A stretch of 64,000 bases of DNA from an uncultured Spirochaetia bacterium (GTDB lineage: Bacteria > Spirochaetota > Spirochaetia > SZUA-6 > Bin103). The first letter of the stretch is position 1. Each line of letters begins with the position of its first letter. The position numbers and the translations under genes were made by a program. Shown here piece after piece: positions 1-64,000 of this stretch. The notes under the pieces are model-generated. The model was not told the DNA's origin. It saw only the letters and a list, made by a program, of their open reading frames with translations, and searched no databases. The stretch is taken from positions 1,302,001 to 1,366,000 of the forward strand of contig CATQHW010000002.1 of assembly GCA_958296075.1 (NCBI GenBank). The letters are read 5' to 3'.

Positions 1-733
1 GCTCCAGGACGGCGAGCTGCGCATGCGGCTCTCCCGCCGCGTCGTCCATGCCAAAATCGAAAACCAGATGCGGTTCATCGCTCGGCAAGCTCGCACTCGC
101 AACATCGGGGTAGAGGTGAAGCCGCTTCTGAAGGCCATAGGTGTGCAGGCGGCTCAGGTGCCGCAGTGTGCGAACGCAGGCGCCCTACGAGGGTCGGAAG
201 GCATGGCCGCTCGCGCCTACTTCTCGGCGCTCGGCTTGCTGATGAACCCGGAACAGGTACTCATGGCGTTCAAGGGGCGCAGCCGCCGGCCGCCACGCGA
301 CGGATTCAACTCGGCGCTGTCGTTCGGGTACGGGTTACTGTACCGGGAGGTCATGGCGGCTATCATCGCCGTCGGTCTCGACTCTACCATTGGCTTCTTC
401 CACAGGCCTCGTACCGCCGCTCATCCTCTCGCCTTGGACCTGATGGAGTTGTTCCGAACCACGCTGTGCGACATGCCGCTGGTGGCGTCGGTAAACCGTC
501 GGCAGTGGACTGACCGACACCTCGTCCCAAGTCGTAACCAAGTGTGGCTGTCGGACGAGGGCAAGCGTTTGGCGGTAAGCCTCTTCGAGCAGCGCAAGCA
601 GGAGTCGTGGAAGCACCCGGTGCTGAGCTACTCGCTGAGTTACGCCCGCGCGATCGAGCTGGAGGCCAGGCTGCTGGAAAAGGAATGGAGCGGCGAAGAC
701 GGGCTGTTCGGCCGCATGCGGCTGCGCGGATGA
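1..733 (+). CDS. cas1: CRISPR integrase Cas1 (C-terminal part, cut by window edge)
   Basis: Cas1 is the catalytic subunit of the Cas1-Cas2 complex that inserts new spacers into the array. The reading frame is open from the first base, so the N-terminal roughly 90 residues lie outside the window; about 243 residues are visible. The metal-binding catalytic residues can be seen: Glu in GSEGMAARAYF, His in IGFFHRP and Asp in LALDLMELF, the usual E/H/D trio of the alpha-helical C-terminal domain. The stop codon overlaps the cas2 start (ATGA), so the two are translationally coupled. Nothing suggests inactivation. The subtype cannot be assigned because upstream effector genes are not visible. Confidence 0.93.
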   Translation, partial: LQDGELRMRLSRRVVHAKIENQMRFIARQARTRNIGVEVKPLLKAIGVQAAQVPQCANAGALRGSEGMAARAYFSALGLLMNPEQVLMAFKGRSRRPPRDGFNSALSFGYGLLYREVMAAIIAVGLDSTIGFFHRPRTAAHPLALDLMELFRTTLCDMPLVASVNRRQWTDRHLVPSRNQVWLSDEGKRLAVSLFEQRKQESWKHPVLSYSLSYARAIELEARLLEKEWSGEDGLFGRMRLRG

Positions 734-1014
734 GTGACCGTCGCTGGTACCTGTTCAGCTACGACATTCGCGAACCAAAACGGTGGCGGCAGGTGTACAA
801 GATCGTAAACGGCTATGGAGAACGTCTGCAGTACTCGTTGTTCCGATGTTACTTGACACCCACTCAGATGGAGCATGCCCGCCATCAGTTGGAGCAGAAA
901 ATAGCCGACGAAGACGACCTGTTGATTATCAGACTGTCGCCCCGCTGCAAGATTATCGAGCGCGCCACCAACCAGACGTGGACCGAGCCACCGCCGCGGT
1001 ACGATGTCATCTGA
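730..1014 (+). CDS. cas2: CRISPR-associated endoribonuclease/structural protein Cas2
   Basis: Cas2 forms the dimeric core of the spacer integration complex. The 94-residue product has the usual length and begins with the ferredoxin-like beta strand carrying the conserved Asp (YLFSYDIREPKRW), followed by GERLQYSLFRCYL and DDLLIIRL typical of the family. The start ATG at 730 overlaps the cas1 stop by four bases. The CRISPR array begins 277 bases downstream on the same strand, so cas1, cas2 and array form one adaptation unit. Confidence 0.93.
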   Translation: MSDRRWYLFSYDIREPKRWRQVYKIVNGYGERLQYSLFRCYLTPTQMEHARHQLEQKIADEDDLLIIRLSPRCKIIERATNQTWTEPPPRYDVI

Positions 1015-1290
1015 TCCGTGATCCATTTAGCTCACAGCAACTTAGAAGAAGCAGGCATCGGCCGCGGGACCGACCGGTTCCCGGGTGGTTCGCTGTGCAA
1101 TTCACGATGCATGCACAAATTACGGTTGCACCAGGGGCGACCGGATGCTTGTATCGGTTTCAACCATCGGCTATAGTTATGAATACGGATCGGTACCGCT
1201 GCGTGCATCGCGTCACACGGTTCAAGAGTCTGTCAGGTCCATGTAGATTTGAGTCTTTGTTCTTTCAACACAACCACTTGCGACACGGCT
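1015..1290 (+). promoter_or_regulatory. CRISPR leader region
   Basis: This 276-base stretch between cas2 and the first repeat has no convincing gene. It is richer in A+T than its neighbours, particularly from about 1,115 onward, as expected for a leader. The repeats nearest to it are identical, whereas the three at the far end differ, so this is the integration-proximal side. No exact promoter boxes were chosen. Confidence 0.6.
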
Positions 1291-2426
1291 TTCGATACAA
1301 TCCGTGATGCCGAAAGGCGTTGAGCAACCGTGGCAGGTCGACGCGAGCCCGACCAATCCGATACATTCGATACAATCCGTGATGCCGAAAGGCGTTGAGC
1401 AAAGCCTGCCTATCGAGCCCTGCTGGCCGGCGCGGCTTCGATACAATCCGTGATGCCGAAAGGCGTTGAGCAAATCCGGGACTTCGTCGCGGCCGCCGGC
1501 GGCGAGGCGGTTCGATACAATCCGTGATGCCGAAAGGCGTTGAGCAAGCTGAAAGAGCGACGACCTCGGTCCAAGGAGACTCTTCGATACAATCCGTGAT
1601 GCCGAAAGGCGTTGAGCAAACGCCAACCCCAAGAACATGGCCGAATGGTTGCAGTTCGATACAATCCGTGATGCCGAAAGGCGTTGAGCAAAAGGCGCTG
1701 GAGTGCTACGAGTCGCCATCGGGAACCATTCGATACAATCCGTGATGCCGAAAGGCGTTGAGCAAGTGCCTCGCCTGGACCCTACTGGCGCCGGCGACGG
1801 TTCGATACAATCCGTGATGCCGAAAGGCGTTGAGCAAATGCGCAGACGGGCCGCTCAAAGATTCGGATGGCCGGCTTCGATACAATCCGTGATGCCGAAA
1901 GGCGTTGAGCAACGCGCGGAGCATGAAGCGCTGCGCGCTGCGGCGCAGGATTCGATACAATCCGTGATGCCGAAAGGCGTTGAGCAAATGCGGTCCAGGT
2001 ACTTGAGATGCCGTAGGCGCTCTTTTCGATACAATCCGTGATGCCGAAAGGCGTTGAGCAATGCCCGGCCGTTCCGTGCCCTCAACCGGCGTCGTGTATT
2101 CGATACAATCCGTGATGCCGAAAGGCGTTGAGCAAGCCCGGAAGGCGGCGCTGGCGAGTTTCCGCGCATTCGATACAATCCGTGATGCCGAAAGGCGTTG
2201 AGCAAATCAGGAGTGGCGGGAGGCGATGCGGGCGCTGTCGGATCGATACAATCCGTGATGCCGAAAGGCGTTGAGCAACCGACGATATTCGTCAACGGCC
2301 GGGCCGTGGTCGGCGTCGATACAATCCGTGATGCCGAAAGGCGTTGAGCAAATGTCGGGGAACCCGCGGGGCGATCGGAGGCTGAGCCAGTCGATACAAT
2401 CCGTGATGCCGAAAGGCGTTGAGCAC
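1291..2426 (+). CRISPR. CRISPR array, 16 repeats and 15 spacers
   Basis: Sixteen near-identical 36-37 base repeats start with TTCGATACAATCCG and end with GGCGTTGAGCAA. They begin at 1291, 1366, 1437, 1511, 1583, 1655, 1729, 1801, 1876, 1951, 2025, 2099, 2169, 2243, 2316 and 2391. Each contains a short hairpin (GCC-GAAA-GGC). Spacers are unique and 33-39 bases long. Repeats 14-16 lack the first T, and the last ends in GAGCAC instead of GAGCAA, marking the leader-distal old end. The repeat length fits type III, type V or some type I and II systems; the effector is outside the window. Confidence 0.98.
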
Positions 2427-3056
2427 AACAGACGGAGCGGATTGCACGAGCGTCGTTGCCGTGTGTTGGATCCCATATTAAGTCGTTAGAAAGGCAAGGA
2501 ACTGTTCAGAAGCCACCCCGTGGGTAACCAATCCCATCCGGCAGAGCGTAGCCGGCAGCCGGAAGCGAGTCTTGCGTTGGCAGGGGCGACCCTGGCGGCG
2601 AAGCGTAGACAGCGACCGCAGAAGCTGTGTGATGAGCCTCGAAAGAGATTGCTTGCTGGGGCCTTCGTCGTCGACAGGGCGAGGGCAGCACCGCCGTGCC
2701 GATAGGGCTTGGCACGGCGGCCCGGTCGGGGTCGAAGAGCAGGGCAAATGCGGAACGGGTGGCGCAGGAACCTGGGAGAGCTCGTTGTCTCCATGATAGG
2801 AGAGAGCCGGGGGGACGCCGGCATACCAAACGTCCGGGCCTGTGCGGAAGAGCACCCGAGAACGCGCAGGAGCGAACCAGCGGGTGCCGCGTGGTACCGC
2901 CAAGCAAAGGCAACGAAGTGCGGCGGGAAGGGCGACGAGCAGTCTTAGCGCCCCCATAGTACCGAAGAAGCGGGGGAACGGTCGCCGCGCCGGACCCGGT
3001 GGAGGGAAGGAGGGCGTCAAGTCGCAGAACCGCTGCGGGGCAACACGGAGGATGCG

Positions 3057-3230
3057 ATGGAATCCGGGAACGTGTCAACGAAACAGCAGCGGATAGCAAC
3101 CAACGCGAGAACCCGCCGCAGGAGGCTGGGTGATAGACCGGGATGTACGGAAGTGCTGCGGGATGGAGTGGTTACGCGGCCGACGGCCAGCGTCGTCCAT
3201 TCCATCTACACAGCGAAGTCTGCGATTTGA
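3057..3230 (+). pseudogene. N-terminal stub of group II intron reverse transcriptase/maturase
   Basis: A 57-codon frame begins ATG at 3057 and reads MESGNVSTKQQRIATNAR, which resembles the N-terminal segment GNVSTKxQRIAxxA of LtrA-type intron proteins. Reverse transcriptase motifs (such as the YADD box), the X domain and the endonuclease domain are all absent. The frame ends at the base of the domain V hairpin, as expected for a large internal deletion joining the ORF start to the intron 3' part. It is not expected to be functional. Confidence 0.55.
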
Positions 3231-3300
3231 GGAACCGTGTGCGTCAATCGCGCTCGCACGGGTCTGTGGGGGCCTGGGGCGGGTAACCGCCCCGGGCTAC
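3228..3300 (+). ncRNA. Group II intron domain V/VI
   Basis: The segment contains paired arms GAACCGTG (3232-3239) and CACGGGTC (3257-3264) around a GC-rich distal stem, followed by GGGGCGGGTAACCGCCCC, a second stem with an unpaired AA resembling the branch-point region of domain VI. This arrangement directly after a maturase remnant is the typical 3' end of bacterial group II introns. The catalytic triad appears altered (AAC rather than AGC), so splicing activity is doubtful. Confidence 0.55.
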
Positions 3301-3362
3301 CCGGACGCTACACCGGTTCCACGGTCGGCCAGCAACTGCATCACTTGGCGGCTGCTTCGGAC

Positions 3363-3584
3363 ATGCGGAGGGTTCCGTGCCATGCTCAGGCGGTGCCGAC
3401 ACGTGTGACCGCCGCGGCCGACCTGGAGCGCAAGCCTTTCGCCGCGGAGGGCTTCCTGGAGTGGTTGGAGCCCGGAACGTTTGCCGACCTGATCGATGGA
3501 GAGGTCTTCAGGCATTCACCGGTGTCGGTTCGCCATGCCGATCTGCTGAACTTCCTCGACGGTGTAGCGCGACAATCAGGATGA
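3363..3584 (+). pseudogene. Uma2-family nuclease, N-terminal fragment
   Basis: Uma2 (DUF820) proteins have a PD-(D/E)XK restriction-nuclease fold and are often multi-copy in environmental bacteria. The visible part includes FLEWLEPGTFADLIDGEVF and HADLLNFLDGV, the family N-terminal helix and first strand carrying the conserved Glu/Asp. The frame runs into the left end of the IS21 element at 3569 and stops 15 bases inside it. The matching C-terminal half resumes on the far side of the element at 6762. The start could also be GTG at 3405. Confidence 0.75.
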
Positions 3585-4195
3585 GAACCGAGCGACAATC
3601 AGGATGAGAAAAATCGGTGTCGCAACGGGCGGGATGATGACACAAGCGGGCTTGGGTTTGCAAGCAGGGGAAGAAGCGGCGGGGCCGCCGTCGAGGTCCA
3701 TCGAACGGTCAGATCGCCGCTGGTGGGAGGGGCGCAGATGGCGCTCGGAACGGCCCGGTGCGTGGTGGCCGGCTGCCGAAGGGCCGGTAGTGGCCGCTGC
3801 CAGAGCAACGGCCATCGTGCGGTCGCCGCACCATCGGTCGCCGCACGACCGCTCCTGCGCGCCGTCCGCAAGCCGTCGGAGGGCGGTCTGCTCGACAAGT
3901 GGCGGACCTGACTGACCGAGGTGGCGGGGAGTTGGCGGCAACGTTGGGGAAGCAGTCGTAAGGGTAAGGCAGCCGACGCCGCGGATGCCGGATCAAGGCT
4001 TGCAGACAGTACCGACGTAACCGATGGGCGGCGGCCTGCTCAGTCGCGTCCGTACCCGCGCGGCGGCTCGCTGCTCTGCGGTTCCGCAAGATCAAGCGCG
4101 CGCAACGCCTCCCGCTTGGCTGCGAGCGCGGACTCCTCGTGCCGGGGGTCGTTTGAGCTGCCGACCCTGAGGCGCCTGAACCTGCCGCTGGGGGG

Positions 4196-6567
<2,372 letters not shown>

Positions 6568-6761
6568 CTACCCAACGCCGGGTCGGTCACGATCACCGGC
6601 CGCGAAGCCCTACGGGGCACCGCCGCGCGCCGCTGACTGCGGTCGGGCTACGCCCTCCCGCCGCCAGCGGCGGCTCCCTCCATCCTCCCTCTGTCGGAGG
6701 CAGCCGCCCTACTCGCGCATTCTCATCTTGATTGTCGCCGCGTTCTCATCTTGATTGTCGC

Positions 6762-7215
6762 TGGACACGACGGGGTCCTGCGCTGGTACATCGATCGCCG
6801 CCGGTTGGGATTCCTGTACCGTGAGGTGGTCGCGGTGCGGCTGAGCTCCGGGAGTGTCTTTCAACCCGACTTGGCGTGCTATCGCGCCGAGCGCCGGAGC
6901 GCCATCCGCCATGATCACGTCGAGGGCGCGCCGGACCTGGTCGTCGAAGTGCTGAGCCCGCGTACCGCCGGCCGCGACACCGGCCCGAAGTTCGCGGCGT
7001 ACGAGCGGCACGGCGTGATCGAGTACTGGGTGCTGGACCCGCAGACGCTCGGCCATCGCTGCTACCGCCGCGACGGAGATGAGCTGGTCGAGTACGCCGC
7101 GGGAGCGGTGAAGATCGAGTCGATCGCCGTGCCGGGATTCTTCGTCCTGCGGGAATGGCTCGACCCGGAGCGAACGCCTTCCATCACCGAATCGCTGGCA
7201 CTGATCGAAGCGTAG
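6762..7215 (+). pseudogene. Uma2-family nuclease, C-terminal fragment
   Basis: This is the continuation of the Uma2 gene begun at 3363. It carries the catalytic PD...(D/E)XK elements: QPDLACYRAE, then EGAPDLVVEVLSPRT and the KF/YWVLDP segment that ends the fold. Frame and content rejoin sensibly with HADLLNFLDGV on the other side of the IS21 element, so the parent gene was about 220 codons. A TTG inside the IS end at 6751 could start a truncated product, but without the N-terminal strand it should be inactive. Confidence 0.8.
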
Positions 7216-7247
7216 CGCCGCTCAACCGTATCCACCCCCGGGCGCCG

Positions 7248-7300
7248 TCGATTTATCAAGTGATAAATCGATTGACGATCGGCGTCGATCGTGCTAGGCT
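7248..7300 (+). promoter_or_regulatory. Promoter with 11-bp-arm palindromic operator (copy 1)
   Basis: A perfect inverted repeat, TCGATTTATCA-AG-TGATAAATCGA (7248-7271), abuts a -35 box TTGACG (7272-7277), a 17-base spacer and a -10-like TAGGCT (7295-7300). The HTH gene starts 13 bases after the -10. The same layout recurs at 8954-9006. A palindrome touching the -35 box upstream of an HTH gene suggests autoregulation by that HTH domain. Confidence 0.7.
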
Positions 7301-7312
7301 CCCCAGCATCTC

Positions 7313-7859
7313 ATGGTGATGACGGACGTCGAGCCGGACGTGCGGCGCATCCGGGCGGGTCTGGGCCTGACGCAGGGGCAGTTCGCCGAGCGGTTGGGGG
7401 TGACCCTGCTTACCGTGCACCGCTGGGAAGCCGGCAAGTCGCGCCCGCAACGGATCGCCCGGGACCGTCTGCGGGAGCTGGCGGAGACGCTGGCCAGGCA
7501 GACCGCCGGCCGGCAACCCGGTGACGCCGCTCCGCCGCCGGCCGCCCCGCCGGAGCTCGACTTCGCCGGCCGTCTATGAACGGATGCTGCGGCAGGAGCC
7601 GCTGCGCTTCCTGCTGGCCGACGACGCCGGCGCCGGCAAGACGATCATGACCGGACTCTACGTCCGTGAAATGCTGTCGCGGGGCCGCATCCGTCGCGTG
7701 CTCATCGTCCCGCCGGCCGGTCTGGTCGGCAACTGGGAGCGCGAATTGCGCACGCTCTTCGGCCTGCGCTTCCGCATCGCCGCCGGCGCCGACAACCCGT
7801 TCCGGGGAGCGGACGGCGACCGCGTCATCGTCTCGCTCGACACCCTGACCGGCGAGCGG
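7313..7859 (+). pseudogene. Truncated duplicate of the HTH-SNF2 helicase gene
   Basis: This copy is nearly identical to the first 660 bases of the gene at 9018. It encodes the XRE-type helix-turn-helix (LTQGQFAERLGVTLLTVHRW) and then loses about 115 bases between GCCGG and CGTCTATG, apparently a deletion at a short GC repeat. That shifts the frame, leaving an 88-residue HTH-only product ending at 7579. The helicase homology resumes in another frame (Walker A DDAGAGKT) and stops abruptly at 7859, where AT-richer DNA begins. The HTH-only protein could still be made and bind the two operators. Confidence 0.8.
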
Positions 7860-7924
7860 CGCATAGATATCATACAAGGCCCCATTAGTATCAACACTAT
7901 TTACCTGAGGGAGGGGGGGCAGGT

Positions 7925-8332
7925 CTATCCCCGACAATCTAGGTATCGCAGACACCAGATATTAGGGTCCCTGAAGAAGTCAGGGTTATTAGGGTCCCTG
8001 AAGAAGTCAGGGTTATTAGGGTCCCTGAAGAAGTCAGGGTTATCAGGGTCCCCGAAGACCTCGGCTCCTCCCGGATGTAACGTTCCCCCCGACGTCAATA
8101 TTTTCAACATATTCTCGCAGCTCCGGATTGCGTCCTCAATATTTGATCTGTCTTGTCCGCGTGGATCAGAGACCACGAGATGCGCGTATAGATACTTAAT
8201 AGCTCCTACGCACTTGCCAGAATCATATGCATCTCTTCCCTTCTGCAAGAGCTGATCTGTGTCTATGTTATGCGCTAGTGAGGGAATCGAATAGATACCC
8301 AATAGAAGAATTATGAACATTCTGGTTCTCAT
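7925..8332 (-). CDS. Small secreted protein with tandem 9-residue repeats
   Basis: The family is not recognised. The 135-residue product has a clear signal peptide (MRTRMFIILLLGIYSIPSLAHN), a central helical part with two cysteines (GKCVGAI, IRSCENML) and a C-terminal block of DPNNPDFFR-type repeats encoded by an exact 27-base tandem repeat. Its start overlaps the end of the upstream membrane-protein gene by four bases. Base composition is clearly lower in GC than the surroundings, suggesting acquisition as a unit. It may act at or outside the membrane with its partner. Confidence 0.7.
   Translation of the reverse strand: MRTRMFIILLLGIYSIPSLAHNIDTDQLLQKGRDAYDSGKCVGAIKYLYAHLVVSDPRGQDRSNIEDAIRSCENMLKILTSGGTLHPGGAEVFGDPDNPDFFRDPNNPDFFRDPNNPDFFRDPNIWCLRYLDCRG
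7961..8068. repeat. 27-bp tandem repeat, three exact copies plus one degenerate
   Basis: The units at 7961-7987, 7988-8014 and 8015-8041 are identical, with a diverged fourth at 8042-8068. They contain GGGTCCCTGAAGAAGTC and encode, on the minus strand, nine-residue repeats of the secreted protein. Exact identity suggests recent slippage expansion. Confidence 0.9.
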
Positions 8333-8736
8333 CTGTCACTCCCGTCACTCTCAAGGACTAAGGGCGGTAGATCAGCGTTAGTTTCGGGTACTACGCTAGA
8401 AACTGTCGTAGAAAACGGCTTTTCTACGTACACGGCGAAAGCCATTAATGCGACTCCCAATAGCAAATACAGTAGACCTGGTGACGCGCTGAAAAGATCG
8501 GCCTTGACGCCAGAAACATCCCCCCTGAACTTGAACTCACCAGAGATGCCTTTTAGAAATAAGTTGTATCCGATTCTAATTACGAAATAGCCGATGATCA
8601 GTACGGCAAGTTTGAAAGATAGTATCGACAATACGGTGATTAAATGTAAGGCAGTCGCTTGTTGCACATTATCCTCCCACATGGCCCCAGCATCTGCTCG
8701 CGCCCTTCCTGACGCAGATGCTTGCCACGTCATCAC
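8329..8736 (-). CDS. Small integral membrane protein, AT-rich module
   Basis: The family is not recognised. The product (135 residues; a start at Met19, position 8682, is equally possible) has two hydrophobic segments, around TVLSILSFKLAVLIIGYFVI and GLLYLLLGVALMAFAVYV. Between them is a polar loop with GISGEFKFRGDVSGVKADL, and the C-terminal tail is acidic. It overlaps the downstream secreted-protein gene by four bases, so the pair is one operon. Both genes lie between the two copies of the helicase 5' end and have lower GC than either flank. Confidence 0.65.
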   Translation of the reverse strand: MMTWQASASGRARADAGAMWEDNVQQATALHLITVLSILSFKLAVLIIGYFVIRIGYNLFLKGISGEFKFRGDVSGVKADLFSASPGLLYLLLGVALMAFAVYVEKPFSTTVSSVVPETNADLPPLVLESDGSDR

Positions 8737-8876
8737 CTCTCAGTCTCGACACCAACGGCGCAGTAGCTCCTCCATCGCCTCCGGCGTGCCGCCGGCAAAC
8801 TGTCCAGAATATACCTCATGAACACGGCCAAGTCAAACCGTTCCGCAGGACGGTCCCATGCTGATGAGGGCTGGAC

Positions 8877-8969
8877 GTCCTGCAAGGCCTGACCACCCTT
8901 CTGCTGTTCGTCGCCTGCATGACCCTGGCCCGCGTACGCAACCCCGAGCGCCTTCGATTTATCAAGTGA
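8877..8969 (+). pseudogene. Possible transposase C-terminal remnant
   Basis: A short frame reads LQGLTTLLLFVACMTLARVR followed by NPERLRF, resembling a conserved segment of some DDE transposase-like proteins, and ends inside the palindrome of the second operator. No other part of such a gene is visible. The surrounding 8737-8953 has no other support for a gene. The assignment rests on memory of the motif only. Confidence 0.3.
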
Positions 8970-9006
8970 TAAATCGATTGACGACGGGCTCAGACCGTGC
9001 TATGCT
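8954..9006 (+). promoter_or_regulatory. Promoter with palindromic operator (copy 2, drives helicase operon)
   Basis: The same 11-bp-arm palindrome as copy 1 (8954-8977) is followed by -35 TTGACG (8978-8983), a 17-base spacer and -10 TATGCT (9001-9006). The helicase ATG is at 9018. The -10 box here is closer to consensus than in copy 1. The short 5' leader leaves no obvious ribosome binding site, so the first gene may be translated from a very short or leaderless transcript. Confidence 0.75.
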
Positions 9007-9017
9007 GCCGGCATCTC

Positions 9018-12000
9018 ATGGTGATGACGGACGTCGAGCCGGACGTGCGGCGCATCCGGGCGGGTCTGGGCCTGACGCAGGGGCAGTTCGCCGAGCGGTT
9101 GGGGGTGACCCTGCTTACCGTGCACCGCTGGGAAGCCGGCAAGTCGCGCCCGCAACGGATCGCCCGGGACCGTCTGCGGGAGCTGGCGGAGACGCTGGCC
9201 AGGCAGACCACCGGCCCACAAGCCGGCGACGCTGCTCCGCCACCGGCCGCCCCGCCCGAGCTCGACTTCGCCGGCAACCCCGACGCGGTCGCCGCGGTGG
9301 CGGAGGCGTGGCGGCTGGCCTACGGCCACCAGTTCAACCCGGCCTTCGCCAGCGAGACGGCGCGCATCGATCCCCTGCCGCACCAGCGCGTCGCCGTCTA
9401 TGAACGGATGCTGCGGCAGGAGCCGCTGCGCTTCCTGCTGGCCGACGACGCCGGCGCCGGCAAGACGATCATGACCGGGCTCTACGTCTGCGAAATGCTG
9501 TCGCGGGGCCGCATCCGGCGCGTGCTCATCGTCCCGCCGGCCGGTCTGGTCGGCAACTGGGAGCGCGAGTTGCGCACGCTCTTCGGCCTGCGCTTCCGCA
9601 TCGCCGCCGGCGCCGACAACCCGTTCCGGGGAGCGGACGGCGACCGCGTCATCGTCTCGCTCGACACCCTGACCGGCGAACGCGCGTTCTCGGCGCTGCG
9701 GGAACCGGCCGTCGCCCCCTACGACCTGGTCGTCTTCGACGAGGCGCACAAGCTGAGCGCCACCGCCGAGGGCGGCCGCATCCGCAAGCGGCGGCGCTAT
9801 GAACTGGCGGAGGCGCTGGCCGGCTGCGCCGCTCCGGAGAGCCGCTTCGCCGGCCTGGGCTGGGCGGCCCGGCACCTGCTGCTGCTCACGGCCACGCCGC
9901 ACATGGGCAAGGACTCGCCCTATCACTTCCTCTGGCGACTGCTCGACCCGCAGGTCTTTTCCACCGGCGAGGCGTTCCGCCGCTTCCCGCCGGAGCACCG
10001 TCACCGCCACTTCATCCGCCGCACCAAGGAGGAGATGGTCGGCCTGGACGGCGGTCCGCTCTATCGTACGCGCACCTGCGACACCTTCAGCTACGACCTG
10101 AGCGGCGGGCCGGACGGCGAGCAGGCGCTCTACGAGCGGACCACCGCCTACCTGACCGACACCTACGGCCGCGCCTTGAGCAACCGGCCGGCGGTGCGGC
10201 TGGCGATGAGCGTGTTCCAGCGCCGGCTCGCCAGCTCGACCTGGGCGCTGCTGCGCTCCCTGGAACGCCGGATCGAGAAACTGACGCGCACCATCGACGA
10301 CCTGCAATCGGGCCGGATGAGCGCCGCGGACCTGCACCGCCGGCAAAGCGGCCTGGACCGCGAGTTTCGAGCCGATTTCTTCGACACGCACGGCGCGGAT
10401 GAAGACGCCCACGGTGACGGCCTTGGCGAGCGGAGCGAAGAATACGAAGACGCGGTGCTCGGCGCGATGACCGCGGTGACGGTCGAGGAGGTGCGGCGGG
10501 AGATCGACCGGCTCGAGGAGCTGAGCGCGCGCGCACGGCGGCTCGTCGACACCGGGGGCGAGTCCAAGTTCGAGACGCTGCGCGAGATGCTCGAAGACCC
10601 CCGCTACGCGGACGAGAAGTGGCTGATCTTCAGCGAGCACCGCGATACCGTGGATTACCTGATCCGCCGCCTGGAGGGGCTCGGCTTCTCGGGGCGGATC
10701 GCGCAGGTCCACGGCGGCATGTCCTGGCCCGAGCGCGAGGAGCAGGTGGAGCGCTTTCGCCGGCCGGCCGGCGCCCGTTATCTGGTCGCGACCGACGCCG
10801 CCGGCGAGGGCATCAACCTGCAGTTCTGCCGGCTGATGGTGAACTACGACATCCCCTGGAACCCGGCGCGGCTGGAGCAGCGCATGGGCCGCATCCACCG
10901 GTACGGCCAGCGCCACGACGTGCGCATCGTGAACCTGGTCGCGGGCAAGACTCGCGAGGGGCGCGTGCTCAGCGTCCTGCTCGACAAGCTCGACGCGATC
11001 CGGCGCGACCTCGACTCCGACCAGGTGTTCGACGTCATCGGCCGGCTGTTCGAAAACGCCTCGCTGCGCGAATACCTGCTCGCGGCGCTGACCGATCCGC
11101 GCGGCGTCGTCGGCCGGATCGAGAGTGAGGTTACCGTAGAGCGGGTGCGGAACATCGGCGACCGGGAGCGAACGGTCTACGGCGCTGCGGAGCAGGGGGC
11201 CGAACGGCTCGGCGCCGTCCGGGACGACGTGGAACGCGAGCGCTATCTGCGCCTGCTGCCGGGCTACGTGCGGCGCCTCGTGGCGAAGGCGGCCGGGCTG
11301 CTCGACCTCGATATTCGCGGCGACCTCGATGCGTTCTTCGCGCTCGCGCCGCGCCGTCCGGGCGCGCTCGACGGGCTGCTTGCGGCGCTGGAAGCGTATC
11401 CGGCGGCGGCGCGGGAGCGGTTGTGCGTGCGCCGGCCCGCAGCGGACGCGGACGGCGTGTGGCTGCACCCCGGCGAGCCGATCTTCGACGCGCTGTGCGG
11501 CCGCATCCTGGCCGCCTATGGCCGCGACGCGCAGCGCGGCGCGATCTTCGCCGACCCGCGGGCGGACGCTCCCTATCTGTTCCATCTGCTGGAGGTATCG
11601 GTGGCACAGGAGCCGCACGGGCAGCCGCGCGGGCGCCGGGTCCTCGACCGCCGCCTGCTCGGCGTGCGCCACGGCGGCGACGGCGCGCCGGCCGAATGCG
11701 ACGTCGAGCGACTCCTGCTGCTGCGCGGCGCCCCCGGCGTGGCCCCCGGCGCGGTCGCGCTGGCCGGTCGCGGCAGCGCCATGCGGGCCGCCGCGGCGCA
11801 GTACGCCGAGCGAACGGTACTGGAGCGGCTGGTGGCAGAGCGCCGGGACGTCGCGCGCGCCGAGTTGCCGGAGCGGCGGCGGCGGACCAGAGTCGGCTAC
11901 TCGCTGCGCGCGGCCGAGCTGGCGGCGCGTCGCGTGCGGTTGTCCGACCGCCGCGACCGAGCTGAGCAGGATGACTCGCTCGCCGAGATCAAACGGGAGC

Positions 12001-12545
12001 AGCGCCTGATCTCCACGGAGAAGGAACAGGCTCTGGCCGGGCTCGACAGCGCGTCCGAACGAATCGTTCCGGGCGGGGTCCGCTTCCTGGTCCATGCCCT
12101 GGCGGTGCCCGCCGCCGACGCGGAAGAGGTGGAGCGCTACGACGAACGGGTCGAGGAGATCGCGGTGGGCATCGCCGTGGCCTGGGAGCAGGAACGGGGC
12201 GGGCGGGTGAGCGACGTCTCCAAGCCGGAGCGCGCCCGGTCGGCCGGCCTGCCCGACTGGCCGGGGTTCGACCTGCTCTCCCGCCATCCCGGCGAAGTGC
12301 GTAACATCGAGGTGAAGGGCCGCGCCGGAGAGGGGGCGATTGCGATGGAGGCGAACGAATGGAGGCAGGCGTTCCACCTGGGCGACAGCTATTGGCTCTA
12401 CGTCGTCTTCGATTGCGCGACGCCCCGCCCGCGCCTGGTGCGGGTGCGCGATCCATTCGCCAAGATTCTCGCCCGAAGCCACGAGTCCGCCGTCTACATC
12501 GTCTCCGCCGCGTCCCTGATCGACGCCGCCGAGCAGGAGGCGTGA
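9018..12545 (+). CDS. HTH-fused SNF2-family helicase with C-terminal DUF3883-like domain
   Basis: The 1,175-residue protein combines an XRE-type DNA-binding domain (residues about 10-60, LTQGQFAERLGVTLLTVHRW) with a SNF2/RapA-type helicase. Visible motifs are PLPHQR, Walker A DDAGAGKT (about 143-150), DEAH (241-244), LLTATPH, then helicase-C motifs AAGEGINLQ and EQRMGRIHRYGQ (about 593-625). The C-terminal NIEVKGRAGEG...WLYVVFDC (about 1095-1140) matches DUF3883-type, nuclease-like tails of defence helicases. It is first in the island operon. With the DUF1156 methylase and DUF499 ATPase downstream it matches the Hma-type defence arrangement. An N-terminal HTH on such a helicase is unusual and may make it autoregulated. 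Confidence 0.88.
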   Translation: MVMTDVEPDVRRIRAGLGLTQGQFAERLGVTLLTVHRWEAGKSRPQRIARDRLRELAETLARQTTGPQAGDAAPPPAAPPELDFAGNPDAVAAVAEAWRLAYGHQFNPAFASETARIDPLPHQRVAVYERMLRQEPLRFLLADDAGAGKTIMTGLYVCEMLSRGRIRRVLIVPPAGLVGNWERELRTLFGLRFRIAAGADNPFRGADGDRVIVSLDTLTGERAFSALREPAVAPYDLVVFDEAHKLSATAEGGRIRKRRRYELAEALAGCAAPESRFAGLGWAARHLLLLTATPHMGKDSPYHFLWRLLDPQVFSTGEAFRRFPPEHRHRHFIRRTKEEMVGLDGGPLYRTRTCDTFSYDLSGGPDGEQALYERTTAYLTDTYGRALSNRPAVRLAMSVFQRRLASSTWALLRSLERRIEKLTRTIDDLQSGRMSAADLHRRQSGLDREFRADFFDTHGADEDAHGDGLGERSEEYEDAVLGAMTAVTVEEVRREIDRLEELSARARRLVDTGGESKFETLREMLEDPRYADEKWLIFSEHRDTVDYLIRRLEGLGFSGRIAQVHGGMSWPEREEQVERFRRPAGARYLVATDAAGEGINLQFCRLMVNYDIPWNPARLEQRMGRIHRYGQRHDVRIVNLVAGKTREGRVLSVLLDKLDAIRRDLDSDQVFDVIGRLFENASLREYLLAALTDPRGVVGRIESEVTVERVRNIGDRERTVYGAAEQGAERLGAVRDDVERERYLRLLPGYVRRLVAKAAGLLDLDIRGDLDAFFALAPRRPGALDGLLAALEAYPAAARERLCVRRPAADADGVWLHPGEPIFDALCGRILAAYGRDAQRGAIFADPRADAPYLFHLLEVSVAQEPHGQPRGRRVLDRRLLGVRHGGDGAPAECDVERLLLLRGAPGVAPGAVALAGRGSAMRAAAAQYAERTVLERLVAERRDVARAELPERRRRTRVGYSLRAAELAARRVRLSDRRDRAEQDDSLAEIKREQRLISTEKEQALAGLDSASERIVPGGVRFLVHALAVPAADAEEVERYDERVEEIAVGIAVAWEQERGGRVSDVSKPERARSAGLPDWPGFDLLSRHPGEVRNIEVKGRAGEGAIAMEANEWRQAFHLGDSYWLYVVFDCATPRPRLVRVRDPFAKILARSHESAVYIVSAASLIDAAEQEA

Positions 12546-12549
12546 CCCC

Positions 12550-13650
12550 GTGATCGATCGGATCGAGATGAGGAACTTCAAGTGTTTCGAGGAGCAGTCG
12601 ATTTCGCTCGCCGGGATCAACGTCCTGGCCGGCTTGAACGGGGCGGGTAAGAGCACGGTCATCCAGTCGTTACTGCTGCTGCGTCAAGCAAGACTGAGCG
12701 CCGACGGCAGACCGGAGTCGTTGCGCTGGCATGGCGGTCTCTTCGATCCGGGTCCTTTCGAGGACGTACTCCATGCTGGTTCGGAGCAGGACAGGATCGT
12801 GTTGGAGGCAGTATTTCAGTCTTCCGATTCCGTCGGCATCGAAGTTGGCGGCAACGAAGCGGGAAGCGCGGAGCTGATCGGCAGTACGGGGTTTCCCGGC
12901 GCGTCCGGCACTTCGCTGTACCGGCCTTCCCTGTTCTATCTCGGCGCCGACAGACTGGGACCGCAGAAGACGCTGCCCTATCCCGATCAGGAATACGAAT
13001 CGCAGACGCCGCTGGGAAAGAGCGGCGAATTCGTCCTCCGGTATCTTGGGAACCAACGCCACCGCGTGGTTCGCGAGCGCCTGCGCCATGTCGATGCGCC
13101 GAATGCCATGCTATGGGGACAGGTGGATGCGTGGCTCGGCGTGATCAGTCCGGGCGCCGAGGTCCATATCAATGTGTTGCCGAACGTCGATCAGGCGCTT
13201 GCCGGCTTCTCGTTCTCTCAGGACGGCGACGTGACGACCAGACCCGTCAAAGCTGCCAATGCCGGATTCGGGTTGAGTTACGCCTTGCCGGTGATCGTGG
13301 CTCTGCTGTCGGTCCGGGGTGACGATCTCGTGATGATCGAGAATCCCGAAGCGCATCTGCATCCAGCGGGGCAGACCAGGCTGGCCGAGCTTGCGGCACG
13401 AGCCGCGGCCACCGGAGCGCAGGTCATTCTGGAAACCCACAGTGACCACATCCTCGACGGCATCCGCTTGGCGGTCCGCAACGGCATCGTCGCCCCGGAC
13501 CAAGCCGCGTTTCACTACTTTCAACGCACCGACCTGACCGTCCAGGTCGAGACGCCCGCCATTCGTGAGGATGGCCGGCTCGACTTCTGGCCCGATGGAT
13601 TCTTCGATCAGCATGAGCGGAACCTTGCGGCCTTGGTGGCGCCGCGATGA
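12550..13650 (+). CDS. AAA ATPase, OLD/SMC-like (DUF3696-type)
   Basis: This 366-residue P-loop ATPase has an ABC/SMC-like head: Walker A GLNGAGKST (residues 28-36), Walker B with downstream acidic residue in LVMIENPEAHLHP (about 260) and the switch histidine in ETHSDH (about 295). The C-terminal GRLDFWPDGFFDQHERN is the DUF3696 signature. Such proteins are frequent in defence islands and often accompany nucleases. It starts with GTG at 12550, four bases after the helicase stop, and its stop abuts the protease gene. No TOPRIM nuclease is fused, so it is not a complete OLD protein. Confidence 0.88.
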   Translation: MIDRIEMRNFKCFEEQSISLAGINVLAGLNGAGKSTVIQSLLLLRQARLSADGRPESLRWHGGLFDPGPFEDVLHAGSEQDRIVLEAVFQSSDSVGIEVGGNEAGSAELIGSTGFPGASGTSLYRPSLFYLGADRLGPQKTLPYPDQEYESQTPLGKSGEFVLRYLGNQRHRVVRERLRHVDAPNAMLWGQVDAWLGVISPGAEVHINVLPNVDQALAGFSFSQDGDVTTRPVKAANAGFGLSYALPVIVALLSVRGDDLVMIENPEAHLHPAGQTRLAELAARAAATGAQVILETHSDHILDGIRLAVRNGIVAPDQAAFHYFQRTDLTVQVETPAIREDGRLDFWPDGFFDQHERNLAALVAPR

Positions 13651-13706
13651 TGCTTGTGTTTACTATAGATCGACGCCGCCGAGCCGACCTGACAGGAGGA
13701 AGTACC

Positions 13707-14132
13707 GTGGGAGTCACTCACGCCACCGTTACCGTTCGCAATCCGGCCGAGCCGCAACGAAGCTGGGACGGATCGTTCCTGGTCGATACCGGGGCGATCG
13801 ACTCGCTGGTGCCGCGGCCGTACCTGGATGCCATCGGCCTGAAGCCCGACGGACAGCGCGTCTACGAGACCGCCGACGGCCGCGAGGTCACGCTGGACAT
13901 CGCCGTCGCGCGGATCGACGTCATGGGGGAGATCACGGCGGGCGTGGTCATCTTCGGAGACACCGGCGCCGAACCGCTGCTCGGCGTCACCGCCTTGGAG
14001 TCGGCTGGCCTGGAAATCGACCCGCAGAGCCAGCGCTTGAAGAAACTGCCCTTCGTACAGCTCAAAGCGTGTCAACGAAACGCATCGAAAACTGACATTC
14101 TACAGCGACATTGGTCGACGCTGGGATCATGA
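13707..14132 (+). CDS. Clan AA (retropepsin-like) aspartic protease with altered C-terminus
   Basis: The protein of about 141 residues contains the aspartic protease signature FLVDTGAIDSLVPR and the second-half element EPLLGVTALESAGLEID, so it should dimerise like retropepsins. GTG at 13707 is chosen because a good ribosome site (AGGAGG) lies seven bases upstream. Similar free-standing proteases usually end near RLKKLPFVQLK; here about 20 extra residues of AT-richer origin follow, ending on the kinase start codon (ATGA). The tail therefore looks like the product of insertion of the kinase-TPR cassette. Confidence 0.8.
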   Translation: MGVTHATVTVRNPAEPQRSWDGSFLVDTGAIDSLVPRPYLDAIGLKPDGQRVYETADGREVTLDIAVARIDVMGEITAGVVIFGDTGAEPLLGVTALESAGLEIDPQSQRLKKLPFVQLKACQRNASKTDILQRHWSTLGS

Positions 14133-15250
14133 CGAAACGGAATAACGATAATCCCAAGATGAGTATCAATAATACTCCTGCAAGACGACTAGTCGGGAAA
14201 AAACTGGCTAACAAGTGGACAGTGATAAAGTTGCTTGAACGACCGCCAGGTGCAACAGGAGGAACTTTCTCGGCGTCGTACGTAGTTCGCTCCGAAGACG
14301 GGAAAAAGGCATTCCTTAAAGCAATGGATTATACAGAAGCTCTGAGATCAAAGGACCCCGCGAGGAGGCTCCAGAGGTTGACCGAAGAGTACAATTTTGA
14401 ACGCGACGTTCTCGAGAAATGCAGATCTCAGCGTCTATCTCGGGTAGTCCGAGTTCTTGACGTCGGCACAATACCGGCTACAACACCGAACGACCCCAGT
14501 AGTGTAGTTCAGTATCTCATATTCGAGTTAGCCGATGGCGATATCCGCGCGTATACACCTGCCGGAAAGAAACCATTATTAGCATGGCATCTGCGTAGGT
14601 TACATCAAGCAGCCGCAGCGTTGCAACAATTGCATTATCGTGGAATTGCTCATCAAGATGTAAAGCCATCAAACGTTCTTGTTTTCGATCGTGAGGAACT
14701 CAAGCTGGCTGATCTGGGCCGAGCCTCCGACAGAAGAAATGCATCACCGTTTGATACATTTAATATTGCTGGCGATCGAACATACGCGCCGCCGGAGTTA
14801 TTATACGGAGAAATCCACAAGAATTGGGACGCACGCCGATTGGCGTGCGACATGTACCTGTTGGGCAGCATGGTAATCTACTTTCTTGCAGGAACCTCGA
14901 TGACGCATCTGTTGCTAAAAAGGTTGGACAAAAGGTTCCACCCAATGAAATGGGACGGTACGTATAAGGATGTATTGCCATATATTGGACACGAGTTCTG
15001 TTGTATCATTAGAGAAATAAAGGGGAGTATCCCAGATAGATACTCAGATGAAATCGGTCAAACGATAGAGCAGCTTTGTAATCCTGACCCGGAACGGCGT
15101 GGGCATCCGAAGTGTGTTTCGTTAACGTCTGTCGCCATGCGCTATTCTGTTCAACGCTATATATCGGTTTTTGATAGACTTGCAAAACGCGCTGAATACG
15201 ACATGAAACTTGTTCCAATAAGGAGTGGTCATGGCTGTCCTAAACCCTGA
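14129..15250 (+). CDS. Hanks-type serine/threonine protein kinase
   Basis: This 373-residue soluble kinase has the ATP-anchoring Lys in AFLKAMD (about 62), the catalytic loop HQDVKPSNVLVF (about 175-186), a DLG variant of the DFG motif (LADLGRAS, about 192) and GDRTYAPPE as activation-segment end. No transmembrane or sensor domain is fused, so substrate recognition probably relies on the TPR protein encoded next. ATG at 14129 overlaps the protease stop; a TTG at 14111 is possible. GC is about 45%, far below the flanks. Kinases of this kind in defence islands phosphorylate host or phage targets upon infection. Confidence 0.88.
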   Translation: MTKRNNDNPKMSINNTPARRLVGKKLANKWTVIKLLERPPGATGGTFSASYVVRSEDGKKAFLKAMDYTEALRSKDPARRLQRLTEEYNFERDVLEKCRSQRLSRVVRVLDVGTIPATTPNDPSSVVQYLIFELADGDIRAYTPAGKKPLLAWHLRRLHQAAAALQQLHYRGIAHQDVKPSNVLVFDREELKLADLGRASDRRNASPFDTFNIAGDRTYAPPELLYGEIHKNWDARRLACDMYLLGSMVIYFLAGTSMTHLLLKRLDKRFHPMKWDGTYKDVLPYIGHEFCCIIREIKGSIPDRYSDEIGQTIEQLCNPDPERRGHPKCVSLTSVAMRYSVQRYISVFDRLAKRAEYDMKLVPIRSGHGCPKP

Positions 15251-16751
15251 CAAAGACCGTCAAATTCTTCCTCGATGGCGGTCATTTGAAATGACTCTTC
15301 GTCTGGGCGAACTTGACTCTATAGAACCTATCAGCAAGATGGACGTCTACGACCTTAGTTCGAAGATATATGACTGGAATGCACATATTACCGTGGGGCA
15401 TGCCGCAGATTTAGTTGGTACCGCCATTGCTATTGGACGAGAGGAAAAGGTCGTTGATGCCGCGCGATTTCTGCTTGAGGACAATGTTGATATTTCACCG
15501 TGGATTGCCGAACTCGCGGAAAGAGTACTACATCCCAGCTCGACGGATAGAGAGGCATGCGAGGACTATCAGCAGGCACTAGATGACAGTGAGTTGCGGA
15601 AACGCGTGAGACGTTATCGTAGCGCATTACGAGACGGGCCTCGAGATCCAGTTATGTGCGTAGACTTGTCTCGTGTTTATGCTTCTCTTGGGCTGCGTTA
15701 TCAAGCTAGAAAATACATGGACATGGCTATTTTCATGGAACCAAATAACCGGTTCGTACTTCGGTCTGGGAGCCGTCTGTGGGCCCATCTTGGAGAAGTT
15801 GATAGGGCGCACAGTATGATAATTAGATCGAAAAGTACACGTTTTGATCCGTGGCTGTTGGCAGCGGAGATCGCGACGAGCGGGGCGTTAGACAGGTCGC
15901 CAAAGTTCACAAAGATTGCGCGCGATATGCTTGTCGAAAGACTTCATCCACCGAATCACCTGAGCGAATTGGCGTCGGGATTGGCAACCCTGGAACTTGA
16001 ATCAGGTAGCATCAAGAAATCTCGTCGGTTGTTTAAATTGTCACTCGAGAAGCCGACTGAGAACAGTGTTGCTCAAGCGGCGTGGGCCTCGAGACGCGAG
16101 TCAGGAATCGAGGTTGACGAACGCCTTCTGGGCCTTCCGAATACGTTTGAAGCTCGGTCGTGGACGTGTTTCGTCAAAGGTGAGTGGCGTCGAGTAGTCG
16201 AAGAATGCCACAAGTGGTCGTCTGATCAATCGTTTTCAAGCAGGCCCAATATCCTCGGTTCATACGTCTCGGCAGTTGCGCTTCAAGATTATTCGCAGAG
16301 TAAGCGATTCGCGAAGAGAGGGCTTCTTGTTGATCCAGATGATTTTGTACTATTGAATAATCTGACTTTCGCGTGCATCAACTTGGGAGAATTCGACGCG
16401 GCGACGAAGTCGATGAATATGATGAAGAGATCGATGACTACGATCGATCATCGTGTATCTTCTTATCATGCGCGTGCGGCTTGGTTTGCTGCGCACGGAT
16501 TGTTGGCATTTCGGAAAGGAAGATTTGACTGCGGTAGACGACACTACCTAGATGCAGTGGAAATAGCAAAAATGGAAGGTGATGATTCGTTGCTTGCGTC
16601 GGCTCTTGCTTTCTACGCAGCCGAAGCATGGATCAATCGGATTGATGATAGGCAAGGCATTATGGATCAGGCACTTCATGCGTTGGGACGAGATGATCTC
16701 AATAATCTGTTACTCAAACATATGCTGTATAGGAAGTGTGGACTTAGGTGA
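15231..16751 (+). CDS. TPR-repeat protein paired with the kinase
   Basis: This 506-residue helical protein has several degenerate tetratricopeptide units, for example around VDLSRVYASLGLRYQARKY, then GSYVSAVALQDYSQSKRFAK and FACINLGEFDAATKSMNMM. There is no signal peptide or catalytic motif. ATG at 15231 is chosen because AAGGAG lies five bases upstream; the gene overlaps the kinase end by 20 bases, implying coupled translation. The low GC matches the kinase, so they form one cassette. By analogy with other kinase-TPR pairs it may be a sensor or substrate scaffold, which is inference. Confidence 0.8.
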   Translation: MAVLNPDKDRQILPRWRSFEMTLRLGELDSIEPISKMDVYDLSSKIYDWNAHITVGHAADLVGTAIAIGREEKVVDAARFLLEDNVDISPWIAELAERVLHPSSTDREACEDYQQALDDSELRKRVRRYRSALRDGPRDPVMCVDLSRVYASLGLRYQARKYMDMAIFMEPNNRFVLRSGSRLWAHLGEVDRAHSMIIRSKSTRFDPWLLAAEIATSGALDRSPKFTKIARDMLVERLHPPNHLSELASGLATLELESGSIKKSRRLFKLSLEKPTENSVAQAAWASRRESGIEVDERLLGLPNTFEARSWTCFVKGEWRRVVEECHKWSSDQSFSSRPNILGSYVSAVALQDYSQSKRFAKRGLLVDPDDFVLLNNLTFACINLGEFDAATKSMNMMKRSMTTIDHRVSSYHARAAWFAAHGLLAFRKGRFDCGRRHYLDAVEIAKMEGDDSLLASALAFYAAEAWINRIDDRQGIMDQALHALGRDDLNNLLLKHMLYRKCGLR

Positions 16752-16760
16752 GGCGCGGAT

Positions 16761-19700
16761 TTGGCTGATGAGGACCAAATGACGCCAAATGAAGGTGATG
16801 TAGTCGAAATCAGACGCGCTATCGAGGCGGCGTTTCCGCTGAAGCAGGTTTCGCTTGACTCGGTGCACGAGAAGAACGTGCGGCACGGGCATATTTCGAC
16901 GCTGCACATCTGGCCGGCGCGGCGGCCGTTGGCGGCGAGCCGGGCGGCGTTGCTGGCGACGCTGCTGCCGGATCCGGGGAGCCGGGACGCGCGCCGGCGG
17001 CTGCTGGAGCGGATGGCGGGGCGGGTGGTGGAGCGGTCCGACGCCAACGGTGGGACCAGGGAGGAGACCGTGGGCGGCATCCTCCACTGGGGCCGCGAGC
17101 AGGTGCGGGAGGACGAGCCCGAACACGAGATCGCGGCGTTTCGGCGGGAGATTCGGGAGGCGTTCGGCGGACGGGCGCCGCGCGTGCTCGATCCGTTTGC
17201 CGGCGGTGGGGCGATTCCGCTGGAGGCGATGCGGCTCGGATGCGAGGCGGTGGCGGCGGACATCAATCCGGTGGCGTGGTTCATCCTGCGCTGCACGCTC
17301 CACTATCCGCGGCTGCTCGCCGGGCAGGCGCGACCGCTGCCGGCATTTGCGCTGGCAGATCGATCGTTCGTGGAGGCGTTCGTCACCAAGGGCCGGGGCG
17401 TCGCGAACAAGCGCCGGATAGGGGAGGAGTTGGCCCGCTACGGGCACGGCGACACGGAAGAGGACGGGTTCGCGTCGATGAGCACCCCGCCGGTGACGGA
17501 TGCCGATGCCGCGTGGCATCTGCGCGCGTGGGGGCAGCGCGTGCTGGACGGGGCGCGGCGGGAACTGGCGGCGCGCTATCCGACGTATGCGGAGTTCGAG
17601 CCGGCGCGGCACAAGGGCGCAAGGAGGAACGCGCCGCGCCGCACGGTCCGCTACCGGCCCCGGTCTCCCCGGCTGCTGGAACCGGACCCGGACGGACGGG
17701 TGTCGGCGGCGACGCTCAACGCGGAGTTCGACTCGCTCTATCTGGAAGACGACGCGAACCCGCGCTGGGTGGCGAAGCCGGCGGTGGCGTATCTCTGGGC
17801 GCGCACGGTCCGCTGCTGCGGCTGCCGGGCGGAGATTCCTCTGCTGAAGACGCGCTGGCTGTGCCGGAAGGCGAACAAGCGCGCGCTGTTGACGATGGCG
17901 ACGCGGGCCGACGGCACGGGCGTCACGTTCGGCGTCGCCGGGGACGTTCCTGGAGACGACGGCGCCGGCACGATGAACCGCAGCGGCGCGGCGTGTCCCT
18001 GCTGCGACGAGATCACCACGATGGAGGACATCCGCGTCGAGGGGCGGGCCGGCCGGCTCGGCGAGCGCCTTACCGCGGTGGTGGTGGACGGCCAGCAGGG
18101 CAAGGAGTACCGCCTGCCGACCGAGGTAGAGATTGAGGCGGCGCGGGTGAGCCGCGAGACGCTCGAAACGCTCTACGCCGACATTCCGTTCGGCATCCTG
18201 GACGAGGAAATCGTTGCGGCGCGGCCGTCGCCGAACTCGCGGGGGGCTTCGGGTCTGCCGCGCTACGGCTTCGACACGTGGCGCTCGATCTTCACGGACC
18301 GGCAACTTCTCGCACTCGGCGTGTTTGTCCGGGAGATACGCCGCTGCTTCGGCGAGATGGGCGATTCCGCGAACGGCTATCCGCAGGAGTGGCGTGAAGC
18401 GTTGGTTGCTTATCTGGCGCCATCGGTCGGCCGATTGACCGATCGCGGCAGCGCGCTCGCGACATGGGACCAGGATGCCCAGAAAATACGTAGCACTTTT
18501 GCCCGGTTTGCCTTGCCGATGGTTTGGGACTTCGTCGAGTCATGTCCCGTGACCGACACTACCGGCGCCTTCATTCAGGCGGTCGAGTGGATCGCCCGCG
18601 TGGTCGAGCATGTGCAAGCCGCCGTGGAAGAAGCGCCTGCGCCGACGGTCCTGCGGTCATCCGCCACTGTTTCGCAGCGGCTCGACGGATTTGACGTGAT
18701 CTGCACGGACCCGCCCTATTACGACGCGATTCCCTATTCGGACCTGATGGACTTCTTCTACGTCTGGCTGCGGCGCACCATGCACGGCGTCTCGCCGGAA
18801 ACCGACGCGACGTTCGCCGAGCCGCTCGGTCCGAAGTGGGACCGGGAGGCGAACGACGGCGAGCTGGTCGATCAGCCGAGCCGGTTCGATGCCGATGTAG
18901 CGAAGTCCAGGGAGGCATACGAGCACGGCATGTTTCGGGTATTTCGCAACTGCCATGACGCGCTCCGCGAGGACGGGCGGCTGGTCGTAGTGTTCGCCAA
19001 CAAGCAACCGTCCGCCTGGGAGACGCTGGTGTCGGCGCTGATCCGCGCCGGCTTTGTCGTGGACGGCTCGTGGCCGATCCGGACGGAGATGCAGAACAAG
19101 GTCGCCGGCGGCGCGCGGCTCTCGTCGTCGATCTGGCTGGTATGCCGGAAGCGTCCGGCGGCGGCGCGGCCAGGTTGGGACGGGACGGTGCTGGCTGAGA
19201 TGCAGGGGAACATCACCGAACGGCTGCGCGACTTCTGGGACGCCGGCATCCGCGGGCCGGACTTCGTGTGGGCGGCCACCGGGCCGGCGCTGGAGGCGTT
19301 CAGCCGCCATCCGGTGGTCAAGCAGGCGGACCGGGAGGGCGAGTGGCTGACGGTCGCCGAGTTCCTGCGCCACGTGCGCCGCATGGTGGTCGGCTTCGTG
19401 GTGAGCCGCCTGCTGCAGCGGGACGGCGGCGCCACCGGCGAGCTGGACGACCCGACCACCTATTACCTGCTGCACCGCAACGACTTCGGACTCGGCGCGG
19501 CGCCGGCCGGCGCCTGCATCCTGTACGCGCTGTCGTGCAACCTGTCGGACGCCGACCTCGCCGGGCGCCTCGATCTGCTGGTGCGCGGCGCGCGCGCGAC
19601 ACCGGCCGACGCCGGCGAAGACGAGGCCGAGCGCGCCACCTCCGGCAGTGAGGCCCGGCTCAAGCAGTGGCACCGCCGCCGCGCCCGCGACCTCGGCGAG

Positions 19701-19964
19701 CCGTCGGCCGACGGCTCGCCGCCGCCGCTGATCGATCGCCTGCACCGGCTGATGCAGCTCTGGAAGGCCGGCGAGCAGAGCCGCGTGGACGGCTACCTGG
19801 AGGACCGCGGCCTCTGGCGCCACGAGCTGTTCGCCCGCGTCGTGCAGGCGCTGATCGAGCTGGCCGAAGCCGGCTCCGAGGAACGCGCCGTCCTGGAATC
19901 GATCCAGAACCACCTCCGCGCCCGCAGCGGCGCACCCGCGCCGCTGCAAGGCATGCTGTTGTAG
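16761..19964 (+). CDS. DUF1156-domain DNA adenine methylase of the helicase-methylase-ATPase system
   Basis: The 1,067-residue methyltransferase starts with a DUF1156 domain (RHGHISTLHIWPARRPLAAS), has the SAM-binding motif DPFAGGGAIPLEAMRLGCEA (about 143-162) and the catalytic DPPYYDAIPYSDLMDFFYVW (about 650). Cysteine pairs CCGCRAEIP and CPCCDE in the middle suggest a zinc ribbon. It probably modifies host DNA to mark self. TTG at 16761 and ATG at 16779 both have ribosome sites. High GC returns within about 100 bases of the start, marking the right border of the kinase cassette. Confidence 0.92.
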   Translation: MADEDQMTPNEGDVVEIRRAIEAAFPLKQVSLDSVHEKNVRHGHISTLHIWPARRPLAASRAALLATLLPDPGSRDARRRLLERMAGRVVERSDANGGTREETVGGILHWGREQVREDEPEHEIAAFRREIREAFGGRAPRVLDPFAGGGAIPLEAMRLGCEAVAADINPVAWFILRCTLHYPRLLAGQARPLPAFALADRSFVEAFVTKGRGVANKRRIGEELARYGHGDTEEDGFASMSTPPVTDADAAWHLRAWGQRVLDGARRELAARYPTYAEFEPARHKGARRNAPRRTVRYRPRSPRLLEPDPDGRVSAATLNAEFDSLYLEDDANPRWVAKPAVAYLWARTVRCCGCRAEIPLLKTRWLCRKANKRALLTMATRADGTGVTFGVAGDVPGDDGAGTMNRSGAACPCCDEITTMEDIRVEGRAGRLGERLTAVVVDGQQGKEYRLPTEVEIEAARVSRETLETLYADIPFGILDEEIVAARPSPNSRGASGLPRYGFDTWRSIFTDRQLLALGVFVREIRRCFGEMGDSANGYPQEWREALVAYLAPSVGRLTDRGSALATWDQDAQKIRSTFARFALPMVWDFVESCPVTDTTGAFIQAVEWIARVVEHVQAAVEEAPAPTVLRSSATVSQRLDGFDVICTDPPYYDAIPYSDLMDFFYVWLRRTMHGVSPETDATFAEPLGPKWDREANDGELVDQPSRFDADVAKSREAYEHGMFRVFRNCHDALREDGRLVVVFANKQPSAWETLVSALIRAGFVVDGSWPIRTEMQNKVAGGARLSSSIWLVCRKRPAAARPGWDGTVLAEMQGNITERLRDFWDAGIRGPDFVWAATGPALEAFSRHPVVKQADREGEWLTVAEFLRHVRRMVVGFVVSRLLQRDGGATGELDDPTTYYLLHRNDFGLGAAPAGACILYALSCNLSDADLAGRLDLLVRGARATPADAGEDEAERATSGSEARLKQWHRRRARDLGEPSADGSPPPLIDRLHRLMQLWKAGEQSRVDGYLEDRGLWRHELFARVVQALIELAEAGSEERAVLESIQNHLRARSGAPAPLQGMLL

Positions 19965-19973
19965 GATGACGTC

Positions 19974-21242
19974 GTGATCCGCCGTATCCAGGCGCTCAAT
20001 TACCGCTGCCTGCGCCACGTGGACGTCACGCTCGACCGCTTCCACCTCCTGGTCGGCCCGAACGCCAGCGGCAAGAGCACGCTGTTTGACGTCATCGCGT
20101 TCCTGGGCGACCTGGTATCTACCGGGCTCGAGGGCGCCGTGGCGAAGCGCACGAGCAATTTCCAGGATCTGGTGTGGGGGCGCCCGAAAGATGGTCTGAG
20201 CTTCGAGCTGGCAGTGGAGTTCGATATCCCAGCGCGGCTTCAGGAGCAATTGCCGCAGGAAAGAGACTATCGCGTGTTTCGCTATGAAGTGGCGGTCCGG
20301 GAGATCGACGGAGACATCCGAATCGATTCGGAACGCGGCTTGCTCTTCCCGACACAGGAGTCGGGAACACCCGTACAACCTGAGCTATTCCCCAATCCGT
20401 CGCCGCCGCCCGACTCCATTCTCGTCGGAGGAAACCGCCGGGGCTCCCGAACCGTACTGAGCAAGTCGCCGCAGGCTCAGGACAACTTCAACGTGGAGAC
20501 CGCTTCCCGGCCGGGAAAGGGCTGGACTACCAGCATCACCTTTGGTCATCGCCGTTCGGCGCTTGGCAATCTCCCTGAGTCCCCGACGACCTTTCCCGTA
20601 TCGACGTACGTCAAGAGAGTGCTCGGGAGCTCGATAAAGTCGTTCTTTCTGGATAGCTTGAGTATGCGCGGGGCCAGCGCTCCGGCGAGGCGCCAGAACG
20701 GTATCGCTCAGGATGGATCGAATCTCCCGTGGATGATCAAGAAACTCGAAGCGGAGCATCCGGAGTCGTACCGGGAGTGGCTCTTGCACGTCCAGACGAC
20801 GCTCTCGGAATTGGATTACGTCGGCGTCGTCGAGCGAGAGGACGATCGCCACGCGTATCTGAGACTCCGGTACAAGACCGGCGTCGAGGTTCCTTCGTGG
20901 ACGGCGTCGGACGGTACCCTCAGACTCCTGGCTTTGACGTTGCCGGCCTACTTGCCGGGAGCGGATGAAATCTACCTGTTGGAGGAGCCCGAGAACGGAA
21001 TACATCCGCTCGCGGTCGATTGCGTATTCCAGTCACTCAGATCGGTCTACGAGTCTCAGGTCCTGGTCGCCACCCACTCGCCGGTCGTGCTGCGGATGGC
21101 CACCCTTGAAGATGCGCTCTGCTTCGCCAAGGACTCTCAGGGAGCGACCGACATCGTGCGGGGCGACGTCCATCCGCGCCTGCGTGACCGGCAGGGATCG
21201 CCCAACATGGACGTGCTGTTCGCATCGGGCGTCATCGGGTGA
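19974..21242 (+). CDS. AAA ATPase, OLD/RecF-like, second copy in the island
   Basis: This 422-residue P-loop ATPase has Walker A GPNASGKST (28-36), signature region WTASDGTLRLLALTLPAYL, Walker B YLLEEPENGIHP (about 333) and H-loop ATHSP (about 366). It is distinct from the ATPase at 12550 and lacks DUF3696. Placed 9 bases after the methylase stop, it belongs to the same operon. Its stop overlaps a 14-codon frame leading to the DUF499 gene. Such ATPases commonly act as DNA-end or DNA-structure sensors in defence complexes. Confidence 0.87.
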   Translation: MIRRIQALNYRCLRHVDVTLDRFHLLVGPNASGKSTLFDVIAFLGDLVSTGLEGAVAKRTSNFQDLVWGRPKDGLSFELAVEFDIPARLQEQLPQERDYRVFRYEVAVREIDGDIRIDSERGLLFPTQESGTPVQPELFPNPSPPPDSILVGGNRRGSRTVLSKSPQAQDNFNVETASRPGKGWTTSITFGHRRSALGNLPESPTTFPVSTYVKRVLGSSIKSFFLDSLSMRGASAPARRQNGIAQDGSNLPWMIKKLEAEHPESYREWLLHVQTTLSELDYVGVVEREDDRHAYLRLRYKTGVEVPSWTASDGTLRLLALTLPAYLPGADEIYLLEEPENGIHPLAVDCVFQSLRSVYESQVLVATHSPVVLRMATLEDALCFAKDSQGATDIVRGDVHPRLRDRQGSPNMDVLFASGVIG

Positions 21243-21283
21243 GCGACCCGGCGCGCTGGTTTCCGTGGGAGGGCCGCGAATGA
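21239..21283 (+). CDS. 14-codon coupling ORF between AAA ATPase and DUF499 gene
   Basis: A GTG at 21239 overlaps the ATPase stop (GTGA). The frame reads VSDPARWFPWEGRE and stops at 21281-21283, overlapping the DUF499 ATG (ATGA). The back-to-back overlaps would pass terminating ribosomes from one gene to the next. It may be only a coupling device, or the residue of a DUF499 N-terminus lost by frameshift. Confidence 0.35.
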   Translation: MSDPARWFPWEGRE

Positions 21284-24200
21284 GTAGAAATACGCGCTCC
21301 AAGGCTTGGCATGAAGTCGTCCGCCTGAAGGACGAGTTGCGGTCGGGGGAGCTGTCGCTGGCGGAGTTCGCCGCCGACCTGCACGAGGTGACGCTGGCGC
21401 GCGGGCTGCGCCCGGTCTATGAGGACCCGGAGCGGTTCTTCACGTTCACCTATCCGACCCACGCGCTGCGCGAGTTGGTGAAGGACGTCGCCGGCCGGCT
21501 GGCCGGGCGGAGCGACAAGGCGGTGCGGCAACTGGAGCTCACCTACGGCGGCGGCAAGACCCATACCCTGATCACGCTCTATCACCTGTTCCGCGATCCG
21601 GCGCGGCTGCCGGACCTGCCGGCGGTGCGGGAGTTTCGGGAGCACGTGGGCGCCGCCCTGCCGCACGCCGTTCCGGTGGCGCTCTGCTTCGACAAGATCG
21701 ACGTGGAGCGGGGCATCGACGGAGTGCGCGCCCCGGACGGCTCGACCCGAACGCTGCGCCACCCGTGGAGCGTGCTGGCGTTTCAGCTCGCCGGCGCGGA
21801 CGGGCTGCGCGCGATGCACGCCGACGGCCGCGACCAGGAGCGCGAGACGCCGCCGGCCGAGCCGCTGCTGGTGAAGCTGATCGAGCGGCCGCAGGAGCGC
21901 GGGCTCGGCACGCTGATCCTGGTCGACGAAGTGCTGATGTACGCCCGCGAGAAGGCGGGGACCGACCCGGTGTGGCGCGACCGCATCACCGACTTCTTCC
22001 AGTACCTGACGCAGGCGGTCGCCAAGGTCGACCGGGCGGCGATCGTCGCTTCGCTGCTGGCCACCGACCCCAACAAGCAGCGCGGCGAGCTGGGCCGCAC
22101 GTTGACCGCCACGCTGTTCGACGTGTTCCGGCGGCAACGCGAGGAGGGCGTTCAGCCGGTGCGCAAGGAGGAAGTGGCGGCGGTGCTGCGGCGGCGGTTC
22201 TTCGAGCCGGAGGACATCCAGGACCCGACCGCCTTGCGGCCGCACGTGATCGGCGTGGTGCGGGAGTTGGCGAAGCTCGACGACGCGACCGCGCGCGAGG
22301 GGGCCGCGGCCGAGGAGCGGTTCTGCGACAGCTTCCCCTTTCACCCCGACATGACCGACGTCTTCTACAGCCGCTGGACGCAGCTCGAAGGCTTCCAGCG
22401 CACGCGCGGCATCCTGCGCATCCTGGCCACGGCGCTGCGCGCGGCGGAGCGGTGGGACGCCAGCCCGCTGATCGGCCCCTCGGCGCTGCTGGCGGCGCCC
22501 GGACAGCAGGACGTCTCCGAGGCGGTGCGGGAGCTTGCGGGAGTGGCGACGTCGGAGGGCGCCGGCGAGGGGAACCGGACGGAGTGGGCGCCGCTGCTGG
22601 AGGCCGAGCTCGCCAAGGCTCGCGATATCCAGAACGAGTTGCCGGCGCTGCGCCGCGGCCGCGAAGCCGAGCAGGCGGTCATCGCCGTGTTCCTGCACTC
22701 GCAGCCGAGCGGCCACAAGGCGCATACGCCGGAGCTGGTGCGGATGGCCGGCAGCGCCGGACCGGACGCGATCGAGCTGGAGAAGGGACTGCGCCGCTGG
22801 CGGGAGGTCTCCTGGTTCCTGGACGACGCGGACGCCGGCGTTGACGAACCGGCGGCCGGCGCTCAGTCGCTGCCCGGCTCCTGGCGGCTCGGCAACCGGC
22901 CCAATCTGCGCCAGATGCACGATGAGGCGTGCGCGCAGCGGGTGACCGGCGAGGCAGTCGAGGCGCGTCTGGAACAGGAGGTGCTCAGGACGAAGGCGCT
23001 GGTCGAGGGCGCCGAGGCGGCGGGCGCCAGCGTGCACCGGCTGCCGGCCGCGCCGCGCGACGTGCGCGACGACGGCAGTTTCCGGTACGTGCTGTTGGGA
23101 CCGGATGCGGCGTCCGATGCGGGCCGGCCGAGCGCCGTGGCGAAGTCGTACCTCGACTACACCACCGGGCCGGACCGGCCGCGCTCGAATCGAAACGCCG
23201 TGATCCTCGCCGTCCCCTCGCGCGACGGCCTGGAAGCGGCGCGCTCGGCGGTGCGCTCCCTGCTCGGCTGGGAGGACGTGCAGGCGCAGCTCGCCGGACA
23301 TCAGGTCGATGCGGTTCAGGCGGAGCGCCTGCGGCGCAGGCTGCAGGAGGCGCGCAGCCGGGTTCCCGACGCCGTGCGCCAGGCGTACGCGGTCGTGGTC
23401 ACCGTCAACGAGCGCAACGAAGTCGAGGCGTTCAAGCTGGCGGCGAGCGGCCGGCCGCTGTTCACCGAGATCAAGAACCACGAGCGCTCGCGCATCAAGG
23501 AGACGCCGGTCGACGCCGAGGCGCTGCTGCCGGACGGCCCCTACGATCTGTGGCGCGAAGGTGAGCACGCCCGCTTGGTGAAGGACTTGGCGGGCGCGTT
23601 CGCCCGCCATCCGCGGCTTCCGAAAGTGCCGCTGCCGAAGATTCTCGTCGACACGGTACTGAAGGGAGTGGAGCGCGGCTTGCTGGTCGGACGGCTGATT
23701 TGGCCGGACGGCAGCGACCGTACCTGGTGGCGCGAACCGGTCGACCCGGCGGCGCGCGAAGACCCGCAGTTGGAGGTCTGCCTGCCCGCGAAGGCCGAGT
23801 TGTGCGCGCTGTTCGAGGGCTTGCTGGAGCCGGGCGTTCTCCCGGAATTGTGGGGAGACGCGGAGGATGACCCGCAGGTGACGCTGCGCGAGGTGGTGGA
23901 GTACTTCGGCGGCGGGCGCGTGGTGCGTGTCCCGAAGGAGGGCTACGACGAGTCCCACACGATTCCGCGCTGCGCCGAGCAGGAGGTGCGCGAAGCGGTG
24001 GGTTGTGCCGTGAAGCAAGGCACGGTGTGGCTTACGAACGGCCCCACCTCGGTCTGGAAGGAGCCGATACCGTACGGCGCTCTTGACCCGGACGCCGTGC
24101 TGCGCCCGCCGCCCGAACCGATAGCGGCGCACGAGCTGACGGAGGATGCCCTGCCCGGCGCGTGGAAGGACGGCAGGACGAACGGCATCGCCGTGACACA

Positions 24201-24612
24201 GGCGCTGTCGCGCAGCCGGGGCATCGCGCTGCCCTGGGGGTTGGTGCGCGACGGCATCGCGGCTTCGGCGGCAAGCCGCTGGCTGCGCCTGTCCGACGGC
24301 AGCAGCCCGGTCGACTGCGGCTACGAGGCGTCCGGCGGCCTGCTGCTGGAACGCCCCGGCGGCGATCCGGATCCGTATCGGGTCGAGCCGTCCACCCCCG
24401 GCGGCGCCGTGCTCGAAGGAGAACAGATTCAGGACCTGGCCGACCTGATTCCGCGCCTGCTGTCGGCCAGCGCGGGGGCCGACCTGCGCTTCCAGGTACG
24501 CGTGGTGCTCGACGGCGATCTGCCCCGCGGCGACCGCAACGCCGTCGACGAGCTGCTCGCCGAAGTCTCCGGAGACCTCAAGGCATCGCCCGATGCCGAG
24601 GACCACCGATGA
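21280..24612 (+). CDS. DUF499-domain ATPase of the helicase-methylase-ATPase system
   Basis: This large (1,110-residue) ATPase begins with the DUF499 segment ARGLRPVYEDPERFFTFTYP, Walker A LTYGGGKTHTL (about 87-97), a conserved FDKIDVERG region and a putative Walker B GTLILVDEVLMYARE. The C-terminal half contains helical and winged-helix-like parts (KRLVVGRLIWP-type and PYDLWREGEHARLVKDLAG). DUF499 proteins are consistently encoded next to DUF1156 methylases in defence operons. ATG at 21280 was selected because homology begins there; the frame is open further upstream. The stop overlaps the next methyltransferase start (ATGA). Confidence 0.9.
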   Translation: MSRNTRSKAWHEVVRLKDELRSGELSLAEFAADLHEVTLARGLRPVYEDPERFFTFTYPTHALRELVKDVAGRLAGRSDKAVRQLELTYGGGKTHTLITLYHLFRDPARLPDLPAVREFREHVGAALPHAVPVALCFDKIDVERGIDGVRAPDGSTRTLRHPWSVLAFQLAGADGLRAMHADGRDQERETPPAEPLLVKLIERPQERGLGTLILVDEVLMYAREKAGTDPVWRDRITDFFQYLTQAVAKVDRAAIVASLLATDPNKQRGELGRTLTATLFDVFRRQREEGVQPVRKEEVAAVLRRRFFEPEDIQDPTALRPHVIGVVRELAKLDDATAREGAAAEERFCDSFPFHPDMTDVFYSRWTQLEGFQRTRGILRILATALRAAERWDASPLIGPSALLAAPGQQDVSEAVRELAGVATSEGAGEGNRTEWAPLLEAELAKARDIQNELPALRRGREAEQAVIAVFLHSQPSGHKAHTPELVRMAGSAGPDAIELEKGLRRWREVSWFLDDADAGVDEPAAGAQSLPGSWRLGNRPNLRQMHDEACAQRVTGEAVEARLEQEVLRTKALVEGAEAAGASVHRLPAAPRDVRDDGSFRYVLLGPDAASDAGRPSAVAKSYLDYTTGPDRPRSNRNAVILAVPSRDGLEAARSAVRSLLGWEDVQAQLAGHQVDAVQAERLRRRLQEARSRVPDAVRQAYAVVVTVNERNEVEAFKLAASGRPLFTEIKNHERSRIKETPVDAEALLPDGPYDLWREGEHARLVKDLAGAFARHPRLPKVPLPKILVDTVLKGVERGLLVGRLIWPDGSDRTWWREPVDPAAREDPQLEVCLPAKAELCALFEGLLEPGVLPELWGDAEDDPQVTLREVVEYFGGGRVVRVPKEGYDESHTIPRCAEQEVREAVGCAVKQGTVWLTNGPTSVWKEPIPYGALDPDAVLRPPPEPIAAHELTEDALPGAWKDGRTNGIAVTQALSRSRGIALPWGLVRDGIAASAASRWLRLSDGSSPVDCGYEASGGLLLERPGGDPDPYRVEPSTPGGAVLEGEQIQDLADLIPRLLSASAGADLRFQVRVVLDGDLPRGDRNAVDELLAEVSGDLKASPDAEDHR

Positions 24613-24718
24613 TCGACGTAGACCGCATCCATCACGCCGACGCGTTCGACCTGTTTCCTCTGATCGACGACGAAAGCATCGATCTGATCGTCTGCGACGG
24701 CCCGTATGGCGTTACCAC
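24609..24718 (+). pseudogene. Second DNA methyltransferase, N-terminal part (interrupted)
   Basis: The ATG at 24609 overlaps the DUF499 stop. The 36 visible codons give a beta-class N4/N6 DNA methyltransferase start ending in the catalytic motif, DLIVCDGPYGVTT (DGPY replaces the usual DPPY). The gene is cut after ACCAC at 24718 by a 1.7-kb insert; an unrelated 18 codons follow before a stop at 24771-24773. The body of the enzyme resumes at 26428. It was the last gene of the main operon. Confidence 0.8.
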
Positions 24719-24738
24719 GGGCAGGTCAGGGAGCCGTA

Positions 24739-24801
24739 GGTCGAAACCGCTCCTTCGGGGGCGGTCGCACTGAGGATGAGCTCTCAGTGCCTGATGAGAC
24801 C
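24739..24801 (+). ncRNA. Type II hammerhead ribozyme 1
   Basis: All core elements are in circular-permuted type II order: stem II strand GGTC (24739-24742), GAAA (24743-24746), stem III hairpin CCGCTCC-TTCG-GGGGCGG (24747-24764), the cleavage triplet side T-C (24765-24766), stem I GCACTGAG/CTCAGTGC with an 8-base loop (24767-24790), CTGATGA (24791-24797) and the closing stem II strand GACC (24798-24801). Predicted self-cleavage is after C24766. Every invariant core nucleotide is present. Confidence 0.9.
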
Positions 24802-24837
24802 GGGCGAACATCCGCAAGAGCAGCAAGGACAACGCGT

Positions 24838-24874
24838 CGCACTGAGGATGAGCTCTCAGTGCCTGATGAGACAG
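24838..24874 (+). repeat. Partial hammerhead duplicate (stem I plus CTGATGAGAC)
   Basis: The 36 bases from TCGCACTGAGGATGAG through CTGATGAGAC exactly repeat 24765-24800. The upstream GAAA/stem III part is not recognisable (CGAAC replaces CGAAA and no stem-III pairing was found), so this copy should not cleave by itself. It lies just before the AAGGAG ribosome site of the lipoprotein gene. Confidence 0.75.
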
Positions 24875-24891
24875 CTCGAAGGAGACGAGAC

Positions 24892-25323
24892 GTGAGAACG
24901 AGGCGAGTGATCGAATGGCTGACGGTTGCTGTGGTGGCGATTGCCATGGTGGCGTGCCAGGAGGGTCCGGCGACACCGGCTGCAACCCCTCCTGCCGAGG
25001 AGCCAAAGGAACCGACGACGTTCGGAGCACCAGAGGCTGATGCTGAGGTGCCGGACGCGATCATCTTCCACGAAGGTGCGAGGGTGGGTGCGTTCAAGGA
25101 CGAGACGCTGCACTGGGGAGGTGAGCGAGTAAGGGTGAGCTACGACGATTCGGACAGGAGTGTTCAGGGTACGTCGTACAGCGTCACACATGGTGGCAAC
25201 ACGTACAGCACGATTGTGGTGCACTGGGCGAGTGGATCGCGGCTTCACCATCTGAAGGGAGAATGCTCCGAGGGCGATCGTCACCAGCACGTTCACGGTT
25301 CTGTATGGTTTGACGGATGTTGA
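24892..25323 (+). CDS. Lipoprotein-like secreted protein of the ribozyme cassette (5' part)
   Basis: GTG at 24892 is preceded by AAGGAG six bases away. The product has a lipoprotein signal (VIEWLTVAVVAIAMVACQ, lipobox Cys22), a proline/threonine/glutamate-rich linker and a small domain with GTSYSVTHGGNTYSTIVVHW. After HHLKGE the frame runs through a short, unlikely tail to the stop at 25321. In the adjacent frame a natural continuation (ENAPRAIVTSTFTVLYG) reads on into the next ORF, so one longer gene broken at about 25256 by a one-base shift is likely. No known family was recognised. Confidence 0.65.
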   Translation: MRTRRVIEWLTVAVVAIAMVACQEGPATPAATPPAEEPKEPTTFGAPEADAEVPDAIIFHEGARVGAFKDETLHWGGERVRVSYDDSDRSVQGTSYSVTHGGNTYSTIVVHWASGSRLHHLKGECSEGDRHQHVHGSVWFDGC

Positions 25324-26125
25324 GGAGGTTGACCAGGCGATATTGGATGCGCTGCCTGCTGATCCTCCTGCTGAGGAGCTTGGTGAGCCGACTTCTGCTC
25401 CGACTGGTGGTGATCCGCCGACTGATCCACCTACTGTCGATGATCCGCCGACACCTACTCCGGTTGATCCTCCTCCTCCTGAGCCTCCTGAGGAGCCGTC
25501 GTGTATCAATCCATTCCCGGCGGATGGAGCTATCGTAGACGACTACCATGACCTGACTTGGAGCTGTACTCCGGTGATACCGGAAGGTTGGCCGGAACCT
25601 ACGATAAGGAATCGGTATGCCTTCTTGGTGGCTGCTGATAATCCGCTACAGCATGCTGAGCCAGGGATTTCGGCAAACTACTTCAAGTACTATACGCCGA
25701 CTCCTAAGCACAAGGAGCCAGCGATGCAACCTGGAAGGACGTGGTACTGGAGAGTGGACATTGATGGTGTTGAAGGAGAGGAGTGGTCGTTCACTACAAA
25801 GGCGCTCCCGCCTCCGCTCATTCACAGTCCTTCTCCGGGAAACTATAACATCATTCCGAGGGTATCTCCCGTGACTTTGAGTTGGGAGATGGATGATCCT
25901 GTTCGGTTTCGGTCGGTTAGGGTGAGGTGGTGGGGCTCTGCTCGAATCGGCGGGTCATTCTGTGAAGACGGCGGTCCTGACACGACTGAGTGTATCGTAT
26001 CACTCCCCAGAAGCGTCGTCAGACCACATAAGCAAGTCGAATGGTGTGTGTTCGGCACTAAAGGTGAAGACGGGGAAGAGGTTCGCGAGTGCTTCGTGTT
26101 CATCTATGACTATCAGGACCCGTAG
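25310..26125 (+). CDS. Proline-rich secreted protein, probably the 3' part of the cassette lipoprotein
   Basis: The 271-codon frame has an acidic helix (VEEVDQAILDALPADPPAEE), a long proline-rich linker, then two beta-rich, FnIII-like segments (DYHDLTWSCTPVIPEGWPEP, WYWRVDIDGVEGEEWSFTT; then PVTLSWEMDDPVRFRSVRVR). It has no signal peptide and only a TTG start without ribosome site, so it is best read as the continuation of the lipoprotein begun at 24892. The domain pattern suggests surface binding rather than catalysis. Its stop lies just at the start of the second ribozyme. Confidence 0.6.
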   Translation: MTDVEEVDQAILDALPADPPAEELGEPTSAPTGGDPPTDPPTVDDPPTPTPVDPPPPEPPEEPSCINPFPADGAIVDDYHDLTWSCTPVIPEGWPEPTIRNRYAFLVAADNPLQHAEPGISANYFKYYTPTPKHKEPAMQPGRTWYWRVDIDGVEGEEWSFTTKALPPPLIHSPSPGNYNIIPRVSPVTLSWEMDDPVRFRSVRVRWWGSARIGGSFCEDGGPDTTECIVSLPRSVVRPHKQVEWCVFGTKGEDGEEVRECFVFIYDYQDP

Positions 26126-26188
26126 CCGAAACCGCGTCCTTCGGGGCGCGGTCGTACCAGGGTTGAGCGCCTGGTGCCTGATGATGGT
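26123..26188 (+). ncRNA. Type II hammerhead ribozyme 2
   Basis: The order is the same as the first: GAAA (26128-26131), stem III CCGCGTCC-TTCG-GGGCGCGG, T-C (26152-26153), stem I GTACCAGG...CCTGGTGC, CTGATGA (26178-26184). Stems I and III differ in sequence from ribozyme 1 but keep pairing (covariation), which supports function. Stem II is weak here: CC before GAAA pairs with GG only if U26185 bulges. Predicted cleavage is after C26153. It overlaps the end of the upstream gene by three bases and directly precedes the next gene. Confidence 0.8.
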
Positions 26189-26206
26189 AGCTCAAGGAGA
26201 CGTCGG

Positions 26207-26422
26207 ATGATGAGGTGGGTCGTTCAACTCCCCGAGGATGATGGAGGTTGGCGTAATGGGCTCTGGTTCCATAGCGAGCGGCTTGCGAGGTCGCACGTCG
26301 ATCGCACGCTTCACCTGGCTGAGCACTTCGGCGAACCAGTTCCGAGGCGCAGGATCATGCGCAGTGAGGGGGCTGATATGGAGTTTGTGGCTGAGTATGG
26401 AGTGGAGGGAAACGAGGATTGA
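26207..26422 (+). CDS. Small cassette protein of unknown function
   Basis: A 71-residue soluble, charged protein (MMRWVVQLPEDDGGWRNG ... FVAEYGVEGNED). ATG at 26207 or 26210 follows AAGGAG at a good distance, and the ribosome site sits 7 bases past the hammerhead, so cleavage would leave the site on the 3' fragment. No family was recognised. The stop codon is the last thing before the ACCAC junction that ends the insert. Confidence 0.6.
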   Translation: MMRWVVQLPEDDGGWRNGLWFHSERLARSHVDRTLHLAEHFGEPVPRRRIMRSEGADMEFVAEYGVEGNED

Positions 26423-26427
26423 ACCAC

Positions 26428-27100
26428 AGATACGCCGTGGATGTACAACAAGTGGGACCGGATCGGCAACATACAGGAGTACAACCTCAATCTGATCCGC
26501 ATATTTTCCAGAAGTTGAAATGCGGAGGAGCCTTGTATCTGTTCGGGAAGCCGGATTGCATCGACTTCATAGACTATCGTCCGTACCTGAACATCAGAGC
26601 CAGAATCGTATGGTATCAGCCGAGCCGACTCGCCCAGGGACGGATCAGCTATACCAACAACTACGACGTCATCTGCTACTTCATCAAGGGCGACCGCCCC
26701 AACACCTTCAATCTCGATTCGATTCGCGTACCGCAGCTCGTAGAGCTGAACCACCGTCTACGGTGTGAACGCGTTCCGTCAGTCAGAAACGGGAAGTACG
26801 GAAAGACCAAGTTCAACGAAGCGGGGAAGAATCCGGGTGATGTATGGGGAGACGTCAAGCAGCTCACCTACAAGTCGAAGGAGCTCGTCAGTCGTGACGT
26901 TCTCAATACGATTCAGAAGCCGGAGCAGCTCATCGAGCGGTTGGTAAACGCCAGCTCGTGCGAAGGCGACCTGGTGCTCGATCCGTTTGCCGGCGTAGGC
27001 ACCTGCCCCGCAGTATGCAAACGCCTCGGCCGCCGCTTCATCGGCATCGAAAGAGACGAGGAATTGGTAAGGTCGGCACAACACCGACTGCGGCAAGTCG
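26428..27100 (+). pseudogene. Second DNA methyltransferase, C-terminal part with frameshift
   Basis: Homology resumes with TPWMYNKWDRIGNIQEYNLN, is broken by an extra T in the TTTT run at 26504-26507, and continues in the next frame with KCGGALYLFGKPDC, SRLAQGRISYTNNYD, then the SAM-binding motif DPFAGVGTCPAVCKRLGRRF. DGPY first and FxGxG last is the beta-class methyltransferase order. The 3' end near HRLRQVG is immediately followed by IS256 sequence, so a short tail may be lost. Insert plus frameshift make it a pseudogene unless the extra T is a sequencing error. Confidence 0.8.
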
Positions 27101-27635
27101 GCGCTGCTGGTGGCGATCGGGGGGCTTGCCGATGGGCGCAAGGTGCTGATCGCGCTGCGCAGCGGGTACCGGGAGTCGTCGGAGAGCTGGAAGGGTCTGC
27201 TGCGCGACCTGCGGGAGCGCGGGCTGCGGTGCCCTCATCTGGTGGTCGGCGACGGCTATCTGGGCATCTGGGCGGCGCTCACGAAGATGTGCCCGGAGGC
27301 TGATAAGCAACGGTGCTGGAAACATAAGCAACGGTGCTGGAAACACCGGATGGTCAACGTGCTCGATCAGGTGCCGAAGCGCAGCCAGGAGCAGGTGAAG
27401 CAGAAGCTGCGGCAGGTCGCCTGCGCACCGCCGCTCGCGCAGGCCGAGCGGCAAGGGGGAGGTTTTGAACGCTGGGCTGGGCGCGAGCAGGAGCGGGCGG
27501 CGCGGCTGCTCGATGACGACTGGGAGCGGATGGTGAGCTACTACCGCTATCCGCAGGCGCACTGGCGGCACTTGCGCATGACGAAACGTGATCGAGTCGC
27601 CGTTTGCGGCGCTGCGGCTGCGCACGGACGCTGCG
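27101..27635 (+). pseudogene. IS256-family transposase remnant
   Basis: The frame contains the mutator-type transposase core: IGGLADGRKVLIALRSGYRES, LVVGDGYLGIWAAL (catalytic Asp), QRCWKHRMVNVLDQVPK and DWERMVSYYRYPQAHWRHLR. The N-terminal third is absent. A 21-base segment encoding KQRCWKH is duplicated in tandem, and an extra A near 27586 shifts the frame before VIESPFAALRLRTDAA. The end has been replaced by the AIPR promoter region. It is clearly inactive. Confidence 0.85.
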
Positions 27636-27647
27636 AATTCTCACCTG

Positions 27648-27676
27648 TTGACAAGACCTCCTTGTGCCGTTAGAAT
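27648..27676 (+). promoter_or_regulatory. Consensus promoter giving a leaderless AIPR transcript
   Basis: A perfect -35 TTGACA (27648-27653), a 17-base spacer and -10 TAGAAT (27671-27676) are followed after six bases by the AIPR start codon at 27683. Transcription would start at or next to the A of ATG, so no ribosome binding site exists on the transcript. Confidence 0.8.
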
Positions 27677-27682
27677 ACGCCT

Positions 27683-29437
27683 ATGTACGAGCAGATCACG
27701 AGAGGAATCCAGGCCCCCTACTATCAGAGCAGGTTTGACAACGACGGCCAGCGGTTTGTCGCATGGTACGTTCAGAACATACACCGCCGCGATATGATCG
27801 GAACGGTGGAAGATGTGACGGACGGACCGGACGACAAACAGATCGATGCTATCATCGTCGACGACGACGCTTCGACAGTGTATGTAGTACAGGGAAAATT
27901 CATAAACGAGCGAACGGTTGACGCAGAACCGCTTCGCGAAGTCCTTTCATCCTGGGTGCTGCTCAAGGACATCAGACGTTTGCAGGAGACTGGAAACCAG
28001 AAACTGAAGCGACGATTGCCGGAGGTTGCGACCGCACTCGACGACGAGTATAGCGTGTCCTTTGAGCTGATTATTACGGGACAACTCACGCTCGCGGCCA
28101 AAGATGACTTGAATCGATTTCAGCAAGTCATTTCGGATGACGACGACTTTCCGGCTGAGATTCAAGTCGTCGACTCGAGCGAGATGAAACGCCGCTACAA
28201 CATGGCCTTGGAAGAAGAGAATCCACTACTGAGCCACACGCTCCAGCTCGAGAACGGGAAGTACATGATAATGCAAATCGGAGTCACGAAGTGTGTCGTG
28301 GCGGCGCTGTCTCTGAAGGAGTGCATTGGGTTCCCGGGTATCAAGGACGGTACATTGTTCCAGAAGAACGTCCGCCAATCACTTGGCCTCAACAATCGCG
28401 TAAACAAGGGCATCAAGGCTACGATCTACGGTAGCGAGAGCGAGGACTTCTTTTTTCGCCATAATGGTATCACGGCGCTGTGCAAGAGTACGGAGATCGT
28501 GGACGGAACGCTGACCGTCAGAGGTATCAACGTCGTAAACGGGTGCCAGTCTCTAAACACTATTCTTTCGTGTAGCGAGCGAGTAAAGAGCTTGAACAAC
28601 GCATACGTCATGTTTCGTTTCTATGAGATTCCCGAGCGTCCACGGTCCGACCGAATTAGTATCTGTACCAACTCTCAGAGCGCTGTGAAGCCGCGAGATC
28701 TGCGAAGTAACGATCGGCGTGTACTGGCAATAAAACGCGCTTATGAGCAGAAATACTCAGGCGCTTACTTCGTTACGAAGCGAGGCGAGGAAGCGCCTGC
28801 GGACAAGGAACAATCCCTGGTCGTAGACTTGCTTGAATTGGGGAAATATCTCATGGCATGGCACTCACAGCGTCCCAACGTTTCGTATAGTGAAACCAGG
28901 ATATTCGATAGGCACTTCGAGCAGCTCTTCAAGCGTAATCCTGAGTACCCTGCTGATAACGTCAATGCACTTCATCAGTGGATGAAGGAAGTCAAGAAGC
29001 GGTGGAAGAAGGAAAACCCGCTAGGCTTGAACGAGTCGCTATTGGCGATGCGTGCGTACGCACCGTATCATCATCTCTACGCTGTATCTCTTTTCTTCTG
29101 TCAGGTAAACGGCATCGGACAAAGAGTACCGAGTCCCGCGGTCACTTTTGCGAAGGCGTCCGAAGCCAACCTCATAGGTCAACTTGTGGACTCGGCAGGG
29201 ACATGTCTGAATAGCTCACTGGAAGCGGCAGCCAACGAGCCTCAGCCCCCGAACAGAGTTTTTAGTCCACAGAACTGGATCAAGACGAAGACATGTCTGG
29301 CCGGAATACGTCAAGCAATTGGACAGTACTTTAACATGCTGCCGTCGATGCCCGGCGCAAGCGAATTAAACAAGAAATTACGCACCGATCTACGGATGGA
29401 TAGCGGGCAGTTCGAGGATCGGTGGGCGGCGGACTAG
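27683..29437 (+). CDS. AIPR-family abortive phage infection protein
   Basis: The 584-residue protein matches the AIPR family, which is linked to abortive infection. It has an N-terminal region with ADGGIDxxxxDD-like acids (DDKQIDAIIVDDD...VVQGKF), resembling a PD-(D/E)XK nuclease strand arrangement, and the family core NKGIKATIYGSESEDFFFRH followed by NGITALCK and VNGCQS (about residues 250-290). Length is typical. It is a single-gene transcription unit with its own strong leaderless promoter and lower GC than its flanks, consistent with independent acquisition. Confidence 0.88.
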   Translation: MYEQITRGIQAPYYQSRFDNDGQRFVAWYVQNIHRRDMIGTVEDVTDGPDDKQIDAIIVDDDASTVYVVQGKFINERTVDAEPLREVLSSWVLLKDIRRLQETGNQKLKRRLPEVATALDDEYSVSFELIITGQLTLAAKDDLNRFQQVISDDDDFPAEIQVVDSSEMKRRYNMALEEENPLLSHTLQLENGKYMIMQIGVTKCVVAALSLKECIGFPGIKDGTLFQKNVRQSLGLNNRVNKGIKATIYGSESEDFFFRHNGITALCKSTEIVDGTLTVRGINVVNGCQSLNTILSCSERVKSLNNAYVMFRFYEIPERPRSDRISICTNSQSAVKPRDLRSNDRRVLAIKRAYEQKYSGAYFVTKRGEEAPADKEQSLVVDLLELGKYLMAWHSQRPNVSYSETRIFDRHFEQLFKRNPEYPADNVNALHQWMKEVKKRWKKENPLGLNESLLAMRAYAPYHHLYAVSLFFCQVNGIGQRVPSPAVTFAKASEANLIGQLVDSAGTCLNSSLEAAANEPQPPNRVFSPQNWIKTKTCLAGIRQAIGQYFNMLPSMPGASELNKKLRTDLRMDSGQFEDRWAAD

Positions 29438-29463
29438 TGCTTACTTGCACAAAGCAAGCACTA
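29435..29463 (+). terminator. Hairpin at the end of the AIPR gene
   Basis: An inverted repeat TAGTGCTT...AAGCACTA encloses a 13-base loop and overlaps the stop codon. There is no T-run after it, so it may stabilise the 3' end or terminate weakly rather than being a classical intrinsic terminator. Confidence 0.4.
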
Positions 29464-29572
29464 GTGACCTCAGCGCCGGTGATGACTGCGAACAGAAACG
29501 CTCCGTGTTTGTAGACCGCACCGAAGCGATCCTCGCCCAAGAGAATGTGCTATGGGTCGTAGCGCAGCAGTC

Positions 29573-29971
29573 TCAGGATGGGGATGAGGCCAAATCAAAG
29601 GGCCCGTCGACGGGCTCATGGGTTTTTCCGAAGATGTCGGAAGCGCAGGGGTATTGACTCCCATTGATTCCGTGGACGAGCCAGTCGCCAGGCTGCCCGA
29701 CCAGAGTGCCGGAGCCGGTCTCGATGGAAGTGCGATGAATGAGCGGAATCGCTTCGACTATGATCGGGCGCTTTCGATAGCGGTTTCCTTCAACGTGTTC
29801 GTAGCTCTTGCGGAACGTGTCAGCACTACAGGGGTATTGCTCGTCGCGCACGCCGGTGATCAACCAGTCACCGGGATTGCCGGTCATGTCTCCCTCCAGC
29901 GTCTTGACTGCCCTGGTTTCCGTCAATCGGACCGCTTCAATCACCAGAGGACGCTTACGGTAGTATGACAT
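29573..29971 (-). CDS. Tandem PGDYG-like domain protein
   Basis: The 132-residue product has two copies of one domain: YRKRPLVIEAVRL...GNPGDWLITGVRDEQYPC and YRKRPIIVEAIPL...GQPGDWLVHGINGSQYPC. Each ends in a DxFxKxYE-like helix. This PGD(W/Y) type of small domain is common in phages and environmental bacteria and has no assigned activity. The two halves have diverged considerably, so the duplication is old. Start ATG is at 29971; a weak upstream region of 200 bases separates it from the divergent propeller gene. Confidence 0.7.
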   Translation of the reverse strand: MSYYRKRPLVIEAVRLTETRAVKTLEGDMTGNPGDWLITGVRDEQYPCSADTFRKSYEHVEGNRYRKRPIIVEAIPLIHRTSIETGSGTLVGQPGDWLVHGINGSQYPCASDIFGKTHEPVDGPFDLASSPS

Positions 29972-30172
29972 CCTGATTCCCTGTGTCAGCGCCAGTCAGG
30001 CGTTTGAAAGGCTACGAGCGTTCGTCCCGGTCTGTCAATCGATCCCGTTCATTCATCCAGCTATCACGGCCGTCACGAGTACGACCTCCTGTCCAGTTTT
30101 CCAGGACCACCTCCAGTCGAAGGCGACCGGACTTGACCGAAGTCGGCGATCGTGCGTAGGTGCCGGTGGGAC

Positions 30173-31045
30173 ATGCAGACCTGGGGGGCCGGCAGCCATC
30201 GCTACCGCGCGGTGCCGGGGTGGGGCGCCGGCCCGGACGGCCGCGAGCCCGGCGGCATGGTGACCGGCGTAGCGGTCGGCACCGGGGACGCCGACCGCGA
30301 CCGGCTGTATGCGTTCCAGCGCGATCCGGTCGGCGAGGTGCTGGTCTACGAGCGCGACGGCCGCTTCGTCGGCTCGTGGGGCGCCGGCGTGTTCGCCGAA
30401 GCGCACAACGTCGCGGTCAGCGGCGACGGTCGCGTGCTCTGCACCGACCGCAACGATCACACGGTGCGGGTATTCACTCGCGACGGCCGCCTGCTGCGAA
30501 CGCTGGGGACCGCCGGCCGGGCAGGAGCCGCCGGGGAACCGTTCAACAAACCGTGCCAGGCGGTCGTCGACCCCGAAACCGGGGCGATCTGGGTCGCCGA
30601 CGGCTACGGCAACGCGCGTATCCACCGCTTCTCGGCGGCCGGCGAGCCGGAGCTTTCGTTCGGCACCGCCGGCGTCGACGGCGGACAGTTCAACCTGCCG
30701 CACAGCCTGGCCCTGGACGGCCGCCGGCTGGTGGTGGTCGACCGGGAGAACCACCGGCTGCAGCTCTTCGGCCGCGACGGCCGCCTGCTGGCGGTATGGG
30801 GCGCCGGCGACCTGCGGCAGCCCATGGACGTGCACGTCGACGGCGACGGCACGATCTACGTGGCCGAGTGCTATCAGCGCGTCACCATCTACGATCCTGA
30901 CGGCAAGGTGATCTCGCGCTGGGGGGAACAGGGCGAGCCGCCGGGACGGTTCCCGTCGTTCCTGCACGGTATCTGCACCGACTCGCGCGGCGACCTGTAC
31001 GTGGCCGACGAGCGGCTCCTGCAGAAGTTCGAGCGCGTCCGGTGA
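30173..31045 (+). CDS. NHL-repeat six-bladed beta-propeller protein
   Basis: The 290-residue protein consists of NHL blades, visible as repeated (V/L)(Y/F)xRDGRLLxxxG units: FVGSWGAG, VFTRDGRLLRTLGTAG, QLFGRDGRLLAVWGAG, TIYDPDGKVISRWGEQG. It resembles peptidyl-alpha-hydroxyglycine lyase-like proteins, but that activity cannot be asserted. ATG at 30173 starts just before the first blade; a GTG at 30152 is possible. No signal peptide, so probably cytoplasmic. The stop overlaps the next gene start (GTGA), so it is co-expressed with the beta-helix protein. Confidence 0.82.
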   Translation: MQTWGAGSHRYRAVPGWGAGPDGREPGGMVTGVAVGTGDADRDRLYAFQRDPVGEVLVYERDGRFVGSWGAGVFAEAHNVAVSGDGRVLCTDRNDHTVRVFTRDGRLLRTLGTAGRAGAAGEPFNKPCQAVVDPETGAIWVADGYGNARIHRFSAAGEPELSFGTAGVDGGQFNLPHSLALDGRRLVVVDRENHRLQLFGRDGRLLAVWGAGDLRQPMDVHVDGDGTIYVAECYQRVTIYDPDGKVISRWGEQGEPPGRFPSFLHGICTDSRGDLYVADERLLQKFERVR

Positions 31046-33444
31046 CCGGCCGGTACGACCTGTTCGTCGCGCCCGGCGGCGACGACGCCGCGCCCGGCAC
31101 GCGGGAGGCGCCGCTCGCCTCCCTGCAGCGGGCGCGGGACCGGTTGCGCGAGCGGCCGGCCGCCGCGCGCGCAACCGGCGGAGGCGTCACGGTATGGGTG
31201 CGCGGCGGCGATTACCTGCTGCCCAACGGCTTTCGCCTCACCGCGCCGGACGGCGGCACCGCTGGCGCGCCGGTGACCTACCGCGCCTTCCCGGGCGAGC
31301 GGGTTCGCCTCATCGGCGGCGTCCGCGTCGATCGCTTCGAGCCGTGGCGCGGCGACATCCTGCAGGCCGACCTGAGCGGCCCGCTGGCGGCGGCCGGCAT
31401 GACCGACATCCCGCCGCACCTGCCCAAGCGCTACCAGGTCGACCCGGACGCGGCGCCGGAGAGCTGCGAACTCTACCTCGACGGCGAGCGCCAGACCGCC
31501 GCGCGCTGGCCGAACGCCTGCCGCGAGCCGGGCAAGGCCGGCCGCTGGGCCTACGTCGCCAGCGCTCGGGATGACCTGGAATGGCTCCTGGAGCCGGCGG
31601 GCAGCGTCTTCAACGCCGGCAGCGATCGCGTCCGCACTTGGCGGCGCAACCCCGGCGACATCCAGGTCCACGTGTTCAGCAACCCCAACTGGGCCGACGA
31701 CGTGCTCAACCTGGACCGCGTCGACCCCGACACCGGCGAGTTGTGGCTGCAGCCGGCCACTCCCGGCGGTGGCGCCACCCACTTCGAGACCGGTGGCCGG
31801 TTCTACGTGAAGCACGTGTTGGAGGAGCTCGACGAGCCCGGCGAGTACTACATCGACCGGCCGGCGCGACGGCTCTACTTCTGGCCGCCGCGCTCACCGG
31901 TCGGCGGACCGGCCGTGGTCACGACCGCAGAGAGCGTCGTCACGACCGACGGCGCCAGCCACCTCATCCTGCGCGACTTCGCCATCCAGTCCTGCCGCGG
32001 GACGGCGGTCGTGGTGCGCGGCGGCGCCGGCGTGCGGATCGCCGGCGGCTCGATCAGCGGCGCCGGCGCGTGGGGCGCGCTGGTCGCCGGCGGCCGCGGC
32101 CACCGGGTGCGCGGCTGCGACCTGTTCGACCTGGGCCGCGGCGGCGTCTACCTGCGCGGCGGCGACCGCTTCACGCTGGAGCGCGGCGATCACGTCGTCG
32201 ACAACTGCGACATCCACGACTACGGGCGCATCGCTATCTGCTACCAGGCCGGCATCAAACTGCACGGCGTGGGCAACCGCGCCGGCAACTGCCACGTCCA
32301 CCACGCCGGCCACTTCGGCGCGGTGATCCACGAAGGTTGCGACAACACGATCGAGCGGTGCGAGATCGACGACGTCTGCCTGGAGACCGCCGACGCCGGC
32401 GGCATCTACCTGTACACCAACTGGGACAAGGGGCTGGGCAACCTGACGATGTGGGGCAACGCGGTGCGCCACTGCCTGATCCACGACATCGCCGGCTACG
32501 GCATGCACCGCCCCTACGGGCTGCAGCGGCGCGGCCGGTTCGAGGCGTATTACGTCACTCCGTACGCCTGCTGGGGCATCTACATGGACGACTTCGCCAG
32601 CGGCGCCACCATCAGCGGCAACATCTTCTACCGCTGCCCGCTCGGCGCCATCGAACTGGGCGGCGGGCGCGGCAACGTGATCGAAAACAACGTCATCGTC
32701 GACTGCATACCGGCGATCCACCTGTCGTCGCGCTGGCATGCCGCCAACCACAGCTACCCGGCGGCGGGCCGCGAGGCGCTGGAATACGTCGGCTGGGACC
32801 GCCCGCCGTACCGCGACCGGTTCCCGCTCCAGCGGGTCTACGAGGACATCGATCGGGAGTCGATGCGCATCCCCAAGCACAACACGCTCCGGCGCAACGT
32901 GATCGCCTACGCCCACGACAGCTTCAAGGGCTACTGGCAGGCGGTGCACGAGGAGGGATGCGCGGTCGCCTGGCAGTTCGACGAGTACGACATCTTCACC
33001 TTCGCGTGCGACCACAATCTGTTCTGGCACGACGGCAAGGAGGTGCGCGTCGAGGTGCGCATCGCCGCCGATCGGGCGCTTGAGACCATGCCGCTGGATC
33101 GGTGGCGGCTGCGCGGCTTCGACGAGCGCTCGCTGGTGGCCGATCCCGGATTCACCGATCCCGAGCACGACCGGTACGAGCTGCGCGCCGGCTCGCCCGC
33201 CTTCGCGCTCGGCTTCGAGCCGATCCCGGTCGATCGCATCGGCCTGGTGGCCGACGAATATCGGCCGGCCGTGCCGGCGCGCATCGCGCGCGAGCGGCGC
33301 GAGCTGCTGTTCGCGAAGACGCTGCTGCCGCTGCCGCGCTCGGTCTCGCACGGGACCGAGACGGGGCTCCAGCTCCAGGCGCTGCGCGAACGCCGCCGCC
33401 GCGACGGCGCTGCGCCTCGCAGCGGGGGGACCGATTTCGAGTGA
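31042..33444 (+). CDS. Right-handed parallel beta-helix protein, putative polysaccharide lyase/hydrolase
   Basis: The 800-residue protein begins with the family motif LFVAPGGDDAAPGTREAPLA and then GGDYLLPNGFRLTAPDGGT, typical of pectate-lyase-like and GH-type beta-helix proteins. Multiple coils are seen from about residue 300 (HLILRDFAIQ, GVRIAGGSISGAGAWG, DNCDIHDYGRIA, NRAGNCHVHHAGHFG, NTIERCEIDDVC, NVIENNVIVDC). No obvious signal peptide. The GTG start overlaps the propeller gene stop. It probably acts on acidic or sulfated glycans. No catalytic residues can be assigned from sequence alone. Confidence 0.82.
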   Translation: MTGRYDLFVAPGGDDAAPGTREAPLASLQRARDRLRERPAAARATGGGVTVWVRGGDYLLPNGFRLTAPDGGTAGAPVTYRAFPGERVRLIGGVRVDRFEPWRGDILQADLSGPLAAAGMTDIPPHLPKRYQVDPDAAPESCELYLDGERQTAARWPNACREPGKAGRWAYVASARDDLEWLLEPAGSVFNAGSDRVRTWRRNPGDIQVHVFSNPNWADDVLNLDRVDPDTGELWLQPATPGGGATHFETGGRFYVKHVLEELDEPGEYYIDRPARRLYFWPPRSPVGGPAVVTTAESVVTTDGASHLILRDFAIQSCRGTAVVVRGGAGVRIAGGSISGAGAWGALVAGGRGHRVRGCDLFDLGRGGVYLRGGDRFTLERGDHVVDNCDIHDYGRIAICYQAGIKLHGVGNRAGNCHVHHAGHFGAVIHEGCDNTIERCEIDDVCLETADAGGIYLYTNWDKGLGNLTMWGNAVRHCLIHDIAGYGMHRPYGLQRRGRFEAYYVTPYACWGIYMDDFASGATISGNIFYRCPLGAIELGGGRGNVIENNVIVDCIPAIHLSSRWHAANHSYPAAGREALEYVGWDRPPYRDRFPLQRVYEDIDRESMRIPKHNTLRRNVIAYAHDSFKGYWQAVHEEGCAVAWQFDEYDIFTFACDHNLFWHDGKEVRVEVRIAADRALETMPLDRWRLRGFDERSLVADPGFTDPEHDRYELRAGSPAFALGFEPIPVDRIGLVADEYRPAVPARIARERRELLFAKTLLPLPRSVSHGTETGLQLQALRERRRRDGAAPRSGGTDFE

Positions 33445-33466
33445 CCCGTGACGGGTCGATTCCGCG

Positions 33467-33790
33467 CTACGACGTAAGGCGCCTGCTCGCCTGAGGGAAG
33501 AAACCGTGCTCTTCCCGCAGGTGGGCGCGGACCACGGCGTCGTCGAGGTCGATGCCCAGTCCCGGCCGGTCGGGCACCAGCAGCTCGCCGGCGGCGATGA
33601 GTCGCCGGTCGCCGGCCAGATGGTGCCAGAGCGGCAGGTCGGGGAAGTGCTGCTCCATCGCCAGCAGGTTCGGCAGCGAGCAGGCCAGGTGCCCCACGGC
33701 CACCGCCTCAGCTCCCGGCGACCGGGGATGGACGCTTACCTTCAACGCGCGCATGCCGAGGCGCTGCAGGGTTGCGGAGCCTGCCGGCCG
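33467..33790 (-). pseudogene. C-terminal remnant of an enolase-superfamily (mandelate racemase-like) gene
   Basis: On the minus strand the frame reads GAEAVAVGHLACSLPNLLAM, EQHFPDLPLWHHLAGDR, LLVPDRPGLGIDLDD and REEHGFFPQA, matching the last 90-100 residues of mandelate racemase/muconate lactonising enzymes. The barrel core with the metal ligands is absent: the homology fades at about 33,780 where the oppositely oriented lipoprotein gene begins. It is not a copy of the intact relative at 35054, whose C-terminus differs. Confidence 0.65.
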
Positions 33791-33808
33791 CGGGGTACCA
33801 CACCGGTC

Positions 33809-35035
33809 ATGAACGTTTCGGCAACGCCGCGGCTGGCGGCGCTCCTGGGTGCGTGGTTGATGATGGCGTGCGGCGGACCCATCGCGTCGCAGGAGCCGCC
33901 GGCGGGTACCGGCCCCTCCGGCTCCTCCAGCCACGTGCGCGAGTTGGCGGCCGACCTGCAGATCTGCACGGTGCCCAATCCCCGCCACCCGGACTCCGCG
34001 TTCGTCGTCACCAAGTCGAAGGCGGACCGGCACGGCGACTACTACATGACGTGGCGGTGCCGGGAACCCTGTCCCGACTGGCGCGAGTGCCACGTGCCGG
34101 ACCGGTCCGTGCGCGGCGCTCCCAGACGGGCGCTGGCGTTCGTGGTCGACGGCATGGGCGGGCACGTAGCCTATACGACCGATCACGGCGGCGACAAGAC
34201 GCTGCTGCTGCACGACGGCATAGGTGGGACCGGCTACCTGTCGTCGCTGGCGCGGGCCATCGAGGAACGCTCCGACGCCGGCACCGTCATGGTGCGGTGG
34301 GAGCCCGGCTTCAAGGGGACCTGGGGATGGTTCACCCGCACCTCGGCCGAAGCGTCGCGGATACCGGACGTCACCAGACGCGTCGCCAGCGTCATCGCCT
34401 GGGCGCACGAGCACCTGGCCGGGTCCGGAGCGTTCGGCACTGCCGGCTGCAGCATGGGCACGCAGGCCACGTTCGGCGCCGTCTACTGGCACGACGTCGA
34501 TGAGGTGGTGGACTACCAACTGTTCAGCGGCGGCCCGGGACTCTGGGACATCAACGCCGGCTGCGGCCTGCGTACCTATACCTCCGGCCACTGCGATCTG
34601 GACGCCGGCGTCGCCTGCGGCGCCGACGCCGACTGCGCCCGTCTCGGGGAAGGGAGCCGTTGCGACCTGCCCCGGCCGATTCCGCCCTTCCGGCTGTATC
34701 AGGCCGTGGTCAACCACGTGCACGCCACGCAGGCTTGCGTCATCCCGCGGCGGGGCGCGGTCCCCGAACCCTACGCCCCGTTCGACGAGAGCGGCTTCGC
34801 CTTCAGCGGCGGCGACTGGGACATCGACCATCCGGTCGACTTCGCCATGGACGTGCGCGGCCGGGACGGCGACGAGAACTGGGCGCTGGGGGACACGATG
34901 CGGGTGTTCAACGACATCGAGTCGGCGGCCGGCTACGAAAAGCGCTGGCGCGCCACCGCCGACTCCAACCACTGCGGAGCGCTGTTCGACGGCGTGGCGT
35001 TGGAGATGATCCTGTCGCGCATGGGCTTGCGGTAA
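33809..35035 (+). CDS. Secreted lipoprotein, putative alpha/beta-hydrolase
   Basis: The 408-residue product has a lipoprotein signal peptide (LAALLGAWLMMACGG, Cys21) and a hydrolase-like core: KTLLLHDGIGGTGYLSSLA as an oxyanion region, and the nucleophile elbow GCSMG with Ser215. Five or six cysteines in GCGLRTYTSGHCDLDAGVACGADADC suggest a disulfide-rich insert, fitting an extracytoplasmic enzyme. Substrate is unknown. ATG at 33809 is chosen because the signal peptide starts there. It lies upstream of the enolase-superfamily gene on the same strand. Confidence 0.72.
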   Translation: MNVSATPRLAALLGAWLMMACGGPIASQEPPAGTGPSGSSSHVRELAADLQICTVPNPRHPDSAFVVTKSKADRHGDYYMTWRCREPCPDWRECHVPDRSVRGAPRRALAFVVDGMGGHVAYTTDHGGDKTLLLHDGIGGTGYLSSLARAIEERSDAGTVMVRWEPGFKGTWGWFTRTSAEASRIPDVTRRVASVIAWAHEHLAGSGAFGTAGCSMGTQATFGAVYWHDVDEVVDYQLFSGGPGLWDINAGCGLRTYTSGHCDLDAGVACGADADCARLGEGSRCDLPRPIPPFRLYQAVVNHVHATQACVIPRRGAVPEPYAPFDESGFAFSGGDWDIDHPVDFAMDVRGRDGDENWALGDTMRVFNDIESAAGYEKRWRATADSNHCGALFDGVALEMILSRMGLR

Positions 35036-35053
35036 ACGGGGTATACTGGCCGC

Positions 35054-36211
35054 ATGCGCATCACGCAGGTCGGTTCGGCTCTGGTCGAATCGTCGTGGGT
35101 CCTGATCAGGGTGCGCACGGACGCCGGCATCACCGGCCTCGGCGAGGCGTATCACGGCGCCGGCGTGCACCAGATCGCCGTCGACGACCGTCTGACGCGG
35201 GCGCTCATCGGCCGGGACCCGCGCGACGTCAACCGGCTGTTCCGGGACATGATGGGCGCCATGTCCGCCTCCGGCTACTACCAGGGGGCGGTGATGAGCG
35301 CCATCAGCGGCATTGAGATGGCCCTGTGGGACATCGCCGGCCAGGCGTGCGGGCAGCCGATCTGGCGGCTCCTGGGCGGGCGCTACCGGGACACGGTCCG
35401 CGTCTACGCCGACTGCCACGCCGGCGACGTGGAGACCCCTGAATCGTACGCGGCCAAGGCGCGGGAGGTGGAGGCGTGCGGCTTCAGCGCGCTGAAGTTC
35501 GACATCGACCCGCTGCCGCAGATGCGCGACCGCCACAGCAAGGCGCTCAGCACCGCGGAGATCGACCATTACGTCGCGGTGGTGACGGCGCTGCGCGAGG
35601 GGATCGATCCGGCCACCGAGCTGGCCATCGACGCGCACTGGAACTACCCGCCGGTCGATATCCTCAAGGTCGCTCACCGCCTGGAGGGGCTCGACCTGCT
35701 GTGGCTGGAGGACCCCATCCCGCCGGAGAACGTCGCGGCCATGCGCGAGGTGAAGCGCCGCACGCGGCTGCCGATCTGCACCGGGGAGAACTTCTACACG
35801 CGGCACGGCTTCCGCGAGCTGGTGGAGACGCAGGCGGCCGACATCATCTGCCCGGACCTGGCCAAGGCGGGCGGTCTGGCCGAGGGTAAGCGGATCGCCG
35901 AACTCGGCGAGCTGTACTACCTGCCGCTGGCGCCGCACAACGTATGCACCCCGGTCGGCACCTGCGCGATGGCGCACGTATGCGCCGCGGTGCCCAACTT
36001 CCTGGTGCTGGAGTACCACTTTCACCATGATCCGAACTGGCCGGGCTACGTGCGGGCCGCAGATCCCGGCGCCAGTCCGCTGGGGCCGGACGGCCACCTG
36101 ATCCAGGACGGTCAGGTGCGGTTGACCGAAGCGCCCGGTCTGGGACTCGTCGCCGACGACGCGCACGTCCAGGCTCGGCTGCGCGAAGACCTGGGCTTCC
36201 TGAGCCGATAG
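35054..36211 (+). CDS. Mandelate racemase/muconate lactonising enzyme family protein (sugar-acid dehydratase-like)
   Basis: The 385-residue enzyme has the enolase-superfamily capping domain ([19 protein letters not shown]) and barrel with the metal ligands in [22 protein letters not shown] and ICTGENFYT, plus the catalytic His in LAPHNV. The combination suggests dehydration of a sugar acid such as galactonate or gluconate, but the exact substrate cannot be read out. Length is normal. It sits 18 bases after the lipoprotein gene and 40 bases before fhs. Confidence 0.87.
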
Positions 36212-36251
36212 AGGCGCTCCGCGGCGCCGCCGAATCGAGGATGCCGTAGCG

Positions 36252-38018
36252 ATGAATACCCTGGATCCCGTCACGATGGCGGACTGGCAGATCAGCGAGG
36301 CCGCCGAGCGCGGCATGAAGAGCGTGCAGCGGCTCGCGGCCGAGATCGGGCTGGAACCGCGCGAGGCGCTGCCGTACGGCCACCACGTCGGCAAGGTCGA
36401 CCAGGCGCGCGTGCTGGAGCGGCTCGCCGGCGCCCCGGACGGCAAGTACGTCGACGTCACCGCCATCACCCCCACCACGCTGGGCGAGGGCAAGACCACC
36501 ACCACGATCGGTCTGGTGCAGGGGCTGGCCGCCATCGGCAAGCGCGTCGCCGGCGCGATCCGCCAGCCGTCGGGCGGGCCGACCTTCAACGTCAAGGGCT
36601 CCGCCGCCGGCGGCGGCTTGGCGCAATGCATCCCGCTCAACGACCTCAGCCTGGGCCTGACCGGGGACATCGACGCCATCACCAACGCCCACAACCTGGC
36701 GATGGTCGCGCTCACCAGCCGCATGCAGCACGAAGCCAACTACGGCGACCGGACTCTGGCCCGCAAGAAGCTCCGCCGCCTGAACGTCGACGCCCGCACC
36801 GCGACCATGGGCTGGGCCATCGACTTCAGCGCGCAGGCGCTGCGCGACGTCGTCATCGGGCTCGGCGGCCGGATGGACGGCATCATGATGCGCAGCCGCT
36901 TCCAGATCTCGGTCTCCTCGGAGGTGATGGCGATCCTGGCCGTGGCCGCCGACTTGGCGGACCTGCGGTCACGGTTGGGGCGCATGGTGATGGCCTACGC
37001 CCGCGACGGGAGCCCGGTCACCACGGCCGACCTGGAGGTCGACGGCGCCATGACCGCGATCATGGCGCGCGCCATCAACCCCAATCTGATGCAGACGATC
37101 GAGGGCCAGCCGGTACTGGTGCACGCCGGCCCGTTCGCGAACATCGCCATCGGCCAGTCGTCGATCATCGCCGACCGCGTCGGGCTGAAGCTCGCCGACT
37201 ACCACGTGACCGAGAGCGGTTTCGGTGCGGATATCGGTTTCGAGAAGTTCTGGAACCTCAAGTGCCGGCTCAGCGGACTGAAGCCCGACTGCGCGGTGGT
37301 GGTGGCGACGATACGGGCGCTGAAGATGCACGGCGGCGGTCCGCGCGTGGTGCCCGGCAAGCCGCTCGATGCGGCGTATACGGAGGGCAACCCCGCGCTG
37401 GTCGAGCGGGGGGTCGCCAATTTGCTGGCGCACGTCGCCACGGTGCGGAAGAGCGGCCTGCCGGCCGTGGTCTGCATCAATCACTTCGTGACCGACACGG
37501 ACGAGGAGGTGGCGCTGGTGCGGCGGGCGGTGGAGGCGCAGGGAGCCGCCTGTGTGGTGAGCCGCCACTGGCGTCACGGCGGGGCCGGAGCGCGCGAGCT
37601 GGCGGAGGCGGTGGCCGCGGCGTGCGATGAGCCGGCCGATTTCCGCTATCTCTATCCTGACACGCTGCCGCTGCGGGAGCGTATCGAGCGCATTGCGACC
37701 GGCGTGTACGGCGCCGCCGGCGTAACCTTTCAACCGGCGGCCCGAGCCCGGTTGGCGGAGGTGGAGTCGCAACCGGAGTTGGCGGGATTCGGGACCTGTA
37801 TGGTCAAGACCCACCTCAGCCTCAGCCACGACCCGGCGCTGAAAGGGCGGCCGACCGGCTGGGAACTGCCGGTGCGCGATATCCTGCTCTATCACGGCGC
37901 GCGGCTTGCGGTGCCGGTAGCGGGCGACATCACGCTGATGCCGGGGACGGCCTCCGACCCGGCGTTCCGGCGCATCGACGTGGACGCGGCCACCGGTCGC
38001 GTAACCGGTCTGCATTGA
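36252..38018 (+). CDS. fhs: Formate-tetrahydrofolate ligase
   Basis: This enzyme makes 10-formyl-THF from formate, THF and ATP in one-carbon metabolism. The 588-residue protein has the P-loop region [16 protein letters not shown] (about 73-88), the family signature GGAxAGGGYSQ-like [12 protein letters not shown], then [20 protein letters not shown] and [12 protein letters not shown]. It is about 30 residues longer than usual, mainly at the ends. ATG at 36252 is preceded by GAGGATGCC. It is the final gene of this plus-strand run. Confidence 0.96.
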
Positions 38019-38032
38019 CCGGCGGCCGACGG

Positions 38033-38716
38033 CTACGGCGCGGAGTTCTGGGCCTGCAGTCGGTCGGCGTACTCGATCAGCCGGTCCAGGTACGTGAACA
38101 GCTTGTCCACGTACGCAAACAGCCGGTCGGCATCCTGGAGGACCGCGTCCTGAACCATCCCGGCGGTAGACCCCGCGCCGGCGGCAGGCGTACCGGCGGC
38201 AGCCTCGGCGGCGCCGGACATCTCTGCGGCGACTCCATCCGCGGCGCCAGTCAGCGTATCGCCCGCCGCGCCGGCGGCGCCGGTCACCTCTGCGGCGACT
38301 CCATCCGCAGCGCCGGTCAGCGTATCGCCCGCCGCGCCGGCGGCGCCGGTCACCTCTGCGGCGACTTCGTCCGCAGCGCTGGACAGCGTGTCGCCCACCG
38401 AGCGGGCGGCGCCAGTCATCTCGGCGGTAACTTCACCGACGGCGCTGGACAGGTCATCCGCGGCGCCGGTCAACGAGGCGCCCACCTCGCCGGCGACGGC
38501 CGACATCTGGCCGGCGACGTCGTCGACCGTGGTCTGCACCTTTTCCGATATCGCGGCGATGGCGGTCGTCGTCGTCGCCACGGCGCGCAAGGAAGTGCGT
38601 AACGGCTGGTACAGGACTATCACCAGCACGATGATGGCGGCGTACACCCCCGTCATCCCCACCGCCTGCACGATGATCGCCACGTCTCGTATACGCTGCA
38701 CTGCGGTTCGCTGCAC
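38033..38716 (-). CDS. Single-pass membrane protein with alanine-rich heptad repeats
   Basis: Not assigned to a known family. The 227-residue product has one N-terminal transmembrane segment (VGMTGVYAAIIVLVIVLYQP), then a coiled-coil-like or amphipathic helical stretch built of imperfect 22-residue repeats (GDTLTGAADGVAAEVTGAAG), encoded by 66-base direct repeats between about 38,215 and 38,390. A C-terminal hydrophilic helix (YVDKLFTYLDRLIEYADRLQ) may mediate oligomerisation. GTG start with AAAGGAG nine bases upstream. The pattern resembles methyl-accepting or apolipoprotein-like stalks, without a signalling tip. Confidence 0.65.
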   Translation of the reverse strand: MQRTAVQRIRDVAIIVQAVGMTGVYAAIIVLVIVLYQPLRTSLRAVATTTTAIAAISEKVQTTVDDVAGQMSAVAGEVGASLTGAADDLSSAVGEVTAEMTGAARSVGDTLSSAADEVAAEVTGAAGAAGDTLTGAADGVAAEVTGAAGAAGDTLTGAADGVAAEMSGAAEAAAGTPAAGAGSTAGMVQDAVLQDADRLFAYVDKLFTYLDRLIEYADRLQAQNSAP

Positions 38717-38950
38717 CGATTACTCCTTTCCGGTACGGATGTGGTCGACCACTATCGCACCGCCCTGATCACCATCCCGACATTCCCGATCCCCGGCCCT
38801 CCAGATTGGTAGTTGGATTGCGTCTCTGTCAAACGCAACGCGCTCCGGCCGCCGATTTCGGCCGAAGGCGGTCTGGAATCGTTTAGGATGGAATTACTTG
38901 GTAATACAGGTAATCGGTCCGTACCGGCTGAGCGGCCAACACGCGGCGCC

Positions 38951-40015
38951 TCAGCCGCCGCCCACCTCCACGGCGGCGCCGCGTTCCGCGGACGCATAGA
39001 TGCTGTCCAGGATGCGCTGGATCACCAGCGCCTGACGCAGGGTGGTCTTGGGCGGTCCGCCGCCCAGGATGGCGCGGCAGAAGTCGATCACCGGCCGGCG
39101 GTGCTGCCGCCATGGGTCCTCGCTCCCTTCCCAGATCACGCGGCTCACAATGCCGTCCGCGTCGGTCGCCGTGTCCAGGACGATCCGCTTGTGTCCGCGC
39201 GGCTCCATCCGCAGGCGCAGGGAGCCGCGGCTGCCGATCACCTGCCACGCCTGCTCGCTGCGCACGGCGGTAAACTCGCTCCGTTCCAGGTGCAGCGCCT
39301 CGCCGCCCGCGCAGAGGATCAGCGCCGCGTAGTGGCTCTCGCCGTCGGAGCCGGGGGCCACGCGGGATGCCAGGTGTCCGGCGACCGGCCAGGTGCGGGC
39401 CAGGGTCAGCTCCGGCCGCAGCCGCCAGCCGGTGAGCCCCAGCAGGTAGTCGAGGTCGTAGGAGGTCCAGTTGGCGGCGATGCCGCCGCCGTTCAGCGTG
39501 CGGCTCACCCGCCATGGCGGCGGCGCGTTGCCGGTGGGCGCCGCGGCGCCTTCGAGCACGCGGCAGTAGACCTCGCGGAGCTCGCCCAGCTCGCCGGCGG
39601 CGACGCACGTCTCGGCGGCGGCGCAGGAGTCGTAGAAGCGGCGCCGGGAGGAGCAGCAGGCGGCGATCCGGTCGCCCTGAGCGGCCAGCATCGCCTCTAC
39701 CTCGGCGGCGTGCATTGCCGGCGGCTTCTCCACCAGCACGTGCTTGCCGGCCGCGAGCGCCTGCACGGCGATCTGCGCGCGGCCGGCCGCCGGCAGGGCC
39801 AACACCACCGCGTCGACGCCGGGATCGCCGATCAGCGCTTCCGGCTCCGTGTAGGCCCGCTTCGCCCCGAACCGGTCAGCCGCGTCCTGCGCGCGCCCGG
39901 CGATCCGATCGGCGACCGCCACCAACGTGGCCTGCGGGGCCTCCGCCGCCGCGCGCAGGTGGATGGTGCCGATGACCCCGCAGCCGATCACGCCGAGCCG
40001 CACCGAGCCGCTCAT
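38951..40015 (-). CDS. Gfo/Idh/MocA-family NAD(P)-dependent oxidoreductase
   Basis: The 354-residue enzyme begins with a Rossmann motif (LGVIGCGVIGTIHLRAA) and has the family motif with catalytic Lys, GKHVLVEKPPAMH. The C-terminal half has WTSYDLDYLLGLTGW at the usual substrate-binding site. It probably oxidises a sugar or cyclitol. ATG at 40015 overlaps the stop of the upstream BNR gene (ATGA), indicating an operon. A longer start at 40042 would overlap by 31 bases and is less likely. Confidence 0.9.
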   Translation of the reverse strand: MSGSVRLGVIGCGVIGTIHLRAAAEAPQATLVAVADRIAGRAQDAADRFGAKRAYTEPEALIGDPGVDAVVLALPAAGRAQIAVQALAAGKHVLVEKPPAMHAAEVEAMLAAQGDRIAACCSSRRRFYDSCAAAETCVAAGELGELREVYCRVLEGAAAPTGNAPPPWRVSRTLNGGGIAANWTSYDLDYLLGLTGWRLRPELTLARTWPVAGHLASRVAPGSDGESHYAALILCAGGEALHLERSEFTAVRSEQAWQVIGSRGSLRLRMEPRGHKRIVLDTATDADGIVSRVIWEGSEDPWRQHRRPVIDFCRAILGGGPPKTTLRQALVIQRILDSIYASAERGAAVEVGGG

Positions 40016-41379
40016 CCCGGCACCCATGCCGGGTCGCGGCAATAGCAGACCCGGTTCTGGAAGCCGCCGTCGTCCGGGAAACCGGGCAGATGATGCGAGG
40101 TGCGATCGAAGTAGAGAATGCCGCCGGCGCGAACTTCGGCAGGATCGCGTGGGGGCCCGCCGCTCACCGGCAGCTCGTACTTGGGCGACCGTGCCTCGGC
40201 CTGCGCGGGCAGCGCCTCGCGTACCTCGAACGTGGTCCCGCCGTCACGGGATAGCAGCCATACGACGGGGTTGTCCTCGGAGCCGGGCCGCTCCGGTACG
40301 GCGCCGCCGCTCAGGCCGCGCAGTCCCGGCCGGCTCGGCAGATGGCCGACCCACACCGGGTGATCGGCCGGCGTCAGGGTCACCAGCGCCCGCAGCGCGC
40401 CGTCGCCGTCGATCGTGAACGCCCCGCGGCACACGGACGCTCGATGGTGCGGGTAGGCGCGGTCCAGCGCGTCGATCGAGCGTTGCCGCCAGATTCCGCG
40501 CTGGTCGGGCGAGGCCAGGATGAGCTGACCGGCGCGGTTCAGGTGGTAGAGGTACAGCACGTGCGGTACGCCCGCCGGGTCCAGGGCGATGTTGCCCTGC
40601 GCGGCCAGCGCCGGTGGCGGCATCGGTTCGTGGCGCAGACCGGTGCTCTGACAGATCACGTCCATCGCGCACGGCCGTGCCGGCGTGGCGGCCGGCTCGC
40701 CGCGGCAGGTTCTCCAGGTAAGGCCGCCGTCCGGCGACTGCAGGTAGGCGACCGCCTGATGGATGCCGCGCTCATCGTAGATGCCGTATCCCTCGTAGAA
40801 GTCGCTTACCAGATGCAGCACCCCGTCGCCGTCGAAGCCAAAGGCGCAATGGAACGCCGCGTATCCGGGGTAGTCGGCCGACCGCTCGATCACCTTGCAG
40901 AGGTGGCGCCATGGTCCATCGTGCGGTTTCGTATACAACTCGATGCCGTTCCAGCGCTCGGCATTGCGCAGCGTAAGGAACAGGGCGCCGCGAGGGCCGC
41001 ATGCCAGGTAGGGATAGGTGCCGTCGGCGACCTCCACCGGGTCGGTCCAGTCGGCCGCGTCGTTGGCCGTGCGCGAGCGCCGGTAGGTGCACGGCGTGTT
41101 GTGGCCGCTCAGGATCGCGTGCAGGAACCCGCCGCCATCGGCCACGATCACCGCCCGAGCGTGGTCGTCATAGGCGTTGCCGAGCAGGTAGGCCGGCGAC
41201 CACTCGCCGGTGTCCAGGTCGAGGGTGCGCACCCGGTTGCGGTAGCCGTCCGGCGTCACGTCCTGCCACGTGACGTGCGTGCGGCGGCCGACCGTGACCA
41301 CCTTGTTGCCGGCTTCGTTGGTAGCCGCCTGGCTGCCGGCGCTCGACAGCACGTCCGTCCGGCGCATGGGCGGGATCAT
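40012..41379 (-). CDS. BNR-4 repeat beta-propeller protein (putative polysaccharide-active enzyme)
   Basis: The protein of about 455 residues shows propeller features: HVTWQDVTPDGYRNRVRTLD, DDHARAVIVADGGGFLHAIL, YPGYAAFHCAFGFDGDGVLH, YLQSPDGGLTWRTC and a late WLLSRDGGTTFEVREAL Asp-box. BNR-4 proteins include ulvan and other polyuronate lyases (PL-type propellers), which fits the neighbouring catabolic genes. Start chosen at ATG 41379 (alternative 41367). No signal peptide is apparent. Confidence 0.75.
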   Translation of the reverse strand: MIPPMRRTDVLSSAGSQAATNEAGNKVVTVGRRTHVTWQDVTPDGYRNRVRTLDLDTGEWSPAYLLGNAYDDHARAVIVADGGGFLHAILSGHNTPCTYRRSRTANDAADWTDPVEVADGTYPYLACGPRGALFLTLRNAERWNGIELYTKPHDGPWRHLCKVIERSADYPGYAAFHCAFGFDGDGVLHLVSDFYEGYGIYDERGIHQAVAYLQSPDGGLTWRTCRGEPAATPARPCAMDVICQSTGLRHEPMPPPALAAQGNIALDPAGVPHVLYLYHLNRAGQLILASPDQRGIWRQRSIDALDRAYPHHRASVCRGAFTIDGDGALRALVTLTPADHPVWVGHLPSRPGLRGLSGGAVPERPGSEDNPVVWLLSRDGGTTFEVREALPAQAEARSPKYELPVSGGPPRDPAEVRAGGILYFDRTSHHLPGFPDDGGFQNRVCYCRDPAWVPG

Positions 41380-41524
41380 CCTACGGCAGCGAGCGCCGCG
41401 TCGACCGGCCCGAGGCCGTCCGCTCCCGGGCATTCATCCGCCGCGAGCGCCGTGCTATCATCTTCTCCCGGTATCGTCCCGGACGGCGCGTCGATGTCGT
41501 TGCAGTGGACCCAGGAGGCGAAAT

Positions 41525-42550
41525 TTGAGTAAGGCACCGATTCTCGTGCTGGCGGTGGTCGCCGGCATAACCATGATGGCGTGCGCGCCGATGACACGGC
41601 CGTCCGTAACGCCCGCCACCGGCGGTGGCAAGCCGACGACCGATCCCACACCGACCCCGACTCCGACCCCAACTCCGACCCCGCAGGATGACCAGAAGAG
41701 CTGGACGATCAGCAAGGCTCACTTTCGCGATGATGGCGTGAACCTTCTGAGCCAGACCTCCAACCGTTCCGAACCGTATGTCTGGGACCGGATCACCCGC
41801 GACAACGTGCGCGTTTCGATCGGCGGGAACGAGTTGCCGTTCGCGAGCACGCGACATCAGCCGGTCTTCGAGTCCGATTTCTCCGGTGCGGAGTGGACGG
41901 TGACCCCGGAAGTCAGTGCGGGAGCAGTGGTGCTCGTGCTCACTGCCGACGATCAGAAGCAGATATCAAGCCGCGAGGTTGCTGACGTCATGATGACGAG
42001 CGGCGGGAGCGGCTACACGTCTGTCCCAACGGTTGCGTTTTCGGCACCGTCTGGCGGCGGCACCACGGCAACCGGCACCGCGGTGGGGCCTGGTGGAGTC
42101 GCGTCGGTGTCGGTCTCGACCGCGGGGTCCGGCTACTCGTCTACGTCTCCCCCAGCCGTGTCGTTCCAGTTCGGAGGGGGGGGCAGCGGTGCGGCCGCCA
42201 CAGCCGTGGTGTCAAGCACCGGTACCGTCACTGATGTGATGGTCACGAACCCCGGGAGCGGCTATACGACCGCCCCACTCGTGACCATTGCTCTCCCCTC
42301 GTCGGGTGCCCAGGCGACCGCCGCCGCGACGCTGCGAACCATTGTAACTGAGGTGACGATGACGGACGGCGGGAGTGGCTACACGTCTGCTCCAGCCGTT
42401 ACGTTTACGGGAGGAGGGGGCACCGGTGCGGCCGGCACGGCAGTTCTCACACCGGGCGTGGCAACAGGCAACAGCCGGTACCAGAACCTGTATTGGGCAC
42501 GCCAAACGCTGTACGGCAAGCAGCTTCTGGTTCAGGTAGTGGATAAGTGA
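41525..42550 (+). CDS. Lipoprotein with proline-threonine linker and GSGYTS repeats
   Basis: A TTG start at 41525 follows an excellent GGAGG ribosome site. The product (341 residues) has a lipoprotein signal (LVLAVVAGITMMACAP, Cys20) and a PTPTPTPTPTP linker. A globular part is followed by four imperfect repeats of about 45 residues, each with (V/M)xV(T/S)xxGSGYTSxPxV(T/A)F. Such repeats occur in surface and adhesion-like proteins. No enzyme motif was recognised. It stands alone between the divergent BNR gene and the HEPN operon. Confidence 0.72.
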   Translation: MSKAPILVLAVVAGITMMACAPMTRPSVTPATGGGKPTTDPTPTPTPTPTPTPQDDQKSWTISKAHFRDDGVNLLSQTSNRSEPYVWDRITRDNVRVSIGGNELPFASTRHQPVFESDFSGAEWTVTPEVSAGAVVLVLTADDQKQISSREVADVMMTSGGSGYTSVPTVAFSAPSGGGTTATGTAVGPGGVASVSVSTAGSGYSSTSPPAVSFQFGGGGSGAAATAVVSSTGTVTDVMVTNPGSGYTTAPLVTIALPSSGAQATAAATLRTIVTEVTMTDGGSGYTSAPAVTFTGGGGTGAAGTAVLTPGVATGNSRYQNLYWARQTLYGKQLLVQVVDK

Positions 42551-42566
42551 CGACGTACCTCTATGT

Positions 42567-43082
42567 ATGGGTGTCGTAGTGGTCGAGCACCAGGGCCACC
42601 CGGCCTTCGGCGACGCGCATCGCCGCCACTGGCAAGACGCCGAGCTACTACTCCGGCATGAACGCTGGGCGAATGCCGATCAGTTGTACGGGCTCAGCGC
42701 TGAATGTGGCTTGAAGGCGGTGATGCGCAGCTTGAGGATGATGGATGTTGACTCGCATGGCGTACCAACGCGGCGGGAACACCGGCAGCACGTGAAGAAC
42801 TTTGGTCTCCGGCGGTTTCGGGAGCAGGCGTGGGATCTGTTTCGCGAACACCTGTATGACGACGTGGAGCCGTCTGACGGACCGCAGGAAGGCTTCTCGT
42901 TCGATCTCCACGAGGAAGGCGCGCCGCACGACCCGATCGTCATCCACTGGACCAGAGGGCTGGCGGCCGGCGCGTCGCTGCGCGACCTGGATCGGAAAAC
43001 GACGGTGCGACAGGCCTACCTGCCGTTCCTGAGCAGGTTCGATGAACTCCGCGCAGGCGACCGGAACGAAGGGGTGCCGTGA
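42567..43082 (+). CDS. HEPN-like small protein
   Basis: The 171-residue helical protein has the segment HWQDAELLLRHERWANADQL followed by YGLSAECGLKAVM, similar to HEPN-type helical bundles, and an RxxxxH arrangement (REHRQH) about 40 residues later that could be the HEPN RNase site. Its last bases overlap the ATPase start (GTGA). HEPN domains are typical RNase toxins in toxin-antitoxin and abortive infection systems, so a defence or toxin role is inferred from this and the ATPase neighbour. Confidence 0.6.
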   Translation: MGVVVVEHQGHPAFGDAHRRHWQDAELLLRHERWANADQLYGLSAECGLKAVMRSLRMMDVDSHGVPTRREHRQHVKNFGLRRFREQAWDLFREHLYDDVEPSDGPQEGFSFDLHEEGAPHDPIVIHWTRGLAAGASLRDLDRKTTVRQAYLPFLSRFDELRAGDRNEGVP

Positions 43083-44545
43083 GCCGGACGATCGACGTCG
43101 AGACGGCACGCGAGGCGCTGGCCGAGCTGCCGGAAGGCACCAGCCACGGTGACCAGCCGCCGCCGCCGCCCGCGCAGGTCTACGTGCCGCGGTCGCATCT
43201 CAAGGCGTTGCAACCGGACAACCTGCTGGTGACCGGCATGCGCGGCGCGGGCAAGACCTTCTGGTGGGGCGCGCTCCAGAATGAAGCGGTGCGCACCATG
43301 GTCGCCCAGCAGACGGATCGAACCTCGATGGGCGAGAAGACGGAGGTGCGAACCGGATTCGGCGTCACGCCGGCGCCGGAGGAATACCCGAGCAAGGACG
43401 CGCTGAGGAACCTGATGGCGGCCGGCTCCGAGCCCAGGTCGATCTGGCGCACGGTGCAGGCGCGGCAGCTCGCCGGCGATGCGCACGAGTTGCGGAAGCG
43501 GCGCTCGTGGCCGGAGCGGGTAGCGTTCGTCGATGACAATCCGGAGGTGATCGACCGGCTGTTTCACGAAAGAGATGGCGAGTGCGATCGAAGGGGCGCC
43601 TATCTGGTGATACTCTTCGATGCCCTGGATCGTTGCGCCGATGACTGGAAGGAGATGTATCGCGCGATTCGCGGTCTGCTGCAGACCGCCCTCGACATGC
43701 GCGCGTACCGCCGCCTGCGCGTCAAGGTCTTCCTGCGGTCGGATCAGGTCGATGAAAGCCGGATCGCCGACTTCCCCGATGCCTCGAAGGTCCTTTCGTC
43801 GTCCGTCGAACTGAGTTGGCCGCGCCGTGAGTTGTACGGTCTGTTGTGGCACTCTCTCGCGAACGGACGGCATGGGGATCGCTTTCGAAGCTTTCTCACG
43901 CCTCACTCGTGGTCGACGCTCCAAGCGGGCGGTCAGTCGGTGTTCTCCGCCCCGCGGACCATCTTCAAGGAGGATGACCAACGCAGCAAGTTTCATGCCA
44001 TCGCCGGTGAGTGGATGGGCCGCGGTCCCAAGCGAGGGTTCCCGTACACGTGGATCCCGAACCACCTCGCCGATACCGAGGGCAGAGTGAGCCCGCGGTC
44101 GTTTCTCGCTGCGCTGCGAACGGCGGTGGTAGACGCCCAGAACCAGCATCCCGAGCACGGGTACGCTCTGCACTACGACAGCATCAAGCGCGGGGTACAG
44201 GAAGCGTCCAAGATCCGCGTCAGCGAGATTCAGGAGGACTATCCGTGGATGGACCGGGCGCTGACGCCGCTTGCCGGCATGGTCGTGCCCTGCGCGTTCG
44301 AGGACATTGCCGAGCGCTGGCGCAGCAAGGGCGTTCTGGAGCGCTTGAACGAAGAGGCCGATCAGAACGAGGTGAAGCTGCCGCCGCGCCACATCGAGCA
44401 AGGGCCGGACGGCGTGCGCACGGACCTGGAGTCGCTCGGCGTCTTTCTCCGGTTGCGGGACGGCCGCGTGAACATTCCTGACGTCTTCCGGGTAGGATAC
44501 GGGCTCGGCCGCCGCGGCGGCGTGCGGCCTGTCCGGGAACGGTGA
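43079..44545 (+). CDS. P-loop ATPase paired with the HEPN-like protein
   Basis: The 488-residue protein has Walker A VTGMRGAGKTFWWGAL (about 53-60) and a Walker B-like strand YLVILFDALDRCADDW (about 177), reminiscent of STAND/KAP-type NTPases, followed by VFLRSDQ and a helical C-terminal region ending in a winged-helix-like segment (RDGRVNIPDVFRVGYGLGRR). GTG start overlaps the HEPN-like gene and the stop overlaps the next gene, so three genes are tightly coupled. Likely the sensor or regulator of the HEPN-like protein. Confidence 0.75.
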   Translation: MSRTIDVETAREALAELPEGTSHGDQPPPPPAQVYVPRSHLKALQPDNLLVTGMRGAGKTFWWGALQNEAVRTMVAQQTDRTSMGEKTEVRTGFGVTPAPEEYPSKDALRNLMAAGSEPRSIWRTVQARQLAGDAHELRKRRSWPERVAFVDDNPEVIDRLFHERDGECDRRGAYLVILFDALDRCADDWKEMYRAIRGLLQTALDMRAYRRLRVKVFLRSDQVDESRIADFPDASKVLSSSVELSWPRRELYGLLWHSLANGRHGDRFRSFLTPHSWSTLQAGGQSVFSAPRTIFKEDDQRSKFHAIAGEWMGRGPKRGFPYTWIPNHLADTEGRVSPRSFLAALRTAVVDAQNQHPEHGYALHYDSIKRGVQEASKIRVSEIQEDYPWMDRALTPLAGMVVPCAFEDIAERWRSKGVLERLNEEADQNEVKLPPRHIEQGPDGVRTDLESLGVFLRLRDGRVNIPDVFRVGYGLGRRGGVRPVRER

Positions 44546-45207
44546 TGCATAGCAGTTTTCTGCGAGGGTCCGACTTCCGGGTGACGCGCCGGGGCGCGGC
44601 GGTCGCGCACGAGCGGTTCTTCGGCGACCTGCGCGCCACCGATCGGGTGGGCATGCTCGCGCCCGGCGGGATCGACGGCCTGGGCGCGTGTCTGCTGCTG
44701 CTCGCCCACGTCACCGCGTTCTACGACCGCTACCGCGCGGCCGGCGAGGAGTTCTTCGCGTATCCCGATTACTACACGTTCCAGCGGCGGACGCCGGCCG
44801 CCTCGTACTCGATGTTCGACGTATGGCCGGGGCACAAGGACGTGCCGGTGCCGGCGGATGCCGGCGCGACGCTCGACGCGATCCTGGACCGCGCGATCAC
44901 GGTGCTGCTGGTTCCTGACGGAACCGGCGTCGCGGCGCGGTTCGCGCCGGTGCAGATGGCCGGCGCGAAGCGGAACATCCGCAGGTGTTATGCCTATGCC
45001 GCGACCGGCTCCGTGGAGCGGCCGGCGCTGCAGGTCGCCTGTGACCGTCCCGAGCCGGCCGAGTGGGCCGGGACCGTGCTGGAGTCGCTCCCCGCGTCCG
45101 GCGGCGCGGTGCGCGGCCACTGGCTGCGCGTCGTCGAGAGCGGCGCGGTCCCCGAGCAGTCGTTCGCCGAGGTCCCGCTCGAGCGGGCGCTTGGCCTGAT
45201 CGGCTGA
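44545..45207 (+). CDS. Protein of unknown function, third gene of the HEPN-ATPase operon
   Basis: The 220-residue product is not recognised. Notable segments are DRVGMLAPGGIDGLGACLLL, FFAYPDYYTFQRRTPAASYS and FDVWPGHKDVPVPADAG. No signal peptide or membrane segment. ATG at 44545 overlaps the ATPase stop (TGATG); a GTG at 44542 is possible. The tight coupling suggests work with the ATPase, but the gene could equally belong to the downstream lyase gene, 48 bases away. Confidence 0.6.
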   Translation: MHSSFLRGSDFRVTRRGAAVAHERFFGDLRATDRVGMLAPGGIDGLGACLLLLAHVTAFYDRYRAAGEEFFAYPDYYTFQRRTPAASYSMFDVWPGHKDVPVPADAGATLDAILDRAITVLLVPDGTGVAARFAPVQMAGAKRNIRRCYAYAATGSVERPALQVACDRPEPAEWAGTVLESLPASGGAVRGHWLRVVESGAVPEQSFAEVPLERALGLIG

Positions 45208-45255
45208 TCCAGGGCGGGAGCCGGCTTCAGTGACCGCCGGCCAAGGGAGACCCTC

Positions 45256-47556
45256 ATGAGTCAGCGGCTGTTTCCGATCCGGCACAGCGAGGCGGAGGCG
45301 ATCCTGGTGCGCCTGTTCGACCCGCGGCGCCACCCGCTCGGCGACTGGCGGATCGACGGCGTCCACTCGGCCGAGGTCGAACAGACCTTCCATTCGGTCC
45401 AATGCCGGTGGCCCGGCGGCCGTCCGCTGGCGGTGGCCCTGCGCCGCGAGGTGGAGATCGACGTAGGCGGCTACGACCTGCTGGTGCTTTGCGTGCAGTC
45501 CATGCGATCGACCGCGATCACCGTCCGCGCTACCGTCGACGGCTCGCCGCGCGTGATCGTCGACCGCGCCGCCGGCATCGACGCCGGTCAGGAACTGGAG
45601 GGAAAGATCGGCGGACGCCGCATCTCCAGCCTCGACATCGAGCTCACGGATACGGGCGCGATGCCCGGCATGGCCGACCTGTTCTGGCTTGGCGTGACCG
45701 ACAGCGCGGCGCGCGAGGCGCGGCGCACGCGCGTCCTGCCGTACCCCGGCGACTGGCACGATCTGTTGCTGCCCGACGGCGCCGCGCCGCCCTCCGCCGA
45801 GCCCCGGCTCGGCCTGTTCTTCGACGCCGCCGACCTGGAACGGCTGCGCTCGCGCGTGCAGGGACCGACCTGGGGGCCGGTCTACCGGCGCCTGCGCGAC
45901 CTGGCCGATTCGTACCGCGGCAGCGAGCCGTGGCGCGGCATCGGCCGCACCGTCAACAACTACCCGGTGCGCAACGGCCACCGCACCGACGGGCTCAACG
46001 AGCGCCACAACTGGATCGACATCGCGGCGATGCGCATCTGCGCCTTCGTGGGCCTGCTGGACGGCGATCGGGAACTGATGCGCGTCGCGCTCCATCACGC
46101 CCTGGCCGCCGCCCATTGCGACGTGTGGACGCCCGGCTTCATGAGCGCCATGCCGGGATCGAGTTGGGAGACGCGCGCCTTCAGCGAGTACCGCTACGCG
46201 ATCAACTGCATCTTCGCCTGGGACTGGGCGGGGTCGCTGCTGACCGGCGCGGGCCGCGAGCTGTTGGCGCAGGCGGTGTCGATCAAGGCGATGCCATGGA
46301 TACAGCAGACGTTGATGCGCCATCCGTACGTGCGCGGCAACAACCAGGGCATCTTCTTCGCGTTCGGCGGCATCGTAGTCAGCGTGGCGCTGGCCCGGCA
46401 CTGGCCGTACGGCGGCGATTTTCTGGAACCGTTTCGCGCGGCGCTGGACCAGACCGTGCGCGCCTACTACGCGGCCGACGGCGGCACCTACGAGGGGATC
46501 GGCTACGCGACCGGCGCCCTGCAGCAGGCGCTGGCCGGCTACGCGCTCTACGCCCGCCACCGCGACGTGCCGCTGGCCGACGTCGTTCCCGACGTCGTCG
46601 TCCGTACCGTGGACTACGTCACCGCCATGTTGAGCACGGAGCCGCCGGTCGGCGCGGTGATCAAGCACTCCGACGGCGGCCGCGCCGGCGTCTGCGTGAC
46701 GCCCGGATCGCTGGGGCTGCTGTGCCGGCTCTCGGACGATCCGGCGGTGCCGGCGCTGCTGGCCGGCGTCAACGAGGCGCTCCCTCGCACCAACTACGCC
46801 CCGGAGCACGAACTCAACATCGTCTACGGTCCGGACGAGCTGCCGCCGCCGTCCGTACGGCCGCCGGTCTTCCGCAACTTGACCGTGACCGGCCTGCTCT
46901 GCTCGAACCGGCCGACCCCGGACGGGCCGGTGCGGGTGCAGGTCATCGGCGGCCCCGCGCGCGCCGGGCACGGCCATGACGACCGCGGCAGCTTCGTCCT
47001 GGAGGCGTTCGGCGACGAGTTGGCGGTCGACCGCGGCCAGATGCCGTACGTCGATCCGCGCTCGTCCATCATCAAGTACGCCCGTTACCACAACTTGGCG
47101 GTCCCGCACGCGGACGACGGCACGCCGCTGCGGCAGCGCAACCCGTGCCCGGTCGCCACGGCGCCCGAGGGCGAGGGGGACGAGCGCCGCCTGCGCTGCC
47201 GGGTCGACCTGCGCGGCGTCTGGCCCGAGCCGGTCACGGGCGCCGAACGCCGGTTGGATTCGGACGATCCGGCGCTCATCGCGGTGACCGATCGGCTGCG
47301 GATGGAGCGGCCGCTCCCGGTCGGCTTCTACCTGCACAGCCGGTATCCGTGGCGGCGGCGCGGGCGCGGCTGGTTCACCCAGGGCCCGCACGGCCGGCTT
47401 ACGGTTACGCCGCGCTGGCGGCCGCATGCGGAGGAGGGCGGGGAGGACTTCATCCTGGGCACCAGGGAGCCGGCGTATCGCCTGCTGCTGGTCAGCGCGG
47501 CGGCGGCCGAGCATACGCTCGTGACCGATCTGGAGGTGGCGCTCAGGCGCGCATGA
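45256..47556 (+). CDS. Heparinase II/III-like polysaccharide lyase
   Basis: The 766-residue protein has an alpha/alpha-toroid part (RHNWIDIAAMRICAFVGLLD, EYRYAINCIFAWDWAGSLL, YYAADGGTYEGIGYATGALQ with the usual Tyr/His environment) and the heparinase II/III sheet module beginning GHGHDDRGSFVLEAFGDELA. The N-terminal 150 residues form a separate beta domain. A good ribosome site (AAGGGAG) precedes ATG 45256. No signal peptide was seen. It should cleave uronic-acid-containing glycans. Its end overlaps the convergent oxidase gene by 14 bases. Confidence 0.82.
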   Translation: MSQRLFPIRHSEAEAILVRLFDPRRHPLGDWRIDGVHSAEVEQTFHSVQCRWPGGRPLAVALRREVEIDVGGYDLLVLCVQSMRSTAITVRATVDGSPRVIVDRAAGIDAGQELEGKIGGRRISSLDIELTDTGAMPGMADLFWLGVTDSAAREARRTRVLPYPGDWHDLLLPDGAAPPSAEPRLGLFFDAADLERLRSRVQGPTWGPVYRRLRDLADSYRGSEPWRGIGRTVNNYPVRNGHRTDGLNERHNWIDIAAMRICAFVGLLDGDRELMRVALHHALAAAHCDVWTPGFMSAMPGSSWETRAFSEYRYAINCIFAWDWAGSLLTGAGRELLAQAVSIKAMPWIQQTLMRHPYVRGNNQGIFFAFGGIVVSVALARHWPYGGDFLEPFRAALDQTVRAYYAADGGTYEGIGYATGALQQALAGYALYARHRDVPLADVVPDVVVRTVDYVTAMLSTEPPVGAVIKHSDGGRAGVCVTPGSLGLLCRLSDDPAVPALLAGVNEALPRTNYAPEHELNIVYGPDELPPPSVRPPVFRNLTVTGLLCSNRPTPDGPVRVQVIGGPARAGHGHDDRGSFVLEAFGDELAVDRGQMPYVDPRSSIIKYARYHNLAVPHADDGTPLRQRNPCPVATAPEGEGDERRLRCRVDLRGVWPEPVTGAERRLDSDDPALIAVTDRLRMERPLPVGFYLHSRYPWRRRGRGWFTQGPHGRLTVTPRWRPHAEEGGEDFILGTREPAYRLLLVSAAAAEHTLVTDLEVALRRA

Positions 47557-48751
47557 GGTAGCCGCGGTCGAGCCGGTCCACGGCCGCGCAGCCGGTCAGC
47601 GCCATCGTCCTGCGCAGCTCCTCGGCCAGCAGCGCGATCGCGTAGTCCACGCCCGCCTCGCCGCCGGCGCCCAGGCCGTACAGGTAGAAGCGGCCGGCCA
47701 TGCAGGCGTCCGCGCCCAGGGCGAGCGCCTTGACGATGTCGCTGCCGCGGCGCACGCCGCCGTCGCAGATCACCGCCGCCCGGCCGGCCACGGCGTCCAC
47801 CACCGGTTCGACCAGGTCGACGGGAGCCGGCGCGCCGTCGACCTGGCGCCCGCCGTGGTTGGACAGCACGATCGCTTGGCAGCCCCGTTCGGCGGCCAGC
47901 TTGGCGTCGGCCACGGACTGGATGCCCTTGACCGCGAGCGGGCCGTCCCAGAGCGCGCGCAACCAGTCCAGATCGCGCCAGTTCACCGTCGGGTCGAATT
48001 GGGACGTGAGGTATGCGCCAAGCGCCACCGGCGTGGAGCCGCCGGCCGGCGACCGCCCGCGGAAGTTGGCGAACGCGATCGGTTCCGAGCGCGCGAAGTC
48101 CCAGGTCCAGCCCGGCCGCCGCAGTCCATCGAGCAACGTGCCGGGCCCCAACTGGGGCGGCAGCGTGAGGCCGTGGCGCACGTCGCGTTCCCGCCGCCCG
48201 GGAACAGCGGTGTCGACGGTCGGCATCAGCACGGCGTACCCGGCGGCCTGGGCGCGCTGCACCAGCTCCCGCACCAAACCGCGGTCGCGCAGCAGGTAGA
48301 GTTGGAACCAGAGCGGTCCGCGGCTGATCGCCGCCACCTCCTCGATGGAGCGGGTGCTCATCGTGGACAGGCAATAGGGCAGGCCGGCGCGGGCGGCGGC
48401 GCGCGCCACGGCCAACTCGCCCTGCGGGTCGGCGATGCGGGTAGATCCGGTAGGAGCCAGCACGAGCGGGACGCGGAGCGGCTGCCCCAGCAGCGTAGCG
48501 CCGGTGTCGACGGCCGACACGTCGCGGAGCACGCGCGGCGCGAACCGCCGGCGGCGGTAGGCGGCGGTGTTGGCGCGCAGCGTCACCTCATCCTCTGCGC
48601 CGCCGTCGATGTAGCCGAACACGCCGCGCGGCAGACGCCGCCGCGCCAGGCGGCGCAGCTCGGCTATGTTCACCGCCTGCGCGCGCAGCCGCTCGGCGCG
48701 CGTGCGCCCGCGGCGGCGGAAGCGCATGACCGAGCGTAGCGTCCGAAGCAT
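47543..48751 (-). CDS. FMN-dependent alpha-hydroxy-acid oxidase/dehydrogenase
   Basis: This 402-residue enzyme is of the lactate/glycolate oxidase family. It has FGYIDGGAEDEVTLRANTAA at the start of the barrel, LAPTGSTRIADPQGE, LWFQLYLLRDRG, and the catalytic His-Gly-Gly-Arg block IVLSNHGGRQVDGAPAP, followed by VICDGGVRRGSDIVKALALG for FMN phosphate binding. The first about 20 residues are arginine-rich. It oxidises an alpha-hydroxy acid to a keto acid. It is 21 bases downstream of the sialidase-like gene on the same strand. Confidence 0.92.
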   Translation of the reverse strand: MLRTLRSVMRFRRRGRTRAERLRAQAVNIAELRRLARRRLPRGVFGYIDGGAEDEVTLRANTAAYRRRRFAPRVLRDVSAVDTGATLLGQPLRVPLVLAPTGSTRIADPQGELAVARAAARAGLPYCLSTMSTRSIEEVAAISRGPLWFQLYLLRDRGLVRELVQRAQAAGYAVLMPTVDTAVPGRRERDVRHGLTLPPQLGPGTLLDGLRRPGWTWDFARSEPIAFANFRGRSPAGGSTPVALGAYLTSQFDPTVNWRDLDWLRALWDGPLAVKGIQSVADAKLAAERGCQAIVLSNHGGRQVDGAPAPVDLVEPVVDAVAGRAAVICDGGVRRGSDIVKALALGADACMAGRFYLYGLGAGGEAGVDYAIALLAEELRRTMALTGCAAVDRLDRGYLMRA

Positions 48752-48772
48752 GTCGGCCGGTCCGGTCGGGCG

Positions 48773-50044
48773 CTACGCCGAGCTCAGGAACTTCGTCAGA
48801 CGCGGCGTGTCCAGCGTGCGGGTGAGCCGGAACGAGCCGGCCGGTCCGTTGGGGTGGCCCATGTAGATGAAGACGTGCTGCACGCCGGCGGCTGCGTCGA
48901 TGACCGCGCCCCCCGGATGGAAGCCGTCGCCGTCCCGGTAGAAACTGCCGCCGCGGCGGTACAGGGTCGTCTCCAGCCGCCACCGCGCCGATTCCCAGTC
49001 GGCGGGATCGATGCTCCACAGGTCGACGCGCATCGCCTCGCGCCGGGAACGCACCGCCTCCAGACGGCCGGTCAACGGGTTGAAGTCGACGTCGACCGTG
49101 TCGATGCCGCGGCGGTTGCGCATGTTGGTCCGCTGCGTCTCCACGCGGTCGCCGGGTGCGCGCAAGCGCATCTGCAGGTGATCGGTGCGGGTGACCTGAT
49201 CCCGGCCGATCACCCACAGGCGGCCGTCGTGGAGCACGGCCGCCGGTTCGTGCTGCCCCGCCCAGTCGGGCAGCCGGTGATCGATGCGCTCCCATGACCG
49301 GCCGCCGTCACGGGAGCGGAGGACCACCAGGAACGGGCGGCCGTGGTCGCCGGGCGCGTCCACGGCGTTCGGGGCGTAGTTCGCGCCCTCGGCGCCGGCC
49401 GGCACGTAGCCGACGGTGTTGCCGAACGCCAGCAGGCCGTGGTCCGGGTGGTCGATGATGCGCGGTCCCAGGTAGACGATGTCGCCGGGGGTGGTGTCTT
49501 CCCGGAACGGCTCGCTCTGGTGCTCCCAGGTGACGCCGCCGTCTTCCGACCGGAACGAGCCGTAGTTGCAGAGCACCACCACCGTGCCGTCGCGGGCGGC
49601 GCCGATGGCGTTGAGGTGGAGTTTGTAGCCCTGCCGGCCGGGGTTGAACGGCCCGAACTTGTAGCGGTGCGACAGCGGCAGCTCGCCGCCGCGGTTGCGT
49701 TCCGCGCCCATCGCGTCGCGCAGGTCGTACGACGCGCTCCAGGTGGCGCCGCCGTCGGTCGATCGGGTCGCCATGGAGAAGGTCGAGTCGGCGCCGCCGC
49801 GTCCAGCGCCCTTGGGATTGTGGCCGGGGATGCGGCGGTGGATCACGACCAGCGCGTCCCCGGCCGCGGTCGCCACCGGCCAGCCGAAATGGTCGTTGTC
49901 GCCGGGAGGGTCCACCGGCAGCGCCACGGGGGCGAGTTCCATGAGCCCGGCGGCCCGCGCGCGTTCGAGCAGCGTCGTCTGCTCCGGCGGCGCGTCCATG
50001 AGGCGGCGTTCGAGTGTCCGGACGGCAGGATCGGCGCGTGTCAT
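48773..50044 (-). CDS. Sialidase-like BNR propeller protein
   Basis: The 423-residue protein carries Asp-box motifs SMATRSTDGGATWSASYDLR, SFRSEDGGVTWEHQS and VVLRSRDGGRSWERIDHRL, with intervening strands of a six-bladed propeller. Residues of a true sialidase (Arg triad) cannot be assigned with confidence, so it may be an exo-sialidase or another glycan-acting propeller. No signal peptide. It is first in a two-gene minus-strand unit with the FMN enzyme and divergent from rlpA. Confidence 0.78.
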   Translation of the reverse strand: MTRADPAVRTLERRLMDAPPEQTTLLERARAAGLMELAPVALPVDPPGDNDHFGWPVATAAGDALVVIHRRIPGHNPKGAGRGGADSTFSMATRSTDGGATWSASYDLRDAMGAERNRGGELPLSHRYKFGPFNPGRQGYKLHLNAIGAARDGTVVVLCNYGSFRSEDGGVTWEHQSEPFREDTTPGDIVYLGPRIIDHPDHGLLAFGNTVGYVPAGAEGANYAPNAVDAPGDHGRPFLVVLRSRDGGRSWERIDHRLPDWAGQHEPAAVLHDGRLWVIGRDQVTRTDHLQMRLRAPGDRVETQRTNMRNRRGIDTVDVDFNPLTGRLEAVRSRREAMRVDLWSIDPADWESARWRLETTLYRRGGSFYRDGDGFHPGGAVIDAAAGVQHVFIYMGHPNGPAGSFRLTRTLDTPRLTKFLSSA

Positions 50045-50097
50045 GCGGCGATCGTAGCAGCTTCGCCGATCGGGGGGCGATTCTGCCGATAGACTAG

Positions 50098-50472
50098 ATG
50101 ATGGCCGTCCGTCTGCTCCACGCGGGAATCGTCGTCTGCCTGGTCGTCGCCGGCTGCGCGACCTGGACGGATCCGGCCGGAGAGGTGGGCGACGCGTCCT
50201 GGTACGGACCCGGCTTCCACGGCCGAAAGACCGCCAGCGGCGAGGTGTTCGACATGCACGCGCGCACCGCCGCGCACCGCACGCTGCCGTTCGGCGCGCT
50301 GGTGCGGGTGACTCGCCTCAATACCGGCGCCTCCACGGTCGTGCGGATCAACGACCGCGGGCCGTCCAAGGCGGGGCGCGTCATCGACCTGTCGAACGGC
50401 GCCGCCCGCGACCTCGACATGGTGCGGGACGGGGTGGTGCGGGTCAGGATCGACGTGATCCAACTCCCCTAG
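50098..50472 (+). CDS. rlpA: RlpA-family septal ring lytic transglycosylase (lipoprotein)
   Basis: RlpA proteins cleave or bind denuded peptidoglycan at the septum. The 124-residue product has a lipobox (VVCLVVAGC, Cys20) and a complete double-psi beta-barrel: GDASWYGPGFHGRKTASGE with the catalytic-type Glu, MHARTAAHRTLPFG, VRINDRGP with the Asp, and GRVIDLSNGAARDLDM. There is no SPOR domain, so it is a short form. It has its own 53-base upstream region shared with the divergent sialidase-like gene. Confidence 0.93.
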   Translation: MMAVRLLHAGIVVCLVVAGCATWTDPAGEVGDASWYGPGFHGRKTASGEVFDMHARTAAHRTLPFGALVRVTRLNTGASTVVRINDRGPSKAGRVIDLSNGAARDLDMVRDGVVRVRIDVIQLP

Positions 50473-50495
50473 ACGGAGCGAAGGGGCGGACGGGA

Positions 50496-50523
50496 ACCGC
50501 GCCTCGCCGGGGCGAGGCGCGGT
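50496..50523. terminator. Strong hairpin between convergent genes
   Basis: A perfect 13-bp-arm inverted repeat, ACCGCGCCTCGCC-GG-GGCGAGGCGCGGT, lies between the rlpA stop (50472) and the solute-binding-protein stop (50559), which are convergent. There is no T-run on either side, so it may act as a bidirectional terminator with factor help or as a 3' stabiliser. Confidence 0.65.
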
Positions 50524-50558
50524 AGTCCCACTGCCGGAATCCCACTACTGGGACGCCG

Positions 50559-52241
50559 TTAGAAGAAGTCCGACCAGCGCGGCATCTTGGCGATCTCCGC
50601 CATCAGATCGTCGCCGCCGGCGGCCATCCAGTCGGCGACGTACCGGTCCCATTCGGCGTCGATGTCGATCTCGCCGGTGACCGCCTTGGCGAAGAACTCG
50701 GCGGTCATGGTCTGCAGCGCCTCGCCGCGGCGTCCCGTGACCTCCCGGAAGTCGGTCTCGTTGAAGATGTCGAAGTACTCGGTGGCGAACGTCCGGCTCT
50801 GCACGCGATCGCCGAACAGGTGGTTGAGTATCCACGCGGTCTGCTGCGCGGGATAGGTGAACGCGAAGCTCTCCACCGGACTGTAGTTGGGGTAGTTGGT
50901 GGGGAAACCACCGCGCGCCGGCGCGTCCGCGGGCCGCTCGTCGGCGGGTATCCGCCGCGTCTGCGACCGGTACGGCTCGCCCGCCCACTCCCAGTGGACG
51001 CCTTGCTGCCCGTGGTTGTACTCCCACTGGATCCACAGATCGATCCCTTCCTCCGTGCCGTCGTTGAGCCGGTACTTGGAGTTGATGATCTGCATCACGC
51101 GCGCGGTCTTGGCGTCGTCGAGGTTCTTGTTCATCATCTGCACCTGCGACCGCACGTAGGAGGTGCCGTACATGCCGGCGAACTGCTCGCCGCGCGGCCC
51201 GATCGGCGCGAACATCACGAGCTCGACGCCGGCGGCCACCTCCTCGTCGGAGATCATGTTGTCCGGCGGGCGGGCCGGCACGCGGCCGACGTAGTTGTAG
51301 TTGGAGTTGTAGACCCCGAACGCGCCGGTCGCCGCCTTCTCCCAGCTCGCGCCGCGGTCGATGGTGAAGAACTCGCTGTCGATCAGGCCCATGTCCCACC
51401 AGCGCGCCACCAGCTCGGTGAACTCCTTGAAGCGCGGGCTGACGTGGGCGACGTAGAGTTGGCCGTCCACGTACTGGTTGCGGTCCAGATTCATGGTCGG
51501 CACGCCCAGCGCGCCCTGGATCGCTCCCCACGGCCACGAGCCGTAGGGACTGGCGCCCTGCGTGTAGGCGCCGTAAGGGATCGTGTCGTTCTTGCCGTTG
51601 CCGTCCGGATCGCCGTCGCGGTAGGCGACCAGCAGGTTCTCCAGCCAGTCCAGGGTCAGGGCGTCGTTCTCGTAGTAGTGGATGCCGCGCGCCAGGAAAG
51701 CCTTGGTCGCGTCGTAGTCGGGCAGCTCCACGCCCAGCGCGTCCAGCCAGTCCTTGCGGGTGAACAGGTGGAACACCGACGCCATCGAGCCTTCGGCGAT
51801 GGCGCCCATGGCCATCTGCTCTCCCTCCATGTCCGGCGCACGAAAGATCTTCCAGATGGCCGGATAGCGCTCGTCCATGGCGCGCGCGTAGTCGGGCGCG
51901 TTGGTGCGCAGCATCTCTTCCGGCAGACTGCGGACCACCTGATCCTCGTACAGCGTCAAAGTGTTCAGACAACACGGCGCGCCGGTGTCCGGGAACTCGC
52001 CGGCGGCTACCATGATGCGCTCGGCCTCGCCGTCGAAACGCGCCACGCCGTTCAGGGTGATCGTGACGTCGAACATCTCCTCGAGCTGGCCGATCCACCA
52101 CGACTCGCCGGGCGAGTCTCCCAGCCACGTGATCTCCAGGTGGGCGTCGCCGGCCGCCGCCTCCTCGTCGCCGGCCGCCGGCACGGTCGCGGGAACGGCC
52201 AGCGCCAGCGCCAGCGCGATCGCCATCGTCTTGTTGCGCAT
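50559..52241 (-). CDS. ABC-transporter extracellular solute-binding protein (LipO-like)
   Basis: The 560-residue protein binds an oligosaccharide for the permeases upstream. It has a cleavable signal peptide (KTMAIALALALAVPATVPAA) without lipobox, then ITWLGDSPGESWWIGQLEEM, IPYGAYTQGASPYGSWPWGA and YNHGQQGVHWEWAG, typical of the LplB/YtcP-linked binding proteins. ATG at 52241 has AGGAGG nine bases upstream. It is the last gene of the three-gene importer operon; no ATPase gene is encoded here, so a shared MsiK-type ATPase elsewhere is presumably used. Confidence 0.87.
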   Translation of the reverse strand: MRNKTMAIALALALAVPATVPAAGDEEAAAGDAHLEITWLGDSPGESWWIGQLEEMFDVTITLNGVARFDGEAERIMVAAGEFPDTGAPCCLNTLTLYEDQVVRSLPEEMLRTNAPDYARAMDERYPAIWKIFRAPDMEGEQMAMGAIAEGSMASVFHLFTRKDWLDALGVELPDYDATKAFLARGIHYYENDALTLDWLENLLVAYRDGDPDGNGKNDTIPYGAYTQGASPYGSWPWGAIQGALGVPTMNLDRNQYVDGQLYVAHVSPRFKEFTELVARWWDMGLIDSEFFTIDRGASWEKAATGAFGVYNSNYNYVGRVPARPPDNMISDEEVAAGVELVMFAPIGPRGEQFAGMYGTSYVRSQVQMMNKNLDDAKTARVMQIINSKYRLNDGTEEGIDLWIQWEYNHGQQGVHWEWAGEPYRSQTRRIPADERPADAPARGGFPTNYPNYSPVESFAFTYPAQQTAWILNHLFGDRVQSRTFATEYFDIFNETDFREVTGRRGEALQTMTAEFFAKAVTGEIDIDAEWDRYVADWMAAGGDDLMAEIAKMPRWSDFF

Positions 52242-52328
52242 TGTCAGGTCCTCCTGTGGATGCGGATTTCGCGCCGGCCTGCGCGGCCGGCGGGTCATTG
52301 CGCTCAGCCCCATGCTACACGAAACCGG

Positions 52329-53264
52329 TCAACCTTTCAGGGAGCCGATGAAGATGCCCTTGACCATGTGCCGCTGGATGAAGGGGTAGACCAGGATGAT
52401 CGGGCCGATCGTCAGCACGGTGATCGCGGCCCGCACCGACGGCAGCGGCAGCAGGTCGACCTCCTCCTCGAACGACGCCAGCTCCAGGCGCACCGCGGTC
52501 ATGTCCTGCAGCATGCGGCGCAACAGGAACTGCAGCACGTGCTTGTCGCGGCTCTTGGTGAAGAGCATGGCGTGGAACCACTCGTTCCAGTGGTGGACCG
52601 ACGCCCACAGCACCACCACGGCGATCACCGGCGCCGACAGCGGCACGACGATGCGGACCAGCACCTGCAGGTAGTTGGCGCCGTCGATCAGGGCCGCCTC
52701 CTCGTACGCCGGGTCGAGCGTCATCAGGAAGTTGCGCATGATCACGATGTAGAAGCCGTTGGCCATCACCGGCAGCACCAGCGCCAGGCGCGTGTCCATC
52801 AGCCCCAGCCTGCGCACCAGCAGATAGAGCGGGATCAGGCCGCCGCCGAAGAACAGGGTGATCACCACGTACAGCGTCAGCAGGGTGCGGCCCGGCAGGT
52901 CGCGCTTCGCCAGCGGATAGGCCATCAGCAACGTGCACGCCAGGGTCAGGACGGTGCCGAGCGCCACGCGCAGGATCGAGTTGAAGTAGCCGACGCGGAC
53001 GTTGCCGTACTGCGACACCGAGTACTGGTAGGCGTAGGTCGACCAGTTGTCGTTCCAGAACTTGAAGCCCAGGTGGACCAGCTCCTCGGGACCGGCGAAC
53101 GAGGTGAGGACGATCCGCCAGAACGGGTAGACGATGGTGAAGCAGAACAGCAGCAGCGCCGTTACGTTCACCACGCCGAAGGCGGCCTCGCCCAACGTGC
53201 GCCGCCGCAGCCAGGAACCGGCGTGCCCGGCGGTCGCCGGCCGCGACAGGTCACCAGATGCCAT
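52329..53264 (-). CDS. Carbohydrate ABC transporter permease (YtcP type)
   Basis: This 311-residue inner-membrane permease has about six transmembrane segments and the EAA loop EEAALIDGANYLQVLVRIVV that docks the ATPase. The end VYPFIQRHMVKGIFIGSLKG is the hallmark of this permease type. Its start overlaps the LplB-type permease end by 14 bases, implying coupled synthesis of the heterodimer. Confidence 0.92.
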   Translation of the reverse strand: MASGDLSRPATAGHAGSWLRRRTLGEAAFGVVNVTALLLFCFTIVYPFWRIVLTSFAGPEELVHLGFKFWNDNWSTYAYQYSVSQYGNVRVGYFNSILRVALGTVLTLACTLLMAYPLAKRDLPGRTLLTLYVVITLFFGGGLIPLYLLVRRLGLMDTRLALVLPVMANGFYIVIMRNFLMTLDPAYEEAALIDGANYLQVLVRIVVPLSAPVIAVVVLWASVHHWNEWFHAMLFTKSRDKHVLQFLLRRMLQDMTAVRLELASFEEEVDLLPLPSVRAAITVLTIGPIILVYPFIQRHMVKGIFIGSLKG

Positions 53265-54204
53265 ACTGGTTGTAACGCTTGATGACGACGTTGGCGCTCA
53301 CCAGGAGCGCCACGCCGATCGCGTTCTTGAACAGGCCCACGGCGGTCGCGTAGCCGTACTCGGCGCGCAAGATGCCGACGCGGTATTCGTAGGTGTCCAG
53401 GATGTCGGCCACCTCGTACACCAGCGGGTGGTAGAGGTTGAACACCTGATCGAAGCCGGCGTTGAGCAGACGGCCCACCTGCAGGAGGAAGACCACGGTG
53501 ATCACCGGCACCAGCGACGGCACGGTGATGTGCCAGGCCATGCGCACGCGGCCCGCCCCGTCCAGGGCCGCCACTTCGTAGATCTCCGGGTCGATCGTGG
53601 AGATGGCGGCGAAGTAGATGATGCTGCCCCAGCCGATCGCCTGCCAGATGTGGGTGGCGACCAGCATCGCGCGGAAGAACTCGGGATCGGCCAGCAGGTT
53701 GGGGATTCGCTCGGCGCCCAGGAGCGTGCCGAAGAAGAACGGCACGCCGCGCTGCGGGGAGAGCAGCTCCTCGATGATGCCGGCCAGCACCACCCACGAC
53801 ATGAAGTGCGGCAGGTAGGAGATCGACTGGATGGTGCGCTTCAGCGAGTCGGTGCGTATCTCGTTGATCAGGATGGCCAGCACGATCGGCGCCGGAAAGG
53901 CGAAGACGACCTTGAGGACGCTGATGACGACGCTGTTGCGCACGATGCGGGGAAAGAAGGGATCGGTGAACAGGTCGCGGAAGTGCTGGAAGTCGTTCCA
54001 GGGGCTGCCCAGGATTCCCTGGTTGGGGTTGAAGTCCTTGAAGGCGAGCAGGATCCCGTAGATCGGGATGTAGTGGAAGACGAACAGCGCTGCCGCCGGG
54101 ATGACGCAGAACCCGTAGAGCATCAGGTACTTGCGCGCCCGGCGGCGGCGCTCGCCGCGCAACGCGCCCAGGGTCCTGCGGTCCAGGGTGGATGCCGTGC
54201 TCAT
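53251..54204 (-). CDS. Carbohydrate ABC transporter permease (LplB type)
   Basis: The 317-residue permease starts with a basic segment (LRGERRRRARKYLMLYGFCV), followed by HYIPIYGILLAFKDFNPNQG typical of LplB, about six transmembrane helices, and the EAA loop YEVAALDGAGRVRMAWHITV. The end KRYNQYGIW is the LplB signature. ATG at 54204 is chosen because homology begins there; the frame is open upstream as antisense of another gene. First gene of the importer operon. Confidence 0.92.
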   Translation of the reverse strand: MSTASTLDRRTLGALRGERRRRARKYLMLYGFCVIPAAALFVFHYIPIYGILLAFKDFNPNQGILGSPWNDFQHFRDLFTDPFFPRIVRNSVVISVLKVVFAFPAPIVLAILINEIRTDSLKRTIQSISYLPHFMSWVVLAGIIEELLSPQRGVPFFFGTLLGAERIPNLLADPEFFRAMLVATHIWQAIGWGSIIYFAAISTIDPEIYEVAALDGAGRVRMAWHITVPSLVPVITVVFLLQVGRLLNAGFDQVFNLYHPLVYEVADILDTYEYRVGILRAEYGYATAVGLFKNAIGVALLVSANVVIKRYNQYGIW

Positions 54205-54294
54205 GACGGGTGGGGTGGGAGTGTACCGGGTCTCAGGGCCGGGGTCAGGGGACCGTCCTGGCGCGGGCGGCGGCGTTCCGGTACCGTGGCCGCC

Positions 54295-55074
54295 ATGACC
54301 GCAGCGAACGACCTCAGGATCGGCGCGCAGCTCTATACGGTGCGCGGCCACACGGAGACCGCCGGCGCGGTGGCGGAGACCTTCGCCAAGGTGCGCGCCA
54401 TCGGCTACACCGGCGTGCAGGTCTCCGCCTTCGGCGCCGTCGATCCGGCGGACGTGGCGCGTCTGGCGCGGGAACACGGCCTGGAGATCGCGGCGACGCA
54501 CTTCGGGTGGGACGAGTTCCTCACCGATCTCGACCGGCTGATCGACATCCACCGGCGCTGGGAGTGCCGGCACGCCGCCATCGGCGGCCTGCCCGCCGAC
54601 TATCTCGGCGCCGGCGGGATCGAGCGCTTCGCCGCCGAGCTGGGGCCGATCGCCGAACGGCTGGCCGCCGCCGGCATCGATTTCTCCTACCACAACCACA
54701 GCCACGAACTGGCCCGCTGCGGCGCGCGCACCTGGCTAGCGGAACTGTATGGCGCGGTGCCGGCGGAGGCGCTGCAGGCGGAGCTCGACGTCTACTGGCT
54801 GGTAGCCGGCGGCGCTGACCCGGTGCAGTGGATCGACGATCTGCGCGGCCGGCAGAGCGTCATCCACTTCAAGGACATGGCGGTGTTGCCGGACCGCACG
54901 CAGCGCTTCGCCGAGGTGGGCGAAGGCAACCTCAACTGGGCGAAGATCGTGCCGGCGTGCCGGACGGCCGGGATCGAGTGGGCGCTCATCGAGCAGGACG
55001 ACTGCTACGGACAGGACCCGTTCGCCTGCCTGGCGACCAGCTACCGCAACCTGCGCGGCATGGGGCTGTCGTAA
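54295..55074 (+). CDS. Sugar phosphate isomerase/epimerase (xylose-isomerase-like TIM barrel)
   Basis: The 259-residue enzyme has the TIM-barrel starts IGAQLYTVRGHT and AIGYTGVQVSAFG, then metal-site segments FSYHNHSHEL (His), LQAELDVYWLVAGG (Asp) and IHFKDMA (His/Lys), with a terminal Glu in ALIEQDDC. It likely isomerises or epimerises a sugar or inositol-type intermediate from the imported glycan. It is divergent from the importer operon with about 90 bases between the starts, so the two may share regulation. Confidence 0.9.
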   Translation: MTAANDLRIGAQLYTVRGHTETAGAVAETFAKVRAIGYTGVQVSAFGAVDPADVARLAREHGLEIAATHFGWDEFLTDLDRLIDIHRRWECRHAAIGGLPADYLGAGGIERFAAELGPIAERLAAAGIDFSYHNHSHELARCGARTWLAELYGAVPAEALQAELDVYWLVAGGADPVQWIDDLRGRQSVIHFKDMAVLPDRTQRFAEVGEGNLNWAKIVPACRTAGIEWALIEQDDCYGQDPFACLATSYRNLRGMGLS

Positions 55075-55086
55075 CGCTGCGGCCTG

Positions 55087-56736
55087 CTACTTCCGGTAGT
55101 AGCGGGCAACCGTCTCTTCGACCTTGGTCTTGGCCTCGATCAGCGCCGGCCGGCCGGTGCGGTTGACCGCCGCGGCGCGCCGGATCGCCGGGCCGAGCTG
55201 GTCCGGCGTGGCGACCACCTCCGCGTGCGCGCCCAACCCCTCCGCGACCTTGGCGTACTCGCCGCCCAGCGCGTTGGTGCCGTAGCGCTTGCTGGAATAC
55301 GGCATGTAGGAGTCGTAGTGGGTCATGACGCCGTTGTTGAGCACCACGGTCATGATGCCGATGCCGGCGCGGGCGGCCGTCTCGATGTCCAGCCCGGCCA
55401 TGCCGAAGGCGGCGTCGCCCATGACGTTGACGACCTGCCGGTCCGGCGCGGCCAGCTTGGCGCCCAGCGCCAAGCCGAGGCCGTAGCCGAGCTGCGTGGA
55501 CTTGCCCCAACCGATGTAGGAATGCGGCGTGTCCGCCGGCCAGAACGGTACGAACTGCTCGCGCGGGTAGCCGGAGTCGTGGGTGACGATGGCGTTGCGC
55601 GGGTCGATGGCGCGGGTGAGCTCGGTCAGCACGCGGTACGGACTGATCGGCACCTCGTCGGAGCGCAGGCGCGGCGTCCACTCGCTCAGAAACTCCGCCT
55701 TGATCGCGGCCACCTCCGCGGCCACGCCGTGCCGGCCGTCGGGACCGTCCGCGCCTGCCTGGCGGCGCACCTCCTCGATCATCTGCCGCAGCACCAGCCT
55801 GGCGTCGCCGATCGCGCCGTAGTCGATCGCGTGCTCCTTGTTGAGGTCCTCGATGGCGTTGGTGACCTGGGCGACGGGGACGCCCGCCGGCAACGGCGCG
55901 TTGAACGTGGTGGTGGAGAAACCGGCGCCGACGCCCAGCACGAAGTCGGCCTTCTGCAGAAAGCGGTGGGCCATCAGCGTGGCGGAGTTGGCGGCCGTCC
56001 CCAGGGAAAGCGGATGGCTCTCCGGGAAGGCGCTCTTGCCGGCCAGCGTGGTCAGCACCGGGACGCGGGTCAGCTCGGCGAAGTCGATCAGCTCCCGGTA
56101 CGCATCCGCATAGTGAACGCCCTGACCGACGTACAGGACGGGTGCCTGCGCCTTGAGGAGGGCCGTCACCAGATCGCGCACGTCGCCGGGGTCGGCGGTG
56201 GAGCGATGCACGCGGACCGGCCGGTAGTCGATTTCGCCGGCGTAGTCGGCCGTGCCCAGGTCGGCCGGGATCTCGATCAGCGCCGGCGCCGGCCGGCCGT
56301 GCTTGAGCCGGGTGAACGCGGTGCGGAAGTGGCCGGGAATCTGCGAGCGGTCGGCGAGGTAGCCGCACCACTTGGTGATGCCGCCGTAGTGGCTCACCGC
56401 GTCGAAGCCGGGATGGGCGCCGTACCGGTTTCGCTCGGCGCCGCCGGGAAGGACCAGCAGCGGCACGTTGTCGGCGAACCCCTGCGCGACGCCGGCGAAG
56501 GCGTTCTCCGCGCCGGGGCCGCGCTGCATGGTGAACACGCCGATCCGCCGGCCGTTCATGACGCGGCTGTAGCCGTCGGCCATGTTCACGCCCGCCCGCT
56601 CCTGGCGGGTGACGATCGGCCGGATGCCCTCCTTGGCGGCGGCGTCGATGAGGGTCTGCATCGGAAAGGCAGCCATCCATTCCACGCCCTCGGCCTTGAG
56701 GATCTTCGCTATCGCGGCATCGCAGTCCATGCGCAC
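55087..56736 (-). CDS. Thiamine-diphosphate-dependent enzyme (acetolactate synthase-like)
   Basis: The 549-residue ThDP enzyme has the catalytic Glu in TRQERAGVNMADGYSRVMNG, the central FAD/nucleotide-like domain region (DFVLGVGAGF), and the ThDP-Mg motif VMGDAAFGMAGLDIETAARA through TVVLNN (GDx...NN). It resembles acetolactate synthases and other decarboxylase or lyase relatives such as benzoylformate- or sulfoacetaldehyde-type enzymes. Substrate cannot be decided. It converges on the isomerase gene with 12 bases between the stops. Confidence 0.87.
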   Translation of the reverse strand: MRMDCDAAIAKILKAEGVEWMAAFPMQTLIDAAAKEGIRPIVTRQERAGVNMADGYSRVMNGRRIGVFTMQRGPGAENAFAGVAQGFADNVPLLVLPGGAERNRYGAHPGFDAVSHYGGITKWCGYLADRSQIPGHFRTAFTRLKHGRPAPALIEIPADLGTADYAGEIDYRPVRVHRSTADPGDVRDLVTALLKAQAPVLYVGQGVHYADAYRELIDFAELTRVPVLTTLAGKSAFPESHPLSLGTAANSATLMAHRFLQKADFVLGVGAGFSTTTFNAPLPAGVPVAQVTNAIEDLNKEHAIDYGAIGDARLVLRQMIEEVRRQAGADGPDGRHGVAAEVAAIKAEFLSEWTPRLRSDEVPISPYRVLTELTRAIDPRNAIVTHDSGYPREQFVPFWPADTPHSYIGWGKSTQLGYGLGLALGAKLAAPDRQVVNVMGDAAFGMAGLDIETAARAGIGIMTVVLNNGVMTHYDSYMPYSSKRYGTNALGGEYAKVAEGLGAHAEVVATPDQLGPAIRRAAAVNRTGRPALIEAKTKVEETVARYYRK

Positions 56737-56739
56737 ATG

Positions 56740-58560
56740 CTACCGGGTCAGCAGCGCGTTGTCCGCCGCCGAAATCAGACGGACCGACTGCAGCACCCCG
56801 GCACTGCTGCCGGGATGGGCGCGTTGCACGTAGGTGGCGACGAAGCGGTGGGGCTCGCCGTCGATCGGCGCGAGCGTGGGGCAGGAGGCGATCTGCGCCG
56901 GCTCCGGCGTGAGCGTCCGCGGTGACGTCCAGCGCGCGCCGTCCGCGGAGGTGGCCACCGAGAGCCGCACGCGATCGCGGCCGTCGTCGCGCCGGCTGTG
57001 GTGGTTCCAGGCGACCAGCAGGCCGGCGCTGCCCGGAAGCGAGGTCAACGCGAGGGGCGCCTCGGGCGAGACCAGGGTGGTGACCTCGGTTGGGGGGGCC
57101 CAGGCGGCGCGGCCGTCGTGCGATTCACTGCGGTAGACGCGATGGGTAGCCGTGGCGGCCAGCAGAAGCAGACGGCCCGGTGCGAGTTCCGCGACCGCCG
57201 GAAACCGCAGCCCGGCGCCCGGCCCGGGCAGCAGCGGTCCGAGGCGGCGCCACGTGGCTCCGTCGTCGGTCGACTTCAGGATGCCCGCCCACCGGCCGCT
57301 CGTGAACGGCAGCAGCAGGCCGTCGCTGCCCGGCGTGAGCCGGCCGTTGGCGAGCCGCAGGTCCGGTTCCAGGCCGAGAACCAGGCGGGGCGCCGACCAG
57401 GCGCCGGCGATCCCGGCGCGGGCCGGCTCGGTGCAGCTCATCACGGCAACGGCCGTCGCGCAATCCGGCAGCATCGCCTGATAGACCAGGAGGATCGCCC
57501 CGGAGGGCAGGCGCAGCAGGCTGGGTGAGGCGGCGCCGATCGCGTTGGCGGGCAGTTCCAGCGTGGCGGGCCGTGACCAGCCGCGCTCGCCGCTCACCGC
57601 GATCGACAGGGCCGGCCGTTCGGCGGCGATGGCCGCCAGCAGCCGCCCGCCGGGAAGCGAGATCGCATCGCCGGACCGCGCCGACTCCGCGACCGGCACC
57701 GGCGGCGCTGACTGCACGGCGGTCTCGGGGCGGCTCGCCGGCCGCTCGGCCGATTCCGGGGCCGGGACCGTGAACCGGCAATCCCGCGGCACCAGGTAGA
57801 AGAAACGGCCGCTCCTCTCCACGCGGGCCGCGCCGCCGTGAGCGGCGCCGGCGAACCGCGCGGCGTGCAGGCGCAGTTCCTTGCCGGGGTCGGTCGACTC
57901 GCGCGGGTCGTCCTCGAAGCGGAGTTGATCGCCGGGCCGGAAGTCCCGGATCAGGAACTCGTCGCCGTCGTGCTCCTTGAACGTCCGGAACGCGAGCAGC
58001 CGCGGCGAAGCATCGCGTTCGCCGCCGAAGTCGATGACGTGCGGGCCAAGGCCCAGCGTTCGGCTGGTGGCCACGTCCAGGTCGAAGCCGGACGACCAGC
58101 GGCCGGTGCGCAGCGCCAGCACGCCGGTCTGTGACACTGCCAGCTTGAGGTCGTCGGCGACCGCCCGCACGTGCGGCGTGGCGACGATCAGCGTGCCGCC
58201 GGCATGGGCGCCGAACCGCGGAGCCGCCACCTCGACCCTCAGCGGCGCCGCCAGACGCAGCGTGCCGTGCGCCACCTGCAGGGCGACCGGCTTGCCCAGA
58301 AAGCGGTCCGCGCCGGTCAGGACCAGCAGGCCGGGGCCGCCCAGCGTAACGGCCGCGCGCGAGTCGCCGAGGTCCACCTCGACGCGGGCGACCGTCGCGC
58401 GCGCGTCGATCGTGACGGCGCCGGTCACCGGGCGGTCGAAGCGCGCGCGTTCGTCCGGGAGCGGCGCGCGGCCGGCGTCCCAGCACCTGCCGTCGTGCCA
58501 GCGCCCGCCATGCGGAGTCGTCCAGCGCACGGCCGGTGGCGCCTGCCGGTCGGACGTCAC
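56740..58560 (-). CDS. Large BNR/sialidase-like protein with N-terminal beta domain
   Basis: The protein of about 606 residues starts with GTG 58560 overlapping the upstream gene stop (GTGA). The first about 300 residues are beta-rich (RVEVDLGDSRAAVTLGGPGL), and the C-terminal half is a propeller with Asp-box elements WAGILKSTDDGATWRRLGPL, HRVYRSESHDGRAAWAPPTE and VRLSVATSADGARWTSP. It is likely a glycosidase, but catalytic residues were not identified. It ends three bases before the ThDP gene start. Confidence 0.72.
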   Translation of the reverse strand: MTSDRQAPPAVRWTTPHGGRWHDGRCWDAGRAPLPDERARFDRPVTGAVTIDARATVARVEVDLGDSRAAVTLGGPGLLVLTGADRFLGKPVALQVAHGTLRLAAPLRVEVAAPRFGAHAGGTLIVATPHVRAVADDLKLAVSQTGVLALRTGRWSSGFDLDVATSRTLGLGPHVIDFGGERDASPRLLAFRTFKEHDGDEFLIRDFRPGDQLRFEDDPRESTDPGKELRLHAARFAGAAHGGAARVERSGRFFYLVPRDCRFTVPAPESAERPASRPETAVQSAPPVPVAESARSGDAISLPGGRLLAAIAAERPALSIAVSGERGWSRPATLELPANAIGAASPSLLRLPSGAILLVYQAMLPDCATAVAVMSCTEPARAGIAGAWSAPRLVLGLEPDLRLANGRLTPGSDGLLLPFTSGRWAGILKSTDDGATWRRLGPLLPGPGAGLRFPAVAELAPGRLLLLAATATHRVYRSESHDGRAAWAPPTEVTTLVSPEAPLALTSLPGSAGLLVAWNHHSRRDDGRDRVRLSVATSADGARWTSPRTLTPEPAQIASCPTLAPIDGEPHRFVATYVQRAHPGSSAGVLQSVRLISAADNALLTR

Positions 58561-60140
58561 GCCGCGGCCAGGAAGGTGAAGGAGTAGAGGTCGGCGTCGC
58601 GCAGGAAGAAGCGCAGCGCCCGCCAGTCGCCGTCGCCTGCGGAGGCCGGCACGCGCGGGTCGCCCGACCAGCTCACCACGTGCTGCACGGAGTCGCCGGT
58701 GAACGGATCGCAGGCGTCGCGGCTGCACGGGGCGAGCACCCGGTCGCGGCGGTCGGCCACCTCCACGCGGATCGAGCCGCCCGGCCGGCAGCGGGCGTTG
58801 ATCGCCAGCCGGCGGCCGGGACTCGACACCGGCTGGGTGACGACGATCCCTTCGCGCACGGCGTTGGCCGACAGCGACGCGAAGCCGTGGCGGCGCAGCG
58901 TCACCAGACCCAGCCCGCCGGAGGCGCCGGCGGGATTGCGCGTCTCGTCATGGTCCAGCTCCTCGTTGGGCCCCGCCAGGAACCAGTCGTGGTGGTAGTT
59001 GAAGCCGCCCTGGTAGAACCAGTGCTCGCCGCCGACGTCGATCGGCTGGCTGAACAGCGACGTCATCCAGGCGTCCCAGTGGCCGGAACCTCGCGGTGAG
59101 AGGAACGGGCGGCGCTGCGCCGCCGGGCGCCAGCGCAGTCCGTCCCGGCTCTGCAGGAGCTGCGTTTCCAGCGTGTTGTCCACCTTGCGGAACAGGCCCA
59201 CCGTGCCCAGATACTGGTGACCGATGCGGAACTGCGACAAGCCGTAGTACCCCTCGTCCAGGCCGTCCTCGTCATCGTCGGGCACCGCGATCAGCAGCGG
59301 CTCGCTCCAGTGCACGAAGTCGTGGCTGCGACTCTGCCAGACGCGCCGCTTGTTCTGGGACAGAGGGTGGTGCGGCTGATACGGGTGCAGGAAGCCGTGC
59401 GCGCGAAAGGGGTGGCGCAGGTTCATGGCGCCGGGCAGGCCGCCCACGTGGGCGCGGATGTTGACCACGAACTGGCGTGCGTGCTCGTCGTACCAGAGGA
59501 GGTTGACGTCGCCGGGACTGCCGCCGCGACTGCCGAAGGTGGGCGCCTCGGGATAGACCGACCACTGGATGCCGTCCGGCGAGTGCACGCTGGTGGTGAC
59601 GCGCCGGCGGACGGCGCCCTCGTACCAGATGCGGCGCAGCATGCCGCGATAGCGCTCCTCCGGCCGCGGCGGGTAGGGGTCGCGGACGACGGTCATGGCG
59701 TGGGCGTCGCCGAAGTCGCCGCCGCCGAGCACGACGTTGGTGCGCCGGCCGCCGATCGTGCGCACGTCCAGTTCCGGCTTCTCCCAGTGGACGCCGTCGG
59801 CGCTCTGCGCGTACAGCAGCGTGGCGCGCATGGCGAAGTTGGTCGGCGGCCGGCTGCCCGGCGACTCGCCCTTGCGGGGGTCGCCCTCCTGGTCCTGGTA
59901 CCAGCACTTGAACAGGCCGTCGTCCGGGTCGCGCAGGACCGTGGTGGAGCCGTAGTAGGCGGTCCACAGCCGGTGCTCCCAGGGTCGATCCTCGGTGAAC
60001 AGCGGTCCGTCCTGATAGCGTTCGGGCGCGTGCCAGCGCCGCGTGGAATCCTGGACCGAGGCGATCAGCAGATTGTCGACGAACAACTGCGGCTCCGTAC
60101 CGATCGCCAGCAGCGTGCTGTCCCAGGCGTGCTCGTGCAC
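58557..60140 (-). CDS. Five-bladed propeller glycosidase-like protein (GH32/43/130-like)
   Basis: The 527-residue product has LFVDNLLIASVQDSTRRWHA, then YGSTTVLRDPDDGLFKCWYQ, LLYAQSADGVHWEKPELDVR, SVHSPDGIQWSVYPEAPTFG and WQSRSHDFVHWSEPLL, a repeated (S)xDGxxWxxP pattern of GH32/GH43-like propellers. The N-terminal LFVDNLLI is typical of a group of uncharacterised putative glycosidases. No signal peptide. First gene of the minus-strand unit 60140-55087, facing the divergent sialidase at 60199. Confidence 0.75.
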   Translation of the reverse strand: MHEHAWDSTLLAIGTEPQLFVDNLLIASVQDSTRRWHAPERYQDGPLFTEDRPWEHRLWTAYYGSTTVLRDPDDGLFKCWYQDQEGDPRKGESPGSRPPTNFAMRATLLYAQSADGVHWEKPELDVRTIGGRRTNVVLGGGDFGDAHAMTVVRDPYPPRPEERYRGMLRRIWYEGAVRRRVTTSVHSPDGIQWSVYPEAPTFGSRGGSPGDVNLLWYDEHARQFVVNIRAHVGGLPGAMNLRHPFRAHGFLHPYQPHHPLSQNKRRVWQSRSHDFVHWSEPLLIAVPDDDEDGLDEGYYGLSQFRIGHQYLGTVGLFRKVDNTLETQLLQSRDGLRWRPAAQRRPFLSPRGSGHWDAWMTSLFSQPIDVGGEHWFYQGGFNYHHDWFLAGPNEELDHDETRNPAGASGGLGLVTLRRHGFASLSANAVREGIVVTQPVSSPGRRLAINARCRPGGSIRVEVADRRDRVLAPCSRDACDPFTGDSVQHVVSWSGDPRVPASAGDGDWRALRFFLRDADLYSFTFLAAA

Positions 60141-60198
60141 GCCGGCAGTCTGACCGCTCCGGCGCCCCGTGTCATGATGGGCGCCCGGAGGAAGCTAC

Positions 60199-61329
60199 GT
60201 GATCGACCGGTCAGCGTTCAGTAACGAGGCGCACGCCGTCACGGCGGCGCCGTGGAGCCATGCGCACCCGCGCAACGACCATCAGCTCGTCTTTCCGCTC
60301 AGCGGCGGCCGGCTGCTGTTCGTCTGGTGCGCGTATTACGTGCGGCGTCCGAGCGCGATCGGCCGGACGCCGTTCGACGCCGGAGCCGCCATGCGGGACG
60401 ACGCGCCGTGCCGGATCGCGGCGCGCGTGTCGGCCGACCGGGGGCGGACGTGGAGCGGCGCGCTCACCCTGCAGGAGAACCACGGGGCCGACAACGTCAA
60501 GCATCCCAATCTGCTGCGCCTGCCGAGCGGGCGCATCCTGTTCTCCTATACCGAGCGCGACGCGGCGGCGCAGCGGTTGCGCGTGCGGTTGCGCGTGTCG
60601 GACGACGAGTGCGAGACGTTCGGTCCGTCGCGCGACATCACGCCGGGTCCGGGGTGGTACTTCACCAACGCCGATCACGTCCTGCTGCACAGTTCCGGGC
60701 GGATCGTCCTGCCGTGCCACGCGGGGCCGATCTACGGCCCCGGCGACCATTATCGGGCGTTCTGTCTCTACTCGGACGACGACGGCGAGACGTGGCGGGA
60801 GAGCCGCGTCAAGATCGACCTGCCGGAACGCGGCGCCGAGGAGCCGGCGGTGATCGAGCGGCGCGACGGATCGTTGCTGGCGCTGCTGCGCACCTCGCTC
60901 GGCCGGCTGTACCGCGCGTGGTCGAGCGACGCCGGCGAGACCTGGAGCGAGCCGGCGGCGACCGAGCTCGACTCGCCGTCGGTGGCGACCTGCATGAAGC
61001 GCATGCCGGGCGGCGACCTGCTGCTGATCTGGAACGACACGCCGCCGTACGCGGCGACGATTCCGGGATCGGGTCTGACGCACCAGCCGCGCAACCCGCT
61101 GCGCAGCGCGGTCTCGGACGACGACGGGGAGACGTGGCGGAACCGGCGCACGATCGAGGACCGCTTCGGCTACGACAACGCCTATCCGTCCGTGACGTTC
61201 GTGGACGACGAGGCGCTGGTCGGTTATTACTCGACGGTCCGCTCGGGCGTCGGCGGCATGTACGGCGAGGTGCGGCTGAAGATCTATCCGCTCGCCTGGT
61301 TCGCCGAGCGGGATCCCCGGCCAGCGTAG
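60199..61329 (+). CDS. Exo-alpha-sialidase family protein
   Basis: The 376-residue protein has four clear Asp-boxes: AARVSADRGRTWSGALTLQE, LYSDDDGETWRESRVK, RAWSSDAGETWSEPAATEL and AVSDDDGETWRNRRT, spaced as in sialidase propellers, plus NVKHPNLLRLPSGRILFSYT. It is predicted to hydrolyse or bind a terminal acidic sugar. GTG start at 60199 sits in a 58-base region shared with the divergent gene. The cas3 frame begins 39 bases after its stop. Confidence 0.8.
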   Translation: MIDRSAFSNEAHAVTAAPWSHAHPRNDHQLVFPLSGGRLLFVWCAYYVRRPSAIGRTPFDAGAAMRDDAPCRIAARVSADRGRTWSGALTLQENHGADNVKHPNLLRLPSGRILFSYTERDAAAQRLRVRLRVSDDECETFGPSRDITPGPGWYFTNADHVLLHSSGRIVLPCHAGPIYGPGDHYRAFCLYSDDDGETWRESRVKIDLPERGAEEPAVIERRDGSLLALLRTSLGRLYRAWSSDAGETWSEPAATELDSPSVATCMKRMPGGDLLLIWNDTPPYAATIPGSGLTHQPRNPLRSAVSDDDGETWRNRRTIEDRFGYDNAYPSVTFVDDEALVGYYSTVRSGVGGMYGEVRLKIYPLAWFAERDPRPA

Positions 61330-61367
61330 TGACTTGAGGCGCCGCTACGTCGCAGGCACGAACGGAC

Positions 61368-64000
61368 ATTCTTGGCTTCTGGGGGAAGGCTCGACCCCGA
61401 CTCGACCACGGTCCGCAGTGGCATCCGTTGGTGTTCCACAGTCTCGACGTGGCCGCTGTCGGGGAGGCTCTGCTGACCGGACATCGAGGGCTGATCGGCC
61501 ATCTGCAACGGCTGCTTGGATTACGGCACGACGAAACCGTCCGGCTGATTTGTTTCCTCCTTTGTCTTCACGACGTCGGTAAATTCGCCAAGAAGTTTCA
61601 GGCAAAGGCGCCAGATCGATATCCGGCGTGTTTCGGTGACGATCCCGCCCGAATACCGGTTGGCTACGACCATGGAGCTGGTGGTTTGCGCCTGTTCGAC
61701 GCGGCTGGCGATCTGTTCCACTTGCCGCGGGGGGTTGCGCCCACTGCATGGCGCCCATTGGTCTCCGCAGTCGCCGGGCACCACGGCGCTCCGCCCGAGC
61801 CGCGGTGCGATGAGGGGCTCGCCGCACTGCGGACCGACTATGGCAAGGCCGGCCTCACTGCCGCCGGTCGGTTTATCCAACAGGCGCATGAACTGATCGG
61901 TCCGCCGCCCCAGGTGCCGTCCATCGATCGAGGGCGGAGCCGCCGCGCGTCGTTCGCCCTCGCCGGCCTTGCCGTTCTAGCGGATTGGATAGGATCCAGT
62001 CAGGAGTGGTTTCCCTATTCTGAGCCCGACCGAGACCTCGGGACGTATTGGGAACAGGCACGGAAGGAACGAGCGCCGCGTGCGGTCATGGAGGCGGGGC
62101 TGATACCGTCCGGTATCAGCCGCCGGATCGACTATGACGGGTTGATCGGCGCGCACGCGCCCAGTCCGATGCAGATATGGGCTCGGTCGGTCGAGCTGCC
62201 GGCCGGTCCTGCGCTGTTCATGATCGAAGATGAGACCGGCAGCGGGAAGACCGAGGCGGCGCTCATGCTCGCCCATCGGCTGATGGCGTCCGGTCGGGCG
62301 GACGGCGTCTTCATCGCACTACCCACGATGGCTACCGCCAATGCCATGTTCGACCGACTCGCTGCCGCGCATCGGCGTTTGTTCTCGGCAGACGCGGTAC
62401 CGTCCGTCGCCCTTGTTCACGGCGCTCGCGGTATGCACGAAGGGTTCCGGTCGGCGATGCGGCGCGGTGGTCGAGGAGAAGATGCCTATTCTCCGGTCGG
62501 GACGCCAGATCGAACGTCCGAAATCACCGCGTCCACGGCCTGCGCTGCCTGGATCGCGGACGACCGACGGCGCACGTTCCTGGCCGATGCCGGCGCCGGC
62601 ACCGTGGATCAGGCGCTGCTGTCTGTGCTGCCGAGCCGGCATCAGTCACTACGGCTTCTGGGTCTGATGCGACGGGTTCTCATTCTCGACGAGGTGCATG
62701 CGTACGACGCCTACATGCAGCGCGAGATCGAGACGCTGCTCGAATTCCAGGCGGGACTGGGAGGCTCCGCGGTCCTGCTGTCCGCGACGCTGCCGCTTTC
62801 GATGCGGAAACGGCTGACCGATGCCTTTACGAAGGGCTCCGGCAATCAAGCGGTGCTCGATACAATGGGCGGCAGTGCTGACTATCCTATGGCCACGGTC
62901 TGCGGAGCCGGCAAGCGTACCTCCACGAAGGTGGGGGGACGACCGGAGCGCGCGCGAGCGCTACCCGTGCGATTTCTGCGGACGCCGGACGAGGCGTTCA
63001 CTGCGGTCGAACGGGCGGCAGGCGCAGGTCAAGCGGTGCTCTACATCCGCAATACGGTCGATGACGCACTCGACGCCCATACCGCGCTGACCGACCGTGG
63101 GCTCGAACCCGATATCTTCCATGCCCGCTTCGCGCTCGTGGACCGGCTGAAGATCGAAGACGAAGTTGTCAGGGCATTCGGCAAGGGCAGCAGAGGCGCC
63201 CAGCGCGCCGGTAAGGTGCTGATCGCAACGCAGGTGGTCGAGCAATCGCTGGATCTCGACTTCGACGCAATGGTCACCGACCTTGCGCCGGTCGATCTGC
63301 TCATTCAACGCGCGGGCCGACTCTGGCGGCACGATCGGCCGGAACGGGAACATCAGCCGGAATTGCTGGTGGTGGGACCGGAGCCCGTGCCCGACGCCAG
63401 CGCGGAGTGGTTCCGTAACGCGTTCCCGCGCGCGGCTTACGTCTATCGGGATCACGCGCGGCTGTGGCTTACCGCCCGGGTGCTGGAAGACGTCGGCGTC
63501 ATCGAGAGCCCCGCGGGGCTCCGGGCGCTCATCGAGGCGGTGTACGGAGACAACGTGGACGTGTGCCTGCCGGATGCGCTGAAAGAGACCCGGTTGGATG
63601 CCGAGGGCAGAACAGGAGCCGATCGCGGTGTCGCGGCCACCAACGTCCTCAACTTCACCATGGGCTACGTCCGAGACGGCGGCGCCTGGGACAGCGATGC
63701 GCGGACACCGACCCGGCTTGTCGAAGATCCTCAAGTCACGCTGCGGCTGGCGCTGGTCCGGGCCGGTCAGATCGAACCGTACGGTCACTGGGTCGCTCCG
63801 ACCGAGCCGTGGCGCGCTTGGCGCCTGAGCGAAGTGAACGTGAGCGAACGACGGGTCGGCGGCGAGGCGGTGCATGCCGCGGCCGCCGAGTCGGCCAAGG
63901 CGGACTGGACTACGTTCGACGACGACAAGATACTCGTCGTGTGTGAGCCTGAGACGCCGGGCGGGGCGCTGGTCGGAACGGTGCTGTCCGGTGCGCCGGA
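61368..64000 (+). CDS. cas3: CRISPR-associated helicase/nuclease Cas3 (cut by window edge)
   Basis: Cas3 unwinds and degrades target DNA recruited by a type I Cascade complex. About 877 codons are visible without a stop. The HD nuclease part has FHSLDVAAVG (about 20) and CLHDVGKFAKKF (about 66); the SF2 helicase has DETGSGKTEAALMLAHRL (about 287), DEVHAYDAYM (about 440), LLSATLP, TQVVEQSLDLDFD (about 620) and IQRAGRLWRHDRPE (about 646). The N-terminal LGFWGKARPR resembles type I-E Cas3. No ATG, GTG or TTG lies between the in-frame stop at 61335 and FWGK: ATT at 61368 is the only plausible start before a TTG at about 61416. Confidence 0.9.
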   Translation, partial: MLGFWGKARPRLDHGPQWHPLVFHSLDVAAVGEALLTGHRGLIGHLQRLLGLRHDETVRLICFLLCLHDVGKFAKKFQAKAPDRYPACFGDDPARIPVGYDHGAGGLRLFDAAGDLFHLPRGVAPTAWRPLVSAVAGHHGAPPEPRCDEGLAALRTDYGKAGLTAAGRFIQQAHELIGPPPQVPSIDRGRSRRASFALAGLAVLADWIGSSQEWFPYSEPDRDLGTYWEQARKERAPRAVMEAGLIPSGISRRIDYDGLIGAHAPSPMQIWARSVELPAGPALFMIEDETGSGKTEAALMLAHRLMASGRADGVFIALPTMATANAMFDRLAAAHRRLFSADAVPSVALVHGARGMHEGFRSAMRRGGRGEDAYSPVGTPDRTSEITASTACAAWIADDRRRTFLADAGAGTVDQALLSVLPSRHQSLRLLGLMRRVLILDEVHAYDAYMQREIETLLEFQAGLGGSAVLLSATLPLSMRKRLTDAFTKGSGNQAVLDTMGGSADYPMATVCGAGKRTSTKVGGRPERARALPVRFLRTPDEAFTAVERAAGAGQAVLYIRNTVDDALDAHTALTDRGLEPDIFHARFALVDRLKIEDEVVRAFGKGSRGAQRAGKVLIATQVVEQSLDLDFDAMVTDLAPVDLLIQRAGRLWRHDRPEREHQPELLVVGPEPVPDASAEWFRNAFPRAAYVYRDHARLWLTARVLEDVGVIESPAGLRALIEAVYGDNVDVCLPDALKETRLDAEGRTGADRGVAATNVLNFTMGYVRDGGAWDSDARTPTRLVEDPQVTLRLALVRAGQIEPYGHWVAPTEPWRAWRLSEVNVSERRVGGEAVHAAAAESAKADWTTFDDDKILVVCEPETPGGALVGTVLSGAP

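What the first reader, a model, noticed from the sequence alone, without database searches (positions are those of the whole stretch)
24719..26427. A cassette element with hammerhead-ribozyme-preceded genes inserted in a methyltransferase
Two type II hammerheads with intact cores each sit just upstream of a small gene with an AAGGAG ribosome site. The whole 1.7-kb block is bounded by ACCAC and splits a DNA methyltransferase so that removal restores the frame. No mobility protein is encoded. A ribozyme-gene unit repeated head to tail suggests a cassette class that could be spread in trans, perhaps as cleaved RNA copied by a reverse transcriptase or as DNA by a recombinase. I know of no described element with this organisation.
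Basis: partly seen in the sequence, partly recalled or inferred. Interest (0 to 1): 0.9.

Follow-up and report, generated by a model that had tools for sequence, protein, structure and literature searches.

The report
Stray ribozyme-punctuated gene array fragment
A 1.7-kb block of DNA, in which self-cutting RNA motifs (hammerhead ribozymes) sit between genes, has landed inside a DNA-methyltransferase gene of a bacterium; its layout matches gene arrays seen in phage genomes and looks like a decaying fragment of one rather than a new self-spreading cassette.

Summary
The observation largely holds. Two type II hammerheads lie at 24736-24801 and 26121-26188, and a 1709-bp block flanked by ACCAC interrupts a DNA methyltransferase; homologues read are uninterrupted. 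Hammerhead 1 has lost its pseudoknot tail to a partial duplication, its gene is a frameshifted lipoprotein-like gene rather than a small one, and only hammerhead 2 directly precedes a small gene. The genome has two more such islands; one also carries a Twister-P5 ribozyme at a gene junction. The same architecture is found in phages: 482 structurally valid type II hammerheads in 274 viral loci picked by hammerhead patterns, 295 of them tightly between a stop codon and the next ribosome site (opposite strand: 3 of 482). Cultured Streptomyces phage R4 has nine in the 15 kb read. Clusters of hammerheads flanking single prophage genes were reported in 2011 (PMC3088659) and read as possible transcript-processing sites. 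Island ends cut genes at differing points, share no boundary and were not at cleavage sites; a test for cleavage-site-bounded units in phage arrays was negative. So the cassette idea is not supported. Best reading: a captured, decaying fragment of a ribozyme-punctuated operon. R4 makes the function of such arrays testable.

The parts
24609..24718 (+). 5' part of an N6/N4 DNA methyltransferase gene, start overlapping the end of the HmaC-like gene
   Evidence: joined query finds uninterrupted homologues
24714..24718 (.). left ACCAC
   Evidence: sequence
24719..26427 (.). inserted block, 1709 bp, GC 0.58 against 0.72 in the 3 kb to its left (but 0.55 in the methyltransferase part to its right)
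24719..24739 (+). last six codons and stop of a truncated upstream gene (GQVREP*); stop ends 3 nt before GAAA
   Evidence: spacing as in phage arrays
24736..24801 (+). type II hammerhead 1, core intact, pseudoknot tail displaced
24836..24872 (+). second copy of the 3' half of hammerhead 1 (37 nt identical), starting at the GTC triplet
24892..26125 (+). lipoprotein-like gene, broken by a frameshift into 24892-25323 and 25310-26125
26121..26188 (+). type II hammerhead 2, core intact, with an extra T after CTGATGA as in 161 of 482 viral hammerheads
26190..26195 (+). pseudoknot partner of loop I of hammerhead 2 (6 nt complementarity)
26207..26422 (+). small gene, 71 aa, no Pfam match
26423..26427 (.). 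right ACCAC
   Evidence: sequence
26428..27066 (+). 3' part of the methyltransferase (PF01555), with a further frameshift near 26500

Best explanation
The block is a short, decaying fragment of a ribozyme-punctuated operon, of the architecture seen in phages, captured into the chromosome inside a methyltransferase gene. In the intact parent array a self-cleaving ribozyme (type II hammerhead, in one sister island also twister) occupies a junction between a stop codon and the next ribosome-binding site. On transcription each ribozyme cuts the polycistronic RNA once, giving shorter, often single-gene mRNAs that begin with a 5'-OH and the stem I hairpin just before the ribosome site and end in the stem III hairpin with a cyclic phosphate. 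Shown here: structure, position, strand, pseudoknot, insertion. From established hammerhead chemistry: the kind of RNA ends. Inferred: cleavage of these copies, any effect on mRNA use, and capture by microhomology or end joining.
For: In 274 viral loci fetched by hammerhead patterns there are 482 structurally valid type II hammerheads; one resampled copy of each locus gives 0. All 103 loci with two or more have them on one strand. 295 of 482 lie tightly between a stop codon and the next ribosome site plus start, against 3 of 482 on the opposite strand and 24 of 2410 random positions. The window's second junction has this spacing (stop, 2 nt, GAAA; start 22 nt after the core). Loop I can pair with the tail in 361 of 482 against a mean of 118 (maximum 141) in 50 permutations. 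Three cultured Streptomyces phages, R4, Spernnie and Alvy, have 9, 8 and 10 hammerheads in the 15-kb stretches read, by Rfam cut-off and by the finder. Two further islands in the same genome show the same plan, one with a Twister-P5 at 49.2 bits, over its cut-off of 37.6. Ends cut genes: six codons plus stop at the window's left end, eight codons of a next gene at the right end of the C3 island. One C3 island protein matches a PHROGs family at E 2.6e-6. Clustered prophage hammerheads cleave in vitro and one set in E. coli (PMC3088659, section seen).
Against: 'Phage' rests mostly on architecture: two island proteins had no match in 50,697 phage records, a third only a 24-residue match in one viral contig that has no hammerhead by the finder in the 5.7 kb held, and eight of nine island-region proteins have no PHROGs match below E 0.001. 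Several island genes have signal peptides by eye. No other ribozyme class reached its cut-off in 21 viral or phage array loci scanned, so the twister-hammerhead mix of the C3 island is not typical of them. The viral loci were picked by hammerhead patterns, so about one hammerhead per locus is there by construction. 187 of 482 do not meet the tight junction limits. The window's island is not extreme in GC: about a tenth of equal-sized pieces of the window are as low. No strain without the insert was available at DNA level.
Confidence: 0.67

Rival explanations
1. A ribozyme-bounded gene cassette that moves as a unit in trans, as cleaved RNA copied by a reverse transcriptase (retrozyme-like) or as DNA by a recombinase.
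For: Three islands in one genome, two of them inside other genes; a 5-bp flanking repeat in the window; the duplicated half hammerhead begins at the cleavage triplet; the C2 island appears to run from one hammerhead to the next (my estimate of its ends); a group II intron domain lies in the window.
Against: None of the four fixed island ends lies at a cleavage site and no two agree. In 79 homologous unit pairs from viral arrays, stem I of the upstream ribozyme is kept better than stem III in 26 of 42 pairs with an unrelated upstream neighbour (14 the other way), and the reciprocal downstream test goes the wrong way, 15 against 21 of 37. No terminal inverted repeat, no mobility family in the window's block, no second copy of the block in the genome.
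Confidence: 0.1
2. The remains of a phage or satellite that integrated at each site and lost all but a few genes, rather than captured fragments.
For: The genome has a separate hammerhead in what I read as a Mu-like remnant; one C3 island protein has a PHROGs match.
Against: Read without the islands, the window's methyltransferase is in frame and aligns with homologues, and the C3 host protein aligns across the joint with 11 of 25 relatives; so there is no attachment-site remnant or loss of target to be seen. No integrase found.
Confidence: 0.17
3. Chance resemblance: hairpins with a hammerhead-like core but no ribozyme history.
For: Hammerhead 1 scores below the Rfam cut-off.
Against: Exactly two finder hits in the window against 0 in 2.5 Mb of resampled sequence; pseudoknot in hammerhead 2 and viral-type junction spacing.
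Confidence: 0.02

Closest known systems
Clustered hammerheads flanking single genes or gene blocks in prophages (Perreault et al. 2011, PMC3088659; passages and one section seen)
   Same: Type II architecture with a loop I-tail pseudoknot; several ribozymes at gene junctions; genes that change from case to case; proposed processing to single-gene or operon-length mRNAs.
   Different: Here the array is a 1.7-kb fragment with no recognised phage gene, inside a host gene, and partly decayed; one sister island has hammerhead and twister.
Hammerheads near Mu-like phage genes (association stated in PMC10085705, passage seen)
   Same: Same Rfam family; one lies in the same genome (C3:550950, 65.2 bits). 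That paper's passage also says that self-cleaving ribozymes are enriched near other self-cleaving ribozymes.
   Different: That copy is a single ribozyme in what I read as a phage gene block. Island copies are 54-78% identical to each other; model R1 separates four of them from it, but was built from those four, and the two defective island copies score no better than it.
Retrozymes (PMC7761336, passages seen)
   Same: Hammerheads flanking a unit; short flanking repeat.
   Different: Plant retrozymes have a non-coding centre and hammerheads in direct repeats and spread as RNA circles; the island codes for proteins and its fixed ends are not at cleavage sites.

Membership tests
Type II hammerhead ribozyme | Core GAAA, UH at the cleavage site, CUGANGA; stems I and III closed, stem II open | tested here: met
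   Both copies
Type II hammerhead ribozyme | Pseudoknot between loop I and the 3' tail (majority feature) | tested here: inconclusive
   Met in hammerhead 2 (6 nt); absent in hammerhead 1, whose tail now follows the half copy
Type II hammerhead ribozyme | Self-cleavage | not testable with these tools
   No bench work
Phage/prophage hammerhead array | Several ribozymes in one direction at gene junctions | tested here: met
   Window and two sister islands; spacing as in viral loci
Phage/prophage hammerhead array | Lies in a phage or prophage | tested here: not met
   No Pfam match and only weak PHROGs matches (E 0.009-0.07) for the window's three ORF stretches; one C3 island protein does match a PHROGs family
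Retrozyme or RNA-circle element | Unit ends at the ribozyme cleavage site | tested here: not met
   Four fixed ends (window, C3) read; the C2 island's ends only estimated
DNA transposon | Terminal inverted repeats and transposase | tested here: not met
   Window block: 3 of 15 terminal positions match, longest shared stretch 4 nt in 40; no transposase family inside. Sister islands not tested for repeats
Integron gene cassette | attC sites and integron integrase | not tested
   No dedicated search was run

The most novel reading that the evidence does not exclude
Ribozyme-gene units, with hammerhead and twister interchangeable at the junctions, are a dispersible accessory-gene pool that moves between phages and into host chromosomes without a mobility gene of its own, using the ribozyme junctions as recombination-tolerant seams; the three islands of this genome are captures from it.
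Probability: 0.12. Interest if true: 0.8.

Novelty: new member of a known kind. Interest (0 to 1): 0.4.

Why it matters
The window itself is a fossil. What it led to matters more: in many viral contigs type II hammerheads mark gene junctions one after another, with a tight stop-ribozyme-ribosome-site spacing and a pseudoknot. What such ribozymes do in bacteria and phages was still called open in 2017 and unknown in 2023 (PMC6155905 and PMC10085705, passages seen). Streptomyces phage R4, a cultured phage recorded from S. coelicolor, has nine in the stretch read, so the question can be tested by inactivating ribozyme cores in a laboratory phage and following mRNA ends and protein output. The islands show that such fragments can sit in bacterial chromosomes and break host genes, here at the end of a Hma-like defence cluster.

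Tried and rejected
RNA-intermediate or cleavage-site-bounded cassette: both ribozyme halves were compared around homologous genes in viral arrays. 98 unit pairs were found among 213 units; 79 were used after leaving out pairs at 99.5% identity or more and pairs with short flanks. Upstream 26 against 14, downstream 15 against 21; the pairs are not independent. Not in favour.

Second copy of the block in the own genome: none; the only other DNA match is one hammerhead. Model R1 in the own genome: seven matches below E 1e-6, six of them island-type; eleven weaker ones (E 0.005 to 0.5) were not followed. R1 in the class: 2 of 394 genomes, the own one and G088. Rfam model in relatives: 4 of 98 genomes; the three others look like Mu-like or phi29-like phage contexts by my reading, not by a family search. 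Genome collection pattern scan: 4 stretches, 0 of 4 pass the finder or the Rfam cut-off. Tail-motif scan of viral contigs: 2 stretches, 0 of 2 pass. A stem-III pattern typical of the islands: 4 stretches, each with hammerheads, but no island genes recognised (their genes were not compared). Own-genome search for AGCTCAAGGAGA: 4 exact places, two in islands, two that I read as coding. C2 island gene: 1 of 26 genomes, the own one. Window gene 25310-26122: 2 of 26, with one weak partial match in G009 and one in the own genome besides itself. Family searches left the island genes without function.

Confidence in the best explanation was lowered slightly because ends of only two islands are fixed.

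Full report
What is there. The 1709-bp block 24719-26427 lies between two ACCAC copies inside an N6/N4 DNA methyltransferase gene (24609 to about 27066). Read without the block, the protein runs ...DGPYGVTTDTPWMYNKWDRIGN... in one frame. The joined query has matches in 397 plasmid records, 146 with one place covering at least 80% of it; the eight rows listed are single pieces. Four homologues aligned residue by residue pass the joint with small gaps only. The methyltransferase also has a later frameshift. It follows HmaA/HmaB/HmaC-like genes and precedes, after a transposase-like remnant, an AIPR/AbiU-like gene.

Inside the block, in order: the last six codons and stop of a truncated gene, hammerhead 1, a second copy of its 3' half (37 identical nt from the GTC triplet on), a lipoprotein-like gene broken by a frameshift, hammerhead 2, and a 71-codon gene whose stop ends right before the second ACCAC. 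Hammerhead 2 scores 47.1 bits with Rfam against a cut-off of 37; hammerhead 1 scores 27.1. A model built from four island copies scores both near 80 bits, but that is by construction. A structural finder of my own finds exactly these two in the window and none in one Markov-resampled copy of each of 274 viral loci. RNA folding gives the hammerhead fold for both.

Sister islands. In the 4.05-Mb genome the model finds six island-type matches below E 1e-6, two of them defective (one half copy, one broken core), plus one hammerhead in what I read as a Mu-like remnant. They fall at three loci: the window, C2:1254086-1254891 and C3:831997. The C3 island (L006, minus strand, about 8180 to 6410) reads: gene tail, Twister-P5 (49.2 bits, cut-off 37.6), two genes, hammerhead, gene, a junction where only the ribozyme's tail remains, and eight codons of a further gene. 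It interrupts a protein whose homologues in 11 of 25 relatives align across the joint. The C2 island's target and exact ends were not established. A C2 island gene and a C3 island gene are homologous, 26% identity, E 4e-7. GC is 0.58, 0.55 and 0.56 in the islands; flanks are 0.72 (left of the window's block), 0.71 (C3) and 0.71 (left of C2). But the methyltransferase right of the window's block is 0.55, the 3 kb right of the C2 island is 0.62, and about a tenth of equal-sized pieces of the window are as low as its island.

What it resembles. A pattern scan of viral contigs gave 37 stretches; two further patterns stopped at their limit of 120. In all 274 loci the finder sees 482 type II hammerheads; 26 loci have none. 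103 loci hold two or more, none on both strands. The stop codon of an upstream frame ends at a median of 3.5 nt before GAAA (428 of 482 with such a frame), and a start with a ribosome site lies at a median of 28 nt after the core (393 of 482). With tight limits 295 of 482 fit both, against 3 of 482 on the opposite strand and 24 of 2410 random positions. Loop I can pair with the tail in 361 of 482, permuted mean 118. An extra nucleotide after CTGANGA, as in hammerhead 2, occurs in 172 of 482, T in 161. Loci were fetched by hammerhead patterns, so about one per locus is by construction; the extra ones and the placement are not. Some loci are overlapping or near-identical contigs. Cultured relatives of two arrays are chiefly Streptomyces phages; a third array had no match. 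R4, Spernnie and Alvy have 9, 8 and 10 hammerheads over the Rfam cut-off in about 15 kb each. In these and 18 further array loci no other ribozyme class reached its cut-off, so the mixed C3 island is not typical of them.

Mechanism. In an intact array each ribozyme would cut the transcript at its junction. Others showed such cleavage for three clusters in vitro and for one in E. coli (PMC3088659, section seen); they also name other possibilities, such as inactive copies or spliced or circular products, which they did not detect. The window's copy is decaying: displaced pseudoknot at hammerhead 1 and frameshifted genes here; one broken core and one missing ribozyme in the sister islands. How the fragments entered is inferred: the fixed ends differ, the flanking repeat is 5 bp in one case and 2 bp by my reading in the other, and no terminal inverted repeat or mobility family was found in the window's block; this fits capture by microhomology or end joining better than a dedicated element.

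Cassette test. Homologous units occur beside unrelated neighbours (42 of 79 pairs upstream, 37 of 79 downstream), so arrays are mosaic. But breaks do not favour the cleavage site. The cassette claim is kept only as the novel case.

Literature. Searches: of an open-access library. I saw passages of PMC3088659, PMC6155905, PMC10085705 and PMC7761336, and one section of the first; of the other papers only the listing. By title and start of abstract none of the rows listed there deals with non-prophage islands of this kind or with hammerheads in R4; unlisted papers, supplements and papers outside the library could.

Noticed in passing
window 1291-2741: A CRISPR-like repeat array (16 sub-threshold Rfam repeat matches between 1291 and 2426) is followed by a group II intron D1-D4-6 match at 2528-2741 (138 bits).
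   Followed up: no
window 8997-29437: Hma-like defence cluster: HmaA-like helicase, NsnB-like AAA protein, PDC-M71A-like kinase, HmaB-like DUF1156 methylase, AAA_21 protein, HmaC-like ATPase; then the broken methyltransferase and an AIPR/AbiU-like gene.
   Followed up: partly
L333, L334, L335 (Streptomyces phages R4, Spernnie, Alvy): 9, 8 and 10 type II hammerheads over the Rfam cut-off among small genes; one overlaps the annotated start of an OCR-like antirestriction gene in R4, and one found by the finder alone lies just upstream of a DNA methylase gene in Spernnie.
   Followed up: partly
L005:6948-7018: A hammerhead (65.2 bits) in what I read as a Mu-like remnant in the same genome, followed by a transposase-like gene.
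   Followed up: no
L006:6440-6465 (minus strand): A gene junction that keeps the ribozyme's tail and the ribosome site but lacks the hammerhead itself, as if it had been lost by slippage across its own base.
   Followed up: no
window 27110-27673: Transposase-like remnant (by reading) with an exact 21-nt tandem duplication at 27303-27344, at the end of the broken methyltransferase.
   Followed up: no
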